From Nocardioides alcanivorans (lineage in GTDB: Bacteria; Actinomycetota; Actinomycetes; Propionibacteriales; Nocardioidaceae): a stretch of 64,000 nucleotides of DNA. Every line of letters begins with the position of its first letter. Position 1 is the first letter of the stretch. Below, in pieces: positions 1 to 64,000 of this stretch. The stretch covers positions 62,001 through 126,000 of the forward strand of contig NZ_JAKGRW010000019.1 in the NCBI RefSeq assembly GCF_021555175.1, written 5' to 3'. A program made the translations under genes and the position numbers. Below the pieces are notes generated by a model. The model made no database searches, was not told where the DNA came from, and worked only from the letters and a program-made list of their open reading frames with translations.

Positions 1-2368
1 CGGCCTTGTTGACCTTCACCGTCGACTGCTCAGCAGTGTGTCGCGGCATCATGTGCAGGTAGTAGGTGGTCTTGACGCCGAGCCGCCACGCCTCGGCGTA
101 CAGGTCAACCATGTTGGCCACCGACCGGTCGGCGAGATAGATGTTGCGACTGATCGCCTGGTCGATCCACTTCTGGGCGCGGGCCGCGACCTCGAGGTAG
201 GCACGGCCGGGCAGCTGGAAGGAGGTCTGGTAGATCTCCACGAGCTCCGCCGGCACGTCGTCGCGCTCAGCGGCCACCTTGGCGAGGTCCCCTTGGTGAC
301 GCAGCAGATCCTCGCGAACGTCATCCCAGGTCCCCGCGGCGCGCAGATCCGTCACGAGGTTGCGGTTGACCTCGAGGAACTTGCCGGAACTGGTGGAGCG
401 GCTGAAGATCTGGCTGAACTGCGGGTCCAGGCCGGGGGTGGTGCCGGCGACCAGACCGATGGACGCGGTGGGTGCGATCGCGAGCAGGGTGGAGTTCCGG
501 ATGCCGCCCTTCACCTTCGCACGAAGGCTGTCCCAGTCCAGACGGGTACGCCGGTCGACGGTCACCTTCTCGCCGCGGTCCTTCTCCAACAGGTCAAGGG
601 TGTCCACCGGCACCAGCCCTCGGCTCCAGCCGGAACCGTCGAAGTTGGGATAGACGCCGCGCTCGCGAGCGAGGTCGGCGGAGGCGTCGATCGCGTGCCA
701 CGACACGAACTCGACCAACCGGTCGATGAGGTCGTAGGCCTCCGGCGACGCGTAGGAGTATCCGAACCGCTCCACGATGTCGGTGAAGCCCATGACGCCC
801 AGCCCGAGCGCGCGGTTGAGTTCGTTGGAGTGCTCCGACTCCGGCACCGAGCTGATGGTGATGTCGATCAGGTTGTCGAGTTGACGCACCGCCGACCGGG
901 TCGACTCCGCCAGCCGGTCCCAGTCGACCTTCGCATGCTGGCGACGGCCGGTCATGTGCCGGGAGAGATTGATCGACGCGAGGTTGCACACGGCGACGTT
1001 CTCCCGGTCCTGCGGCAGCGTGATCTCGGTGCACAGGTTGGAGAGGTGGATGGTTCCGGTGTTGTCGTTGAGCGCCCGAGTGTTGATGGTGTCCTTCCAG
1101 GTCAGCCACGGGTGCGACGTCGACTGGAGCGTGGCGAGGATCGACTTGAACTGCTCGCGGGCACCGATCTTCTTGTGCCGCAGCATCCCGGCCTCCGCAG
1201 CGGCGACGTACTCCGCGTAACGCTCGGAGAAGGCGCGGCCGGTGAGTTCGACCAGGTCGGGCACCTCGGCGGGGTCGAAGAGATACCAGGCATCGTCTCG
1301 ATCGACCCGCAACATGAACTCGTCCGAGATCCACACCGCGGTGTTGGCGGTGCGGGTGCGTCGGTAGGGGTCGCCGGAGTTCTGGCGCAGGTCGAGGAAC
1401 GCCGGGAAGTCGAGGTGCCAGTTCTCCATGTAGAAGCAGAGCGCCCCGAACTTCTTGCCACCGCGACTGACCGCGCGCAGCGTCGAGTCGATCGTGTGCA
1501 TGAACGGGATCGGTCCGGTCGAGGAGGTGTTGTTGGACTTGATCGGCGAACCCTCGGAGCGCAGCTTGGTCACGGAGAGGCCGATCCCGCCGGTGCCCTT
1601 GGTCAGCCACATGACATCGCGCACCGACTTGGCGATGTGCTCGATGTCGTCCTCCATCTGCATCACGAAGCAGTTGGAGAGCTGGGCGTACGACGTACCG
1701 GCGTTGACCAGGGTCGAACCGGCGGCGAGGTACTCCAGCCGCGACATCCGATCGTAGAAGCCGAGTGCGGCAGCGGTCGGGTCCTCCTCGTTGAGGGAAA
1801 GGCCCATCGCCACTCGCATCCAGAAGAACTGTGGCATCTCCATCGGCCGACCGTCGGGGGCCGACAGCATGTAACGCGTGCGCATCGTCTGCACGCCGAT
1901 GTAACGCAGCAGATCGTCGCGGTCGGGGTCGAGCGTCGCCCCGAGCCGCTGCAGGTCGAAGAGTTCGGTGAGCCGGGAGTCGAGCAGCCCGATCTCGACG
2001 CCACGGACGACGTACGCCACGAATGCCTCGGCGTGGAAGGCATAGACCTCGTCGCGGGTGACGCCCTCGCCGAAGATCGACTTGTAGAAGCTCTTCACCA
2101 GGAGCCGCGAGGCGATGGTGTCGTAGGCCGGGTCGTCCTTCACGTTCTGCAGCGCCACCTGCACGACGGCCTCGTCGAGCTGCTCGCTGGTGATGCCGTC
2201 GAAGAGCGTGATCTCCAGCTCGGAGCGGAGCTGGGTCGCGCGGGCGACCTCGTGGTCGAGGCCCGCTGCGGCCTCCTCGATCGATCGGGCGATCTCATAG
2301 CCGTCGTACGGCGCCCTGGTGCCGTCCCGCTTGACGACGGTGATGCTGGTGCTGGCCTCGGTGCTCAT
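1..2368 (-). CDS. nrdA: Ribonucleoside-diphosphate reductase, class Ia large subunit (3' end outside window)
   Basis: Reduces ribonucleoside diphosphates to deoxyribonucleotides together with an NrdB radical subunit, which is not in the window. About 789 codons are visible and the C-terminus runs off the left edge. An ATP-cone lies at roughly residues 8-95 (starting ITVVKRDGTRAPYDGYEIAR). The catalytic barrel follows, with SNCFVMQMEDD holding the redox cysteine, NLCTEI giving the Asn-Cys-Glu active site, and APTASI near the visible end. The start is ATG at 2368 behind a GAGGGGTGG ribosome site. I translated the whole visible part and found no frameshift. A cobalamin riboswitch and NrdR-like boxes upstream imply repression by B12 and by NrdR, as known for Streptomyces nrdABS. 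A B12-dependent class II enzyme (NrdJ) elsewhere is expected; that is inference. Confidence 0.95.
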   Translation of the reverse strand, partial: MSTEASTSITVVKRDGTRAPYDGYEIARSIEEAAAGLDHEVARATQLRSELEITLFDGITSEQLDEAVVQVALQNVKDDPAYDTIASRLLVKSFYKSIFGEGVTRDEVYAFHAEAFVAYVVRGVEIGLLDSRLTELFDLQRLGATLDPDRDDLLRYIGVQTMRTRYMLSAPDGRPMEMPQFFWMRVAMGLSLNEEDPTAAALGFYDRMSRLEYLAAGSTLVNAGTSYAQLSNCFVMQMEDDIEHIAKSVRDVMWLTKGTGGIGLSVTKLRSEGSPIKSNNTSSTGPIPFMHTIDSTLRAVSRGGKKFGALCFYMENWHLDFPAFLDLRQNSGDPYRRTRTANTAVWISDEFMLRVDRDDAWYLFDPAEVPDLVELTGRAFSERYAEYVAAAEAGMLRHKKIGAREQFKSILATLQSTSHPWLTWKDTINTRALNDNTGTIHLSNLCTEITLPQDRENVAVCNLASINLSRHMTGRRQHAKVDWDRLAESTRSAVRQLDNLIDITISSVPESEHSNELNRALGLGVMGFTDIVERFGYSYASPEAYDLIDRLVEFVSWHAIDASADLARERGVYPNFDGSGWSRGLVPVDTLDLLEKDRGEKVTVDRRTRLDWDSLRAKVKGGIRNSTLLAIAPTASIGLVAGTTPGLDPQFSQIFSRSTSSGKFLEVNRNLVTDLRAAGTWDDVREDLLRHQGDLAKVAAERDDVPAELVEIYQTSFQLPGRAYLEVAARAQKWIDQAISRNIYLADRSVANMVDLYAEAWRLGVKTTYYLHMMPRHTAEQSTVKVNKA

Positions 2369-2602
2369 TGGTCCACCCCTCGTGAATCCGCTGCTGTCCG
2401 CTGTCCGCGGACGCCGAGAGGATGCAGGGGTACGACGCAGGGTCGGCAGGGAACTCTGCCGTGCGTTTCGATCCCCTGACCTTCCCTCGAGGTCGCGGAC
2501 CTCCACCGATGGCGGTGGAGCACTGGCAGGTCTTCGGACTCATGGGCGCATCTCACGAACTCGGCTTCGAATTCGTCCTCACCCGGTCACCGAACTTTCG
2601 AT

Positions 2603-2665
2603 CGGTGATCGAGCTTGTCCACTCGGTGATCGAGCTTGTCCACTCGGTGATCGAGCTTGTCGAGA
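2603..2665. repeat. Three tandem 21-bp repeats in the nrdA leader
   Basis: Three head-to-tail units start at 2603, 2624 and 2645. The first two are identical (CGGTGATCGAGCTTGTCCAC plus T); the third changes at its end to TCGAGA. On the minus strand, the coding direction of nrdA, each unit reads GACAAGCTCGATCACCG, the core of the dispersed repeat also found at 4739-4848, 14832-14867 and 31480-31561. They lie in the nrdA 5' leader between the riboswitch and the start codon. No gene is seen between 2369 and 3172 apart from these leader elements. Confidence 0.9.
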
Positions 2666-2694
2666 TCCCTACTGTCCGCCGCTTCCCAGGACCG

Positions 2695-2832
2695 TGTTCG
2701 TTGGTCCCAGTGCTGATGACGGAGGTCGTTCCCATTTACCGCTGCGGGGCAGTCCCGGATTCTCACCGGGTTCCCTCTTGAGAGCTCTCGCTCCCTCGGC
2801 GACCCCTCTGGCTGAGAGGCCGAACCAGCTGC
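2695..2832 (-). promoter_or_regulatory. Cobalamin (B12) riboswitch upstream of nrdA
   Basis: The minus strand carries the conserved cobalamin aptamer core: GGGAACCCGGTGAGAATCC followed by GGGACTGCCCCGCAGCGGTAA and, about 25 nt later, CAGCACTGGGACC as the B12-box end. This matches the family consensus (GGTGAGAATCC and CTGCCCCGCAnCnGTAA). It sits just after the predicted transcription start and about 330 nt before the nrdA ATG. Known precedent: B12 riboswitches turn off class Ia reductase operons in Streptomyces when coenzyme B12 can support the class II enzyme. The expression platform is not obvious; a CACCGA/TCGGTG hairpin lies in the leader near 2585-2610. Confidence 0.93.
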
Positions 2833-2837
2833 GACAA

Positions 2838-2884
2838 CCACTATATACACGAATCACGACGTTGTAACTACCTAGATGTAGTGG
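2838..2884 (-). promoter_or_regulatory. nrdA promoter with two NrdR-like boxes
   Basis: On the minus strand a TTACAA -35 (2862-2867) and TATAGT -10 (2840-2845) are 16 bp apart, just upstream of the riboswitch. Two degenerate copies of the NrdR box (consensus acaCwAtATaTwgtgt) lie at 2838-2853 (left half CACTATATA intact) and 2869-2884 (right half TAGTG intact). Their spacing is 31 bp, about three helical turns, which is the arrangement known for NrdR regulation. The -10 is inside the first box. The box assignment rests on eye-matching to the consensus. Confidence 0.7.
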
Positions 2885-3172
2885 TCGGCGACACGGCGCC
2901 AATAGACCGGACAGCCTGCCGAGGGGACGTAGCAGACGCCAGAACGCTGCCGGTTCGTGGTGTCGGTGCTGTTCGGGGGCTGGGGTCCGGTGCGCGGGTA
3001 CGGGTTGTCGTCCCCGGCCGGGGGCGGCGGTGTCGGGGGTCCTTGCCCACCTGACTTCACCAGCCCAGCCACCCGGCCCCGGGGGTTCGACAAGACCACA
3101 GTGTCGGAGCCTCCTGAAACACTGACCACACCACGCCAACCACCCCGTCGGAACAGGTGAGGAGCAGCGAAG

Positions 3173-4720
3173 ATGACCGGCATCTCAGCAGACACCCCAG
3201 CAGTCGACCTGCTGCAGGCTGCCGCCGAAACACTGCACCGACGCCGGCTCGAAGAAGTCGCCGAACTCGAAGTGCTCGCAGCCTGGGCTGACGTCCACTC
3301 CGCCGACGGCCCCGGATCCGGTCCGTTGATCCACCCCGGCGGGCAAGGAACACCCGGGGTGCAAGACCACGCCATGGGCGAGATCGCCCTGGCCCGCCAC
3401 ACCGGCGTGATGGCCACCATCAACGCCACCGCCGACGTCCTCGACCTACGCCACCGACTCCCGTCGACCTGGGCCAAAACCAAGGCTGGTGTCGTGGACG
3501 TGTGGGTGGTCCGCAAGATCGCCCGCCTCACCCGCCACCTCCCCCACACAGCAGTCGCACTGGTCGACACCGCCATCGCCCCCATCCTGGACCGAGAAGG
3601 CACCGGACGGATCCTCGACATCACCGCCGCCAAGATCATCGAAGCCGACCCCGACCTCCACAACACCCGCGTCGAAACCGAGAAGCAACGCCGCTACGTC
3701 AACCTCGGCCAAACCGACGAACACGGACTACGCACCCTCATCGCCCGACTCGAGGCCGGGGACGCCACCTATGTGGAAGCCACCGTCACCCGAGTCGCCG
3801 ACATCCTCAAAACCCGCCACGACAACCACACCCCCGACGAACTACGAGCCAAAGCACTCGGCTACCTCGCCCGCCCCGCCGAACTCCTCGCACTACTGAC
3901 CGCGAACACCGACCCCCACGGCAACCTCGACCCCCACCTCCCCCACGACCCCTGGAACCCCACCCCACCCACCGGACCCGAACCCACCGGGCCCAAGAAC
4001 GAGGAAGCATCGGCCGGCTCCGAGGACACCGGCCAAGAACACTCGTTGAACAAGGCGATCGCGTTTCCCACCGACCTCCTCGACCGACTCACCGACGTCG
4101 ACTGGGCCGTGCTCAAACCGAAGCACACCCTCTACGCCCACCTCCACGAAACAGCCCTGCACGGCACCCCCGGCGTCGCAAGGGTCGAAGGCCTCGGCGC
4201 GATGACCCTGGCCCAACTCCACGGCCTCCTCGCCGGAGCAACCGTGGTGGTCAAACCAGTGATCGACCTCCACGACAAGATCCGCGCCACCGCCTACGAA
4301 CACCCCGAGTCGTTGAAGGAGCGAGTGCACCTCACCACCGGCGGCGACTACTGGCCCTGGGCCAACTCCACCAACAGACACCTCGACTACGACCACGTCC
4401 ACCCCTACCAACCCGAAGGGGGTGACGGGCAGACCGGCAGCCACAACTCCGGCCCCCTCGGCAGGCGCCACCACCGCTACAAAACCCACGCCGGCTACCG
4501 GGCCACACAGACCGGACCCGGGGAATACGTATGGACCACACCCCACCACCAGGCATTCCTCGTCAACCACACCGGATCACGGCAGATCGACCCCGAGGTC
4601 GCTGAGGCACTCATCAACCGACCCCGATGGCACGAGCAGACACCCCAGCCGACACTGCATCCACCGCCACCCGACAACGCACCACCCGACCCCCTCAACC
4701 CCTTCAACCACGCCGCCTGA
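3173..4720 (+). CDS. DUF222 / 13E12-family protein with C-terminal HNH domain
   Basis: A 515-aa protein of the actinobacterial 13E12 repeat family: an N-terminal helical DUF222 domain (about residues 10-300), a Pro/Gly-rich linker near 255-285, and an HNH nuclease-like domain around 400-440 (DYDHVHPY, then a conserved Asn, then GRRHHRYKTH). Such proteins occur in many divergent copies per actinobacterial genome and their role is not established. The start is ATG at 3173 with GGTGAGGAG about 9 nt upstream. Codon usage is strongly C-ending (CACC, CCCC runs), typical of this family. It is divergent from nrdA and followed by a repeat cluster. Nuclease activity is inferred from the HNH residues only. 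Confidence 0.9.
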   Translation: MTGISADTPAVDLLQAAAETLHRRRLEEVAELEVLAAWADVHSADGPGSGPLIHPGGQGTPGVQDHAMGEIALARHTGVMATINATADVLDLRHRLPSTWAKTKAGVVDVWVVRKIARLTRHLPHTAVALVDTAIAPILDREGTGRILDITAAKIIEADPDLHNTRVETEKQRRYVNLGQTDEHGLRTLIARLEAGDATYVEATVTRVADILKTRHDNHTPDELRAKALGYLARPAELLALLTANTDPHGNLDPHLPHDPWNPTPPTGPEPTGPKNEEASAGSEDTGQEHSLNKAIAFPTDLLDRLTDVDWAVLKPKHTLYAHLHETALHGTPGVARVEGLGAMTLAQLHGLLAGATVVVKPVIDLHDKIRATAYEHPESLKERVHLTTGGDYWPWANSTNRHLDYDHVHPYQPEGGDGQTGSHNSGPLGRRHHRYKTHAGYRATQTGPGEYVWTTPHHQAFLVNHTGSRQIDPEVAEALINRPRWHEQTPQPTLHPPPPDNAPPDPLNPFNHAA

Positions 4721-4738
4721 CCGGGCCACCGGAGGCGG

Positions 4739-4848
4739 GTCTCGACAAGCTCGACCAACGACAGCGGGCTCGAGCAACAGCGCACGGCGGGGTCTCGACA
4801 GGCTCGACCAACGGCAGGGCGACCTGGTCTCGACAAGCTCGGCCAACG
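4739..4848. repeat. Cluster of three GTCTCGACARGCTCG intergenic repeats
   Basis: Direct copies lie at 4739-4760 (GTCTCGACAAGCTCGACCAA), 4792-4813 (GTCTCGACAGGCTCGACCAA) and 4827-4848 (GTCTCGACAAGCTCGGCCAA), all on the same strand and separated by 31 and 13 bp of GC-rich sequence. They fill the 190-bp gap between the DUF222 gene and the LigD-polymerase remnant. The same element is found as inverted pairs at 14832-14867 and 31480-31561. No coding capacity is seen. Confidence 0.9.
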
Positions 4849-4909
4849 GCGAGGGCGGGCTCGACCGGCGGGGGCGGGCTGGACCTGCGGGGGTGTGGAC
4901 CGCTCGGGT

Positions 4910-5260
4910 TCACCCGATGCGATTGCCCGTGGCGTCCCAGTGCTCGGCGACCTTCTTCGACGGCTGCACCCGTGGTGGCTCTCCCGGCATCTCCGGATAG
5001 TCGGGCGGATAGTTGAGCTCGACCGGGTGCGCATCCCAGAGTTCCAGCAACGGAGCGAGCGAATGCGCGACGTCATCGATCTCGGCCCATGCATCGGGAC
5101 GTTCGGCCAGCAGCTCGGGCACCGTGAAGAGGTTGAAGCGCGCGGGGCCCTCGACCTCGGCGAGCTCTTCCCAGGTCAGGGGCATGGAGACCGGAGCCCC
5201 TTGCAGTGGCCGGAGTGAGTACGCGGAGGCGATCGTGCGGTCGCGACTGTTCTGATTGAA
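4910..5260 (-). pseudogene. C-terminal remnant of a LigD-type DNA polymerase (PolDom) gene
   Basis: From FNQNSRDRT to the end (PPRVQPSKKVAEHWDATGN) this aligns with residues 246-362 of the intact polymerase encoded at 6060-7148. Homology stops abruptly at 5260, just where the third catalytic Asp (FLDF in the intact copy) would be; the codons upstream to 5302 do not match the family. The matching N-terminal piece lies 2 kb away at 7264-7488 in the same orientation. I read both as remains of one resident gene whose central part was replaced. No promoter or start codon suited to this fragment is visible. Confidence 0.85.
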
Positions 5261-5312
5261 GGCACCTAAACAAACACCTTCACGCTTCGCAACACCTTCC
5301 ACCAGAACCCCG

Positions 5313-5830
5313 TCAGTCGTCTGCGGCGACGATCAGGTGGAGCACGGAAGTCCCACGGTCGATGACGACGAACTCGTGGTAACCAGTGCCACCGACAATG
5401 CCGCCGTACTCATTGAACGCACTGTCGGGCGGCTGGAACTCGAACGCGTCACCGTCGGCGAACAGAGCAAGACGTTGTCCCGCAAGTTGCTGCAGGTCTC
5501 GTCGCTCGGTCCCTCGTAGCCGTTGACCCAGTCTTGGTCCTCGGACCACGCACGAACTGTCTCCACCGCGTCGTCTGCTGCGACCCTCTCGAACATGGAA
5601 GACGAGAGGCGGTCGAGCCACCAGTTGGCATGAAGGGCAGGACCGAGGTCGTCCATGTTGGCAGGGTCGAAGGGTGAGCAGTAGTTGTGCTTGTACGCAG
5701 GCGTCGCCATCAGGGCAGCCAGCAGTTCTTCGTCGGGACGGCCCTGGATGATGTCGAAAGCCTTCAGGTCCACCCACATGAAGGTGTCAGGGTCCATGTG
5801 CACGAGTGAGAAGTCTTTGAGTCTCAGCAC
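5313..5830 (-). CDS. Unknown acidic protein (one frameshift in this sequence)
   Basis: Not recognised. With one G restored in the GGG run (plus-strand ccc at 5511-5513) a 172-aa protein results. It starts GTG at 5830 (MLRLKDFSLVHMDPDTFMWV) behind GAGGGGGC, continues ADDAVETVRAWSEDQDWVNG, then RRDLQQLAGQRLALFADGD, and ends YHEFVVIDRGTSVLHLIVAA. It is acidic and soluble-looking, with many aromatic residues and no signal peptide or membrane span. It lies inside the segment that splits the old LigD-polymerase gene and overlaps the start of an Abi-like fragment on the other strand. The frameshift may be a sequencing error or real decay. Confidence 0.55.
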
Positions 5831-6057
5831 GGCGCCCCCTCGTCTTCGAGTCCATCCACTACCTCGAGGTCGGCCTCCGCAACGTCATGGACCAGGCCGT
5901 GTCCGCCGCGTTCGGAGCCGCGTGGCTGAGTACTGCTCATCATGAACCGATCCACACGCGGGATCTCGAAGCGGACCTTGTCGGCGCGGCCCTTGGACTT
6001 CACATCGCAGCGACGTCTCGCGTCCCGAAGGTTCTTGAGAGCAAGAAGCATCCGTAG
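5821..6057 (+). pseudogene. Fragment resembling an Abi-like (HEPN-type) protein
   Basis: An open plus-strand stretch of about 79 codons with no start codon at its head reads PLVFESIHYLEVGLRNVMDQ, then AAFGAAWLSTAHHE, and ends at TAG 6055-6057. The motif FExIHxLEVxLRNxxD is characteristic of the actinobacterial Abi-like protein family (abortive-infection related, HEPN fold). Only an internal part is present: the N-terminal part and the region after the motif are missing. It ends three bases before the intact LigD-polymerase gene, which runs the opposite way, and overlaps the start of the unknown gene at 5313-5830. The assignment is from motif recognition only. Confidence 0.45.
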
Positions 6058-6059
6058 CG

Positions 6060-7148
6060 CTACGTGTCGATCCGGTTGCCGTCTGCATCCCAGTGCTCGG
6101 CAACCTTCTTGGAAGGCTGCACGCGCGGAGGCTCCCCGGGCATCTTCGGATGATCCGGTGGGAAGTTCAGCTCCCCTCCCGGCAGGGTCTCCCACAACTG
6201 CAGCAGAGGATCGAGTGAGTGCGCGACCTCGTCGATCTCGGACCAGGGGTCACCGTCCGAGAGAAACTCGGGGACTGAGAACAGGTTGAACTCCCGAGCA
6301 TCCTTGACCTCGGCCAACTGCTCCCACGTCACCGGCGTGCTGACTGGGGCGCCCGGCTTCGGCCTCAACGACCAAGCACCCGCCACTGTCCTGTCTCGCA
6401 GGTTCTGATTGAAGTCCAGGAAGACTGACCCCGCGGGGCGTTCCTCCTTCCACCACTTCGTCGTGGCACCGATGTCCCGCCGTTCGAGCTCTCTTCCGAG
6501 CCCGATGGCTGCATGGCGGACCTCTTCGAACCCGTAGCGCCGCTCGATCCGAACGTAGATGTGGATTCCTCGGTTGCCGCTGGTCTTGGCAAAGCCGCGT
6601 AGACCGAGTTCCTCAAGCAGTTCGCGTGTCGCCTCAGCGACGCGCTGCGCGTCCTTGAAGGTCGCGCCTTCCTGAGGATCCAGATCAACGCGGAACTCGT
6701 CGGGATGCTCGACGTCAGACGCTCGAACGGCCCAGGGGTGAAAGGTCAGGGTTCCCATGTGCGCTGCCCACACTGCTGCAGCCGGTTCGCTGAGGCGCAA
6801 CTCGTCGATGGGACGACCATTGGGCGTGGTGACGCGACAGGTTTCGATCCACTCGGGGGCTCCCTTGGGCAGCCGCTTTGAGTAGAAGCCATCTCCCTGC
6901 TGTTGGCCCATGGGGCCGACCGACAGGGTCATGCCTTCTCGCCACCCGCCAGGCCACCTCTCCAGCGCCACAGGACGGTTCCCGTTGGCAAGCATGAAGG
7001 CATCAGCGACCTCGGCGAAGTACTCGCAGACCTGGAGCTTCGTGACTTCCGCTGTGCGGTCCGTGGCCTCATAGACAATGCGGTCAGGGCTTGAGACGCG
7101 AACCTCCCGCTCTCCTACAACGACGTGCGCGGCGGGCATCTTGACCAT
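6060..7148 (-). CDS. LigD-type DNA polymerase/primase domain protein (stand-alone PolDom)
   Basis: A 362-aa archaeo-eukaryotic primase-type polymerase of the LigD PolDom family, which fills and extends ends in bacterial non-homologous end joining. Catalytic residues are intact: D155 and D157 in FRVDLDPQ, H196 in GNRGIHIYVR and D245 in VFLDFNQN. The length fits stand-alone actinobacterial PolDom proteins; no ligase or phosphoesterase domain is attached. ATG at 7148 is preceded by TAGGTT and six bases, a leaderless promoter pattern. The gene lies between two remnants of a close homologue, as if it had replaced the middle of that gene. Ku and the ligase partner are not in the window. Confidence 0.9.
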   Translation of the reverse strand: MVKMPAAHVVVGEREVRVSSPDRIVYEATDRTAEVTKLQVCEYFAEVADAFMLANGNRPVALERWPGGWREGMTLSVGPMGQQQGDGFYSKRLPKGAPEWIETCRVTTPNGRPIDELRLSEPAAAVWAAHMGTLTFHPWAVRASDVEHPDEFRVDLDPQEGATFKDAQRVAEATRELLEELGLRGFAKTSGNRGIHIYVRIERRYGFEEVRHAAIGLGRELERRDIGATTKWWKEERPAGSVFLDFNQNLRDRTVAGAWSLRPKPGAPVSTPVTWEQLAEVKDAREFNLFSVPEFLSDGDPWSEIDEVAHSLDPLLQLWETLPGGELNFPPDHPKMPGEPPRVQPSKKVAEHWDADGNRIDT

Positions 7149-7200
7149 GATCCCAACCTATCGTTCGCAAGCGCCGCGCAGCGCGACTCAGCCGATGTGT

Positions 7201-7488
7201 TCATGTCGCCAGCGCCTGCTCGCCACCGCCGGAGGTCTCTTGATGCCGGGCTTGATGGCGTGCCAGGGTCATCCCCTCGCGTACGCCGCTGGGCCACCTC
7301 TCGAGCGCCGTCGGACGATCCCGCAACGCACGCATCAGGCCGTCACCAACGGAGGCGAAGTACTCGGCGACCATCAACTTGGTCACCGTCCCCGTGGAAG
7401 CCGTCGCCTCGTAGATCACCCGGTCGGGACTGGAGACCCTGACTTCGCGTCCCGCCGCATCGACCATCGCTGCCGGTGTCGTCGCCAT
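7201..7488 (-). pseudogene. N-terminal remnant of a LigD-type DNA polymerase gene
   Basis: Residues 1-75 (7264-7488) match the beginning of the intact PolDom protein (VRVSSPDRVIYEAT, then ALERWPSGVREGMTL). Homology breaks after GMTL and the frame continues for about 20 unrelated residues to a stop at 7201. All catalytic residues are missing. The gene keeps a leaderless promoter (TAGCGT, six bases, ATG at 7488), so a 95-aa peptide could still be made. It pairs with the C-terminal remnant at 4910-5260. Confidence 0.85.
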
Positions 7489-7494
7489 GGGCCC

Positions 7495-7546
7495 ACGCTA
7501 CTGGTCGCCAGGACGCCCGGGCCGCACTCGGAGGTCGCGCTAGTCT
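7495..7546. promoter_or_regulatory. Divergent leaderless promoters (PolDom remnant / msrB)
   Basis: Two -10 boxes face away from each other in the 65-bp gap: TAGCGT on the minus strand (7495-7500), six bases from the ATG at 7488, and TAGTCT on the plus strand (7541-7546), seven bases from the msrB ATG. Neither gene has a ribosome-binding site. This spacing is expected for leaderless actinobacterial transcripts. Confidence 0.6.
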
Positions 7547-7553
7547 AGGGCGC

Positions 7554-7973
7554 ATGGCCTACAACGTGGAGAAGAGCGACCAGGAGTGGCGCGACCAGCT
7601 GACCTCCGAGGAGTACGCCGTCCTTCGTCAGGCCGGCACCGAGCGCGCGTTCACCGGTGAATACACCGACACCGAGACTCCGGGCACCTACCACTGCCGG
7701 GCCTGCCAGGCGGAACTGTTCACCAGCGACACCAAGTTCCACTCCGGGTGCGGTTGGCCGTCGTTCTACCAGCCGATCAGTGACACGATCGAATACCTGG
7801 AGGACAACACGCTGGGCATGCGCCGGGTCGAGGTTCGCTGCGCCAACTGCGGCTCCCACCTGGGCCACGTGTTCCCCGACGGTCACGGCACCCCGACCGG
7901 CGACCGCTACTGCATCAACTCGATCTCACTCTCGCTCGCACCACCGTCTGGTGCCACCGGCCCGGCCGACTGA
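7554..7973 (+). CDS. msrB: Peptide-methionine (R)-S-oxide reductase
   Basis: Repairs oxidised proteins by reducing methionine-R-sulfoxide. The 139-aa product has the MsrB fold with zinc CxxC pairs (CRAC near residue 45 and CANC near 94), the signature FHSGCGWPSFY, GSHLGHVFPDG and the catalytic cysteine in DRYCINS. I chose ATG at 7554 over a longer reading from 7476 because family homology begins there and because the -10 box TAGTCT lies seven bases upstream with no Shine-Dalgarno. It is a single-gene unit followed by a strong hairpin. Confidence 0.96.
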   Translation: MAYNVEKSDQEWRDQLTSEEYAVLRQAGTERAFTGEYTDTETPGTYHCRACQAELFTSDTKFHSGCGWPSFYQPISDTIEYLEDNTLGMRRVEVRCANCGSHLGHVFPDGHGTPTGDRYCINSISLSLAPPSGATGPAD

Positions 7974-8084
7974 TCGCCTGCCTGCCCTCGGACGCCACGT
8001 GAGGCTGTCCGGAATCTGTTCGGACTCACCCGGCACGCCCGGACGCGCCCCTTTTCAGGCACGGCGGGGCCGATACTCGAGACT

Positions 8085-8119
8085 GTGGGGAGCCCCGTAC
8101 GGGGGTTGGGGCTCCCCAC
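8085..8119 (+). terminator. Terminator-like hairpin after msrB
   Basis: Perfect 12-bp stem GTGGGGAGCCCC / GGGGCTCCCCAC with an 11-nt loop, in the 191-bp gap between msrB and hemQ. There is no U tract, as is usual in high-GC actinobacteria. The rest of the gap shows nothing else I can support. Confidence 0.65.
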
Positions 8120-8164
8120 CCACCCCTCCCGGCAGGTGTCGAGCCCGCGCGGCACAATGAGGCC

Positions 8165-8869
8165 ATGACCTCCACCTCGAACGCTGCGCGTACCCGCGAA
8201 CTCAACGAGACCATCCGCTACACGATGTGGTCCGTCTTCAAGCTCCGCGATGTGCTGGGCGACGCCGACCGCGACGGTGAGGCGACCGAGATCCAAGCGC
8301 TGATCGACACCCTCGCCGGCGAGGACGTCGTGGTCCGTGGCATCTACGACGTCTCGGGCCTGCGTGCCGACGCCGACCTCATGGTCTGGTGGCACGCCCC
8401 GGCGTCCGAGCAGCTGCAGTCGGCCTACAACCGTTTCCGCCGCACCGCTTTCGGTCGCCGCCTCGACCCGGTGTGGTCGCAGTTGGCCCTGCACCGCCCG
8501 GCCGAGTTCAACAAGAGCCACATCCCGGCGTTCCTCGCCGATGAGGAGCCCCGCGCCCACATCTGTGTCTACCCGTTCGTCCGCTCCTACGAGTGGTACC
8601 TCCTGGAAGACTCCGAGCGTCGTCGCATGCTGGCCGAGCACGGCAAGATGGCCCGCGACTATGCCGACGTGCGCGCCAACACCGTGGCCAGCTTCGCGCT
8701 GGGCGACTACGAGTGGATGCTCGCCTTCGAGGCCGACGAGCTCGACCGCATCGTCGACCTCATGCGCCACCTGCGTGCCTCCGACGCCCGCAAGCACGTG
8801 CGCGAGGAGGTGCCATTCTACACCGGCTCCCGCGCCACCGCGTCCGAGCTGCTCAACCGCCTGCCCTGA
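8165..8869 (+). CDS. hemQ: Coproheme decarboxylase (HemQ / ChdC)
   Basis: Last step of the coproporphyrin-dependent heme pathway: oxidative decarboxylation of coproheme to heme b, in the cytoplasm. The 234-aa protein is of the chlorite dismutase superfamily, actinobacterial HemQ type: YTMWSVFKL near the N-terminus, [29 protein letters not shown], then [15 protein letters not shown], whose His is the expected proximal heme ligand. The start is ATG at 8165; CACAAT lies six bases upstream and may be a leaderless -10. It is convergent with hemY, and the two 3' ends overlap by 17 bases. Confidence 0.96.
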
Positions 8870-10222
8870 GATCCGCTACGGCGCGGTGGGCCGAGGCGAT
8901 GCACGCCGGCACGCCCACCCCGTCATAGCTGGCGCCACACACCGCCAGCCCCGGCACGCTCGCGATCTCTGCCCGCACCGCGGCGATCCTGTCGAGGTGG
9001 CCGACGGCGTACTGCGGCAGTCCGCCGCCCCACCGCTGCACATGGCTGGCGACCGGCGCCGCGGTGAGCCCCGTGGCCAGGCCCAGGTCGTGGCGCGACC
9101 ACGCCACCAGCTCCTCGTCGCTGGCCCGGACCGCTGCCTCCTGCCGGTGCCGGCCCAGCGACAGCCGCAGGTGGACGACGTCACCCCCACCGGCGTCGCG
9201 GACCCACTCCCACTTCGCGAAGGAGAAGGTACCGGCCTTGATCCGGCGGCCTTCCGACGGCGGCACGAGGAATCCGGAGAGACTCCCGTCCAGATTGTCG
9301 TTGCCCACGAGGTCGGACGCCCGGAAGGCCAGGGTGACCACCACGACCGACGCCGTCTCGATGCCGCTGAGCAGCGCAGACGCCCGGGGCGCCAGCTCGG
9401 CGAGCAACCGCGAGGCCGGAGCCGCAGGGACCGCCAGCACGACCGCGTCGGCCCTCATCCTGCGCGCAGCGACTGTCGGCCCCACCGTCAGCACGAAGCC
9501 GGTCCGGTCACGGCGCAGCTCACGCACCATCGCATCACGTCGCACCTCGAATCCACCGGCTGCCTCGAGCAGGCCCGGCAGGGTCCCCATCCCCCGCGCA
9601 CCCCAGCAAACACGGGCACGTCGGAGCTCGGGAGCGCCGTCGTCTGCTCGAGCAACGATCCGCGCCCGAGCATCGCGACGAGCTGCGGCACTGCCGCACG
9701 CACCGAGATCTCACCCGCGTGGCCGGCATAGACCCCGCCGAGGAGCGGCTCCACGAGGCGGTCGACGACCTCGGACCCGAACCGGCTCCCCACCACGTCG
9801 GCGACAGAGGCATCCCCCACCAGCGGTGCGGCGGGGAGCCCAGGCTCAGCAACGACGACCCGCATCGCCTCAGCCGAGAGCAACCCCGACTCCGCCAAGG
9901 ACGCGAGGTCCATGGGGACACCCATCAGGCTGCGCGGCAGCGGGTGCAGCCTGCCACCGACCCAGATCCGCGACGTGGCAGCCGTCGGATGTGCCACCTC
10001 GGCTCCGACCTCCCGCGCCAACGTGACGCCCTCGGGACGCCTGTTGAGCATCGCCTCACACCCCACGTCGACGCCGACCCCGGCGATCTCCACGGTGCGC
10101 AGCTTGCCTCCGGTGCGGGGTGACCCCTCGAGCACCAGCACCTCCGCACCCGGCTCCGTGGCCAGGGCCCTGGCTGCCGCCAAGCCCGATATCCCGCCAC
10201 CGACCACCACCACGCGTGTCAT
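8853..10222 (-). CDS. hemY: Protoporphyrinogen/coproporphyrinogen III oxidase (one frameshift in this sequence)
   Basis: FAD enzyme oxidising coproporphyrinogen III to coproporphyrin III, the step two before HemQ. The N-terminal Rossmann motif [17 protein letters not shown] is followed by [13 protein letters not shown]; the C-terminus has the FAD-contacting [15 protein letters not shown]. The sequence breaks at FAGVRGG: a G5 run (plus-strand ccccc 9591-9595) needs a sixth G to continue in frame as [11 protein letters not shown]. Restored length is 456 aa, normal for the family. ATG 10222 is leaderless (TAGCCT, seven bases). Its heme-pathway neighbour hemQ supports the role. I treat the break as a sequence error. 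Confidence 0.92.
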
Positions 10223-10286
10223 GCCCGCAAGGCTATTCGTTCACGACCAGAGGGAACCGGTCGCCCGAACGCCGCGTCCCACGGAC

Positions 10287-11305
10287 ATGAACATCCACCG
10301 TCACCCCCAGACCCGCAACCAGAAGATCCGCCGACTCGCCATCGCGCTCGCCGCCCTCGGCCTGATCGCGGGCGCCACGGCCTGCTCCAGCGACTCGAGC
10401 AGCTCCGGAGCCTCGTCCGCCGACCGGTTGCCGTCGCTCAGCTCGCAGCTCGACGAACGCGGCGAATTGCCGGCCGACGAGCCCAGCGCCAGACCCACGG
10501 AGGCCGCGCCCGACCAGGACGAGGGTCGGCCGGGTCGTCCGATGACTCCGCCGCCCCGGAACGCAACCAGTCGCCGCCCAACGAGAGGCGACGTACGGCG
10601 CCCAGCGAACGTTCGGTGATCCAGACCGGCAACGTCTCACTCGCCAGCGACGACGTCGGCGCCACCCGCTTCGACGCCAAGCAGTTGGTCGACCAGCACT
10701 CGGGGGACATCTCCGAGGAGGAGACCGGCACCTCCGACGGCGAGGTGAGCCGCGTGCGCATGGAGATCCGAGTACCTGCCGACTCGTTCGACGAGTTGAT
10801 GACCGCCCTCTCCGACCTCGGCGAACTCCGCTCGGCGACCCGCAGCGCGGAGGACGTCAGCACCCAGGTGATCGATGCCCGCACGCGGCTCAAGAGCCAG
10901 GAACGCAGCATCGCACGCATCCAGAGCCTGCTGGCCTCCGCCAAGGATCTCAACCAGATCATCTCGATCGAATCCCAGCTGGCCACCCGTCAGGCCGACC
11001 TCGAGTCGCAGAAGGCCCAGCTGGCATGGCTCGAGGACCAGAGCTCGCTGTCCACCATCACCTTGTCCCTGGCTCCCACCGAAGAAGTCGCCGAGGCAGA
11101 GGAGAAGGACGACGAGAGCGGCTTCCTGGCAGGCTTCAGCCGCGGCTGGGACGGCCTGGTCGACGTGGCCACGAGCCTCGCCACCGGAATCGGCACCGCC
11201 CTCCCCTTCTCCGTCGTCCTGGCGGTGATCCTCGGCGCCTTCTGGGCACTCCTCCGCCGCCGCCCTGCACGGCAGGAGCGCCCGACCGACCAGATGCCCG
11301 CCTGA
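10287..11305 (+). CDS. DUF4349 membrane-anchored lipoprotein (one frameshift in this sequence)
   Basis: Signal peptide with a twin-Arg/Lys n-region, hydrophobic residues 17-32 and a lipobox-like GATAC (Cys33), then a Ser/acidic low-complexity linker. The DUF4349 domain starts at SERSVIQTGNVSLASDDVG and includes a coiled coil (TRLKSQERSIARIQSLLASA) and a C-terminal membrane span (VVLAVILGAFWALL) followed by arginines. The linker needs one extra G in the GGG run at 10523-10525 to join both parts; restored length is 339 aa. The function of DUF4349 proteins is not known. It is divergent from hemY with a 64-bp gap. Confidence 0.8.
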
Positions 11306-11313
11306 CAGCCGGC

Positions 11314-12896
11314 CTACGTCACGTCGACAACCGAGAGCGGCACCCGCCAGCAGAGGCGGGTGCCGCCGTCGTTCCCGCTGCTGATCGTCGTCGCGCCGCC
11401 CAGCTCCTGGGCCCGCATCCGCACATTGCTCAAACCGCTCTCGATCCGACGCCGGTCGACGCCGCGACCGTCGTCCTCGACCACGAGCGTCGCTGCCTCT
11501 CCGTCGGTGTCGACGTGCACCCGGCAGGAGGAGGCGTCCGCGTGCTGGGCCACGTTGGAGAGAGCCTCCTCAGCACTGCCAGCATCTGGTTGGCGACACC
11601 GTCCGGGACCAAGGTGTCCACCGGGCCCGAGGTCCGCAGCTTCGGGGTGAAGCCCAGGATCGGGGTGTAGCCGACCACGAGATCCGCGAGTTCACCCCGC
11701 AGGCTTCCCCGGCGACGCTGGTTGAGCTCGAAGATGCTGGTGCGGATGTCGCGGATCGTGTGGTCGAGGTCGGCCACCGCGTCGGTGAGCCGACTCCGCA
11801 CGTCGACGTCTGCCACCCGACCACGCAGACCCTGCAACTGCAGGCCGGTGGCGAAGATCCGCTGGATCACCACGTCATGGAGATCCCGAGCGATCCGCTC
11901 GCGCTCCGCGACGAGCAGGAACTCCTGTCGGTCGGTCACCGACTGTGCCCGGTCGAAGGCCATCGACGCCTGATCTGCGAAGACCTGGACCAGCTCCGCC
12001 GTGTCCTCGTCGACGACACCTCGACCGCCCGGCAACTGAATCACCAGCACCCCGCGCCGCGCGATCATCGTGCGGATCCACACCAGCACCACCGTCGAGG
12101 TGCCCGCACCCTGGCGCACCATCAGCGGGGTCCCGTCGCCGAGCAGTGGGATGTCGCTGGCCCACGGGGTCAGCCACTCGGTGACGTCCACGTCCTCGAC
12201 GGCGTCGACAGCCAGCACCTCGGGACGGCCCTCCGGTGTGGGCACCACGAGGACCGCCATGGTCGCGTCGCACGCGACCCGGGCGCCGGACACCGCTGCC
12301 CGGACGGCGGCGCGTACGTCGCCCGCCTGCAACCACTCGGTGACCTGCGCCGAGGCGCGCACCCACTTGCGACGCATCTCGGAGAGCGCGAAGGCGCGAG
12401 CGTTGTCGATGACATAGCCGGCCGCACCCGCCAGCGCTTCCACACGCGCCTCGTCGGCGGCCGTGAACAGCTTGCCGCCCTTCTTCTCAGTCAGGTAGAG
12501 GTTGCCGAAGACCTGGCCGCGGATCCGCACCGGCGCGCCGAGAAAGGTCTGCATGTCCGGATGGTTCTGCGGAAAGCCTGCGGCGAGCGGATGCGCCGGA
12601 ACCGAGTCGATCCGCACCGGCCGCTCGGCGTGGGTGATCTCCCCGAGCAGGCCCACCGCTTGGGGCAGCCCCGCGATGTGCCGGGCGATCTCCTCGGACA
12701 TGCCTTGGGTGACGTGATCGGTGATCCGTCCGTCGTCCCCCAGCACGGCCAGGAAGCCGTACTTGGCCTCGGTGATCGCACACGCCGTGTCGATGATCCG
12801 CCGCAGCACGCAGTTGAGGTCAAGGTCTGAGCCGATCGCGACCACTGCGTCGAGCAGCAGCGCGGCGTCGTCAGGTGTCGGGGTCTCGGCGGTCAC
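11314..12896 (-). CDS. DevS/DosT-like GAF-domain sensor histidine kinase (one frameshift in this sequence)
   Basis: A 527-aa cytoplasmic kinase: GAF domain 1 (about residues 10-160, with FLGAPVRIRGQVFGNLYLTE, typical of the mycobacterial DevS/DosT group), GAF 2 (about 180-320), HisKA_3 with the phospho-acceptor in RIARDLHDVV near residue 335, and HATPase_c. A G is missing in the GGG run at about 11566-11568: AVLREALSNVAQHADASS is restored when it is added, followed by VVEDDGRGVD. GTG 12896 is leaderless (TACCCT, six bases). No response regulator is adjacent. Heme binding and gas sensing are family properties, not shown here. Confidence 0.85.
11337..11366 (+). terminator. Hairpin at the convergent end of the DUF4349 gene
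   Basis: Perfect 12-bp stem GCGGCACCCGCC / GGCGGGTGCCGC with a 6-nt loop, 32 bases after the DUF4349 stop and inside the last codons of the opposing kinase gene. It could terminate the plus-strand transcript, but as part of a coding region it may be incidental. Confidence 0.45.
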
Positions 12897-12960
12897 CCGT
12901 CGAGGGTAGTCACGCCCGACCGCACCGTCCGCAGCTTTCGACGAAGTCTGACCGATCGGG

Positions 12961-13599
12961 TCAAGGTGCCAACCGGACGACTCGCCATCCGTCGCCATCG
13001 GGCAGGTAGCAGAGCCGGTCGTGCAGTCGGTTGGGCCGGCCCTGCCAGAACTCCCAACGCTGTGGCCGCACGAGATAACCGCCCCACTCGTCGGGAACGG
13101 GCACCTCATCCGGGTGGGCCGTCTCCGCAGCGGTGAAGGCGTCGGCGAGAGCATCCGCCGTCGTCGGCCGCGACTGGCGCGAGGCCCACGCCCCGATCTG
13201 GGCTCCCCGCGGCCGCGACGAGAAGTACGTCGCCACATCGGCTCGCGACAACGGTTCCGCCACGCCCTCGATGCGGATCTGGCGCTCAATCGGGTGCCAC
13301 GGGAAGAGGAGTGCGCAGTGCGGGTTGGCCTCCAGGTCGTTGCCCTTCCGGGAACCGTGGTTGGTGAAGAAGCGGGCTCCCTCATGGTCGAGACCCTTCA
13401 GCAGCACCGTCCGCACCGACGGATGACCCTCGGCAGAGACGGTGGCCACCACCATCGCGTTGGGCTCCGGCAGGCCGACGGCGTCGTCGTACCAGCGCCG
13501 GAACATCTGCACGGGATCCGGCTCGAGGTCGGCCTCGACCAGACCGCTCCGGGAGTAGTCGGTGCGACGGGCTGCCCACGGGTTGTCGGAATCGCTCAC
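12961..13599 (-). CDS. pdxH: Pyridoxamine 5'-phosphate oxidase
   Basis: FMN enzyme oxidising pyridoxine/pyridoxamine 5'-phosphate to pyridoxal 5'-phosphate. 212 aa with family motifs: NAMVVATVSAEGHPSVRTVL, KGLDHEGARFFTN, SRKGNDLEANP, RQIRIEGVAEPL, SSRPRGAQIGAWAS and the C-terminal WEFWQGRPNRLHDR with the substrate-binding RLHDR. GTG 13599 is leaderless (TAGGGT, six bases). It is divergent from the citrate synthase gene. Confidence 0.96.
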   Translation of the reverse strand: MSDSDNPWAARRTDYSRSGLVEADLEPDPVQMFRRWYDDAVGLPEPNAMVVATVSAEGHPSVRTVLLKGLDHEGARFFTNHGSRKGNDLEANPHCALLFPWHPIERQIRIEGVAEPLSRADVATYFSSRPRGAQIGAWASRQSRPTTADALADAFTAAETAHPDEVPVPDEWGGYLVRPQRWEFWQGRPNRLHDRLCYLPDGDGWRVVRLAP

Positions 13600-13698
13600 A
13601 CCCCGACCCTATTGCCCTGGACGCCCACGGGGCAGAATGCGAGATGCCCGACCGGACGGGTCGGGACCGAAGCAAACGGAGCAGAGGAGTCACCCCGA

Positions 13699-14802
13699 AT
13701 GACTGAGGTGCACGAGGGCCTGGAAGGCGTCATCGCGTTCAAGACCGAGATCGCTGAACCCGACAAGGAAGGGTCGGCGCTCCGGTACCGCGGTGTCGAC
13801 ATCGAGGACATCGTCGGCAGGGTGCCGTTCGAGAACGTCTGGGGTCTACTGATCGACGGCAGCTACGCGCCCGGCCTGCCGCCGGCCGAGCCCTTCAACC
13901 TCCCCGTGCACACCGGCGACGTCCGCGTCGACGTGCAGGCCGCCGTCGCCATGTTGGCTCCGGCCTTCGGCTTCGGTCAGACCTACGACATCAGTGACGA
14001 GCAGGCCCGCGACGACCTCGCCCGGGTCGCCGTCATGGTGCTCTCCTACGCCGCCCAGTCCGCGCGCGGCCTCCACAAGCCGGTCGTCTCCCAGAGCACC
14101 GTCGACGAGGGCAAGACCCTGGCCGAGAAGTTCCTCATCCGTTGGAAGGGCGAGGCCGACCCCAAGCACGTCAAGGCGATCGACGCCTACTGGAGCTCCG
14201 CGGCCGAGCACGGAATGAATGCCTCCACGTTCACCGCACGCGTGATCACCTCGACGGGTGCCGACGTTGCGGCCGCCTTCTCCGGTGCCATCGGGGCGAT
14301 GTCGGGTCCGCTGCACGGTGGCGCACCCTCGCGGGTTCTCGGCATGATCCGCGACGTCGAGGAGCGCGGGGACGCGGGCGCCTACGTCAAGGACCTGCTC
14401 GACTCCGGTGAGCGCCTCATGGGCTTCGGCCACCGCGTCTACCGTGCCGAGGACCCGCGGGCGCGGGTGCTGCGCCGTACGGCCAAGGAACTCGACGCGC
14501 CGCGCTACGAGGTCGCCGAGGCCTTGGAGAAGGCCGCGTTGGCGGAGCTCCGCGAGCGTCGTCCCGACCGGGTGCTCGAGACCAACGTGGAGTTCTGGGC
14601 GGCGATCGTGCTCGACTTCGCCGAGGTCCCGGCCAACATGTTCACTTCGATGTTCACCTGTGCCCGCACCGGCGGGTGGTCGGCCCACATCCTGGAGCAG
14701 AAGAAGACCGGCCGCCTGATCCGTCCGTCCGCGCTCTACGCCGGTCCCGGCCCGCGTCCTGCCGAGACCGTCGAGGGCTGGAACGCCGACTGGGCCGTTT
14801 GA
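13699..14802 (+). CDS. Citrate synthase
   Basis: Condenses oxaloacetate and acetyl-CoA; 367 aa, close to the actinobacterial citrate synthase 2 (CitA) type. It shows LRYRGVDIEDIVGRVPFENV at the N-terminus, the catalytic His segments SGPLHGGAPSRVLGM and MGFGHRVYRAEDPRARVL, and the C-terminal KTGRLIRPSALYAGP. I start at ATG 13699, where homology begins; GAGGAG lies 11 bases upstream. A longer in-frame reading from 13021 would run antisense through pdxH and is not credible. A perfect inverted repeat follows the stop. Confidence 0.94.
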   Translation: MTEVHEGLEGVIAFKTEIAEPDKEGSALRYRGVDIEDIVGRVPFENVWGLLIDGSYAPGLPPAEPFNLPVHTGDVRVDVQAAVAMLAPAFGFGQTYDISDEQARDDLARVAVMVLSYAAQSARGLHKPVVSQSTVDEGKTLAEKFLIRWKGEADPKHVKAIDAYWSSAAEHGMNASTFTARVITSTGADVAAAFSGAIGAMSGPLHGGAPSRVLGMIRDVEERGDAGAYVKDLLDSGERLMGFGHRVYRAEDPRARVLRRTAKELDAPRYEVAEALEKAALAELRERRPDRVLETNVEFWAAIVLDFAEVPANMFTSMFTCARTGGWSAHILEQKKTGRLIRPSALYAGPGPRPAETVEGWNADWAV

Positions 14803-14831
14803 GCCACCCGGTCATCAACCACACTCGGTGG

Positions 14832-14867
14832 TCGAGCCTGTCGAGACCACGATCTCGACAGGCTCGA
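14832..14867. repeat. Inverted pair of the dispersed repeat, bidirectional terminator-like
   Basis: Perfect 15-bp arms TCGAGCCTGTCGAGA / TCTCGACAGGCTCGA around a 6-nt loop, between convergent genes (citrate synthase stop at 14802, response regulator stop at 14868). This is a head-to-head pair of the repeat seen at 4739-4848. The position suggests it acts as a bidirectional terminator. Confidence 0.85.
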
Positions 14868-15539
14868 TCAACCGCGCGGTGGTTCGAGTCCCGACTCGAT
14901 CGCGAAGACGACCAGCTGCGCACGGTCGCGGGCCGCGAGCTTCACCATGGCCCGGGACACGTGTGTGCGCACGGTGTCGGGACTGACGACCAACCGTTCG
15001 GCGATCTCCTGGTTCGACAGGCCGGTCGCCACCCACGCCACCATCTCGCGCTCCCGCTCGGTCAGCCGACCGATCTCCGGATGTGGCGAGCGTCGTGGAG
15101 TCCCGGCACCGAAGTGTTCGATCACCCGTCGGGTCACGGACGGTGCGAGCAACGAGCCTCCCGCAGCGACCACCCGGACGGCCTCGAGCAGCGTGGCCGG
15201 CTCGGCGTCCTTGAGCAGGAACCCGCTGGCTCCCAGCCGCAGCGCCTCGAAGACGTATTCGTCGAGTTCGAACGTGGTCAGCATGACCAATCGGACATCG
15301 ACCAGCTCAGCGTCCTGACCGACCGAACGCAACAGTTCGAGACCGTCCGTGCCGGGCATGCGGATGTCGCACAGGACCACGTCGGGGCGCTCACGACGGA
15401 TCGTCATCAGGCCGCTCCTGCCGTCTTCCGCCTCCCCCACCACGTCGAGGTCGTTCTCGCTGCCGAGCAGGGTGCGCAACCCCATCCGCACCAGCGCCTG
15501 GTCGTCGACCAGGACGACCCTGATCGGGCCCGCAGTCAT
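14868..15539 (-). CDS. NarL/LuxR-family response regulator
   Basis: 223 aa. The receiver domain has VVLVDDQALVRMGLRTLL, phospho-acceptor Asp in DVVLCDIRMPGTDGLELL, the TT switch in LVMLTTFELDEYV and Lys in FLLKDAEPATLL. The C-terminal LuxR helix-turn-helix reads LTEREREMVAWVATGLSNQE then VSPDTVRTHVSRAM. It is translationally coupled to the kinase upstream by a 4-base ATGA overlap. The pair diverges from the ABC exporter at 16770-18547, its likeliest target. Confidence 0.93.
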   Translation of the reverse strand: MTAGPIRVVLVDDQALVRMGLRTLLGSENDLDVVGEAEDGRSGLMTIRRERPDVVLCDIRMPGTDGLELLRSVGQDAELVDVRLVMLTTFELDEYVFEALRLGASGFLLKDAEPATLLEAVRVVAAGGSLLAPSVTRRVIEHFGAGTPRRSPHPEIGRLTEREREMVAWVATGLSNQEIAERLVVSPDTVRTHVSRAMVKLAARDRAQLVVFAIESGLEPPRG

Positions 15540-16639
15540 GAGCCGAGCGGGAGGACCGCCCGCACCCGGAAACCGCCGCCAACGGCCGTCTCGGCGGACA
15601 ACGTGCCGCCCAACGCGGTGACTCGTGATCGCATGCCCGACAACCCCATGCCCTCATCGTGCACCACTGCTCCGACACCGTCATCCGTGACGACGACGAC
15701 CAACGACGTCTGCTGCTCCTGCAGGTCCACCGACACGGTGCGTGCCCGCGCATGGCGCAACACGTTGGTCAGCGACTCCTGGACCACGCCGTAGGCAACC
15801 GCGTCGGCCGCACCGCTCACCTGCACCGGCGTGCCGGTGACCCGCACGTCCACCCCCGCAGCCTGCACCCGCTCCACGAGCACGTCGAGGTCGGCGAGCC
15901 CGCGGCGCGGCGCACGTGGTGCCGCGTCCCCGGTGATCTGGGAGAGCTCGCTGCGCAACGCCTCCAGTGACTCCCGACTGGTGTCACGGATCGCGGTCAG
16001 CGCAGCCCGGACCGCTTCGGTGTCTCGTTCGAGCAGGTGCAACCCGACTCCCGCCTGCATCGCGATCACGGCGAGTCCGTGGCCGACACCGTCATGCAGG
16101 TCCTGCGCCATCCGCAACTGTTCCTCGGTCGCGATCCTCGATGCCCGGTCCTGGTCCGCGCTCCGCCCGTGCCGGATCGTCGTCCCGATCGCAGTGGCAG
16201 CAGCGACCAATGCCCCGACACCGATCGACTGCCACGTCCCGATCACGACCTCGTCCCAACGCAGGCCGCGGATCAGCAGGCCCAACCAGAGCAGGGCCGA
16301 CGCCCCGAGAAGCACCGGGAGCCAGACCCCGAAGGGCCGTCGCAACGCGAGCAGGAAGGAGGCGACGACCAGCACGAAGAAGATCGGGCCGTTCTCGCCG
16401 CCGGCCGCGAAGTAGCCACCGCTCAGGGCCCCCGACGCCAGGAGGACGGCGGGCTGCCGGTCGATCGCAAAGAGGGTGGTGGCGGCGGCGAGTGCAAGCG
16501 CCACCACCGCGACCCGGGCACCGAGACCGGCGTCGTACTCTCCGTCCCGCGCGAGGTTGGCACCGACGGAGCCGCCACTGATGACCACCGCCACCGGGAT
16601 CAGCCACCAACGTCTCTTGAGCCACACATTCCTCTCCAT
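15536..16639 (-). CDS. Membrane sensor histidine kinase (HisKA_3)
   Basis: 367-aa partner of the regulator at 14868-15539. The N-terminal half holds about five membrane spans (WWLIPVAVVISGGSVGA, ARVAVVALALAAATTLF, GPIFFVLVVASFLLAL, LLGASALLWLGLLI and another). A HisKA_3 domain has the phospho-acceptor in RMAQDLHDGVGHGLAV near residue 175, and a HATPase_c domain shows VVQESLTNVLRHA, VVTDDGVGAVV and GMGLSGMRSRV. Start is ATG 16639, leaderless (TAGCGT, seven bases). No extracytoplasmic sensor domain is seen, so the signal may be sensed in or near the membrane, as in antibiotic/envelope-stress kinases (inference). Confidence 0.92.
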   Translation of the reverse strand: MERNVWLKRRWWLIPVAVVISGGSVGANLARDGEYDAGLGARVAVVALALAAATTLFAIDRQPAVLLASGALSGGYFAAGGENGPIFFVLVVASFLLALRRPFGVWLPVLLGASALLWLGLLIRGLRWDEVVIGTWQSIGVGALVAAATAIGTTIRHGRSADQDRASRIATEEQLRMAQDLHDGVGHGLAVIAMQAGVGLHLLERDTEAVRAALTAIRDTSRESLEALRSELSQITGDAAPRAPRRGLADLDVLVERVQAAGVDVRVTGTPVQVSGAADAVAYGVVQESLTNVLRHARARTVSVDLQEQQTSLVVVVTDDGVGAVVHDEGMGLSGMRSRVTALGGTLSAETAVGGGFRVRAVLPLGS

Positions 16640-16769
16640 GGCACCGACGCTATGCCCGAGCCGGCCCGAGGACGTACGACCGGGGAGGCAGCCCCGTACG
16701 CACTCCTGCGTAGGACGGAGCCGCTCTCCCGCTGACGCGCGGGAGGCCGATCCGCGGCAACCTCGACAC

Positions 16770-17699
16770 ATGTTCGACAACGTGGTCCAGACACATGAGT
16801 TGACCAAGCGGTACGGCGACCGGGTGGCCGTCGACCGGGTCGACCTCACCGTCCGGCGTGGTGAGGTCTATGGCTTCCTCGGTCCCAACGGCGCCGGCAA
16901 GACAACCACCCTGCGGATGGTGCTCGGCCTGATCGAGGCGACGTCGGGCAGCGCCCAGGTGCTCGGCCAGCCGACCGGCCGTCCCGAGGTCACTGCCCGC
17001 GTCGGTGCCCTCATCGAGGGCCCCGGCTTCTATCCCTACCTGTCGGGACGCGACAACCTGAAGGTGCTTGCCCGTTACCGCCGGCTGCCCGACACCGAGG
17101 TCGCGGCAGCCCTGGCTCGCGTCAGCCTCACCGAGCGGGGCGATGACCGGTTCTCGTCGTACTCGCTCGGCATGAAGCAACGTCTCGGCGTTGCCGCCGC
17201 CCTGATGGGGGCGCCGGAACTGATCGTGCTCGACGAGCCCACCAACGGGCTCGATCCCGCCGGCATGGCCGACATGCGGTCGTTGATCGTGGAGCTGGCC
17301 CGGGGCGGGCAGACGGTGCTGCTCTCCAGCCACCTGCTCGACGAGGTCGAGGAGATCTGTGACCGGGTCGGAGTCATCGACAGGGGCCGGCTGCTGCGGG
17401 AAGCACGCGTGAGCGAGCTGCGCGGCGAGTCCCGGCTCACCATCGTCGGGACGCCCCTCGACGCGGCGCTCGCCGTCGCGATGCGTGTCGCGGGTGATGA
17501 CGGCGTCCACGTCGACGGGGACCGGGTCGAGGTCGACCGCCCCACCGCCGCTGCCCCCGAGCTGGTCCGCGCAATGGTCGCCGCCGGTGTCGACGTGCAC
17601 GAGGTCCGGAGCAGCGAGCGCAGCCTGGAGGACGTCTTCTTCGAACTCACCGGCCCCGAGCACCGAAATGACGACCACCAGAGGGAGAAGAAGTCATGA
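16770..17699 (+). CDS. ABC-2 type exporter, ATP-binding protein
   Basis: 309 aa. Walker A GPNGAGKTTTLRM near residue 40, signature SYSLGMKQRLGVAAAL, Walker B LIVLDEPTNGLDP and switch His in LLSSHLLDEVEE; the C-terminal extension is typical of drug or peptide exporters (SSERSLEDVFFELTG). ATG 16770 is where homology starts. Its stop overlaps the permease start by four bases (ATGA). It probably exports an antimicrobial or lipid under control of the divergent two-component system; the substrate is unknown. Confidence 0.94.
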   Translation: MFDNVVQTHELTKRYGDRVAVDRVDLTVRRGEVYGFLGPNGAGKTTTLRMVLGLIEATSGSAQVLGQPTGRPEVTARVGALIEGPGFYPYLSGRDNLKVLARYRRLPDTEVAAALARVSLTERGDDRFSSYSLGMKQRLGVAAALMGAPELIVLDEPTNGLDPAGMADMRSLIVELARGGQTVLLSSHLLDEVEEICDRVGVIDRGRLLREARVSELRGESRLTIVGTPLDAALAVAMRVAGDDGVHVDGDRVEVDRPTAAAPELVRAMVAAGVDVHEVRSSERSLEDVFFELTGPEHRNDDHQREKKS

Positions 17700-18547
17700 G
17701 CACGCTGATCGCCTGCACGCGCGCCGAACTGCTCCGGCTGCGGAAGTGGCCGGCAGTCTGGGTGACCCTCGGCGCCTGGCTGGCGCTGAGTCTGATGTTC
17801 GGCTACCTGTTCAACTACCTCGCCTACACCAGCGGCGACACGAGCTTCTCCAACGAAGGCAGCACCCGGGAGTCCCTGCTGGCGGAGATGATGCCGGCCA
17901 GCGTCCCGGACGTCTTCGTGCAGGGAATGCCGATGTTCGGCGGTGCCCTGATGATGGTGCTCGGCGCGATCGTCGCCGGCAACGGCTACGGCTGGGGCAC
18001 CTGGAAGACCGTCTTCACCCAGGGTCCGTCGCGTACGACGGTCGTGGGCGGGTCGATCGCGGCACTCACCCTCTTCGTGATGGGGATCCTGGTCGTCTCG
18101 TTCGGCTTCGACCTGGGCTGCTCGCTGGTGATCGCGGCCACGGAGTCGCAACCGGTGGTCTGGCCGTCACTGGGCTCGGTCGCCGCCTCGTTCGGAGCCG
18201 GATTCCTGGTGCTTCAGATGTGGACCATGGCCGGTTACCTGCTCGGCACCCTCGCTCGCGGACCGGCACTTTCGGTCGGGCTCGGTCTGGTGTGGGCGCT
18301 GGTCGTGGAGAACCTGCTGCGCGGGGTGGGCAACCTGCTGAGCCCGGTGGAGGCGATCACCTCCGTCCTCCCGGGGACGGCTGCCGGCTCGCTGGTCGGA
18401 TCGCTGATCGGGGTCGGCGGCAGCGACGGCACCCCCGGCGTGCTCGACGCGATCTCCGGCACCCGGGCCGGCTGGACCCTGCTCGCCTACGTGATCCTGC
18501 TGCCGGTCGTGGCCACCTGGTTGGTACGCCGCCGCGACGTCGCCTGA
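17696..18547 (+). CDS. ABC-2 type exporter, permease protein
   Basis: 283-aa membrane protein with about six spans: residues 22-42 (WVTLGAWLALSLMFGYLF), a span near 85-100 (GALMMVLGAIVAGNGYG), one near 120-145 (IAALTLFVMGILVVSFGF), one near 165-185, one near 190-210 and a last span before the C-terminal WLVRRRDVA. It starts on the overlapping ATGA of the ATPase gene, so the two form one transporter. The substrate is not evident. Confidence 0.9.
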   Translation: MSTLIACTRAELLRLRKWPAVWVTLGAWLALSLMFGYLFNYLAYTSGDTSFSNEGSTRESLLAEMMPASVPDVFVQGMPMFGGALMMVLGAIVAGNGYGWGTWKTVFTQGPSRTTVVGGSIAALTLFVMGILVVSFGFDLGCSLVIAATESQPVVWPSLGSVAASFGAGFLVLQMWTMAGYLLGTLARGPALSVGLGLVWALVVENLLRGVGNLLSPVEAITSVLPGTAAGSLVGSLIGVGGSDGTPGVLDAISGTRAGWTLLAYVILLPVVATWLVRRRDVA

Positions 18548-18566
18548 ACCGCACGGGCCAGGGGCA

Positions 18567-20200
<1,634 letters not shown>

Positions 20201-20206
20201 TCCGCC

Positions 20207-21195
20207 TCAGCGTGGGCGCAGTGACCTGATCAGCACCACGAGGGCGATCACGCCCACACCGGTGCCGACCAGCCACGGCCAGCGTTCCGGTTCATCGCCG
20301 ACGGACGTCCCCTCGGGGGCGTCCGTCGTCGTTCCGGCACCCTCGTCGGATGCGGAGGCGTCATCCTCCGCATCGGCCGAGCCCGCGAGAGCGGCAGCCA
20401 GCTCGTCCGGCAGCAGGATCCTCAGCACGTCGGAGTCGACGCCTTCCGAACTCACGAAGATCTCGCCGGTCGGGTCGACGGCCAGCCCTTCACCCTGCTG
20501 CTGAGCCGGCAGGATCATCCGCCCGGCCTCCTCGAAGCCGGGCGCCGCGAGCGCCACCAACTGCCCGTAGTTGCGCACCAACAGTCGGGTCCCGTCCGGG
20601 GTCCACGCCGCGTCGGTGACCAGTCCCGGGGCCTCGGCCACGGCTTCCAGCTCATTGGGCCCCTCCGCGTCGAGGTGCTTCGGCGCTCGATAGACGGTGC
20701 CTCCGAACACCCCCTTGCTGACCAGGTGCAGCCGCCCGGTGCCGGGATCGACCGCGAGCGCCTCGGCATCACGCGGTCCGTCGGGATACACGAACTCGTA
20801 GGCCTCGCCGATGACACTCCGGTCTCCGCGGCCGAACGGCACTCGGGTCACCGTGATCGAGTCACGACTCCCCGGTTGTCGCCGATGTCGCCGACCCACA
20901 CCTCGTCGGGACCGGCCGGTGCGAGTGCCTCGATGTCGCGGGCCTGGCCCGCCCACCTCGTCACCCCCACCGTCTTCCCGGTGCCGCGGTCGACGGTGAA
21001 GATCCGGGCCGAGTCACCGGAGTCGTTGACCGTCACGGCCAGGTCGTCGGTCATGACCAGGCCGCTGGACTCCACGATCTCCGGGTCACGGAAGGTGAAC
21101 TCGACCTCGGAATCAGGGGCGGTCGGCCCGGCGAGGAGCGCGATCGCCAACGGCACCGTCAGCAGTGCTGCACCGACTGCCACCTCACACCTCAT
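20207..21195 (-). CDS. Secreted, membrane-anchored beta-propeller-like protein (one frameshift in this sequence)
   Basis: Not assigned to a named family. The N-terminal signal sequence is VAVGAALLTVPLAIALLAG. Repeated propeller-like blades include SSGLVMTDDLAVTVNDSGDS, VWVGDIGDN, AEALAVDPGTGRLHLVSKG and QGEGLAVDPTGEIFVSSEG. An acidic/Thr linker and one C-terminal membrane span (WLVGTGVGVIALVVLI) end in RSLRPR, so the protein is tethered outside the cell. A G4 run (plus-strand cccc 20870-20873) needs a fifth G to join both halves; restored length is 329 aa. ATG 21195 overlaps the end of the methyltransferase gene by 11 bases. Confidence 0.75.
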
Positions 21196-22402
21196 CGAGC
21201 AGCACGGCCAGGTGCGGCCGGATCGCCCACGCCTCCACCAGCTCGGAGTATTCCTTCCGGGCGCCGCCGCCGGTGACCTTCTTACCCGTCCGTACGGATC
21301 GGAGCATCGTGTTGCGGGGCGTGTGCTGGCTCTCGACGAACTCCACGACGTCGACACGGTAGCCGTGCAGGCGCAGCAGCGCCGCGCGCAGCGCGTCCGT
21401 CAGGGTGTCGGCGAAGCGCTCTCGCAAGATGCCGTGTCGCGTCACCATCGCGTAGGGCGACGGCGTGGGGGTACGACGCATCTGCGCGGCGATGTCGTGG
21501 TGGCAGCAGGGGGCGGCCAGCACCAGCGAAGCCTCCCAGTCGACCGCCCGGGCGAGTGCGTCGTCGGTCGCGGTGTCGCAGGCGTGGAGCGCCAACACGA
21601 CCTCCGGCGTACGTTCGAGGACGACGTCGCCGATGCCACCGACGACGAAGTCGGTCTGCTCGGAGATGCCCAGTCCCGCCGCCACGTCACTGTTGTGGCG
21701 GGCCGACTGCTCCTTCACGTCGACGCCTGTGAGATGCACCGGCAGTTCCCGCACGTGGGAGAGGAAGCGGTGCGCGGCGAAGGTCAGGTAGGCATTGCCA
21801 CAGCCGAGGTCGACCACCCGCAGCGGGTCGCCAGCGGTCGGCTTGCGGAGATGCCCCGACTTGATGGCGTCGGTGATGCCGGTGTCGAGCAGCCGGAGGA
21901 ACTCCTCGACCTGGCGATACTTCGCTTGCCGGGTCGGTTTGATCCGGCCGTCCTTGTCGGAGATCCCCAGCGCCACCAAGACGGGGTCGTCCTCGGGGAG
22001 CAACCGCTGCTTGGCCATGTCGTGCTCGCGCGTCGGCTCGACCTGCTCCTCGCGCGCAGCGGTGTGGAGGAAGGCCTCCTGCTTGCGCGTCACCTTGACC
22101 TGGTGCTGCTCGGTGGTGGTCTCGACGTGCCAGTTGGCGAACGGCTCGTCGAGCAGGTCGTCGACGGCGTCGCGGGCCTCGTCGCCGATCGGGTGATTGC
22201 TGGTGAAGGCCTGCGTGTCGTCGTACGCCGTCACCTGCAGGCTGCGGCCACCCTTGAGGTCGACCCAACGCAACTCCACCCGTCGCCACTTCGTCTGCTG
22301 GCCGCGGATCCGCCCGGAGCCCACCGCGCGCACGAGCACGGTGTCGTCGAGGATCAGGCTGCGCATCCGGGAGAGGACCCGCAGGACCGGCTCGGCAGCC
22401 AT
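21185..22402 (-). CDS. Class I SAM-dependent methyltransferase
   Basis: 405 aa. The C-terminal half has the SAM-binding motif I VVDLGCGNAYLTFAAHRFL, then VHLTGVDVKEQSARH, VLALHACDTATDDALA and APCCHHDIAAQM, a set typical of the Methyltransf_32 (GSTCD-like) group, some of which act on RNA. The N-terminal 170 residues are a charged domain of unknown function. The substrate is unknown. Its ATG overlaps the stop of the 27-aa membrane peptide gene upstream by one base (TGATG), and its end overlaps the propeller protein start, so the three form one unit. Confidence 0.85.
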   Translation of the reverse strand: MAAEPVLRVLSRMRSLILDDTVLVRAVGSGRIRGQQTKWRRVELRWVDLKGGRSLQVTAYDDTQAFTSNHPIGDEARDAVDDLLDEPFANWHVETTTEQHQVKVTRKQEAFLHTAAREEQVEPTREHDMAKQRLLPEDDPVLVALGISDKDGRIKPTRQAKYRQVEEFLRLLDTGITDAIKSGHLRKPTAGDPLRVVDLGCGNAYLTFAAHRFLSHVRELPVHLTGVDVKEQSARHNSDVAAGLGISEQTDFVVGGIGDVVLERTPEVVLALHACDTATDDALARAVDWEASLVLAAPCCHHDIAAQMRRTPTPSPYAMVTRHGILRERFADTLTDALRAALLRLHGYRVDVVEFVESQHTPRNTMLRSVRTGKKVTGGGARKEYSELVEAWAIRPHLAVLLDEV

Positions 22403-22485
22403 CAGAGCACCGCGGCGATGATGACGACGATGAGCAGGGCGGCCAACGCCAACGGGATGACCAGACGGCGGTGACGGGGATTCAT
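22402..22485 (-). CDS. Very small membrane protein (27 aa)
   Basis: ATG at 22485 opens a 27-codon frame: MNPRHRRLVIPLALAALLIV followed by VIIAAVL and TGA, a basic N-terminus plus a single hydrophobic helix. Support for translation: a leaderless -10 (TAGTCT) lies seven bases upstream, and the stop overlaps the methyltransferase start (TGATG), so it leads that operon. Function unknown; it may serve as a leader for translational coupling. Confidence 0.6.
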   Translation of the reverse strand: MNPRHRRLVIPLALAALLIVVIIAAVL

Positions 22486-22495
22486 GCCCGTCAGA

Positions 22496-23383
22496 CTACC
22501 GGCGCGTCAGCGCGTGCCGGACCACGTCGAGCACCGGCACCGCACCCGAGGTGATGTCGGCCACCGACACCCACTCCACCCGGTCGGTGGTGCCGCCCAC
22601 CTCGACCACGTGCGGCTCGGCGTCGGCGGCGATGCTGCCCTCGAAGACGAGGTGGATGCCGTGGAAGTCCTCCTGGCGACCGCTCGGCGCGGTGCCCTCG
22701 AAGTGCACGTCGTGCACGGTGAGCAACCTGCCCACCTCGACCGGCGTCCCGCACTCCTCCGCGAACTCCCGCACGAGCGCGTCGGCAGGGGTCTCGCCGT
22801 GTTCCACTCCGCCCCCGGGCAACGTCCAGCTCCCGCTGTGGTGGCCCCGCGCGGAGATGCGGGTCAACAGCACCCGATCGTCACGACGTACGAGGGCGTA
22901 GGCGGCGAGCCGCTGCATCCGACGCCGGACGTGGTCGGCCAACGCGTCGTGGACGAGCGCGGTCGCCGGGACCGTGCCGTCGAGCACCGCCGACAAGGGG
23001 TGCCACGCCGCCTCCACGGTCGAGCCGTCGACCTCGACGACCCGCGGCTCGGGTGCGTCCTTGGGGACCCACCCTTCGTAGACGATGCGCAGCGCATGGT
23101 AGTCGGAACGGCCGCCTCGCCCCGGCTCCGCGGGACCGGCCTTGGGGTTGTGCATGGAGTAGACGCGGGCCTCGTCGCCGATCTCCGCCTCGAGACCGGT
23201 CTCCTCCTCGATCTCACGCAGTACCGCGGTCCGTGGGTCCTCGCCGTGGTCGAGGCCGCCGCCGGGCAGTGTCCACAACGGCGAGCGGGAGATGCGTGGT
23301 GCCAGTCGGGACAGCAGGATCTCGTCGTCGCGGATGATGACGGCGTACGCCGCCACCCGCTGTCGTTTCGGAACCCTGGCCAC
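22496..23383 (-). CDS. Tandem Nudix hydrolase
   Basis: 295 aa with two complete Nudix folds. Box 1 (about residues 43-65) is GLDHGEDPRTAVLREIEEET followed by GL and matches Gx5Ex7REUxEExGU fully. Box 2 (about 191-213) is GVEHGETPADALVREFAEEC followed by GT, where the final hydrophobic residue is Thr. Each half is preceded by an AAYAVIIRDD or AAYALVRRDD strand, showing an internal duplication. It hydrolyses nucleoside diphosphate-linked compounds; the substrate is unknown. GTG 23383 is leaderless (TAGGAT, six bases). Confidence 0.9.
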   Translation of the reverse strand: MARVPKRQRVAAYAVIIRDDEILLSRLAPRISRSPLWTLPGGGLDHGEDPRTAVLREIEEETGLEAEIGDEARVYSMHNPKAGPAEPGRGGRSDYHALRIVYEGWVPKDAPEPRVVEVDGSTVEAAWHPLSAVLDGTVPATALVHDALADHVRRRMQRLAAYALVRRDDRVLLTRISARGHHSGSWTLPGGGVEHGETPADALVREFAEECGTPVEVGRLLTVHDVHFEGTAPSGRQEDFHGIHLVFEGSIAADAEPHVVEVGGTTDRVEWVSVADITSGAVPVLDVVRHALTRR

Positions 23384-23392
23384 ACGTCGATC

Positions 23393-25231
23393 CTAGTGGG
23401 CTCCGGATGCGACTTGTGGGGCTGGTGGGACCGGCAGGTCGGGGATGCGGGCCTCCACCTCGAACCCACCGCCCTGATCCTCCCGCAGCGGCCCGGCACG
23501 GAAGACGCCGCCGCACGCGTTCACCGACTCCGCCAAGCCGCGCAGACCGAACCCCGTGCCGACACCCGAACCGACGTCGACCGTCCCGTGATTGCGCACA
23601 CGCACCACCAGGTCGTCGCCGTCGTGTTCCAGATCGACCCGGACCCTGGCGCCCGGGGCATGCTTGAGCACGTTGGTGAGCGCCTCGTTGACCACCCGCC
23701 AGGCGGTCTCGGCGCCGGCCGGGTCCCGTGCCTCGTCCACGAGGCGGGCCGTGACCAGAGCACCACCGCTGCGGGCGCGCTCACACAGGACCTCCAACTC
23801 CGGCCGCAGACTTCCGGCGGCCGCCTGCAGGCTCCGTTCCAGCGCGGTGACTCCGTCGAGTGCTTCCTCCCCGACGCTCACCACGGTGGCCAGAGCCCGT
23901 CGTGCCGTCTCCGGGTCACGCACGCAGGTGGCCTCGGCCGCGGTGGCCTGCATCAACATCACCCCGACCGCGTGGCTGGCGGCGTCGTGCAGGTCCCGGG
24001 CCACCGCTATCCGCTCCTCGGCGACTGCGGCCTCGACGGCGGTCCGCAGAAGGCGTTCGTACGCCTCCGCCCGTCGCCGCACCATCACCTGCTTCTCGTC
24101 GAGGGCCTGCCGCCCACGGGCACCCAGACCCGCCAGAACCACCACGGCAACGAACACCACCGCATTGCTCCCGCCCTGCGGTATCGCCGCCACCACCCCG
24201 CCGAGGACGAGCAAGCCCAGGGCGCCGGCGGCCGCACCTGCCGGCGCAAGCGCTGCGCGCCATGCCGACAACCAGACCGCGAGCGCGGCCGTCGGGCCGA
24301 CCACGAGCCCGACGCCCGCAACGCCTTGCAGGACCAGTGCGACCGCCGCCACGCCACAGGCCACCACCGGCGTCCTCCGGGCCACGGCCAGGGAAGCCCC
24401 CACCAGCAACAGGCCAAGCGGCAGCGGGGCGGAACCCGCTTGGAACAACCACTCCGCGAAAGCGAGCAGCACGACCCCCGCAGCGATGAGGACGTCGTGT
24501 CGGCGGCGGGCTGCCCACGGCACCGGCCGCGCCGGGCCGGACTCTGCCGCGGACGCCGGGGAACGCAGCATGTCCAACAGGCTCCGAAGCTCCGTCACCG
24601 CCGCTGTGCCGCGGCGACGCACCCGGCCGACCGACTGCGGGTCCAGCAGCACCAGGGCCTCCTGGGCGAACTCCCGCATCTCGCGGGTCGCCGTCGCGAG
24701 CAGCGCCGCCGCCCTCCTCGCCGACCGCTGGCGCTCAGCAGCGACGATCCGGCGTGCCCGGACCGCTACCTCCTCCGCCTCAAGACGCTCCAGCTCATCC
24801 TCGGCCTCACGGACCAGTTCCGTCCGCCTGCTCAGTTCGCCTCCGAGTGCGAAGACAGCCGCGAAGAGAGCCAGCCCCGCCACCTGGCGCGGCGGTCTCA
24901 GGTCGGTGCTCACGATGATCGCCCAGGCGAGGAGCAGCGGCAGCAGCGCTTGGGGCAACCGCGCTCGCCGCCCCACCAAGAACATCGCGCCCAGGCCGGC
25001 GACCATCCCGGAGGCGTTGTCGTGCGGCGCCCCAAGGAGGAGGCCGATTCCCTGACCTGCTCCGATCAACAGCGCACCAGCGATCGGCGCCACCCGCATC
25101 AGGAGGGCACCGGCAGCGAAGAACGCCGGCACGACGAACACGACCGGCGTCTGCGGCGCCAGGAGCAGAGCCGCCCACGCAGCGCCGGCGATCGCAAGCC
25201 ACGACGTACCACGGGTTCCGGCCCTGCGCAT
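23393..25231 (-). CDS. Orphan sensor kinase with a degenerate first half and an active HisKA_3/HATPase second half
   Basis: 612 aa from ATG 25231 (leaderless TAGCAT, seven bases; an in-frame GTG or ATG further out is possible). The first half has several membrane spans and a helical segment (about 150-225) like a HisKA_3 domain but reading RRIVAAERQRSARRAAALL, with no DLHD phospho-acceptor and no ATPase. The second half repeats membrane spans (about 245-375) and then has a proper HisKA_3 (AVARDLHDAASHAVGVMLMQ, near 410) and HATPase_c (WRVVNEALTNVLKHA, GTGFGLRGLAESV). No response regulator is adjacent. Confidence 0.85.
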   Translation of the reverse strand: MRRAGTRGTSWLAIAGAAWAALLLAPQTPVVFVVPAFFAAGALLMRVAPIAGALLIGAGQGIGLLLGAPHDNASGMVAGLGAMFLVGRRARLPQALLPLLLAWAIIVSTDLRPPRQVAGLALFAAVFALGGELSRRTELVREAEDELERLEAEEVAVRARRIVAAERQRSARRAAALLATATREMREFAQEALVLLDPQSVGRVRRRGTAAVTELRSLLDMLRSPASAAESGPARPVPWAARRRHDVLIAAGVVLLAFAEWLFQAGSAPLPLGLLLVGASLAVARRTPVVACGVAAVALVLQGVAGVGLVVGPTAALAVWLSAWRAALAPAGAAAGALGLLVLGGVVAAIPQGGSNAVVFVAVVVLAGLGARGRQALDEKQVMVRRRAEAYERLLRTAVEAAVAEERIAVARDLHDAASHAVGVMLMQATAAEATCVRDPETARRALATVVSVGEEALDGVTALERSLQAAAGSLRPELEVLCERARSGGALVTARLVDEARDPAGAETAWRVVNEALTNVLKHAPGARVRVDLEHDGDDLVVRVRNHGTVDVGSGVGTGFGLRGLAESVNACGGVFRAGPLREDQGGGFEVEARIPDLPVPPAPQVASGAH

Positions 25232-25318
25232 GGGGTCGATGCTAGGGCTTGTCGACGGCATCCGGGCCCGATCCGAGGCCCCTTGGGATGAGCACCCAGC
25301 GCGCTACGGTGGGCTGAC

Positions 25319-26398
25319 ATGGCTCGAGATCCCTGGTTGGACAACGCGAAATTCGCGCTCGTCACGCTCGTCGTCTTCGGGCACATCCTGGGACTGGTGC
25401 TCGTCGATGAGCGCAACGTGCAGGTCTACACGTGGATCTACTTCTTCCACATGCCGGCGTTCGTGCTGATCTCCGGCTACCTGTCGCGGAGCTTCCGATC
25501 GGACCGGGACCACCTGATCTCACTCGCCTCCACGCTGCTGCTTCCCTACCTGATCTTCGACGCGGCGATGTACCAGTGGCGTGAGCACCTGGGTCAGGCA
25601 CAGACCGGCGCCGTCTGGCTCGAACCGCACTACGCGATGTGGTACCTCATCGTGCTCGCGATGTGGCGTCTGGCCACTCCGCTGCTGCGCAAACACTGGC
25701 TGGTGATCCCGCTGTCGGTGCCGTTGAGCCTGTGGGCCGGCACTCTCGACTTCACCCTGCTCGGCATCCCCAAGGCATTCGCGATGCTCCCCTTCTTCGT
25801 GATCGGCCTGCACGCGCGGAGCAGTTGGTTGGCCCACCTCACCACGTGGTGGGTGCGGATCCCGGCGGTCGGTGCGCTGGTGTGGCTGTGGCACTCCGCT
25901 GCCGACATCCAGGACTGGGCACGCGTCGCCTTCCTGTGGTGGGACCGCAGCTATGAGGTGCTGGGCTACGGGGCCGAGGAGTCCTACGAGATCCGGGCGC
26001 GTCTGCTCGCCATGAGCTTGGTGGGGGCGTTGGCCGCCCTCGCCTTGGTCCCGCGCCGGACCACCTTCTTCACCGGCCTCGGCTCCGCCTCTCTCGTGGT
26101 CTACCTCGGCCACGCCTTCGCAGTGCGGTGGGCACAGAGCGCGGAACTCTTCGACTGGGCTCCCGACCACCCCACTGCCGCCCTGTGGACTGCCGCCGGG
26201 GCAGCTGTGGCACTGGCCCTGTCCCTGGCCTGCCCGCCGGTCTCACGGCGCCTGGTCTGGGTGGTCGACCCGATCGGTTCCATCCGGCGGCACCGGAGCA
26301 GGCAAGTGGTGTCGCCGGAGGCGCCACGGGCGGAGTCGCTGAGGGATGAGCCCGAGACGGATCGCCCGGTGCCCGGACCGTCCGATCCCATCCGTTAG
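25319..26398 (+). CDS. Acyltransferase-3 family membrane protein (copy 1)
   Basis: 359-aa integral membrane protein of the acyltransferase 3 (OafA-like) family, which acylates surface carbohydrates or lipids. It starts RDPWLDNAKFALVTLVVFGH, with the family His in the first span, followed by FHMPAFVLISGYLSRSF and about nine further spans; a charged 45-residue C-terminal tail lies in the cytoplasm. TACGGT eight bases before ATG 25319 fits a leaderless start. It is a paralogue of the next gene, with the stop nine bases before it. Confidence 0.85.
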   Translation: MARDPWLDNAKFALVTLVVFGHILGLVLVDERNVQVYTWIYFFHMPAFVLISGYLSRSFRSDRDHLISLASTLLLPYLIFDAAMYQWREHLGQAQTGAVWLEPHYAMWYLIVLAMWRLATPLLRKHWLVIPLSVPLSLWAGTLDFTLLGIPKAFAMLPFFVIGLHARSSWLAHLTTWWVRIPAVGALVWLWHSAADIQDWARVAFLWWDRSYEVLGYGAEESYEIRARLLAMSLVGALAALALVPRRTTFFTGLGSASLVVYLGHAFAVRWAQSAELFDWAPDHPTAALWTAAGAAVALALSLACPPVSRRLVWVVDPIGSIRRHRSRQVVSPEAPRAESLRDEPETDRPVPGPSDPIR

Positions 26399-26407
26399 CG
26401 TGCTCCG

Positions 26408-27466
26408 GTGCGGGATCCATGGCTCGACAATGTGAAGTATGTGCTCGTGACCTTCGTGGTCATGGGCCACGCCCTCCCCCTGGCGCACCTCGACACCACC
26501 TTGGATGCCCAGCTCTACGACTTCATCTACTCCTGGCACATCCCGGCCTTCGTGCTGATCACCGGCTACTTCTCCCGTGGCTTCCGCTGGTCACGACGGC
26601 ATCTGAGCGCGCTCGTCACCGGCCTGCTGATCCCCTACCTGATCTTCGAGTCGGTGATGCGCCAGGCCAACATCCACTGGAGCGACCAGCAGGTGCAGGG
26701 TCCCTACCTGCTCAATCCCGGCTGGCCGATGTGGTACCTCGTCGCCACCATGCTCTGGCGCTTGGCCAGCCCCGTGCTCCGGAAGCACTGGCTGATGCTG
26801 CCGGCGAGCATCGTCGCAAGCCTCGGTTTCGGCATGATCGATGCCGATTGGACCGACTGGTTCGACCTCTCGCGGGTCGTCGGGCTGCTGCCCTTCTTCG
26901 TCTTCGGGCTGCTGGTCAAGCCGGAGCACCTCGCCCTGCTCAAGCGGCCTTGGGCGCCAGCGGTGGGTGTCGTCGTACTGCTGCTGACCTGGACTCTCGC
27001 CGGCCGCACCGATGACTGGATCAGCACCCGCTGGCTCTGGTATGCCTTCCCCTACTCGATGCTGCGCGCCGACGGGGTCCAGGTCGACAACCTGACCGGC
27101 GCGATGCTCCGTCTCGGCGTCATGGCCGTCGGCTTCGTCGCCGCGCTTGCCGTCCTCTCGCTGGTGCCACGCAAACAGCACTGGTTCACCCCGCTCGGTG
27201 CGGCGACCCTCGTGGTCTACCTCTTCCACGGCTTCGTGATCCGCGTTGCTTGGGCGCTCGACTTCCCGCAGTGGGCCCAGTCCCAGGGCGGCTGGGTCCT
27301 CGCCTTGGTGCTCCTCGCCGCCATCGGCGTCTCCACGGTCCTCGCCGCTCCCCCCATCGCCTCCCGCCTCAGCTGGCTCATCGACCCCGTCACCGAGCTA
27401 CGCCGCCGCAGGGAGCGCCGTACCCGCAACGCCGAGCCGCCCTCCGCCGCCTCCCTCCGGGGATAG
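26408..27466 (+). CDS. Acyltransferase-3 family membrane protein (copy 2)
   Basis: 352-aa paralogue of the preceding protein (RDPWLDNVKYVLVTFVVMGH, WHIPAFVLITGYFSRGF, LLIPYLIFESVMRQ, TLVVYLFHGFVIRV). Both keep the first-span His and the FSRGF/LSRSF motif. GTG 26408 has its own leaderless -10 (TAGCGT, six bases) inside the end of copy 1, so it can be expressed separately. It is followed by a 135-bp gap ending in the shared terminator with rpoC. Confidence 0.85.
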   Translation: MRDPWLDNVKYVLVTFVVMGHALPLAHLDTTLDAQLYDFIYSWHIPAFVLITGYFSRGFRWSRRHLSALVTGLLIPYLIFESVMRQANIHWSDQQVQGPYLLNPGWPMWYLVATMLWRLASPVLRKHWLMLPASIVASLGFGMIDADWTDWFDLSRVVGLLPFFVFGLLVKPEHLALLKRPWAPAVGVVVLLLTWTLAGRTDDWISTRWLWYAFPYSMLRADGVQVDNLTGAMLRLGVMAVGFVAALAVLSLVPRKQHWFTPLGAATLVVYLFHGFVIRVAWALDFPQWAQSQGGWVLALVLLAAIGVSTVLAAPPIASRLSWLIDPVTELRRRRERRTRNAEPPSAASLRG

Positions 27467-27547
27467 TCCCGGACGAATTTGTCGTTGCCGGGCAGGTTTT
27501 CCTACAAGTTCGTCAGGGACTACCGGGATTTGGCCCGGCAAATGGGG

Positions 27548-27581
27548 CCGGCCCCGACCTCCGGGAGGAGGTCGGGGCCGG
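27548..27581. terminator. Bidirectional terminator between acyltransferase and rpoC
   Basis: Perfect 15-bp stem CCGGCCCCGACCTCC / GGAGGTCGGGGCCGG with a GGGA tetraloop, 21 bases past the rpoC stop and 82 bases past the acyltransferase stop. A second, weaker hairpin (GACGAATTTG / CAAGTTCGTC) precedes it at about 27472-27514. Confidence 0.85.
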
Positions 27582-27602
27582 GATCCGACTGGGTGGCTCA
27601 GA

Positions 27603-31427
<3,825 letters not shown>

Positions 31428-31479
31428 GTTGGCTGATGTCCTTCGTTAGTTCTGGAATGAAAGATCTGTGTGGACTGAG

Positions 31480-31561
31480 TCTCGACAGGCTCGACCACCG
31501 GAGCGGTAGCGACCACCGGAGCGGTGACGACCACCGGAGCCGGTGATCGAGCCTGTCGAGA
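31480..31561. repeat. Inverted repeat element in the rpoB-rpoC gap
   Basis: Arms at 31480-31501 and 31540-31561 are 22 bp, complementary at 21 positions (core TCTCGACAGGCTCGA and its inverse), and enclose two near-copies of AGCGGTnnCGACCACCGG. It is an inverted pair of the same element as at 14832-14867. It begins three bases after the rpoB stop and would form a long hairpin in the rpoB-rpoC messenger. The rpoC ribosome site lies outside it. Confidence 0.85.
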
Positions 31562-31564
31562 TCA

Positions 31565-34500
31565 TCAGACTTCTTCGACCGAGCTGGGCTCGCGCCGCGA
31601 CAGGTCGATGCCGAGTTCCTCAGCAGCACGGAAGACGTCTTCCTCCGCGTCGCGGAGTTCGATCTGCGAACCGTCCTGGCTGAGCACCTCGACGTTGAGG
31701 CAGAGGGACTGCATTTCCTTCACGAGCACCTTGAACGACTCGGGGATACCGGAGTCGGGGATGTTCTCGCCCTTGACGATGGCCTCGTAGACCTTCACAC
31801 GGCCGGGAACGTCATCGGACTTGATCGTGAGCAGCTCCTGCAGGGCGTAGGCGGCGCCGTACGCCTCCATCGCCCAGACCTCCATCTCACCGAACCGCTG
31901 GCCACCGAACTGGGCCTTACCGCCCAGCGGCTGCTGCGTGATCATCGAGTAGGGACCCGTGCTGCGCGCGTGGATCTTGTCGTCCACGAGGTGGTGCAGC
32001 TTCAGGATGTACATGTAGCCGACCGCGACCGGGTCCGGGAACGGCTCGCCGGAGCGACCGTCGAACAGGCTCGCCTTGCCGTTGGTGCCGATCAGGCGCT
32101 TGCCGTCACGGTTGGGCAGGGTCGCGCCGAGCAGACCGGTGATCTCGTCCTCGCGCGCTCCGTCGAACACCGGGGTGGCGACCTTGGAGTTGGCCGGGGC
32201 CTCTTCCGCGTGGATGTCGATCAGGCGCTGCTTCCACTCGCCCTCGTCGTCGGACAGGTTGATGTCCCAGCCCTGCTTGGCGAGCCAACCGAGGTGGAGC
32301 TCGAGGATCTGGCCGATGTTCATACGACGCGGCACACCCAGCGGGTTGAGCACGACGTCGACGGGGGTGCCGTCCTCCATGAAGGGCATGTCCTCGATCG
32401 GGAGGATCTTGGCGATGACGCCCTTGTTGCCGTGACGGCCGGCGAGCTTGTCGCCGACGGAGATCTTGCGCTTCTGGGCAACGTAGACACGGACCAGCTG
32501 GTTGACGCCCGGGGAAGCTCGTCGCCCTCCTCGCGGTCGAACACCCGAACGCCGATGACCGTGCCGGACTCACCGTGAGGAACCTTCATCGAGGTGTCGC
32601 GCACCTCGCGCGCCTTCTCACCGAAGATCGCGCGGAGCAGGCGCTCCTCGGGGGTCAGCTCGGTCTCACCCTTGGGGGTCACCTTGCCGACCAGGATGTC
32701 ACCGGTGGTGACCTCGGCGCCGATCCGGATGATGCCGCGCTCGTCGAGGTCGGCCAGGTTCTCGTCGGAGACGTTCGGGATGTCCCGGGTGATCTCCTCG
32801 GGGCCCAGCTTGGTGTCACGCGCGTCGACCTCGTGCTCCTCGATGTGGATCGAGGTGAGCATGTCTTCCTGGACGAGGCGCTGGCTGAGGATGATCGCGT
32901 CCTCGTAGTTGTGCCCCTGCCACGGCATGAACGCAACCAGGAGGTTGGCGCCCAACGCCATCTCGGCGTCGTCGGTGCACGGACCGTCGGCGATCGGCGA
33001 GCCGACCTCGACCCGGTCACCTTCGGCAACCAGCGGGCGCTGGTTGATGCAGGTGCCCTGGTTGGAGCGGCGGAACTTCGACAGCCGGTACGACGAGTAG
33101 GTGCCGTCGTCGTTCATCGTCTCGATCTGATCGGCCGAGACCGACTTCACGACACCGGCGGTGTCGGAGGTGACCACGTCCCCGGCGTCGACCGCTGCGC
33201 GGAGCTCCATGCCGGTGCCGACGAGCGGCGAGTCGCTGCGGATCAGCGGAACGGCCTGACGCTGCATGTTGGCGCCCATGAGCGCACGGTTGGCATCGTC
33301 GTGCTCGAGGAACGGGATCAGCGCGGTGGCGACCGACACCATCTGCCGCGGCGAGACGTCGATGTAGTCGACCTCGGCCGCGAGGATCTCGGAGACCTCA
33401 CCACGACGCTGGCGGACCAGGACGCGCTCCTCGACGAAGCGGCCGTCGGCGTCGACGGCGGCGTTTGCCTGCGCGATGACGTACTTGTCCTCGTCGTCAG
33501 CGGTCAGGTAGTCGATCTGGTCGGTGACCTGACCGTCGATGACCTTGCGGTAGGGCGTCTCGACGAAGCCGAACGGGTTGATCCGTCCGTAGGAGGCCAA
33601 CGAACCGATCAGACCGATGTTGGGGCCTTCCGGCGTCTCGATCGGGCACATGCGGCCGTAGTGCGACGGGTGGACGTCACGGACCTCCATGCCGGCGCGG
33701 TCGCGCGAGAGACCACCCGGGCCGAGCGCCGAGAGGCGACGCTTGTGGGTCAGACCGGCGATCGGGTTGGTCTGGTCCATGAACTGCGAGAGCTGCGAGG
33801 TACCGAAGAACTCCTTCAGCGCCGCGACGACCGGACGGATGTTGATCAGCGACTGCGGCGTGATGGCCTCGACGTCCTGCGTCGTCATCCGCTCGCGGAC
33901 CACGCGCTCCATGCGGGCAAGACCCGTGCGGAGCTGGTTCTGGATCAACTCACCCACGGTGCGCATCCGGCGGTTGCCGAAGTGGTCGATGTCGTCGGCG
34001 AGCACCTCGAGCGGCTTGCCGTCGGGGTCCACCAGCTCGGTGCCCTCACCGTCGACCATCACGGCGTCACCGTTGTGGAGGCGGACGACGTAGCGGATGG
34101 TCGCGACGATGTCGGCGATGGTGAGGGTCTGGTGGTCGAACGCCTCGTGCTGGCCGAGCTTCTTGTTGATCTTGTAGCGGCCGACCTTGGCCAGGTCGTA
34201 GCGCTTGGTGTTGAAGTAGTAGTTCTTCAGCAGCGTGAGCGCGGCCTCGCGCGTCGGGGGCTCACCCGGGCGCAGCTTGCGGTAGATGTCGAGCAGCGCG
34301 TCGTCAGGACCCTGGGTGTTGTCCTTCTCCAGGGTGAGCTGGATCGACTCGTACTGGCGCAGCTCCTCCATCGTGGCCTCGTAGTCGTAGTCCTCGCCGA
34401 TCTCCTCGGCGACGGCGACGAGGGCCTTGAGCAGCACGGTGACGTTCTGCTTGCGCTTGCGGTCGAGGCGGACGCCGACCAGGTCACGCTTGTCGACCTC

Positions 34501-35079
34501 GAACTCGAGCCAGGCACCGCGCGACGGGATCACCTTGGAGGTGAAGATGTCCTTGTCGGAGGTCTTGTCGGCGTTGCGCTCGAAGTAGACGCCCGGGGAG
34601 CGGACCAGCTGGGAGACGACGACACGCTCGGTGCCGTTGATGACGAAGGTGCCCTTCTCGGTCATCAGCGGGAACTCGCCCATGAAGACCGTCTGACCCT
34701 TGATCTCACCGGTGTCGTTGTTGGTGAACTCCGCCGACACGTAGAGGGGCGCGGAGTAGGTGAAGTCCTTCTCCTTGCACTCGTCGACCGTGTACTTCGG
34801 GTCGTAGAACAGAGGGTTCTCGAACGAGAGCGACATCGTCTCGGAGAAGTCCTCGATGGGTGAGATCTCCTCGAAGATCTCGGTCAGCCCCGACTTCTGC
34901 GAGACGTCCTCGCCGAGGTCGAGCCGACGCTGAACGTCCTGCTGCCACCGCTCATTGCCGATCAGCCAGTCGAAGCTGTCGGTCTGGAGGGCCAGGAGCT
35001 TCGGCACCTCGAGCGGCTCGTTGATCTTCGCAAAGGAAATGCGACGGGGGTTGTTGCTGGCTTGTGCGCGCGCGGCCAA
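31565..35079 (-). CDS. rpoB: DNA-directed RNA polymerase subunit beta (one frameshift in this sequence)
   Basis: Restored length 1171 aa. Rifampicin-pocket region: [19 protein letters not shown] then [19 protein letters not shown]. The C-terminal part continues [19 protein letters not shown] and [20 protein letters not shown]. The break is at EGDELP: the minus strand has C4 (plus-strand gggg 32511-32514) where C5 would give [20 protein letters not shown]. An essential gene cannot be broken here, so this is a sequence error. The start codon is TTG 35079 ([20 protein letters not shown]) with AAGGA eight bases upstream, a rare start. Relative to E. coli numbering the pocket has N518T, L521I and S522A. 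Confidence 0.97.
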
Positions 35080-35179
35080 GAGTTGTCCTTAGAAGAGGTT
35101 CGCTCTGGGTAAGGCGCCCACCCACCACAAACCGGCCACCGGACAGGCAGGAAGCATTTGAGGGCAGGCGCAAGGGTCG

Positions 35180-35209
35180 AGCCTACACGGGCACAAGGGG
35201 TCCACGCAA
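35180..35209 (-). promoter_or_regulatory. Predicted rpoBC promoter
   Basis: On the minus strand TTGCGT (35204-35209), 18 bp, TAGGCT (35180-35185); the predicted start near 35173 gives a leader of about 95 nt before the rpoB TTG. The 225-bp gap 35080-35304 otherwise holds a weak hairpin (35249-35276) and no gene. Confidence 0.5.
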
Positions 35210-35248
35210 GGCCGAGGACCGAAGGAGTTCGGATGCCTCGCCACCCAC

Positions 35249-35276
35249 ACCCGGAATGATGAACCTCCTTCCGGGT
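35249..35276 (-). terminator. Weak hairpin after the mce operon
   Basis: ACCCGGAA / TTCCGGGT, 8-bp perfect stem with a 12-nt loop, 29 bases past the last mce-operon stop and upstream of the rpoB promoter. It is the only terminator candidate between mce and rpoB, and too weak to exclude read-through. Confidence 0.4.
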
Positions 35277-35304
35277 CAGGTCAAGCAGCGGCCCGGCGCG
35301 CCCC

Positions 35305-36162
35305 TCACTCCGAGGGAGATCCGGAGGGGCCTTCGGAGTCGCACGGATCACCGCCGGCGGCGCCGTCGCCACCCTCCAGGCCGTCGACCTCGTCGACCAG
35401 CCAGGCGCCGTCGTCCTCGACCATCGTGACGCCCAGGAGCAGGGTGCCGACGCCCTGGTCGCCGCCCTTGTTGGCCACCTCGTTGCGGATCAGCGCTACC
35501 AGTTTGACCCGGTCCCCCTCGTCGCTCACCGCGGACACACCGCTGCGTACGACGGTGGTCGTCACCACCGGCTTCACCTGTTGCGCCTGCTGCTCGACCA
35601 GGCTCCACACCTTGTCGAACTCGCACCGGTAACGCGGCGTCAGCAGCGCGACCGCCCGTTGGTGGGCCGCCTCCAGGTCGTCCCAGCTGTAGGTGAGCAG
35701 GTTGCCGAAACTCTGTTCCAGCACGGTCTGTGCCTCGCGGACCGAAGCGGAGTCCGCGGGTGCGTCGTCCCCGTCGTCCGACAGGTGGAGGAAGCCGGCG
35801 ATCCCGGCCACCACCAGCACCGCCAGTGCCAGTCCCGCCAGGAGCCAAGCCGGTACGCCGGCCCTAGGCTCGGGCTCGGGCTCGGGCGCGCCGGTCAGGG
35901 CGGTCGCGGGCTCGGGCGGCACGGACAGTTCCTCGTCGAGATCGGGGGCGGCGAGCTCTTCGTCGACGTCGGGCTGGGCGAACTCCGCGTCGTAGCCCGC
36001 CCGAGCCTCCGCATCGAGCAGCACCTTGGCAGCGCTGTTGTAGAGGTCGAAGCGACGATCGGTGGGCTCGAGGTCGGAGGTCGCTGCCTTCCAGGCAGCA
36101 CGGATCTCGGCTTCCGTCGCGTCGGGGGCCACACCGAGCACGTCGTACCAGCTGGCGCTCAC
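35305..36162 (-). CDS. Mce-associated membrane protein with N-terminal J-like domain
   Basis: 285 aa. Residues 1-60 (SWYDVLGVAPDATEAEIRAA, then YNSAAKVLLDAEARAGYDAE) have the helical pattern of a DnaJ J-domain, but the HPD tripeptide is absent (the loop reads TSDLEPTDRRFD). An acidic Pro/Glu linker follows, then one membrane span near 105-125 (WLLAGLALAVLVVAGIAGF) and an extracytoplasmic Mce-associated domain (VREAQTVLEQSFGNLLTYSW to VDEVDGLEGG). GTG 36162 overlaps the previous stop by four bases. It is the last gene of the mce operon. Such proteins are thought to assist or stabilise Mce complexes; a J-like fusion is unusual. Confidence 0.85.
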   Translation of the reverse strand: MSASWYDVLGVAPDATEAEIRAAWKAATSDLEPTDRRFDLYNSAAKVLLDAEARAGYDAEFAQPDVDEELAAPDLDEELSVPPEPATALTGAPEPEPEPRAGVPAWLLAGLALAVLVVAGIAGFLHLSDDGDDAPADSASVREAQTVLEQSFGNLLTYSWDDLEAAHQRAVALLTPRYRCEFDKVWSLVEQQAQQVKPVVTTTVVRSGVSAVSDEGDRVKLVALIRNEVANKGGDQGVGTLLLGVTMVEDDGAWLVDEVDGLEGGDGAAGGDPCDSEGPSGSPSE

Positions 36163-36814
36163 TGCTGTCCCTCCTTCGGCCTCTTCGATCCCTCATCACT
36201 GGGCGCGGCCGACGGGTCCCCGGGGGTCTCCACCTCGGCCGGTGCCTCCGTGACGGCGGTGCACTCCGGGTCCTGGGCCACGTTGCACGGAGCCCGGTCG
36301 ACCAACCAGGTGCCGCCGCTCTTCACGAGCCAGATCTCCAGCGTGTAGCCGGTCGGCTCCTCCGTCTTGTCCGCGAGGCTGCGAGCCGTCTCGCCACCCA
36401 CCAGCACCTTCGCCCGGTCGTCACTGATCTCCACGACCCCGGCCCGGTCGACGGTCGTGCTGGTGCCGAAGCCCTGCACGGCGAGTGGGGTCACGTTGGC
36501 GAGTTGCTGTTCGAACTGCTCCTTGTAGGAGGTGGAGACGAGGGGACTCACCCGGTCGCGGTAGGCAGTGAGCAGGTTCTGCTCGTCGAGGTCCTTCGGC
36601 CCGAAGTTGGAGGCGGCCTCGATGTAGCCCCGCGCCGCGATCATCGCCGCATCACGGTCGCTGACGGTGACGCCGTCAGCGGAGTCTCGGTCTCGCACCT
36701 CGTGGACGAGCCAGAAGAGCGACGCCACCAGCGCCACGGCGAGCACCCCCGCCAGGACGCTCCTCAGCAGCTGGGACCGGGGAAGGTCTCGAGCACGGAT
36801 CCGAACAAGCTCAC
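36159..36814 (-). CDS. Mce-associated membrane protein (one frameshift in this sequence)
   Basis: With one C added to the minus-strand C4 run (plus-strand gggg 36779-36782) the frame begins GTG 36814, overlapping the mceF stop by four bases (GTGA), and reads VSLFGSVLETFPRSQLLRSV, giving 218 aa. One membrane span (about 20-38, LAGVLAVALVASLFWLV) is followed by an extracytoplasmic domain (AAMIARGYIEAASNFGPKD, YKEQFEQQLANVTPLAVQG, YTLEIWLVKSGGTWLVD) and a Pro/Glu tail. Same family as the C-terminal domain of the next protein. Without the restored base no good start codon exists, which supports the correction. Confidence 0.8.
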
Positions 36815-38080
36815 TCCGTCGTCGTCGTGGACTGGCGCAGCAGCAGCCACTCCAGGGTGGGGGTCCCACCGGGCGCGGCCACGTTACCCGCTGCGTCCCC
36901 ACCGACGCGGCCGTCCACGCCAGTCGCCCAGACCAGCTCGTCGTCCGCCGGGTCGAGCGTGGCGATCACCGGAGCACGCTTGAGCACGTTCTGCGCGCCA
37001 CGCGGGTTGGACTTGGTGGCCGGCTCGGTGCATCCCACGTCAGGGAGCTCGGCGTTGGCGCCGTTGGCCGGGTTGCGTTGGTCAGTCGCCTCGTAGCCGT
37101 TGTGACACAGCTGGTGGGGGTGAGAACCAGACCGAAGTGGGCGTCGTACAGACCGCTGTCGGGGTCCTTCGCGACCACGGTGAAGCCGCCCTCAACCGCG
37201 TAGGGATAGATGGCCAACAGGTGCTCCACACCGTCGAGGTTGTCGACGATCACCTCACTGGTGGTGCGCAGGTTGTTGAGCAGCGACGTGATGTCTACGT
37301 CGTTCTCCTCGATGAACCGGCGCACCGTGTTGGCGGCCGACGAGCCGTTGTCGATGACGGTGCGCAGGTCTGCGTCGGCTCCGGCGAGGGTGGTGGAGAA
37401 CAGGCTCAGGTCACGGGTGAAGCTGCGGATCGAGCTCGCGAGGTCGACCTGGGAGGTCAGCACCGTGTTGCTCGACCGGATGAGGGCGGTGGTGAGGTCG
37501 AAGTTGGCATCGGCGGTCTCGATGAACGAGGTGGTCGTGTCGATGATCTGACCGAGGTCCTCACCGGTGTCCTCGAAAGCCGCACCGAACTCCTGGACCA
37601 CGGTGCGCAGGGCGTCGCGGTCCACTCCCCGACCGTGGTGGCGAGATCGCCGATGAGCTTGGAGGTGGAGATGGGAATGTCGGTGTTGGCCTGGGCGATC
37701 TCCGAGGACTCCTTGAGATAGGGCCCCTCGTCGACCAGCGGCTGGAGGTCGACGAACTGCTCGCCGACGGCCGATCGGTTGGCGACGATGGCCAACGTGT
37801 CGGCCGGGATCTTGTCCCAGCCGTTCTCGATGTCGAGGATGACGTCGACGCCCTCGGCGGTCAGCTTCATCTCCCCGACCCTGCCGATCGTCGTGCCACG
37901 ATAGGTGACCTCTGCCCCCTCGAACACGCCGCCGGAGTCCGGGAAGTGAGCGACGACCGTGTAGGTGTCGTCGAACAGGAGCCGGTCGAGCCGGGCGTAC
38001 TTCGCGCCCACGAACGTGACACCCAAGAGGGTGATGACGACGAAGATCGCCAGCTGGATCTTGGTACGACGGGTGATCAC
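36811..38080 (-). CDS. mceF: MCE-family protein, MceF position (two frameshifts in this sequence)
   Basis: Sixth MCE substrate-binding/tunnel protein of the importer; restored 423 aa. An N-terminal anchor (IQLAIFVVITLLGVTFVGAK) precedes the MCE/MlaD domain (YTVVAHFPDSGGVFEGAEVT, RGTTIGRVGEMKLT), then a long helical region and a C-terminal tail (CTEPATKSNPRGAQNVLKRA). Two one-base losses: plus-strand cccc 37627-37630 (ATTVGGVDRDALRTVVQEF restored) and ggggg 37116-37120 (LVLTPHQLCHNGYEATDQ restored). Overlaps mceE and the downstream mas gene by four bases each. Confidence 0.88.
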
Positions 38081-39354
38081 TGGGCCACTCCCCTCAGCAG
38101 CAGACCGGCCAACGTCGGGTCGATCTCCTCCATCACCGCGGTCAGCGGCACGTCGATCTCGCCGGGAGCGGCCCGGTTGCGGCCGGTCGCGCTCCCGGTG
38201 TCGTCGGTGGCGCCCGTGGTGCGCGGATTGGGCAGCAGGCCGCCACCGCTGAGCAGGGCGCAGACGAGGTTCTGCTGGTTCGCCCCGTCGCGACAGTAGG
38301 TGAGCAGGTCCGCCGGGTTGTCCACGTTGGGCAGGATCTCGGGCAAGGACCCCTGCCCCGGCTCCCCCAGGAGCCGCAGGTCGAGCTTGATCGCGAGGTT
38401 GACGTAGTCACCCATGTTGAGGTTGCGCGCCACCTGCGGGTCGCGGCCCACCGACTCGTCGACGAACGGGTAGGTCAGGAAGACGCTGAAGGCATTGGCG
38501 AAGTCGTCACCGGTCTCGGCGAGGCTGAACAGCACCGGCTGCAGCTGTTCGAGAGCATCGATGGTGACCGTCTTGGTCGACTTGATCACCCGGGTGCCCA
38601 CGTTGCCCAGCTCGTTGAGCGCCTCGAGCATCTTCACCAGGTCGTCACGTTGCTGGTCGATCGAGGTGAGGGCAGCCGGCAACTCGTCGAGTGCGCTGGT
38701 GATCGCGTCACGCTGCTCGTTGATGCTGATCGACAGGGAGTTGAGCTTCTCGATGGCAGTGACGATGTCGTCCTTGTTGTCGTCGAGCTCGCCCATGAAG
38801 GTCTGCAGCTGGCTGAGCACCGACTTCGCGGCGCCCTCGCGGCCCTTGAAGGTCTTGTTGAGTTCCTGGGTGATCGTGCGGATCTTGTCGATGCCACCAC
38901 CGTTGAGCACCAGGCTCAGGGCGCTGAGCACCTCCTCGACCTCAGGATTGCGATTGGTGCGCTCCACGGCGATCTGGTCGTCGTCCGCCAAGGGCTCGGC
39001 AGACGGATCGGAGGGTGCGCTCAGCGAGACGAACTTCTCGCCGAGCAGGCTGGTCTGACGAATCGACGCCTGGGCGTTGGCCGGCAACGAGACGTCGTTG
39101 CGAAGCTCCAGGGTGACCTTGGCCTGGTTGTCGACCAGCTCGATGCCGGTCACCTTGCCGACGCTGATGTCGTTGACCTTGACCGTCGACTGCGGCACGA
39201 GGTCAAGGACGTCGGGGAACGTCACCGTGACCGTCATCGGGTCGTCCCCGGTGTCCGTGCCCCCGGGCAGCGGCATGTCGTAGATGGAGAAGCCGCACGA
39301 CGAGACGAGCAGTGCGGTGCCGGCGGCAAGGGCGGCGCGAAGCGACCTCCTCAT
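38077..39354 (-). CDS. mceE: MCE-family lipoprotein, MceE position (LprK-like)
   Basis: 425 aa, intact. Lipoprotein signal with lipobox LLVSSC (Cys20), then the MCE domain (VTVTFPDVLDLVPQSTVKVN, DISVGKVTGIELVDNQAKVT) and a long helical region rich in coiled coil (LDELPAALTSIDQQRDDLVK). In mce operons the fifth gene is the lipoprotein, as here. Coupled to mceD and mceF by 4-base overlaps. Confidence 0.92.
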   Translation of the reverse strand: MRRSLRAALAAGTALLVSSCGFSIYDMPLPGGTDTGDDPMTVTVTFPDVLDLVPQSTVKVNDISVGKVTGIELVDNQAKVTLELRNDVSLPANAQASIRQTSLLGEKFVSLSAPSDPSAEPLADDDQIAVERTNRNPEVEEVLSALSLVLNGGGIDKIRTITQELNKTFKGREGAAKSVLSQLQTFMGELDDNKDDIVTAIEKLNSLSISINEQRDAITSALDELPAALTSIDQQRDDLVKMLEALNELGNVGTRVIKSTKTVTIDALEQLQPVLFSLAETGDDFANAFSVFLTYPFVDESVGRDPQVARNLNMGDYVNLAIKLDLRLLGEPGQGSLPEILPNVDNPADLLTYCRDGANQQNLVCALLSGGGLLPNPRTTGATDDTGSATGRNRAAPGEIDVPLTAVMEEIDPTLAGLLLRGVAQ

Positions 39355-40463
39355 CGGTTCACCCCCAACACGGCGGCGAGCGAGGGCTGTTGCCCGGGCA
39401 CCGCTCCGACGGCCGCCCGGTTCTTCCCGAGCAGGCCCTCGATCAGGGCGCAGACGACGCCCGTGGGGTCGGCGGTGCCGACGACGCCGCAGAGCAACAG
39501 CGCGGGGTTGTTGACCAGCACGTGGGCGGCGTTCTCCAGGTTGGCCGAGACGTCGAGCGTGCCGGACTGCGGGTTGTAGGTGAGAGCCAGGTTGTTCATC
39601 GCCACCGGCCCTGCCGTGAGGATCTCGTCAAGTTCGGCGCGGCGTTTGACCAGCACCTTGGCGACCTTGTCGAGGCCCTTGATGTTCTTGCCTAGCAGCT
39701 CTTCGTTGTCCTTCACGAAGTCACGCACCGAGACGAGCGCACCACCCAGGTTCTCGAGCGAGGTCGCCAGCTCCTCCCGCTCCCCGGCGAGCAGCTCCGA
39801 CACCTGCGCGATCGACTTGTTGAAGTCACGCACCAACGTGTCGTTGTCGGCCAGCGTCGAGATGAAGTTCTCGAGCTCCTCCGCCGCGCCGAAGAGATCG
39901 TCCTTGTTGTTCTCCAGCGTGCCGGTGAAGCGGCCGAGGTCCTTCAGGGTCTGGTTGAGCTGTTCTCCCTGCCCCTCGAAGTTGTCGGCACCCACCTGCA
40001 GCAACTCCGACAACGCGCCTTCGCTGTTGGCCCCGTCGGGCCCCAGCGCGACCGTGAGCTGGTCGATGCTCTCGTAGATCTGGTCGAGCTCCATCGGCGT
40101 GGCGGTGTCCTCCAACGCGATCTCGGCGTTGTCGGCCAGCTGGTCTCCCCCGGTGAAGACCGGCGTCAACTGCACGAAGCGGTCGCCCACCACGGCGGGC
40201 GTGACGATGACGGCCTGTACGTCGGCCGGCAGTGTGACGTCCCCGTCGTACGACAGCCGCACCTTCACCGACGTGCCGGCCGGCTCGACCGATTCGACCT
40301 CGCCGACACGGACCCCGAGGATCCGGACCTCCGAACCCTCGTAGATCGCGACGGTGCGGTCGAAGCTCGCGGTGACGTACTTGCGGTCCTCCGGGCGGAA
40401 CATCGTGTAGGCGGCAGCCGCGAGCAGGGCCACGATGAGGCCCGGGACGATGAACTTCTTCAT
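39351..40463 (-). CDS. mceD: MCE-family protein, MceD position
   Basis: 370 aa. N-terminal membrane anchor (FIVPGLIVALLAAAAYTMF), MCE domain (VTASFDRTVAIYEGSEVRIL, GVRVGEVESVEPAGTSVKV), helical region and a C-terminal part ending QQPSLAAVLGVNR. I start at ATG 40463, one base after the mceC stop; a GTG at 40475 inside mceC is the alternative. Confidence 0.92.
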   Translation of the reverse strand: MKKFIVPGLIVALLAAAAYTMFRPEDRKYVTASFDRTVAIYEGSEVRILGVRVGEVESVEPAGTSVKVRLSYDGDVTLPADVQAVIVTPAVVGDRFVQLTPVFTGGDQLADNAEIALEDTATPMELDQIYESIDQLTVALGPDGANSEGALSELLQVGADNFEGQGEQLNQTLKDLGRFTGTLENNKDDLFGAAEELENFISTLADNDTLVRDFNKSIAQVSELLAGEREELATSLENLGGALVSVRDFVKDNEELLGKNIKGLDKVAKVLVKRRAELDEILTAGPVAMNNLALTYNPQSGTLDVSANLENAAHVLVNNPALLLCGVVGTADPTGVVCALIEGLLGKNRAAVGAVPGQQPSLAAVLGVNR

Positions 40464-40464
40464 G

Positions 40465-41438
40465 TCAGCGCCCACCTCCCAGCTGTGGTGGCGGCGGCAG
40501 GTTGACGATCCAGGTGTCGAACCACGGGCCGTTGCCCAAGGTGCTGGCGAAGAGTCGGTAGAAGGGGGCCATCAGCCGGAGCGACTCATCGAGGTTGTCC
40601 TGGTTCTTCAGCAACGTCTTGACCACCGTGTCGAGCTGGGTCAGCGCCGGCGCCAGGTCGGCCTTGGTGTCACGCACCAGCGCCTGCAGCTCCTGCGACA
40701 TGGTCGTGGTGGAGACCAACAGGTCGTGGATCGCCTCGCGGCGACCGGTCAGGGCAGTGAAGAGGATGTCGGCCTGCTTCATCAGCTTCACGATGTCCTG
40801 GTCCCGATCGCCCAGCACGCTCGAGACCTTGCGCAGGTTGACGAGCAGCGTGTTGATCTCCTCGTCGCGTGCCGCCAGGTTGCGCGACAGCTGCGAAACC
40901 CCTTGAGCGCCGCCTGGAACTCCTCCGGCGTGTTGCGGGTGAGCTCCGTGAGGGTACGGAACGACTCGGCGAGTTGATCGGTGTCGATCTCTCCGGAGCG
41001 CTCGGCCAACCCGGTGAAGGCGTCCACCACGTCGTACGGCGAGCTGGTGCGCTCGACCGGGATCTCGGTGCCCTCCTTCATCTGCCCCGAGCCCACGGGC
41101 TCGATGGCGAGGAACATGGCGCCCAGCAACGTCTTGACCTTGATCTCGGCGCGTGACTCGGGACCGAAATCGGCTCCCGCATCGATCTTGAACGTGACCT
41201 TGACGTGGTCGCCGTCGAGCGCGACCTCCTCCACCTTGCCGACCCGGACACCGGCGATGCGGACCTCGTCGCCCGACTTGAGGCCACCGGCCTCGGCGAA
41301 GGCCGCGTGGTAGGTGTCGCCGCCACCGATCAACGGGAGGTCGTCGGCGCGGAAGGCCATCAGGATCGCTGCCGCGATCACGGCGAGGCCGATCGCTCCG
41401 ATGACGACGGGGTTGCGCTCACGGAAGGGCTTGCTCAT
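40465..41438 (-). CDS. mceC: MCE-family protein, MceC position (one frameshift in this sequence)
   Basis: Restored 324 aa. ATG 41438 overlaps the mceB stop (ATGA). Anchor VVIGAIGLAVIAAAILMAF, MCE domain (YHAAFAEAGGLKSGDEVRIA, GVRVGKVEEVALDGDHVKVT), helices, and a proline-rich end (PPPPQLGGGR). The G4 run (plus-strand cccc 40899-40902) needs a fifth G: EFQAALKGVSQLSRNLAARD is then continuous. Confidence 0.9.
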
Positions 41439-42480
41439 GACAGGAAACACCTCTTCGGTGTCGTGTTCTCCGTCAGCGGATAGGTCACCGAGAGGGGAGG
41501 CAACGGGCCCACCTTCACCTGGCCGGTGAACGAGCACAGGAAGAAGTTGAAGTAGGAACCGTAGGTGGCGGTGCGCCCGATCTTGTTGAGCTTGATCGGC
41601 AGCACCTGCAGTGCCCTGTCGATCTCCCCACGGTTCCTGGCGAGGTTGGTGGCCACCTTGCGCAGGCCCTTGACGTCGTTGACCAGGGGGCGCGGATGCC
41701 CTTCGCGAGGCCGGCAGTCTCGACGGCGAGCTCCGAGATGTCGTCGAGCGAGTCCAGGATCGCGTCCTTGTCCTTCACCAGGCCGGTCACGAGGGTGCGC
41801 AGGTTCTGGATGAGGGCGCTGAGCTCCTCGTCGCGGTCACCCACGGTCACCAACACCTCGTTGAGGTTGGTGATGAGGTCACCGATCACGGCATCCCGCT
41901 CAGCCAGGGTCGAGGTGATCGAGGCGGTGTGGCCGAGGAGTCCCTCCACCGTGCCACCCTCGTTCTGGAAGACTTGGATGATCTCGTAGGAGAGCTGGTC
42001 GAGGTCTTGGGGTGAGAGCGCCTGGAAGAGGGGCTTGAATCCGTTGAACAGCACCGTCAGGTCGAGGGCCGGATCGGTCCGCTCGGGTGGGATCACCTTG
42101 TTGGTCGGCTGCGCGCCCGAGCTCTCCCCGGACTCGCTGAGCGCGAGATAGCGCTGCCCGACGAGGTTGCGGTAGCGGATGGCGACGGTGGTGGCGTCGG
42201 TGACCTTCGCCTTCTCGGCCACGCTGAAGGTGACGCGGGCGCGGGTGCGGTTGACGATCTCGACGTCCTTGACGCTGCCGACCTTGACGCCCGCGACGCG
42301 GACGTCGTCGCCCTTCACCACACCAGTGGCGTCTTCGAAGTCGGCCCGGAACTCACGGCTGGCTCCGGTCGTGATGTTGCCGATGACCATCACCAGGGCG
42401 CTGGTGAAGATCGCGGTGATCACCATGAACACCACCAGCTTGACGAGATCGGCGCCGGTGCGCTTGTCGAGGAAGCTCAC
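41435..42480 (-). CDS. mceB: MCE-family protein, MceB position (one frameshift in this sequence)
   Basis: Restored 348 aa. GTG 42480 overlaps the mceA stop. Anchor LVKLVVFMVITAIFTSALVM, MCE domain (FRADFEDATGVVKGDDVRVA, GVKVGSVKDVEIVNRTRARV), helices (AVIGDLITNLNEVLVTVGDR) and the conserved MceB end with a cysteine pair (YGSYFNFFLCSFTGQVKV). The C5 run (plus-strand ggggg 41686-41690) needs a sixth C to give KGIRAPLVNDVKGLRKVATN. Confidence 0.9.
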
Positions 42481-43754
42481 TGGACACTCACCTCCGTGCC
42501 GCGGAGCATCGGAGCGTAGAGGAGCACACCGAGGTCGGAGACGTCGTCGGCGTCCTGGCCGAGCTGCGCACCCACGAGCCCGCGCGCAAGATCGGTCTCC
42601 TCGGAGGAACCGGCGCTGCTGCTCATCTCGAAACCGGGAGCGGTGCGCATGGTGCCCTTGCCGGTGCCACGGTTGACACCGTCGTCGAAGTTCGGCGGGT
42701 TCTGGAAACGGTTGCCCTGGTTGTAGGACGGGTTGGGCAACTGGCCGCAGTGCGGGCCGTTCTTCGCGTTGAGCACGGGGCGGTCCGACTGGTCGTAGGC
42801 ACGGGGCTGGTTGGGGATGACCTCGAGGTTGATGTGCAGCTGGAAGCCCCGGAATGCCTCGGCCTGTGCCTTCCCGGCGTTGACGACGCCGGAGACCAGG
42901 CAGGGGAAGCCGGGCGCATACTTGCCCAACACCTTGAGCTGCTGGGAGCTCAGTTGTGCCACCCGGACGAGGTTCTGCTCGTTCTTGTCGAGGAAGGCCC
43001 CGGTCACCGCGGAGAAGCGGGCGACGTCCTTGAAGAGCTTGTTGAGGTCGTCCTCGCGTTCCAGCAGCGTGTTGGCGGTGGTGACGGTGCCGCGCAGGAT
43101 GTCGGCGATCTCGGGCATCACGTCTTCGTAGACACCAGCGACCTCGCTGGTCAGCTTGATGTCCTCGACCAGTTCGGGAAGCTGCGGGTTCATCTTGCGC
43201 AGGTAACGATCGAGCGTCTCCAGGCTGCGCCCCAGCCCCTCGCCGCGACCTTCGAGAGCGCTGGCGACGGCGTTGAGGGTGTGGGCGAGATCTTGGGGTT
43301 GCACCGTCCGCAGCAGCGGATAGAGGTCGTTGAGCGCAGCCTCCACCTCGGTGGCGACCACGGTCTGGGTGATCCGGTCGCCGGCCCTGATCGAGCCGTC
43401 GGGCGCGTCGGGCACCTGGAGCGCGACGTACTTCTCCCCAAAGAGCGTCTTGGGTTCGATGCGCGCGGTGACGTTGCGCGGAATGGTGCTGGTCCTGTCG
43501 GGATAGAGCCCCAGGACCAGCTCCGCTCCGTCCTTGGTGACCTTGGTGTCGAGCACCTCTCCCACCAGCACGCCACGGATCTTGACGTCGGCGCGCGAGG
43601 GCAGGGACAGCCCGACCGTGGACGATTCCAAGGTGACCTTGTCGTAGTCGGTGAACTTCTTGGTGAAGATCGCGCCGGTCAACCAGACACCCCCGGCGAG
43701 CAGCGCCAGGAAGACCAGGCCGACCAGCTTGTGGCTGGTGAAGATCTTGCGCAC
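42477..43754 (-). CDS. mceA: MCE-family protein, MceA position
   Basis: 425 aa from GTG 43754 (VRKIFTSHKLVGLVFLALL), four bases after the permease stop. Anchor LVGLVFLALLAGGVWLTG, MCE domain (VTLESSTVGLSLPSRADVKI, RGVLVGEVLDTKVTKDGAEL), helical region and a long C-terminal extension with two cysteines (GFPCLVSGVV and GPHCGQLPNP) and Asn/Pro-rich sequence, typical of MceA. No frameshift seen. Confidence 0.93.
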   Translation of the reverse strand: MRKIFTSHKLVGLVFLALLAGGVWLTGAIFTKKFTDYDKVTLESSTVGLSLPSRADVKIRGVLVGEVLDTKVTKDGAELVLGLYPDRTSTIPRNVTARIEPKTLFGEKYVALQVPDAPDGSIRAGDRITQTVVATEVEAALNDLYPLLRTVQPQDLAHTLNAVASALEGRGEGLGRSLETLDRYLRKMNPQLPELVEDIKLTSEVAGVYEDVMPEIADILRGTVTTANTLLEREDDLNKLFKDVARFSAVTGAFLDKNEQNLVRVAQLSSQQLKVLGKYAPGFPCLVSGVVNAGKAQAEAFRGFQLHINLEVIPNQPRAYDQSDRPVLNAKNGPHCGQLPNPSYNQGNRFQNPPNFDDGVNRGTGKGTMRTAPGFEMSSSAGSSEETDLARGLVGAQLGQDADDVSDLGVLLYAPMLRGTEVSVQ

Positions 43755-43758
43755 GCCG

Positions 43759-44595
43759 TCAACCTGCCAATCTGACGGTCGTCGAGGTGCCCCAGATCGC
43801 CATCGACAAGAAGAGGTCGACCACGTTGATCGCGACGATCGAGGTGCGCACCGCCCGACCGACCGCGACGCCCACGCCGGCGGGACCACCGCTGGCGTTG
43901 TAGCCGTGGTAGCAGTGGATGAGGATCACCGTGACCGCGAAGACCATCACCTTGCCGAAGGACCACAGCACGTCACCCGGTGGCAGGAACTGCTGGAAGT
44001 AGTGGTCGTAGGTGCCCGTGCTCTGACCGAAGAACATGGTGACGGTGAGGCGCGTGGCGAAGTAGGAGGAGAGCAGGCCGACCACGTAGAGCGGAATGAC
44101 CGCGATCAGGCCCCCGATGATCCGGGTCGTCACCAGGAACGGCAGCGAGGGGATCGCCATGACCTCGAGCGCGTCGATCTCCTCGGAGATCCGCATCGCC
44201 CCGAGCTGGGCGGTGAAGCCGCAGCCGACCGTGGCGGCCAGGGCGATGCCGGCCACCAGCGGGGCGATCTCACGGGTGTTGAAGTAGGCGGAGACGAACC
44301 CGGAGAACGCGGCGGTTCCGATCTGGTTGAGGGCGGCATAGCCCTGCAGGCCCACCTCGGTGCCGGTGAAGAAGCACATCGCCGTGATCACGCCGACGGT
44401 GCCGCCGATGACGGCAAGCGAACCCGAGCCGAGGGTGACCTCGGCGAGGATGCGCATGACCTCCTTCTTGTAGCGGCGGATCGTGCGTGGCGTCCAGGCC
44501 AGTGCCCGGATGAAGAAGACGAGCTGCTCACCCATCGTGTCGAGCAGCTTGGCGGGGCGGTCGATGACCGCACGCAGGTTGGCCATCGCCCTCAC
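43759..44595 (-). CDS. yrbEB: Mce operon permease YrbEB (MlaE family)
   Basis: 278-aa integral membrane permease of the Mce transporter. Family features: GTVGVITAMCFFTGTEVGLQ, then TAQLGAMRISEEIDALEVMA (the coupling-helix region contacting the ATPase), and C-terminal spans up to VDLFLSMAIWG. GTG 44595 overlaps the YrbEA stop by four bases as elsewhere in this operon; ATG 44586 is an alternative start. Confidence 0.92.
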   Translation of the reverse strand: MRAMANLRAVIDRPAKLLDTMGEQLVFFIRALAWTPRTIRRYKKEVMRILAEVTLGSGSLAVIGGTVGVITAMCFFTGTEVGLQGYAALNQIGTAAFSGFVSAYFNTREIAPLVAGIALAATVGCGFTAQLGAMRISEEIDALEVMAIPSLPFLVTTRIIGGLIAVIPLYVVGLLSSYFATRLTVTMFFGQSTGTYDHYFQQFLPPGDVLWSFGKVMVFAVTVILIHCYHGYNASGGPAGVGVAVGRAVRTSIVAINVVDLFLSMAIWGTSTTVRLAG

Positions 44596-45374
44596 CCTGT
44601 CTTCGGTGGCACGAGCTGGAAGTAGATCGCGCTCATGACGAAGTTGACGATGAACAGGAGCAGGAACGAGATCACGACCGACTCGTTGACGGCGTCACCG
44701 ACACCCTTCGGACCACCACCGGCGTTCATCCCCTTGTAGCAGGCGACGATGGCGGCGATGAGCCCGAAGACGAGGGCCTTGAGCATGCCCTGCCACAGGT
44801 CGGCGAGCTGAGCGAGCGCCGTGAAGCTCGACAGGTAGGCCCCTGGTGTGCCGTCCTGCAGGACCACGTTGAAGACGTAGCCGCCGGAGACACCCACGAC
44901 CGAGACAAGTCCGTTGAGGAAGACCGCGACGAGCATGCACGCCAGCACCCTGGGCACGACCAACCGCTGGATCGGGTCGATGCCCAGCACCATCATGGCG
45001 TCGAGCTCCTCCCTGATCTTGCGGGCGCCCAGGTCGGCTGCGATGGCCGAGCCGGCCGCTCCTGCGATCAGCAGCGACGTGGCGATGGGCCCTGCTTCGC
45101 GCACCACGGCGAGCACCGAGGCCGAGCCCGTGAACGACTCCGCGCCGAACTGCTTGATCAGGCCACCCACCTGCAGCGCGATGACTGCGCCGAAGGGGAT
45201 GGCCACCAAGGCCGTGGGGATGATCGTCACCGACGCGATGAACCAGGCCTGCTGGATGAACTCTCGCAGTTGGAACGGTCGGCGGAAGAGGCCACGACCC
45301 ACGTCGAGAGCGAAGGCAAAGAGGTTGCCTGCTGTCCCGACGGGGCGCAACACCCGTGCTGAGGTGATCGCCAT
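44592..45374 (-). CDS. yrbEA: Mce operon permease YrbEA (MlaE family)
   Basis: 260-aa permease. IIPTALVAIPFGAVIALQVG and GPIATSLLIAGAAGSAIAAD precede the coupling motif LGARKIREELDAMMVLGIDP, followed by spans ending VNFVMSAIYFQLVP. Partner of YrbEB. It starts 15 bases after the ATPase gene. Confidence 0.93.
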   Translation of the reverse strand: MAITSARVLRPVGTAGNLFAFALDVGRGLFRRPFQLREFIQQAWFIASVTIIPTALVAIPFGAVIALQVGGLIKQFGAESFTGSASVLAVVREAGPIATSLLIAGAAGSAIAADLGARKIREELDAMMVLGIDPIQRLVVPRVLACMLVAVFLNGLVSVVGVSGGYVFNVVLQDGTPGAYLSSFTALAQLADLWQGMLKALVFGLIAAIVACYKGMNAGGGPKGVGDAVNESVVISFLLLFIVNFVMSAIYFQLVPPKTG

Positions 45375-45389
45375 GTGTGTCTTGCTGGC

Positions 45390-46346
45390 TCAGGAACCCG
45401 GCGCGAGGCCAGCGTTGGCGGACTGGAACGACCCCGGGGGCGGGACCACCCCGTTGAGGCGGCACCACTCGCCAGCAGGCCGCTGCCGCTTGCGTGCGAT
45501 ACCGCTCGACGGCTCGAGTTGCAGCGGGATCGGCGGCAGCGGCGGCATCTCGATGTCCTTCTCGGCAGCGAGCTCGTCGGCGTCCTTCTCCTCCGACATG
45601 CCGATGGGGCCGACGGTCTGGGCGTTGAGGAACTGGCGCACGACCGGTTCCTCGGAGCTCAGCAGCATCTCGCGGGGCCCGAACATCGCCAGGTGCTTGT
45701 GATAGAGCAGACCGATGTTGTCGGGCACCGTCCGGGTGCTGTTGATGTCGTGGGTCACGATCAGGAACGTCGCGTCGATCTGCGCGTTCAGGTCGATGAA
45801 GAGCTGGTTGATGAACGACGTACGCACCGGGTCGAGGCCGGAGTCGGGCTCATCGATGAGGAGGATCTCCGGGTCGAGGACCAGCGCGCGGGCCAAGCCG
45901 GCACGCTTGCGCATGCCTCCGGAGATCTCGCCGGGCAGCTTGTCCTCGGCGCCGATGAGACCGACGAGGTCCATCTTCTCCATGACGATGCTGCGGATCT
46001 CGGACTCGTTCTTCTTCGTGTGCTCACGCAACGGGAAGGCCACGTTGTCGAAGAGATTCATGGAGCCGAACATCGCGCCGTCCTGGAACAGCACGCCGAA
46101 GAGCTTCCGGATCTCGTAGAGCTCCTTCTCGGAGCAGGAAGCGATGTCGGTCCCCTCGATGAGGATGGAGCCCTTGTCGGGCTTGATCAGCCCGATCAGC
46201 GCCTTCAGGAACACCGACTTGCCGGTTCCGGACGGCCCCAGCATGACCGAGACCTCCCCGGCCGGGATCGTCAGTGAGACGTCACCCCAGATGAGCTGCT
46301 TGCCGAACGACTTCGTCAGTTCGTCAATCTTGATCTCAACGCCCAT
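45390..46346 (-). CDS. mkl: Mce transporter ATP-binding protein (Mkl/MlaF type)
   Basis: ATPase energising Mce import; 318 aa. Walker A LGPSGTGKSVFLKALIG, Q-loop VLFQDGAMFGSMNL, signature ISGGMRKRAGLARAL, Walker B ILLIDEPDSGLDP, switch His FLIVTHDINSTR. The C-terminal 70 residues are a family extension with a Pro-rich stretch (EMPPLPPIPLQLEPSSG). ATG 46346 has GAGAGGA just upstream. First gene of the mce operon and located just after rplL, as mkl is in Mycobacterium, where the other mce genes lie elsewhere. Confidence 0.93.
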   Translation of the reverse strand: MGVEIKIDELTKSFGKQLIWGDVSLTIPAGEVSVMLGPSGTGKSVFLKALIGLIKPDKGSILIEGTDIASCSEKELYEIRKLFGVLFQDGAMFGSMNLFDNVAFPLREHTKKNESEIRSIVMEKMDLVGLIGAEDKLPGEISGGMRKRAGLARALVLDPEILLIDEPDSGLDPVRTSFINQLFIDLNAQIDATFLIVTHDINSTRTVPDNIGLLYHKHLAMFGPREMLLSSEEPVVRQFLNAQTVGPIGMSEEKDADELAAEKDIEMPPLPPIPLQLEPSSGIARKRQRPAGEWCRLNGVVPPPGSFQSANAGLAPGS

Positions 46347-46441
46347 GGGGTCCTCTCCCTCGTGCTCACGCCAAACTTGCTCTGCCGGGGATGGCCCCGC
46401 TCGCAGGCAACTTCTCAGTAACAACGCGCCTGCCGGGCCAG

Positions 46442-46470
46442 AGGTTACGGGTTTTTGCGGTGTAGGTCAC
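46442..46470 (-). promoter_or_regulatory. Predicted mce operon promoter
   Basis: Minus strand: GTGACC (46465-46470), 17 bp, TAACCT (46442-46447), giving a leader of about 90 nt to mkl. It lies between the rplL terminators and mkl. The boxes are only moderately close to consensus. Confidence 0.45.
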
Positions 46471-46525
46471 GCCCGTCCTGAGGAATGAGTCACCTGGCCA
46501 GCAAGGGGTCCGGCAGGGACACGAA

Positions 46526-46588
46526 GGGCGGCCCTCCCCTGAGGGAGGACCGCCCGTCGGCGTTGGCTCCGGTCCGCGGACCGGAGCC
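46526..46588 (-). terminator. Double terminator after rplL
   Basis: Two hairpins follow the rplL stop: a perfect 24-nt palindrome at 46565-46588 (GGCTCCGGTCC / GGACCGGAGCC with a GC centre) and GGGCGGCCCTCCC / GGGAGGACCGCCC at 46526-46555 (13 bp, one mismatch, CTGA loop). They separate the rplJL transcript from the mce operon. Confidence 0.75.
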
Positions 46589-46593
46589 GGAGA

Positions 46594-46980
46594 TCACTTG
46601 ACCGAGACAGCGGCGCCGGCGCCTTCGAGGGCTTCCTTCGCCTTGTCGGCCGCAGCCTTGTCGACACCCTCGAGGATGGCCTTGGGGGCGCTCTCGACGA
46701 GCTCCTTGGCCTCCTTCAGACCGAGGGAGGTCAGGGCGCGCACCTCCTTGATGACGTTGATCTTCTTGTCACCGGCGGCGTCGAGGATGACGTCGAAGCT
46801 GTCCTTCTCCTCAGCGGCAGCGGCGTCGCCGCCACCAGCGGCCGGGGCAGCAGCAACGGCGACCGGCGCAGCGGCGGTCACGCCGAAGGTCTCCTCGAAC
46901 TGCTTCACGAACTCGGAGAGCTCGATGAGGGTCATTTCCTTGAACGCGTCGAGCAGCTCGTCGGTGGTGAGCTTCGCCAT
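46594..46980 (-). CDS. rplL: Ribosomal protein bL12 (L7/L12)
   Basis: 128-aa stalk protein. N-terminal dimerisation domain ([20 protein letters not shown]), Ala-rich hinge near 35-55, C-terminal factor-binding domain ([20 protein letters not shown] then [15 protein letters not shown]). 75 bases after rplJ, sharing its transcript. Confidence 0.98.
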
Positions 46981-47055
46981 GATGGCGTTTCCTTCCGTTG
47001 GTGGCCCCCGTCGGTTCGGCGAGGGCCAGGGTTACAGGTGGTACGTCGGCCTGGG

Positions 47056-47673
47056 TCAGGCTTCGGTGGACTCGGCAGCCTCGTCGGCAGCCGGGGTGAC
47101 CTCGGCGGTGTCTTCGACCGGAGCGGGAGCACCGGCACCACCTGCGAGGATCGAGGGGTCCTGCTGGGCCTTGGCCTCCAGGGCGCCGGCGAGCCGGGCA
47201 GCCTGGGAGATCGGGGCGTTGAGCAGGTAGACGGCCTGGGAGAGCGAAGCCAGCATTGCGCCGGCCAGCTTGCCCAGGAGGACCTCGCGCGACTCGAGGT
47301 CTGCCAGCTTGGCGACCTCCGACGCGTCGAGGAAGTTGCCGTCCAGGACGCCGCCCTTGATGACGAGGGCGGGGTTGGCCTTGGCAAAGTCACGCAGGCC
47401 CTTGGCAGCCTCGACCACGTCACCGCTGATGAAGGCGATGGCGGTCGGACCGACCAGGAGCTCGTCGAAGCCGTCGATTCCCGCTTCCTTGGCGGCAATC
47501 TTGGCGAGCGTGTTCTTGACCACGGCATAGTTGGCGTTCTCGCCGAGGGAGCGCCGCAACTGCTGCAGCTCCCCAACGGTGAGACCGCGGTACTCGGTCA
47601 GCACAGCACCGGCGGAAGCGTTGAACGACTCAACGACCTCGGCCACAGCTGCTGCCTTGTCTGGCCGCGCCAT
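47056..47673 (-). CDS. rplJ: Ribosomal protein uL10
   Basis: 205 aa. Conserved N-terminus ([40 protein letters not shown]) and an acidic Ala/Glu C-terminal tail that binds bL12. ATG 47673 follows GGAAGGAGACCC. The leader upstream is of the L10-leader type. Confidence 0.98.
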
Positions 47674-47872
47674 GGGTCTCCTTCCGAACTACTTCGTCGT
47701 CGAGACCCCCATGGCTCTCGCATCTCGGTTGAAATGCGAAACGCCCCGGCGCAGGGCCAGGGCGATCGTCCTCGGAAGGACTTGCTCTGTCACCTGCGCT
47801 GGCCGCCCCTCAGGGAGGGGACCTTCGGCGCCCTGCTTGCGCAGCACGTCGACCGGCGGTCTCTGGTTTCAG
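47674..47872 (-). promoter_or_regulatory. L10 leader (autoregulatory rplJ 5' UTR)
   Basis: About 200 nt of structured leader between the promoter and rplJ, with pairing segments GGCCAGCGCAGGTGACAGAG, AGTCCTTCCGAGGACGATCG and TTTCGCATTTCAACCGAGAT, then GCGAGAGCC and AGTAGTTCGGAAGGAGA. Its position and size match the ribosomal L10 leader, where L10-L12 binding represses translation. Assignment is by position and appearance; no covariance model was run. Confidence 0.65.
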
Positions 47873-47878
47873 ATGTGA

Positions 47879-47907
47879 ACTATAGGTGGCCGCAGGTCAC
47901 CCGGCAA
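47879..47907 (-). promoter_or_regulatory. rplJL promoter
   Basis: Near-consensus on the minus strand: TTGCCG (47902-47907), 17 bp, TATAGT (47879-47884), with start near 47872. It is the best promoter match in the window, fitting a ribosomal protein operon. Confidence 0.75.
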
Positions 47908-47941
47908 AATCGCCGGTCACCAGCCGCGCTGGACCGGCCTC

Positions 47942-48838
47942 CTACTGCGCTTCGGGACTCTCCGCGGCCTTCATCGCCGGCGGGCGGCGGTCGGTGACGT
48001 CCTTCTTCGCCGGCGCGACGAGGCCGAAGTCCTTGCCGTACTCGGAGTAGAAGAGCGTGCTCCGGTAGTCGTCGCCGCCGCTGGTGATCAGGCTGTTGAC
48101 CTGCACCGGCCGGTTCTCTGCATCCACCCAGATGTCGAGGTACTGCATGTCCTCGGTGACGCCTTGGGCTCCCATGGCGGCCGACGGGTCGACCGTGAGC
48201 TTGTAGTGGACTGCTCGTACGACGTCGTCGTCCAGCTCCTGCACGTCCTCGATTCCGACGACCTCGTACTCGCTCGGCTCGCCGAGCTTCATGAGGTTGG
48301 AGGCCGTCGCCCCCTGGAGCATCGACTCGAACGAGGCCAGGAGCTGGTCGTCGTTGGGCAGCTGGTACCAGGCCTGGTCCCACTTCTTCGGATTGAAGCC
48401 CTTGAGATAGAAGGTCTCGTCGACGTACAGGCCCTCGACGACGCTCTCCGTGGCCAGATCGTTGGTGACGGCCATCTGGATCCGGAACGTGGCGCCGGTG
48501 TCGGTGAACTGGATCTCCTGCAGCGCCTGCGGGGTGGGAGTGCCAGCAGACTCACCGTCCAGCGTCACCGTCCAGCTCTTGGCGTTCTGCTGCGCCTCGG
48601 CGATGGTCGGGAGAAGCTCCGCCGCCGGGATCGCGGTGAAGCCCTCCTCGAGCTCCGGCAGTTCCTCGGGCTCGGTCCGGTCCCCCGGCTCGTCGCTCGT
48701 CGCCGAGTTCTCGCTGCCCTTCGCCCCGGCATCCTCATCGTCGCCACCAATGGCTCCCCAACCGAGCAGGGCAGCAAGGACGACGGCACCGGTCAGGCCG
48801 GCAACAACAGCGGTGGAGCGTGGGAATTGACGCGACAT
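47942..48838 (-). CDS. Membrane-anchored LppX/LprG-like lipid-carrier protein without lipobox
   Basis: 298 aa. Signal-anchor VVAGLTGAVVLAALLGWGAI, with no cysteine for lipidation. An acidic linker (GENSATSDEPGDRTEPEELP) precedes a single domain like the mycobacterial LppX/LprG/LolA-type lipoproteins: AQQNAKSWTVTLDGESAG, LYVDETFYLKGFNPKKWDQA, MLQGATASNLMKLGEPSEYE, YLDIWVDAENRPVQVNSLIT. This fold carries lipids across the cell wall. It sits between rplA and rplJ. Function inferred from fold resemblance. Confidence 0.75.
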   Translation of the reverse strand: MSRQFPRSTAVVAGLTGAVVLAALLGWGAIGGDDEDAGAKGSENSATSDEPGDRTEPEELPELEEGFTAIPAAELLPTIAEAQQNAKSWTVTLDGESAGTPTPQALQEIQFTDTGATFRIQMAVTNDLATESVVEGLYVDETFYLKGFNPKKWDQAWYQLPNDDQLLASFESMLQGATASNLMKLGEPSEYEVVGIEDVQELDDDVVRAVHYKLTVDPSAAMGAQGVTEDMQYLDIWVDAENRPVQVNSLITSGGDDYRSTLFYSEYGKDFGLVAPAKKDVTDRRPPAMKAAESPEAQ

Positions 48839-48917
48839 GGACCGAAGTCAAGCACGCCCACCTGAGAGGAACCTGTCAGGGCGTCCGAGATGTGGCCCTC
48901 AGTTGCTCGCAATGCAG

Positions 48918-48952
48918 GACACCCCGGTCACCACTGGGGTGACCGGGGTGTC
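48918..48952 (-). terminator. Terminator of the secE-nusG-rplK-rplA unit
   Basis: Perfect 15-bp stem GACACCCCGGTCACC / GGTGACCGGGGTGTC with a 5-nt loop, 17 bases past the rplA stop. No U tract. Confidence 0.8.
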
Positions 48953-48968
48953 GCAGGTTGCGCGAGGC

Positions 48969-49682
48969 TCAGGCCTCTTCGTCGCTCGCCACGTTGCGGG
49001 TGCGGTTGGGGTCAACCTGGACACCCGGGCCCATCGTGGTGGAGACGGTGACCTTCTTGATGTAGCGGCCCTTGGAGCTGGCCGGCTTCAGACGAAGGAC
49101 CTCTTCGAGTGCTGCGGCGTAGTTCTCCGCGAGCTGGGCCTCGGTGAAGGAGGCCTTGCCGATGATGAAGTGCAGGTTCGAGTGGCGGTCGACGCGGAAC
49201 TCGATCTTGCCGCCCTTGATGTCGGTGACGGCCTTGGCGACGTCAGGCGTGACGGTGCCGGTCTTCGGGTTCGGCATGAGCGAACGGGGGCCGAGCACGC
49301 GGCCGAGACGACCGACCTTGCCCATCATGTCGGGGGTGGCGACGACGGCGTCGAAGTCGAGCCAGCCGCCGTTCACCTTCTCGATCAGCTCGTCGCCACC
49401 GACGAAGTCGGCGCCAGCCTCACGGGCGGCCTCCGCCTTGTCGGCGTTGGCGAAGACCAGGACCCGAGCGGTCTTGCCGGTGCCGTGCGGGAGGTTGACG
49501 GTGCCGCGGACCATCTGGTCGGCCTTGCGCGGGTCGACGCCCAGGCGCATGACGACGTCGACGGTCTCGTCGAACTTCTTCTTGCTGGAGCCCTTGGCGA
49601 GGTTGATCGCGGCGACGGGCGAGTAGAGAGTGTCCTTGTCGAACTTCTCTGCCGCCGCGCGGTAGGTCTTGCTGCGCTGCAT
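48969..49682 (-). CDS. rplA: Ribosomal protein uL1
   Basis: 237 aa. Family motifs [40 protein letters not shown], and the RNA-binding [14 protein letters not shown] with [20 protein letters not shown]. Follows rplK by 112 bp. In other bacteria L1 represses its own operon; no site was assigned here. Confidence 0.98.
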
Positions 49683-49794
49683 GGTGTTTCCTAACTCATC
49701 GGAACGTGTGGTGCGGGCCAGCGCGGCCCTTCCACGGTGGATCAGGCTGGGATCGACGGGTCCTGCGGCTGCAGGCTCGTCGTGGCTCAGACCG

Positions 49795-50223
49795 TCAGTC
49801 GGTCGTGACGCCCATCGAGCGGGCAGTGCCCTCCACGATCTTCATCGCGGCGTCGATGTCATTGGCGTTCAGGTCGGGGAGCTTGGTCTGGGCGATCTCG
49901 CGGACCTGGTCCTTGGTCAGCTTGCCGACCTTGTCCTTCTGCGGCACGCCGGAGCCCTTCTTCACGCCGGCAGCCTTCTTGATCAGCTCAGCCGCCGGAG
50001 GCGTCTTGGTGATGAAGGTGAAGGAACGGTCTTCGTAGATCGTGATCTCGACCGGGATCACGTTGCCACGCATGGACTCGGTCTGCGCGTTGTAGGCCTT
50101 GCAGAAGTCCATGATGTTGACACCGTGGGGACCGAGCGCGGTACCCACCGGCGGAGCCGGAGTGGCGGAGCCAGCCTGCAGCTGCACCTTGACCAGGGCA
50201 GCAATCTTCTTCTTGGGAGGCAT
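49795..50223 (-). CDS. rplK: Ribosomal protein uL11
   Basis: 142 aa. N-terminal [20 protein letters not shown] and [16 protein letters not shown]-terminal rRNA-binding domain with [23 protein letters not shown] 50223 has AAAAGGA upstream. In operon with nusG and rplA. Confidence 0.98.
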
Positions 50224-50313
50224 TGTCTAATCGGGTCCTTTTGACTTGCGGTTTCGTGGTCCTGTCGAGGGTCGGCGTGCCACCCTCTGCCACCTGTTTG
50301 TTGCTGGTGAGCC

Positions 50314-51093
50314 TCAGACCCGCTGGATCTGGTTGAAGCTCAGCTCGACCGGGGTCTCCCGGCCGAAGATCTCGACGAGGGCCTTGACCCTCTGCGACTC
50401 GGCGTTGATCTCGGTGATCGTCGCGTGCAGCGTGGCGAACGGGCCGTCGACCACCATGACCGAGTCGGACACGTCGAAGTCGGCGACCTCGACGGGCTTG
50501 CGAGCAGGCTGGGCGGTGGTGGTCTCGCCACCGGCGGCGGTCTCGCTCTCCACCTCGACCTCGATGGTCGGGGCGAGCCAGTTCTCCACCTCAGCCAGGC
50601 TGAGCGGCATCGGCTGGTGGGCGTTGCCCACGAAGCCGGTCACCGACGGGGTGTGACGCACTGCGGCCCACGACTCGTCGGTGAGGTCCATGCGGACCAG
50701 GACGTATCCGGGGAAACGGGTGCGGTTGACGGTCTTGCGCTGACCGTTCTTGATCTCTGCGACGTCCTCGGTGGGGACCACGACCTCGTGGATGTAGTCC
50801 TCCATGTTGAGCGAGATCGCGCGGTTCTCGAGGTTGGCCTTGACCCGCTTCTCCATGCCGGAGTAGGTGTGAACGACGTACCAGTCACCCGGCTTGGCCC
50901 ACAGCTCGTTGCGCCAGGCCTCGAGCGGGTCGACAGCTTCGACGACCTCGGCGGCCTCCTCGGTCGCCGAGTCCTCGACTGCCGACTCCTCGGCGTCGAG
51001 GTCAGCCTCGGGCGCGACAGACTCCTCGGCCTGCTCCAGCGCCTCGTCAGCTGCTGCTTCGTCGTAGTGCTCCGACACGTAACGCTCCGTCAT
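50314..51093 (-). CDS. nusG: Transcription termination/antitermination protein NusG with acidic N-terminal extension
   Basis: 259 aa. The first 58 residues are strongly acidic and Ala-rich ([20 protein letters not shown]), an actinobacterial trait. The NGN domain starts at [20 protein letters not shown] and continues [20 protein letters not shown]; an inserted linker ([17 protein letters not shown]) precedes the KOW domain ([20 protein letters not shown]). 49 bases after secE. Confidence 0.97.
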
Positions 51094-51142
51094 GGTTGAA
51101 AATAGGTGTCACATGGACCCGTGGCCCAAGGGGATGGTGTGG

Positions 51143-51388
51143 CTATTCGACGCCGGCTTTTCCGAAGATCTGGAAGACCAACTTGCCGAAGCCCAGGTCG
51201 AGCAGGGCCACGAAGCTCATCAAGATGACCACGAAGACCATCACCACGATGAAGTAGGTGACCAGCTGCTCCTGCGTCGGCCACACGACCTTCCGCAGTT
51301 CAGCGATGGACTGCTTGGTGAAGGTCACCGGGCCGGTGCGCGGGGACTTCTCTCCGGACACCGCGTCGCTCTGGGACACGTCCTCCAC
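51143..51388 (-). CDS. secE: Preprotein translocase subunit SecE
   Basis: 81 aa with one membrane span (YFIVVMVFVVILMSFVALLD) preceded by the conserved amphipathic stretch SIAELRKVVWPTQEQL. GTG 51388 is the first plausible start. It lies 71 bp after tRNA-Trp, the usual actinobacterial order. Confidence 0.96.
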   Translation of the reverse strand: MEDVSQSDAVSGEKSPRTGPVTFTKQSIAELRKVVWPTQEQLVTYFIVVMVFVVILMSFVALLDLGFGKLVFQIFGKAGVE

Positions 51389-51459
51389 CTTCCACTCACT
51401 TCATGTGTGTTGGCCGCGCCACCAGCGATCGGCCGGCGGCACGACCTGTTTCCACCTTG

Positions 51460-51532
51460 CAGGGCACGAGGGACTTGAACCCCCAACCTTCGGTTTTGGA
51501 GACCGATGCTCTGCCAGTTGAGCTAGTGCCCT
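51460..51532 (-). tRNA. tRNA-Trp (CCA anticodon)
   Basis: Minus-strand cloverleaf: acceptor AGGGCAC / GTGCCCT, D arm TAGCTCAACTGGCAGAGC, anticodon loop CTCCAAA (anticodon CCA), T arm GGGGTTCAAGTCCC. The 3' CCA is not encoded. Confidence 0.97.
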
Positions 51533-51603
51533 TCGATGTCTCGATCCCGTCCGCACCCTCTGGCGAGGGCGTGGCCGATCCTGGCGGGAGACACCAAGAA
51601 GTG

Positions 51604-51634
51604 AGTCTATGCGCAAGCCCAAGGTTGAGTCCAA
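51604..51634 (-). promoter_or_regulatory. Predicted promoter of tRNA-Trp/secE
   Basis: Minus strand: TTGGAC (51629-51634), 19 bp, TAGACT (51604-51609), about 70 nt before the tRNA. The spacer is longer than ideal. This lies in the 165-bp divergent gap before the aminotransferase gene. Confidence 0.45.
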
Positions 51635-51697
51635 ATGAGGTCTGCCCCAGCGGCGTGCGGGGAACCACATGGCAGTCCGACCCGTGCCCGTGGAAAC

Positions 51698-52996
51698 ATG
51701 ACCCCCGTGAGCGCGCCCGAGAACACCACGCCCCTTGCTGATCGCTCCCCCGCGGAGCTCGCCGCCTTCCTTGACGCCCAGCGTCAGGCCTACTCCGAGC
51801 TCACCTCGCGCGGGCTGGCCCTGGACCTGACTCGGGGCAAGCCTGCGCCGACCCAGCTCGACCTCTCCAACGGTCTGCTGACGTTGCCCGACGGCTTCAA
51901 GGACGCGGCGGGGGTCGACGTACGCAACTACGGCGGTCTCGACGGCATCGCCGAACTGCGCGAGATGTTCGCCGACCTGTTGTGGGTCGAGCCCGAGCAG
52001 GTCATCGCCGGTGGCAACTCCAGCCTGGTGATGATGCGCCAGGTGCTGGTGGACCTCTGGCTCAAGGGCGCCGTCGACGGCGACCGCCCGTGGGGCGCCG
52101 AGGAGAAGGTCCGCTTCCTGTGCCCCGTGCCGGGCTACGACCGCCACTTCACCCTGCTCGAGTGGTTCGGCATCGAGATGGTGACCGTGCCGATGAACGA
52201 CGACGGCCCCGACGCCGATGCCGTGGAGGCGCTCGTCGCCGAGGATGCCAGCATCAAGGGCATCTGGATCGTGCCGACCTATGCGAACCCGAGCGGATCG
52301 ATCGTCTCCGACGAGGTGGCCCGTCGCCTGGCCTCGATGAGGACTGCGGCGCCGGACTTCAAGATCCTGTGGGACAACGCCTACGCCTTCCACCACCTCA
52401 CCGAGGACGAGGCCAAGAGCGCCGACATCCTCACGCTGGCTGCCGAGGCGGGGCATCCCCACCGGGCGATCATGTTCGCCTCGACGTCCAAGATCACGTT
52501 CGCCGGCGCCGGGGTGGCCTTCCTGGCTGGCTCGGTCGAGACGGTGAAGTGGTACGTCGGTCACCTCGGCAAGGGTGAGATCGGCCCCGACAAGATCAAC
52601 CAGCTGCGGCACTCACAGTTCTTCGGCTCGGCCCAAGGCGTGCGTGACCACATGCAGAAGCACCGCGACATCATCGCGCCGAAGTTCGCCGAGGTGGAGC
52701 GCGTGCTCAGCAGTCAGCTGGGCGGACTCGGGGTGGCCGAGTGGACGAAGCCCACCGGGGGTTACTTCGTGAGCCTCGACGTGCTCGACGGCACCGCGTC
52801 GCGGGTCGTCCAACTGGCCAAGGAGGCAGGCATCGCGCTCACCCCGGCCGGCTCGTCCTTCCCCTACGGCGACGACCCCAACGACCGCAACATCCGGCTC
52901 GCACCCACCTTCCCCACACCTGAGGCGGTGGTCGAGGCCATGGAGGCCGTGACGACATGCGTGCTGCTGGCGGCCGCGGAGAAGCTCGCCGGCTGA
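51698..52996 (+). CDS. Aminotransferase class I, MocR-type aspartate aminotransferase family
   Basis: 432-aa PLP enzyme. YGGLDGIAELREMFADLL, GNSSLVMMRQVLVDLW, PVPGYDRHFTLLEWFGIEM, PTYANPSGSIV and WDNAYAFHHL surround the active site; the PLP lysine is in FASTSKITFAGAGVAF. Matches the subgroup Ic aspartate aminotransferases of actinobacteria (Mycobacterium Asp5 type). ATG 51698 (TPVSAPENTT) is used; a GTG four codons later is possible. Adenosine deaminase follows after five bases. Confidence 0.88.
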   Translation: MTPVSAPENTTPLADRSPAELAAFLDAQRQAYSELTSRGLALDLTRGKPAPTQLDLSNGLLTLPDGFKDAAGVDVRNYGGLDGIAELREMFADLLWVEPEQVIAGGNSSLVMMRQVLVDLWLKGAVDGDRPWGAEEKVRFLCPVPGYDRHFTLLEWFGIEMVTVPMNDDGPDADAVEALVAEDASIKGIWIVPTYANPSGSIVSDEVARRLASMRTAAPDFKILWDNAYAFHHLTEDEAKSADILTLAAEAGHPHRAIMFASTSKITFAGAGVAFLAGSVETVKWYVGHLGKGEIGPDKINQLRHSQFFGSAQGVRDHMQKHRDIIAPKFAEVERVLSSQLGGLGVAEWTKPTGGYFVSLDVLDGTASRVVQLAKEAGIALTPAGSSFPYGDDPNDRNIRLAPTFPTPEAVVEAMEAVTTCVLLAAAEKLAG

Positions 52997-53001
52997 CCAC
53001 C

Positions 53002-54036
53002 GTGACGGGTCTGCGGCGCGACCTCGCCAGCCTGCCGAAGGCGCATCTGCACCTGCACTTCACGGGGTCGATGCGCCACACGACCCTGGTCGAGCTCGCG
53101 CTGCGTGACGGCATCCACCTCCCCGATGCACTGGTGGAGGACTGGCCGCCGCAGCTCTCGGCCGCCGACGAGAAGGGCTGGTTCCGCTTCCAACGGCTCT
53201 ACGACGTGGCCCGTTCGGTGCTGCGCACCCCCGACGACGTACGCCGCCTGGTGTTCGAGGCTGCCGAGGACGACGTCCGCGAGGGCGGCCGGTGGCTGGA
53301 GATCCAGGTCGACCCGAGCGGCTACGCCAACCTCTTCGGCGGGATCACTGCCTTCACCGACCTGGTGCTCGACTGCGTGCGCGACGCCTCCGAGCGCACC
53401 GGGCTGGGGATGGCCGTGGTGATCGCGGCCAACCGCACTCGTCACCCCCTCGATGCCCGCATCCTCGCCCGACTGGCAGCCCAGTACGCCGGGCGCGGCG
53501 TGGTCGGCTTCGGGCTCTCCAACGACGAACGGCGCGGCTCCACGGCCGACTTCGCGCACGCCTTCTCGATCGCGGAACGGGCGGGCCTGATGCTGGCGCC
53601 GCACGGCGGTGAACTGCGCGGCCCCGATCACGTGCGACTCTGCCTGGACCACCTGCATGCCGACCGCCTCGGGCACGGAGTGCGCTCGGCCGAGGACCCG
53701 GCGCTGTTGGAGCGCATCGCGGCCGCAGGCGTCGCGCTGGAGGTCTGCCCGGTCTCCAACGTCGCCCTGGGCGTCTACTCGGACCTGACGTCGGTGCCGT
53801 TGCCCCAACTCCTGGAGGCAGGGGCCACCGTGGCACTCGGCGCCGACGACCCGCTGCTCTTCGGCTCCCGGCTCGAGGGCCAGTACGCCACCATGCGTGC
53901 CGCCCACGGGCTCAGCGACGCCCAGCTCGCCGAACTCGCCCGGATGTCGTTCCGCGCCTCCCGGGCTCCCTCCGACCTCGTCGCCCGGGCCCTCGCCGAC
54001 ATCGACACGTGGCTGGCCACTCCGGCGTCCTACTGA
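53002..54036 (+). CDS. add: Adenosine deaminase family protein
   Basis: Zinc hydrolase converting adenosine to inosine or a related amidohydrolase; 344 aa. Metal and substrate motifs: KAHLHLHFTGSMRHTTL (HxH), APHGGELRGPDHVRLCL, RLGHGVRSAEDPALL, VCPVSNVALGVYSD, GADDPLLFGSRLEGQY. GTG 53002 is taken because homology starts there; the extension to 52957 overlaps the aminotransferase. Substrate could be adenosine or 6-aminodeoxyfutalosine-like compounds. Confidence 0.88.
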   Translation: MTGLRRDLASLPKAHLHLHFTGSMRHTTLVELALRDGIHLPDALVEDWPPQLSAADEKGWFRFQRLYDVARSVLRTPDDVRRLVFEAAEDDVREGGRWLEIQVDPSGYANLFGGITAFTDLVLDCVRDASERTGLGMAVVIAANRTRHPLDARILARLAAQYAGRGVVGFGLSNDERRGSTADFAHAFSIAERAGLMLAPHGGELRGPDHVRLCLDHLHADRLGHGVRSAEDPALLERIAAAGVALEVCPVSNVALGVYSDLTSVPLPQLLEAGATVALGADDPLLFGSRLEGQYATMRAAHGLSDAQLAELARMSFRASRAPSDLVARALADIDTWLATPASY

Positions 54037-54080
54037 CCCTCCGCCGCGCCCCGGTCATTTCCTTGACTTCGTCAACCATC

Positions 54081-54146
54081 GGGGTCGTCCCTAACAGATT
54101 TGTAGTTTTCGGGCCAGAAATCTACAAATCTGTTAGGGACGATCCC
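54081..54146. repeat. Long AT-richer inverted repeat between convergent add and murB
   Basis: Perfect 21-bp arms at 54085-54105 (begins TCGTCCCTAACAGATTTGTA) and 54122-54142, extended outward by GGGG/TCCC to about 25 bp and inward by TTTTC/GAAAT, around a GGGCCA apical loop. The base composition is clearly lower in GC than the flanks. Position between convergent genes suits a bidirectional terminator, but the arm length is more typical of a small non-autonomous element. Confidence 0.8.
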
Positions 54147-54150
54147 GCGT

Positions 54151-55182
54151 TCACAGGGAGCAGTTGACCAGGACGGGTTCGTTGACGAGGCGGATGCCGA
54201 AGGCTGACTCCACCCCGTCGCGGACGTGGCGGGCGAGGGCGAGGAGGTCGGCGGCGGTGGCGGCGCCGCGGTTGGTCAGGGCCAGCGTGTGCTTCGTGGA
54301 GAGGCTGGCTGGGGCACCGGGTGCGAGGGAGAAGCCCTTGCCAAAGCCGGCGTGGTCGATGAGCCAGGCTGCACTGGTCTTCACGGTGCCGTCGGGCTGG
54401 TCGAACCGGGGGCACCGGCAGGCAGCGCGGCGGCCTCCGTCACGGTGAGCACCGGGTTGGTGAAGAACGAGCCGGCGCTCCAGGTGTCGTGGTCAGCGGC
54501 GTCGAGCACCATGCCCTTGCCCGCGCGCAGAGCCAGGACCGAGGCTCGTACGGCGGCCAGTGGGGCCCGCTCCCCGGCTCGACTCCCAGCGTGCGCGCCA
54601 GCTCGGCGTAGCGGACCGGCTGTCCCAGTGGGTCGACGGCGAGACGGAAGGTCACGGCGAGCACCACGAACCGGTCCGGATCCGCCTTGAACCTGCTGTG
54701 CCGGTAGCCGAAGGAGCACTCATGACCGGCGAAGCGTCGTACCCCCGAAGACGGCGGTCCCAGACGGTGACCTCGGCGACGGTGGCGGAGACCTCCTGAC
54801 CGTAGGCTCCGACGTTCTGGATCGGGGTGGCCCCGACCGCGCCGGGGATCCCGGAGAGCGCCTCGATGCCGCTCCAGCCCTCCGTGACGGCGCGGGCGAC
54901 GAAGTCGTCCCAGCCCACGCCCGCCTGGGCCGTCACGAGCACCTCAGGGCCCTCCTGCGCCACCTCGACGCCCTCGGTGGCCACCCGGACGACCGTCCCC
55001 GCGAAACCCTCGTCCGCCACCAGCAGGTTGCTGCCGCCGGCGACGAGCAGCACCGGCTCCGCCACGGCATCGGCGGCGGCGACGGCGTCGGTCAACTCGG
55101 CCAGGGTGGTGGCATGCACCAGACGGCCTGCGGGGCCGCCGACACGCAGGGTGGTGAGTTCGGCGAGGCGCGCCTCAGGCAC
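54151..55182 (-). CDS. murB: UDP-N-acetylmuramate dehydrogenase (three frameshifts in this sequence)
   Basis: Reduces UDP-GlcNAc-enolpyruvate to UDP-MurNAc for cell-wall synthesis. Restored 344 aa. FAD domain: [55 protein letters not shown] and VGAYGQEV. Substrate domain: [12 protein letters not shown] with the catalytic Ser, and [12 protein letters not shown]. Three one-base losses: plus-strand ccccc 54742-54746, cccc 54572-54575 and ggggg 54408-54412. The gene is essential, so these are taken as sequence errors. GTG 55182 overlaps the hadB-like stop. Confidence 0.92.
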
Positions 55183-55559
55183 GCACGACCGCCTTCATCG
55201 CACCCAGCACCGACACCTCGCCGCTGGTGACGGAGACCGCGAGGGTGCGCGTGCCCTCCCCTCGGCGCTGACCTTGCCGCTGACGGTGACGGTGACGCCG
55301 GCGTCGTCGTCAGGGACCACGACAGGCTTGGTGAACTTGGCCCCGAACTCGACGATCCGGTCGGGGCCCCGGCCCATTCCTCCACCGCGCGGGTGGCCAG
55401 GGCCAGGGTCAGCATGCCGTGGGCGATCACGCCGGGCAGCCCGACAGAGGTCGCCACGCGCTCGGACCAGTGGATCGGGTTGAAGTCACCGCTGGCCCCC
55501 GCATAGCGGACCAGGTCGGCCCGGGTGACGGTGAACTCCCGGGGAGTGAGCTCGGTCAT
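55175..55559 (-). CDS. hadB: MaoC-family dehydratase, HadB-like (two frameshifts in this sequence)
   Basis: Hot-dog (3R)-hydroxyacyl dehydratase subunit; restored 128 aa. TRADLVRYAGASGDFNPIHW contains the catalytic Asp and His, then VIAHGMLTLALATRAVEEW, IVEFGAKFTKPVVVPDDDA and the end TLAVSVTSGEVSVLG. Breaks at 55363-55370 (G4/C4 run) and at plus-strand cccc 55258-55261. It follows the HadA-like gene by one base and overlaps murB by eight. Likely dimer partner of the HadA-like protein in fatty-acid elongation. Confidence 0.87.
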
Positions 55560-55560
55560 C

Positions 55561-55959
55561 TCAGGCCTCCGACCGGTGGATCAGCGTGGACTTGGTGCGG
55601 CACACGACGGAGCCGTCGGCGGCCTTGATGAGGCTGGTGGTGCCGATGATGTCGTTGCCGCCGATCTGGCGCAGCGTGTCGACCACGAGGGTCGCGGTGA
55701 GCACGTCGCCCACCTGCACCGGCCGCTCGTAGGCGAAGCGCTGCTCGCCGTGCACGATGCGGAAGAGGTCGGCCTCGACGTCTGCCAGGAAGTCGTTCAT
55801 CGCGGCAAAGGCGACCACGATCGGGAAGGTCGGCGGCACGACGCCGTCGACCGGACTGGTCCCGATCGCCTCCGCGAACTCGCGGACCTTGACCTGGGTG
55901 ACCTCGTAGGGCGTGGTCGGCGGGAACTCCCTGCCCACCAGGGCGGCGTCGATCGGCAT
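55561..55959 (-). CDS. hadA: MaoC-family dehydratase, HadA-like (FAS1-type N-terminal MaoC domain)
   Basis: 132 aa: MPIDAALVGREFPPTTPYEV, PPTFPIVVAFAAMNDFL, RIVHGEQRFAYERPVQVGDV and VVCRTKSTLIHR. This is the non-catalytic-type partner with the MaoC_dehydrat_N fold. ATG 55959 is leaderless: TAGCGT (55967-55972) lies seven bases upstream. The gene order rpmG-hadA-hadB is that of Mycobacterium (Rv0634B-Rv0636); hadC is not seen. Confidence 0.88.
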   Translation of the reverse strand: MPIDAALVGREFPPTTPYEVTQVKVREFAEAIGTSPVDGVVPPTFPIVVAFAAMNDFLADVEADLFRIVHGEQRFAYERPVQVGDVLTATLVVDTLRQIGGNDIIGTTSLIKAADGSVVCRTKSTLIHRSEA

Positions 55960-56060
55960 GTCGCGAACGCTACCAACGCCCGTCCGCGGACGCTCCGCCG
56001 CGTTCCGCCGGGTACGTCGCCCCGCGAGCCGTGCGCTCGGCGTACCCCTGCTCGAGCCCC

Positions 56061-56118
56061 AACTGAAGGTTCGCCGCCCCCAACTGAAGGTTCGCCGTGC
56101 CTGACTGAAGGTTCGCGC
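56061..56118. repeat. Three direct repeats at exact 21-bp period upstream of hadA
   Basis: AACTGAAGGTTCGCCG at 56061-56076 and 56082-56097, and GACTGAAGGTTCGCGC at 56103-56118. Spacing is exactly 21 bp, two DNA turns, so all copies face the same side of the helix. They lie between the rpmG terminator and hadA, about 90 bp upstream of the hadA -10. The rest of the gap 55960-56127 shows no gene. Confidence 0.85.
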
Positions 56119-56127
56119 TGCAAATGG

Positions 56128-56170
56128 CGTCGAGGGCGACACCCCAAGAGCTGGGGTGTCGCCCTCGACG
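56128..56170 (-). terminator. rpmG terminator
   Basis: Perfect 18-bp stem (CGTCGAGGGCGACACCCC and its complement) with the 7-nt loop AAGAGCT, 19 bases after the rpmG stop. It separates tRNA-Thr/tRNA-Met/rpmG from hadAB. Confidence 0.85.
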
Positions 56171-56189
56171 GACGATTGAGCGAACCGCG

Positions 56190-56360
56190 TCAGCGGGTCT
56201 CGCGGTGCACGGTGTGCGTGCGGCAACGCGGGCAGAACTTCTTCAGGTCGAGCCGGTCGGGGTCGTTCCGACGGTTCTTCTTGGTGATGTAGTTCCGCTC
56301 CTTGCAGTCCACGCACGCGAGCGTGATCTTCGGACGAACGTCAGAGCTCTTGCTGGCCAC
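56190..56360 (-). CDS. rpmG: Ribosomal protein bL33, zinc-binding form
   Basis: 56 aa: [53 protein letters not shown]. Both CxxC pairs are present (C+ form). GTG 56360 is chosen because bL33 starts (V/M)[10 protein letters not shown]. Confidence 0.97.
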
Positions 56361-56415
56361 GGGGATCCTTCTCCACAGTTGTTGCACCGGATGGTGCGCG
56401 TTGCGTCGTATTGAG

Positions 56416-56489
56416 TAGCGAGGGCCGGACTCGAACCGGCGACACCACGATTATGAGTCGTGTGCTCTAACCACCTGAGCTACCCCGCC
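56416..56489 (-). tRNA. tRNA-Met (CAU anticodon, elongator type)
   Basis: Minus strand: acceptor GGCGGGG with G-U pairs to CCTCGCT, D arm TAGCTCAGGTGGTTAGAGC, anticodon loop CTCATAA, T arm CCGGTTCGAGTCCGG. Standard elongator tRNA-Met appearance; CCA not encoded. Confidence 0.96.
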
Positions 56490-56539
56490 ACCGGGACGGG
56501 GCTCCCGGCCGGATCTCTCCGGCCGGGTTCCCTACCCAG

Positions 56540-56612
56540 AGCCCCTTTACGGAATCGAACCGTAGACCTTCTCCTTACCATGGAGACGCTCTGCCGACTG
56601 AGCTAAAGGGGC
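56540..56612 (-). tRNA. tRNA-Thr (GGU anticodon)
   Basis: Minus strand: acceptor GCCCCTT / AAGGGGC, D arm TAGCTCAGTCGGCAGAGC, anticodon stem TCTCC/GGAGA with loop ATGGTAA (anticodon GGT), T arm ACGGTTCGATTCCGT. CCA not encoded. Confidence 0.96.
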
Positions 56613-56624
56613 GCAGCGACGAGA

Positions 56625-56652
56625 ACGATACACAGACATGGGCGAGCACCAA
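56625..56652 (-). promoter_or_regulatory. Promoter of tRNA-Thr/tRNA-Met/rpmG
   Basis: Minus strand: TTGGTG (56647-56652), 16 bp, TATCGT (56625-56630), 12 bases before the tRNA-Thr 5' end. Confidence 0.6.
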
Positions 56653-56672
56653 AATCGAATGCCCACCGCACC

Positions 56673-58075
56673 TCAGGAGCGATCGATCCTGGCGAACGGG
56701 CGCGCTTCCTCCAGCTCGAACGCGAGCTCCAGGAGCGTCGCTTCCTGCCCCCTGGCAGCGGCGAACATCTGGCCCTGCGGGAGGCCCGAAGCAGTGGTCG
56801 CCAAGGGCAGCGAGATCGCCGGCTCCCCGGTGGCGTTCTGCAGCGGCGTGAAGGCCACCCAGTCGAGCAGGCGGTCCATGATCACGTCGAACTCCTGGGT
56901 CGGATCGAGGTGTCCGACGAGCGGGGTCTCGTGTCCCAAGGTGGGCGTGAGGACCACGTCGTGGTCTCGGAAGAAGCGCTGCGAGACCTTGCCCGACGCA
57001 GCCAACCGAGCAGTCGCCAGCGGCACCTTGTGCAGGTTGCGCTTGAAGTGCGAGAAGAGCCCGAGGGTCAGGTTGTCGAGCCGGCTGCGGTCCCAGGTGC
57101 GGTTGAACGACCGCTTGCCGTTCAGCACGATGAACGAGGCCAGCAGGGCCCAGTAGAGCTGGAAGTCCTCCGGGAAGGAGCCCGGCACCGGAGGCTCGAC
57201 CTCGGTGACGCAGTGCCCCAGGTCCTCCAGCAGCCGCCCGGTCTCGCGGGTGAGTTCCGCCACTTCCGGGGTGGCTGCACGACCCACGGAGGTGGTGACC
57301 AACGCCACCTTCAGGCGACGTCGTCCCGGCCGCTGGATGTCGCCGACCGGGGAAGCTTGAGGTTGCGGTGCACCTTCTCGGCCTCCCTGAGGAAGGCCGC
57401 GGTGTCCCGCACGGAGCGGGTGACCACGCCGTCCGCGACGATCCGCACCGGCATGTCGCGGTTCATCTTGTCCTGGGCGATGCGGTCGCGGGTCGGCTTG
57501 AAGCCGACGAGGCCGTTGACCGACGCGGGGATCCGGATGGAGCCGCCACCGTCGTTGGCATGGGCGATCGGGAGGGCACCGGAGGCCACCAGCGCGGCCG
57601 CCCCGGACGAGGAGGCTCCAGCCGTGCGGTCGAGGTCCCAGGGGTTGCGCACCGGACCGATCCGGGGATGCTCTGCCACCGCACTGAAACCGAACTCGGA
57701 CAGCTGGGACTTGCCCAGGACGAGCATGCCCGTGGCGCGATACATCGCCGCGAAGTCACCGTCCGCGTGGGCGGGGCCGGCGACGAAGGCGTCGCATCCC
57801 TGGCGAGTCGGCATGCCGGCGACGTCGGAGTTGTCCTTCACCAGGGTCGGGATGCCGGAGAAGAAGCCCGAACGCGGCGCCCGGGCCTCGCTGCGGGCCC
57901 GTTCCCAGTCGCGGTGGGCCACGGCGCCCAGCTGCGGATCGACGGCGTCGATGCGAGCGATGGCGGCGTCGACGAGCTCTGGCGACGAGACCTCGCCACG
58001 CTCCAACAGGTCGACCAGGGCAACAGTGTCGTGGTCACCGAGGGCGTCGTCGGTGAACGCATGGATGCGGCTCAT
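56673..58075 (-). CDS. Amidase (amidase signature family; one frameshift in this sequence)
   Basis: Restored 467 aa. Ser-cisSer-Lys triad: Lys in IPTLVKDNSDVAGMPT, Ser pair in DRTAGASSSGAAALVASG, and GGGSIRIPASVNGLVGFKPT. One base missing in the minus-strand C4 run (plus-strand gggg 57349-57352): KLPPVGDIQRPGRRRLKVAL is continuous when restored. ATG 58075 is leaderless (TAGCCT, six bases). Substrate unknown; similar to general amidases and 6-aminohexanoate-cyclic-dimer hydrolases. Confidence 0.88.
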
Positions 58076-58119
58076 GGCCGCAGGCTACCGCCGAGTAGCC
58101 GGGGCCGACGTGACACCCG

Positions 58120-58827
58120 TCACGTGAGCAGGTGCACCGCCACGGGCACCACGAGACTGGTGACCAGCGCGGTCAAGCCCATCGAGAGACCGGCGAAGGC
58201 ACCTTCGGTCGGGTGTTCGTGCAAGGACCGCGAGGTCCCGACGCCGTGCGAGACGGCGCCCATCGCCAGACCGCGGGCGCGCCGGTCCCGGATGCGCAGC
58301 AGGTCCATGAGTGCGGGGGCGAAGACGGCGCCGAGCACGCCCGCCGCGATCGTGAACGCCGCCACGAGCGCCCCGATGCCACCCGCGTGCTCCGTGATCT
58401 GGATGGCGATGGGGGTGGTCGCCGACTTCGGGGCCATCGTCAGCTCCAGGGCCTCACTCCCGCCGAGCAGGCGCACCAGCACCATCCCCGTCACCACCGA
58501 GACGATCGCCCCGACGGGGATCGCCACCAGCATCGGCAGCAGCACCGCCCGCACGTGGCGCACCTGGCGATACAGGGGTACGGCGAGCGCCACCGTCGCG
58601 GGTCCGAGGAAGAAGGCGACGATCGAGGCGCCGGAGAGGTATTCGTCGTAGTCGACGTCGAGCAGCCACAGCAGTGGTCCGACGACGATCACGGCGATCA
58701 GCACCGGCTGGGCAAGGGCGTGGTTGCCCGACCACCGCTTGATCTCGACTCCGATGCGGTAGCCGACCAACGTGAGCAACACGCCCGTCAGTGGGGACGT
58801 GCGGAGCATCTCGTGCACCTCGCTCAT
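58120..58827 (-). CDS. lrgB: LrgB/CidB-family membrane protein
   Basis: 235 aa, about six membrane spans: LTGVLLTLVGYRIGVEIKRW, PVLIAVIVVGPLLWLLDVDY, IVAFFLGPATVALAVPLYRQ, and the family block LELTMAPKSATTPIAIQITE, GAVSHGVGTSRSLHEHPTEG. ATG 58827 overlaps the LrgA stop by four bases. LrgAB-type pairs influence murein hydrolase release or export organic acids such as pyruvate/glycolate in other organisms. Confidence 0.9.
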   Translation of the reverse strand: MSEVHEMLRTSPLTGVLLTLVGYRIGVEIKRWSGNHALAQPVLIAVIVVGPLLWLLDVDYDEYLSGASIVAFFLGPATVALAVPLYRQVRHVRAVLLPMLVAIPVGAIVSVVTGMVLVRLLGGSEALELTMAPKSATTPIAIQITEHAGGIGALVAAFTIAAGVLGAVFAPALMDLLRIRDRRARGLAMGAVSHGVGTSRSLHEHPTEGAFAGLSMGLTALVTSLVVPVAVHLLT

Positions 58828-59198
58828 GCCGGCTCCCCCGACGCTTCCTCGTGGCCTCGCTTGCCCCGCAGCAGGAGGGTCACGAGCAGGCCGGTGGCAG
58901 CGAGGCCGAGCAGCCACGAGAGCACCAGGCCGCCCGCAATCGGGAGCCAGTCATCGCGGAGCACCGCGAAGTAGGTGATGATCCCGACCGCGGGCGGGAT
59001 GAAGAAGAGCTGCAGGTGGCGCAGCATCGCATCGGAGGCTCGGAGCACACCGGCGTCCGCAGGCGGTTTGCGCAGCAGCAACGCCACCACGAGCAGCAGC
59101 ATGCCGATCACCGGCCCCGGCACGGGCAGGTGCAGCACCCTGGCCAGGAACTCACCGATGAATTGGAAGACGAGCAGCCACATCACCCCGTTCAGCAC
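58824..59198 (-). CDS. lrgA: LrgA/CidA-family membrane protein
   Basis: 124 aa with four spans: VMWLLVFQFIGEFLARVLHL, VPGPVIGMLLLVVALLLRKP, FFIPPAVGIITYFAVL and IAGGLVLSWLLGLAATGLLV. The LPVPGPVIGM motif is the LrgA hallmark. GTG 59198 overlaps the end of tag by seven bases and aligns with the normal family N-terminus; ATG 59183 is the alternative. Confidence 0.88.
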   Translation of the reverse strand: MLNGVMWLLVFQFIGEFLARVLHLPVPGPVIGMLLLVVALLLRKPPADAGVLRASDAMLRHLQLFFIPPAVGIITYFAVLRDDWLPIAGGLVLSWLLGLAATGLLVTLLLRGKRGHEEASGEPA

Positions 59199-59800
59199 GG
59201 CAGGCCCTCGGCGTTCCACAGTCCGCTGGTGCCGCGCCGGTGGCACCCGACGAGATGGGTGTCGACCAGGCCGACGGCCTCCATCAACGCATGCATGGTG
59301 GTGGGGCCGACGAAGCTGAAGCCGCGCTTCTTGAGCGCCTTGCTGAGCGCCGTGCTCTCGGGCGAGACCGTCGGCACCTCGGTGAGGAACCGCGGGGTCG
59401 GCGTACGCGCGGGGCGGAAGGAGCCGACGAATGCCTCGAGCCCCTCCTGCTCACGCAGGGCGAGGATCGCACGGGCGTTGACCAGGCAGGCCTCGATCTT
59501 GCGACGGTTGCGAACGATCGACGCGTCCTGCATCAGGTCGTCGACGCGCGGCGGGTCGAACTCGGCGACCGCATCGGCGTCGAAACCAGCGAACGCGCGG
59601 CGGAAACCTTCGCGCTTGTCGAGGATGATCCGCCAGGAGAGACCGGACTGGAAGGCCTCGAGCGTGATCCGCTCGAAGAGGGCGGACTCGCCGTGGACGG
59701 GCAGGCCCCACTCCGTGTCGTGGTAGTCGCGCATGGTGCCGGGGGTGCCGGCCCACGGACAGCGCGCAACGCCGTCGTCCCCGATCACTGCGTCACTCAC
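59192..59800 (-). CDS. tag: DNA-3-methyladenine glycosylase I
   Basis: Removes 3-methyladenine from alkylated DNA; 202 aa. RCPWAGTPGTMRDYHDTEWG, SWRIILDKREGFRRAF, ALSKALKKRGFSFVGPTTMH and the zinc-site end VDTHLVGCHRR are all conserved. GTG 59800 (VSDAVIGDDG) is taken as start. It forms an overlapping unit with lrgAB, probably by chance of gene packing. Confidence 0.95.
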   Translation of the reverse strand: MSDAVIGDDGVARCPWAGTPGTMRDYHDTEWGLPVHGESALFERITLEAFQSGLSWRIILDKREGFRRAFAGFDADAVAEFDPPRVDDLMQDASIVRNRRKIEACLVNARAILALREQEGLEAFVGSFRPARTPTPRFLTEVPTVSPESTALSKALKKRGFSFVGPTTMHALMEAVGLVDTHLVGCHRRGTSGLWNAEGLPC

Positions 59801-59850
59801 GTGAACATCATGCCCCGAGCCCGGCCGGGCCCCTCTTCGCCCGGCTGCCG

Positions 59851-60438
59851 TCAGCGAGGTCGCGTGAGCCGGACCACGTCGGGTGGCAGGCCCCACTCGT
59901 CGCCGCCGAGTCGCGAGACCGGCGCGAGTCCGGCCATGGTCGGGCGTCCGTCACGCATCACTTCGGAGCGCACCGCGAACGCGATCACCTCACCGATCAC
60001 CTGCACACATCCACCGAGTTCGACGGTCGTGTGCAGCCGACACTCCAGCGCTGCCGGTGCCCGGACCACCCGAGGCGGGCGGACGACGTACGACGGCTCG
60101 GTGGCGATCCCCACCTCGACGGCCTCGTCGACCTCGGGCGCGAGACGGGCACTGGTCGCGTTGACCGCCTGGATCTGGGACAGGCCGGCGACGTTGACCA
60201 CGAACTCACCCGTGGCGCGGATGTTGGTGAGTGTGTCCTTCACCCCCACGGAGGTGAATGCGACCATCGGCGGGCGGTGACACACGACGGTGAAGAACGA
60301 GTGCGGCGCCAGATTGCCGACCCCGTCCGCGGAGACGGTGGAGACCCAGGCAATGGGTCGCGGCACCACCAGAGCGGTCAGCAGGGCGTAGGCATTGACG
60401 CCGGGATCTGCCGCATCGATGCGGATCCGCTCACTCAT
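59851..60438 (-). CDS. Flavin reductase-like FMN-binding protein
   Basis: 195 aa of the flavoredoxin/flavin reductase-like family: ALVVPRPIAWVSTVSADGVG, NLAPHSFFTVVCHRPPMVAF, TLTNIRATGEFVVNVAG, ECRLHTTVELG. ATG 60438 has AGGAGC upstream. 20 bases after the pirin stop, so the two probably share a transcript. Partner unknown. Confidence 0.87.
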   Translation of the reverse strand: MSERIRIDAADPGVNAYALLTALVVPRPIAWVSTVSADGVGNLAPHSFFTVVCHRPPMVAFTSVGVKDTLTNIRATGEFVVNVAGLSQIQAVNATSARLAPEVDEAVEVGIATEPSYVVRPPRVVRAPAALECRLHTTVELGGCVQVIGEVIAFAVRSEVMRDGRPTMAGLAPVSRLGGDEWGLPPDVVRLTRPR

Positions 60439-60458
60439 GCTCCTGCGCTTCCTCAGCG

Positions 60459-61453
60459 TCAACGCCGTTCGCGCAGCCGAGCGTTCGGCATCGGCGGCGC
60501 CGGGATCGGCGGGAGCGGTTGGTCGGGCAACGTGCCGAAGAGGCCGTCTGCCACGTCGAGACCCGAGGTGACGACCGCGCCATCCCGGACGATCTGTTCC
60601 TGCCACTGCCGGCGGGACTCGACGATCTCCTCATGGCTGCGGCCGACGAAGTTCCACCACATGATGATCGACTCGCCGAAGGGCGGGCCGCCCAACAGGA
60701 TGAGCCGGGAGTCGACCTGAGCAGTGATGCCGAGTGTCGTACGCCCCGGCGCGAGATAGCCGAGGTCGGCCGCCGCGACGGGGCAGCCCTCCACCTCGAT
60801 CCCGCCCTCGTCGAGGAGCACCCCGTGCTCGAAGTGCTCGGCGACGTCGAGCGTGAGCGTCGCACCGGCATCGAGGAGGATCTCCGCACCGAGCAACTCG
60901 GTGTGGGTCCGCACCGGTGAGGAGTCACCGAGCAGGTCGCCGAGGAAGACCCGGGCAGTGAAGCCATCGCCGGTCACGGCCTCGGGCGCGTAGTGCTCGA
61001 AGGCAGGTGCGACGTGCCGGGTGGCGTCGGGCAGCGCCACCCAGAGTTGGACCCCGTGCAGCGTGGCGGTGTCGGGAGTGGAGACCTCGGAGTGGCTGAT
61101 GCCACGTCCGGAGGTCATCAGGTTGACCTCCCCGGGCGCACCATGGCGACGGTGCCGACGCTGTCGCGGTGCTCGATCTCACCGGTGAAGAGCCAGCTGA
61201 CCGTGGCCAGACCGGTGTGCGGATGGGCGGCGACCGACATGCCACCGGACTCCGAGACGAGGTCGGGGCCGTAGTGGTCGACGAAGCACCAGGCACCGAT
61301 CAGGGAGCGCTGGCGCGACGGGAGCGTCCGGCGCACCAACATCGCCCGCGGCCCGCCCAAGGGGACCTCACGCGGAGCGATGATCTCCACGCCGGGCACC
61401 GCCTCGCCCTCCGCGCAGACGAGTTCGTCGGGACGCATCTCCTGGTTGCTCAT
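60459..61453 (-). CDS. Pirin family protein (one frameshift in this sequence)
   Basis: Restored 331 aa bicupin. Metal site SVAAHPHTGLATVSWLFTGE with IEHRDSVG; second part MTSGRGISHSEVSTPDTATL, HGVQLWVALPD, and the C-terminal cupin LILLGGPPFGESIIMWWNFV. One G missing in the G4 run (plus-strand cccc 61130-61133): AMVRPGEVNLMTSGRG is restored. Bacterial pirins may act as quercetinases or metabolic regulators. Confidence 0.9.
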
Positions 61454-61488
61454 GCCTCCAGTGTGCACCGCTCGGCTCGAACGCGAGG

Positions 61489-62604
61489 TCAGCGCGCGCG
61501 ACTCTGCTCCGAGCCCGTCGGGAAGGGGTTGAAGCGACATCCCTGCAGACCCTTGGACTGCTGCTGCATCACTGGCGCGGCTGCACCGCTGCGGGGGCAG
61601 CTGGCGTGGCCGAAGCCGAGCCAGTGACCGGTCTCGTGGTTGACCACCATGTGCCGGTAGCCGCGCAGCGATCCGCCGGCGGCGTTCCAGGCCGGCGAAG
61701 CGTGCTGCCAACGCGTCTGGTTGATCACGACGTAACGGCCCACGCGGCAGCTCCACTGGACGCTGCACACCGGCGAGAAACGCGGCAGCCAGGAGGCCTC
61801 CGCGAGCACGAGGGTGAAGTTGCCGCCACTCCCGACCCGACGGAACTTGACGCCACCACCGCGCCAGCCGCGGGCATCGTCATAGGTCTGCTGGGCCAGT
61901 TTCTTGAACTTCGGCAGCGAGGCGGAGACCTTGCCCCGGGTCTCGACGGAGTAGGTGACGACGCGGCGTACGCCGACCTTGTGCTTGCCGGTTACCTTCT
62001 TGGACGTGACCTGACGCTTCTTCCAGCCGTCGCGCCCGGCCGTCCAGCGCACCTGGATCCGGTGACCGACATCGGAGGCGGCGACCTTGAACTTCTTGCC
62101 CTTCGCACCCTTGACGGGCTTCCCGTCGCGCAGCCACTGGCGCCTCAGCTTCTGCGGCGCCTTGTCGAACTTCGGCTTCGTGGAGGTGAGCGTCCTGCCG
62201 ATGCGCGCCGTGCCCTTGATCGTGGGCTTGCGCTTCACCGCGAAGACGGCCTTGCGGATGGTGAGCGGTGCGGTGAGGACCACGGTGGTGCCGTCGGCGT
62301 TGGTCGCCGAGACACGCGCCGAGAGCTGCCGGCCGAGGTCGGACCTGGTGGCGGTGCGGGAGCGTGCGGTCGCGCCGCTGATCGGGGATCCGTCACGCAG
62401 CCACTGCACGCTCAGGCTGTCGGGGACCGGCGTCCAGGCGCCCGTGTCGACGGTGAGCACCCCACGCACGACGGCCTTGCCGCTGATGCTCGGCGCGGTG
62501 GTCGCAACCGGAGCCGCGGCCGAAGCGGGCGCCGCACCGAGAGTGAGGAGCGCCGCCACGAGGCCAAGGGTGGACAGCGCTGAGAAGAATCGCACCTGAT
62601 CCAT
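61489..62604 (-). CDS. Secreted DUF3152 zincin-like protein with N-terminal Ig-like repeats
   Basis: 371 aa from ATG 62604 (an ATG at 62640 adds 12 residues). The signal peptide ends LLTLGAAPASA. Two beta-sandwich repeats of the kind SISGKAVVRGVLTVDTGAW ... VQWLRDGSPISGAT, the second TIKGTARIGRTLTSTKPKFD ... RQWLRDGKPVKGAK. The C-terminal DUF3152 domain has four Cys and the metalloprotease-like HMVVNHETGHWLGFGHASC (HExGHxxGxxH with an inserted residue pattern like metzincins). Probably an exported peptidase; activity not shown. Confidence 0.82.
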   Translation of the reverse strand: MDQVRFFSALSTLGLVAALLTLGAAPASAAAPVATTAPSISGKAVVRGVLTVDTGAWTPVPDSLSVQWLRDGSPISGATARSRTATRSDLGRQLSARVSATNADGTTVVLTAPLTIRKAVFAVKRKPTIKGTARIGRTLTSTKPKFDKAPQKLRRQWLRDGKPVKGAKGKKFKVAASDVGHRIQVRWTAGRDGWKKRQVTSKKVTGKHKVGVRRVVTYSVETRGKVSASLPKFKKLAQQTYDDARGWRGGGVKFRRVGSGGNFTLVLAEASWLPRFSPVCSVQWSCRVGRYVVINQTRWQHASPAWNAAGGSLRGYRHMVVNHETGHWLGFGHASCPRSGAAAPVMQQQSKGLQGCRFNPFPTGSEQSRAR

Positions 62605-62672
62605 GCTACCGAGCACCTGCGAGCGAACGTCTGCAGTCATGACAGCGGCGGATTGGTGCCACGGAGCGACAC

Positions 62673-63893
62673 CTACCTGCCGCCATCTTCGTCTCCCGGC
62701 TCGCGCGACCAGCTCCACGCGTAGTCGGGGTCCTCGACGGCGAGTCCCGCCTCACCCAACTCGAGTGCGGCGAAGGTGTCGACCATGACGGCCGTCTCCT
62801 CGAAACGCTCGGCCCCCAGGGACGCCTCGACCGCGCTGGGCTGGGGTCCGTGAGGATGGCCTCCGGGGTGCAGGGAGATCGAGCCGACGCCGATACCGGA
62901 GCCCTTGCGGGCCTCGTAGTCACCGGCGACATAGAACATGACCTCGTCGGAGTCGACGTTGGAGTGGTAGTAGGGCACCGGCACGGCGAGCGGGTGGTAG
63001 TCGACCTTGCGGGGCAAGAAGTTGCACACCACGAAGTTGTGCCCCTCCAGCACTTGGTGGACCGGCGGTGGTTGGTGCACCTTGCCGGTGATCGGCATGT
63101 AGTCCTCGATGTTGAGCGTCCACGGATAGAGGCAGCCGTCCCAGCCGACCACGTCGAACGGATGCGTGGCCGCGGTCATCACCGTGCCGCCGATGCCTCC
63201 CGGCGCCGCACGCACGCGATGCTTCACCAGGACGGGTACGTCGACCTCGTGTGCGTGCGCGGCGGTGAGTGCCTCGAGGTCACGTGGTCCGTGCTGGTCC
63301 CGCTCGCAGTAGGGAGCATGCTCGAGCAGCTGACCGTAGCGGGAGAGGTAGCGCCGCGGCGGGGCGATGTGGCTGGCGGCCTCGATGCAGTAGAGCCGGC
63401 TCGGCTCGGCAGGCAACCAGCGATGGGTGGTCGCGCGTGGGATCACGACGTAGTCACCGGCGCGGTAGTCGAGGACTCCGAAGACGGTCTCGACCGTGCC
63501 GTGTCCGGTCTCGACGAAGACGCATTCGTCGCCGACCGCGTTGCGGGAGAGGGGCGACGGCGCCACCGCGAGGACATGGCTGATCCGCACGTCGGCATTG
63601 CCGAGCAGGAGGCGACGGTGCTCGACGGCGTTGGCGTCGTCCGGGTGGACGAGCTGGTGGAGCAACAGGTGCCGGGGCTTCAAGGGATGGTTGGGCGTGA
63701 GCCCCTGGGCCGGGGGTGACCAGCTCTCCGCCGCGACGATCGCCGACGGCACGCCGCGGTGGTGGAGCAGGGACGAGTCGGAGGAGAAGCCCTCTTCGCC
63801 CATCAGCTCTTCGAACAGGAGCCGACCATCGGCGTCCCGGTGCTGGGTGTGCCGCTGGCGGGGCAGGCTGCCGACGGCGCGGTAGTGGACCAT
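62673..63893 (-). CDS. hmgA: Homogentisate 1,2-dioxygenase
   Basis: Ring-cleaving Fe(II) dioxygenase of tyrosine/phenylalanine breakdown. 406 aa: VHYRAVGSLPRQRHTQHRDA at the start, iron/substrate region HPFDVVGWDGCLYPWTLNIE and YYHSNVDSDEVMFYVAGDYE, then SISLHPGGHPHGPQPSAVEA. ATG 63893 follows GAGGAG at five bases; GTG 63899 is an alternative. A palindrome upstream and a divergent gene suggest local regulation. Downstream pathway genes are not in the window. Confidence 0.92.
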   Translation of the reverse strand: MVHYRAVGSLPRQRHTQHRDADGRLLFEELMGEEGFSSDSSLLHHRGVPSAIVAAESWSPPAQGLTPNHPLKPRHLLLHQLVHPDDANAVEHRRLLLGNADVRISHVLAVAPSPLSRNAVGDECVFVETGHGTVETVFGVLDYRAGDYVVIPRATTHRWLPAEPSRLYCIEAASHIAPPRRYLSRYGQLLEHAPYCERDQHGPRDLEALTAAHAHEVDVPVLVKHRVRAAPGGIGGTVMTAATHPFDVVGWDGCLYPWTLNIEDYMPITGKVHQPPPVHQVLEGHNFVVCNFLPRKVDYHPLAVPVPYYHSNVDSDEVMFYVAGDYEARKGSGIGVGSISLHPGGHPHGPQPSAVEASLGAERFEETAVMVDTFAALELGEAGLAVEDPDYAWSWSREPGDEDGGR

Positions 63894-63907
63894 GAGCACT
63901 CCTCGCG

Positions 63908-63926
63908 ACGTTCGTTAATCGAACGT
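63908..63926. promoter_or_regulatory. Palindromic operator candidate upstream of hmgA
   Basis: ACGTTCG-TTAAT-CGAACGT: 7-bp arms and a 5-bp AT spacer in the 67-bp gap between hmgA and a divergent gene. Resembles binding sites of IclR/MarR/TetR-type regulators of catabolic genes. The regulator identity is inferred from position only. Confidence 0.6.
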
Positions 63927-63960
63927 TTACGTCCTGTATTCGAATCTCTAGAGTAGGAGC

Positions 63961-64000
63961 GTGAGCACCACGACGCCAGCCCCCGACAGCTCCTCGGCTC
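63961..64000 (+). CDS. Start of a divergent gene (cut by window end)
   Basis: GTG 63961 opens a frame VSTTTPAPDSSSA that runs off the right edge. TAGAGT (63949-63954) lies six bases upstream, a leaderless pattern seen repeatedly here. Only 13 codons are visible, so the product is unknown; divergence from hmgA across a palindrome makes a transcription regulator plausible. Confidence 0.5.
   Translation, partial: MSTTTPAPDSSSA

Follow-up and report, generated by a model that had tools for sequence, protein, structure and literature searches.

A dispersed repeat array within the cobalamin riboswitch aptamer upstream of nrdA in Nocardioides alcanivorans

The nrdA gene described here, which encodes the alpha subunit of a class I ribonucleotide reductase, is preceded by a cobalamin riboswitch aptamer that carries a 107-nt insertion with three tandem copies of a dispersed repeat, and to judge from its conserved columns the aptamer sequence is intact despite this insert. 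The best explanation, in which we have good confidence, is that nrdA is controlled by both NrdR and B12 and that the riboswitch works and accommodates the small repeat as a peripheral helix. The window, i.e. the whole stretch of 64,000 nucleotides that was analysed, comprises positions 62001–126000 of contig C19 from an assembly with 91.9% completeness and 6.5% contamination. Nocardioides daejeonensis is the nearest named relative in the genome collection, and its NrdA is 95% identical over 768 columns. Gene, aptamer, array and promoter all lie on the minus strand, and the features are listed here in the direction of nrdA transcription:

3173–4720, plus strand: DUF222 gene, divergent from nrdA (PF02720, 33.1 bits), C-terminal part HNH-like (by eye)
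2869–2884, minus strand: NrdR-type box 1, directly upstream of the −35 element GTTACA (2863–2868)
2838–2853, minus strand: NrdR-type box 2, overlapping the −10 element TATAGT (2840–2845)
2508–2845, minus strand: cobalamin riboswitch aptamer, 338 nt (RF00174, 72.5 bits, E 6.1e-16, full model 1–189)
2780–2795, minus strand: extra hairpin GGGAGC-GAGA-GCTCTC between P2 and P3, a gap in the other 34 aligned aptamers
2742–2752, minus strand: P5/L5 hairpin with a CCC loop, columns invariant in 35 aptamers
2731–2735, minus strand: 5' strand (AUGGG) of the arm helix closing the peripheral domain
2559–2665, minus strand: insertion of 107 nt (alignment with N. daejeonensis), placed in a facultative hairpin loop within the peripheral domain
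2641–2661, 2620–2640 and 2599–2619, minus strand: three tandem copies of the 21-bp repeat (TRF and motif search)
2542–2546, minus strand: 3' strand (CCCAU) of the arm helix closing the peripheral domain, covarying
2525–2540, minus strand: B12 box AGTCCGAAGACCTGCC
2501–2520, minus strand: hairpin H1 (CTCCACC..GGTGGAG), directly 3' of the aptamer core, pairs covarying in 37 leaders
2478–2494, minus strand: platform hairpin, probable P13/L13, with GGG in the loop of all 37 distinct leaders
2366–2368, minus strand: ATG start codon of nrdA
1–2368, minus strand: nrdA, truncated by the window edge (Pfam ATP-cone, Ribonuc_red_lgN and Ribonuc_red_lgC)
Locus L026, 552–1532, beyond the window: nrdB-like ORF after nrdA, named by eye

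The nrdA product matched NF005101 (PRK06539) with 1440.6 bits against a cut-off of 988, and its subfamily is patchy in the family, with matches in 26 of 294 genomes at E 1e-60. Near the start codon a short hairpin may form (2372–2386, by eye), with an SD-like GAGGGG in its loop. An earlier sequence-only reading of this DNA, which gave no strand, had recognised a clear cobalamin aptamer in the leader and had named the covariance model as a check; RF00174 bears the aptamer out, with a score well above the gathering threshold of 31.5 bits. The match overlaps the promoter with its first bases and the 5' side of H1 with its end. The genome contains 13 RF00174 matches, 11 of them above the cut-off, and the 13-base core of the repeat is absent, in either orientation, from the 12 matches other than that of nrdA.

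The 34 aligned relatives of the aptamer measure 199–240 nt, and N. daejeonensis provides an empty site relative to which the window has gained the 107 nt. In the RF00174 alignment this insertion falls between model positions 151 and 152, and the array is therefore situated inside the aptamer. The same early reading was thus right that the leader holds three tandem copies, but it had placed them between the aptamer and the ATG and supposed that they could affect the expression platform. The repeats can be ruled out as part of the platform, since the array lies in a peripheral hairpin of the aptamer and none of the 139 nt between the end of the RF00174 match and the ATG (2369–2507) belongs to a repeat copy. 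The downstream leader is as in the sister species: over 82 nt, between the B12 box and 2459, it is identical to that of N. daejeonensis except that the sister has a single extra loop base, in H1.

TRF reported 2.9 units of 21 bp with 100% matches (2602–2661). The third copy (2599–2619) differs by two bases at its outer end. A search of the window with the 21-mer, allowing up to three mismatches, returned four matches where 0.01 are expected, three of which form the array while one lies at 14822. The insert is made up of three 21-bp units plus ~40 nt without other copies. When a DNA search was made with the insert (111 bases searched), only its first 67 bases matched anywhere outside the window array, so that no other copy was found of the last 44. 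The distance between the anchors GGGAAG and AGACC was surveyed in 106 leaders (the window and sets of 80 and 25, with several genomes in both). Both anchors were present in 54 leaders; the 52 without an anchor, all from the set of 80, were left out. The distance was 154 nt in the window and 36–82 nt in the other 53 leaders, duplicates included.

The insertion occupies a slot that is variable among relatives. A five-pair arm (columns 117–121/328–332), which covaries, closes the peripheral domain; its outer pair is G-C in 21, A-U in 9 and G-U in 4 sequences. Inside the arm lies the facultative hairpin (columns 209–211/321–323), of variable length among relatives, which in N. daejeonensis reads AUC-GCGA-GAU. 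In the window the insertion splits the GCGA loop, and the insert is predicted to be closed by a stem AUCUC/GAGAU (2662–2666 with 2550–2554). Where the aligned relatives have little sequence or a short hairpin in this slot, the window has the repeat array. By its position, the slot resembles the P8-P10-P11 region, which has been described as an optional peripheral domain of AdoCbl riboswitches (PMC2258182) and, in a structural account, as part of a four-way junction of P7, P8, P10 and P11 (PMC11260477). The repeat has the many dispersed copies, and the filled and empty sites in close relatives, of a small interspersed or MITE-like element. No clear target-site duplication was seen by eye in the one comparison of a filled and an empty site (window and N. 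daejeonensis).

Several lines of evidence indicate that the aptamer has kept its conserved parts. The alignment has 97 columns with at least 97% conservation among the 34 relatives, and the window keeps every one of them. RNAalifold on 35 aptamers, with the window included in the consensus, gave 54 pairs, 25 of them with double-sided changes. Seven of the 54 pairs differ between the window and N. daejeonensis, and the window forms a standard pair in all seven, in two of them through a double-sided change. The outer pair of the arm (columns 117/332), A-U in the window, is G-C in N. daejeonensis and in the seven rows that follow it; this double-sided change lies on the window branch, in the very arm that carries the insert. 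We regard the compensated pairs as the best sign of selection on the aptamer along this branch, and they may predate or postdate the insertion.

An aptamer damaged by the insertion and in early decay, with nrdA mainly under NrdR control, would be in line with the covariance score, which at 72.5 bits is below that of N. daejeonensis (98.4) and is the lowest among the scored nrdA aptamers of its own subfamily, the next being L038 with 73.2 bits. (The L011 aptamer, from the other nrdA subfamily, scored 62.1 bits.) It would also fit the occurrence of two separate lineage-specific insertions, at 2559–2665 and at 2780–2795, the latter being a 16-nt hairpin with only one match within the window. Such decay is nevertheless unlikely, as the conserved columns are complete, pairs have changed on both sides on the window branch, and the stretch from the B12 box to 2459 has been preserved almost unchanged from the sister. 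Folding energies are a noisy guide here. The penalty for imposing the consensus core is 1.9 kcal/mol in the window, compared with 0.8 in L037, and N. daejeonensis itself needs 8.6 (range 0.8–18.8 over 35 sequences); this lends weak support because several helices receive a low probability in most sequences. In the window the predicted pair probabilities of several core helices are low (P3 0.03, P5 0.10, P6 0.11, arm 0.14), likewise in most of the other 34. The insertion leaves core and platform intact and therefore the riboswitch most likely still functions, with the array as a tolerated passenger.

The repeat was also taken by the sequence-only reading to be dispersed, and genome-wide counts agree. 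In this genome its core TCGACAAGCTCGA has 227 copies, compared with three for the reversed pattern; in N. daejeonensis it has 68, compared with none. The longer 19-mer TCGACARGCTCGANCACCG was present in four of 17 genomes with 68 (this genome), 83, 21 and 13 copies, and its reversed form in none of the 17. Among the matches listed from the open-licence literature, no paper title concerned the sequence of this repeat. Copies also lie in coding sequence: the C-terminal linker of the window NrdA contains one that reads VEPVETS, and in two other Nocardioides loci (L017 at 1477, L019 at 1453) a copy at the N-terminus of the second NrdA subfamily reads VSTSSTT. Around nrdA the repeat was noted at L026 1662, 1696 and 1856 (C19:61662–61874), in the NrdA C-terminal linker just mentioned and in the interval between nrdA and the nrdB-like ORF, where two 13-base core copies are found. 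At the N. daejeonensis locus (L058) the repeat lies at 1290 and 6471, in a CobN-like ORF and at the NrdA end. Elsewhere in the window, two copies face each other around an 18-bp tandem array (31484–31557, array 31492–31540). A long near-perfect inverted repeat with arms of ~21 bp is present at 54085–54142, shortly 3' of an adenosine-deaminase-like ORF (by eye), and may be a terminator or an operator.

How the repeat spreads may depend on DUF222/HNH-like genes. Repeat copies lie on either side of the window DUF222 gene, at 2599–2661 on the minus strand and at 4744–4842 on the plus strand (the latter partly with one mismatch), and this gene is similar to an ORF at locus L210. At seven array loci (L205–L210 and L212), which were picked for a layout of minus copy, gene and plus copy, a related DUF222/HNH-like frame or its remnants were found in all seven. 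Pfam gave no match for four proteins from array loci and NCBIfam none for two; when the genome was searched for DUF222 with Pfam, seven matches were obtained, all of them away from the seven array loci. The idea that the leader repeats are the end of a single DUF222 element finds no support, as the array is separated from the DUF222 gene by the 5' half of the aptamer and the nrdA promoter. The similarity between the window and N. daejeonensis stops at the upstream NrdR box (~2884 in the window, 3605 in L058), and upstream of nrdA lie cobN- and cobF-like ORFs (by eye) in N. daejeonensis and the DUF222 gene in the window. In two Aeromicrobium genomes a second cobalamin riboswitch is found just upstream of that of nrdA and facing away from it (L052 872–1020 and L053 794–944, both minus strand).

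The same repeat family occupies the nrdA aptamer of Marmoricola endophyticus (L037, which is the same genome as L059), a carrier of the 19-mer, within the same hairpin and in the same orientation, as one unit and not as an array. The predicted hairpin folding had z −3.22 for the Marmoricola repeat and −2.28 for the window insert. The 19-mer was in no other nrdA aptamer among the loci fetched. When 341 family genomes were searched for the pattern of repeat, 30–60 nt and B12 box, one match was obtained (G099, M. endophyticus); this count is a lower bound, because the nearest copy in the window has a gap of 63 nt, just outside the range. In the NrdA tree the window groups with N. daejeonensis (support 100/99), which is without the insert, and the well-supported branches, over the four labelled rows, force two changes. 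Two gains are therefore the simplest reading, and the Marmoricola repeat is probably an independent insertion.

It is less easily imagined that both repeats go back to a single older insertion, with later loss in the other lineages. The shared site and orientation and a similar left junction (CAGTAGG, followed by RTCTCGACARGCTCGA) could be explained in this way, but several losses would be required, as N. daejeonensis and the other members of the ten-row clade have no insert, and the starred branches force two changes among the four labelled rows; common descent of the two repeats thus seems improbable. A second, distant class I NrdA group also exists in Nocardioides (L010–L021, 32–35% identical to the window NrdA in the N-terminal part searched; two loci were verified against NCBIfam). 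All 12 of its loci have an RF00174 riboswitch, with a slot of 46–70 nt in the 11 where it was measurable. The 19-mer is present in none, and several of these slots start with GGGGTCGA, which is partly like the repeat.

The number of units could in principle matter for regulation. If slippage varied the number of 21-bp units, the folding of the peripheral domain would change and the array would act as a regulatory tuner that sets the B12 response of nrdAB; the tandem units are near-perfect and the same repeat family sits in the same slot of a second genus. Against this, the other repeat-bearing aptamer, that of M. endophyticus, has a single unit and no array, and the slot is free of the repeat in L033 and L036, two of the four genomes that have both the repeat and this nrdA. 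We consider tuning very unlikely and retain the tolerated peripheral helix as our preferred reading.

The promoter supports a second layer of control. The sequence-only reading had described a promoter overlapped by two NrdR boxes 31 bp apart, and we find the same arrangement: the two NrdR-type boxes are 31 bp apart, centre to centre, around a sigma-70-like site GTTACA-17-TATAGT (2868–2840), of which there is one in 2300–3200 against a shuffle mean of 0.1. A spacing of ~31 bp is usual for NrdR boxes. A two-box matrix was built from 31 distinct relatives, with the window and N. daejeonensis left out, and the box pair is conserved in relatives. The matrix scored 47.8 bits at 2838–2884, compared with 9.2 for its own reverse complement and 7.7 for the best unrelated place in the window, although part of the 47.8 bits reflects the promoter because an ATA.GTG-like motif served to align the relatives. 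Independently of this, in the nrdR promoter of this genome ACATCTAG occurs twice, 31 bp apart, and the matrix scored 19.2–19.4 bits there, the next best being 4.5.

Both nrdJ and nrdR, for which a search of the genome had been suggested, were found on contig C6: nrdJ matched TIGR02504 with 620.3 bits, and nrdR (C6:14618–15049) matched TIGR00244 with 152.7 bits against a cut-off of 124.65. The two matches share a strand, that of nrdR beginning 445 bases upstream of that of nrdJ. With the covariance hit and a class II reductase both present, neither of the outcomes that the sequence-only reading had named as refuting it has occurred. Double control of nrdA by NrdR and B12, as first proposed from the letters of the leader, is well supported on sequence grounds, by the conserved box pair and its recurrence in the nrdR promoter, by the aptamer, and by the presence of nrdJ and nrdR.

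We propose the following mechanism. NrdR could cover the nrdA promoter by binding the two boxes around the −35 and −10 elements. From the position of these predicted elements, transcription would begin with the first base of the aptamer helix P1 or close to it, near 2833 as P1 is drawn. When adenosylcobalamin is plentiful, it would bind the aptamer, which would fold and form a kissing interaction between its CCC loop L5 and the GGG loop of the P13-like hairpin. The two loops are complementary, the match being one of complementarity only, and a kissing interaction between L5 and L13 has been described in AdoCbl riboswitches (PMC11260477, PMC2258182), which makes the GGG-loop hairpin a good candidate for L13. 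The folded aptamer would presumably lower nrdAB expression, and the B12-dependent NrdJ would take over. No intrinsic terminator with a T-run was found in 2300–3200. For Propionibacterium acnes it has been reported that much nrdAB transcription appears to stop before the first gene (PMC3848588). In the lineage of the window, the dispersed repeat would have entered the loop of the facultative hairpin in the optional peripheral domain and is predicted to fold as a domain of its own on the extended AUCUC/GAGAU stem, leaving core and platform intact, so that its presence would be largely neutral.

Parts of this picture are known from other systems. NrdR boxes together with a B12 riboswitch have been described for nrdAB of P. 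acnes (PMC3848588), and double control is therefore ordinary; a cobalamin riboswitch has also been described upstream of nrdABS in Streptomyces (PMC3293853). As in these actinobacterial nrdAB systems, the aptamer in the window lies upstream of class I nrdA, and nrdR and nrdJ are together elsewhere in the genome. The P. acnes nrdAB promoter is described as overlapped by a single nrd-box (PMC3848588), whereas the window has two boxes, and unlike Streptomyces and P. acnes the window aptamer carries the 107-nt insertion with the dispersed repeat.

Repeats inside functional RNAs are likewise known. Rickettsia palindromic elements have been reported in the genes for tmRNA and for M1 RNA, the RNA of RNase P, and also as in-frame insertions in proteins (PMC2229807); they resemble the present case as small dispersed repeats inside a structured functional RNA, but belong to another repeat family, and the host RNA is here a riboswitch. 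A pneumococcal BOX element lies between the two T-box riboswitches of the trp operon, which are reported to still appear functional (PMC3049150). That repeat, too, is co-transcribed with a riboswitch, but it lies between two T-boxes, whereas the present one is inside a single aptamer. Like the P8-P10-P11 domain described for AdoCbl riboswitches (PMC2258182, PMC11260477), the insert belongs to a variable peripheral region. In a limited search of the open-licence literature, the matches listed contained no case of a dispersed repeat inside a riboswitch aptamer.

A bolder generalisation, which we hold to be unlikely, is that a mobile repeat repeatedly supplies a riboswitch helix: the slot in the nrdA aptamer would have been filled at least twice in one orientation, and the B12 threshold for ribonucleotide reductase could depend on how many units the array contains. 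What the window offers is a natural insertion experiment, in which a foreign array of 107 nt sits in a sensor that has kept its conserved sequence and a sister with an empty site is available for comparison. It points to a cobalamin-aptamer loop that tolerates large additions, and to a small dispersed repeat that has entered regulatory RNA, beyond intergenic DNA or protein linkers.
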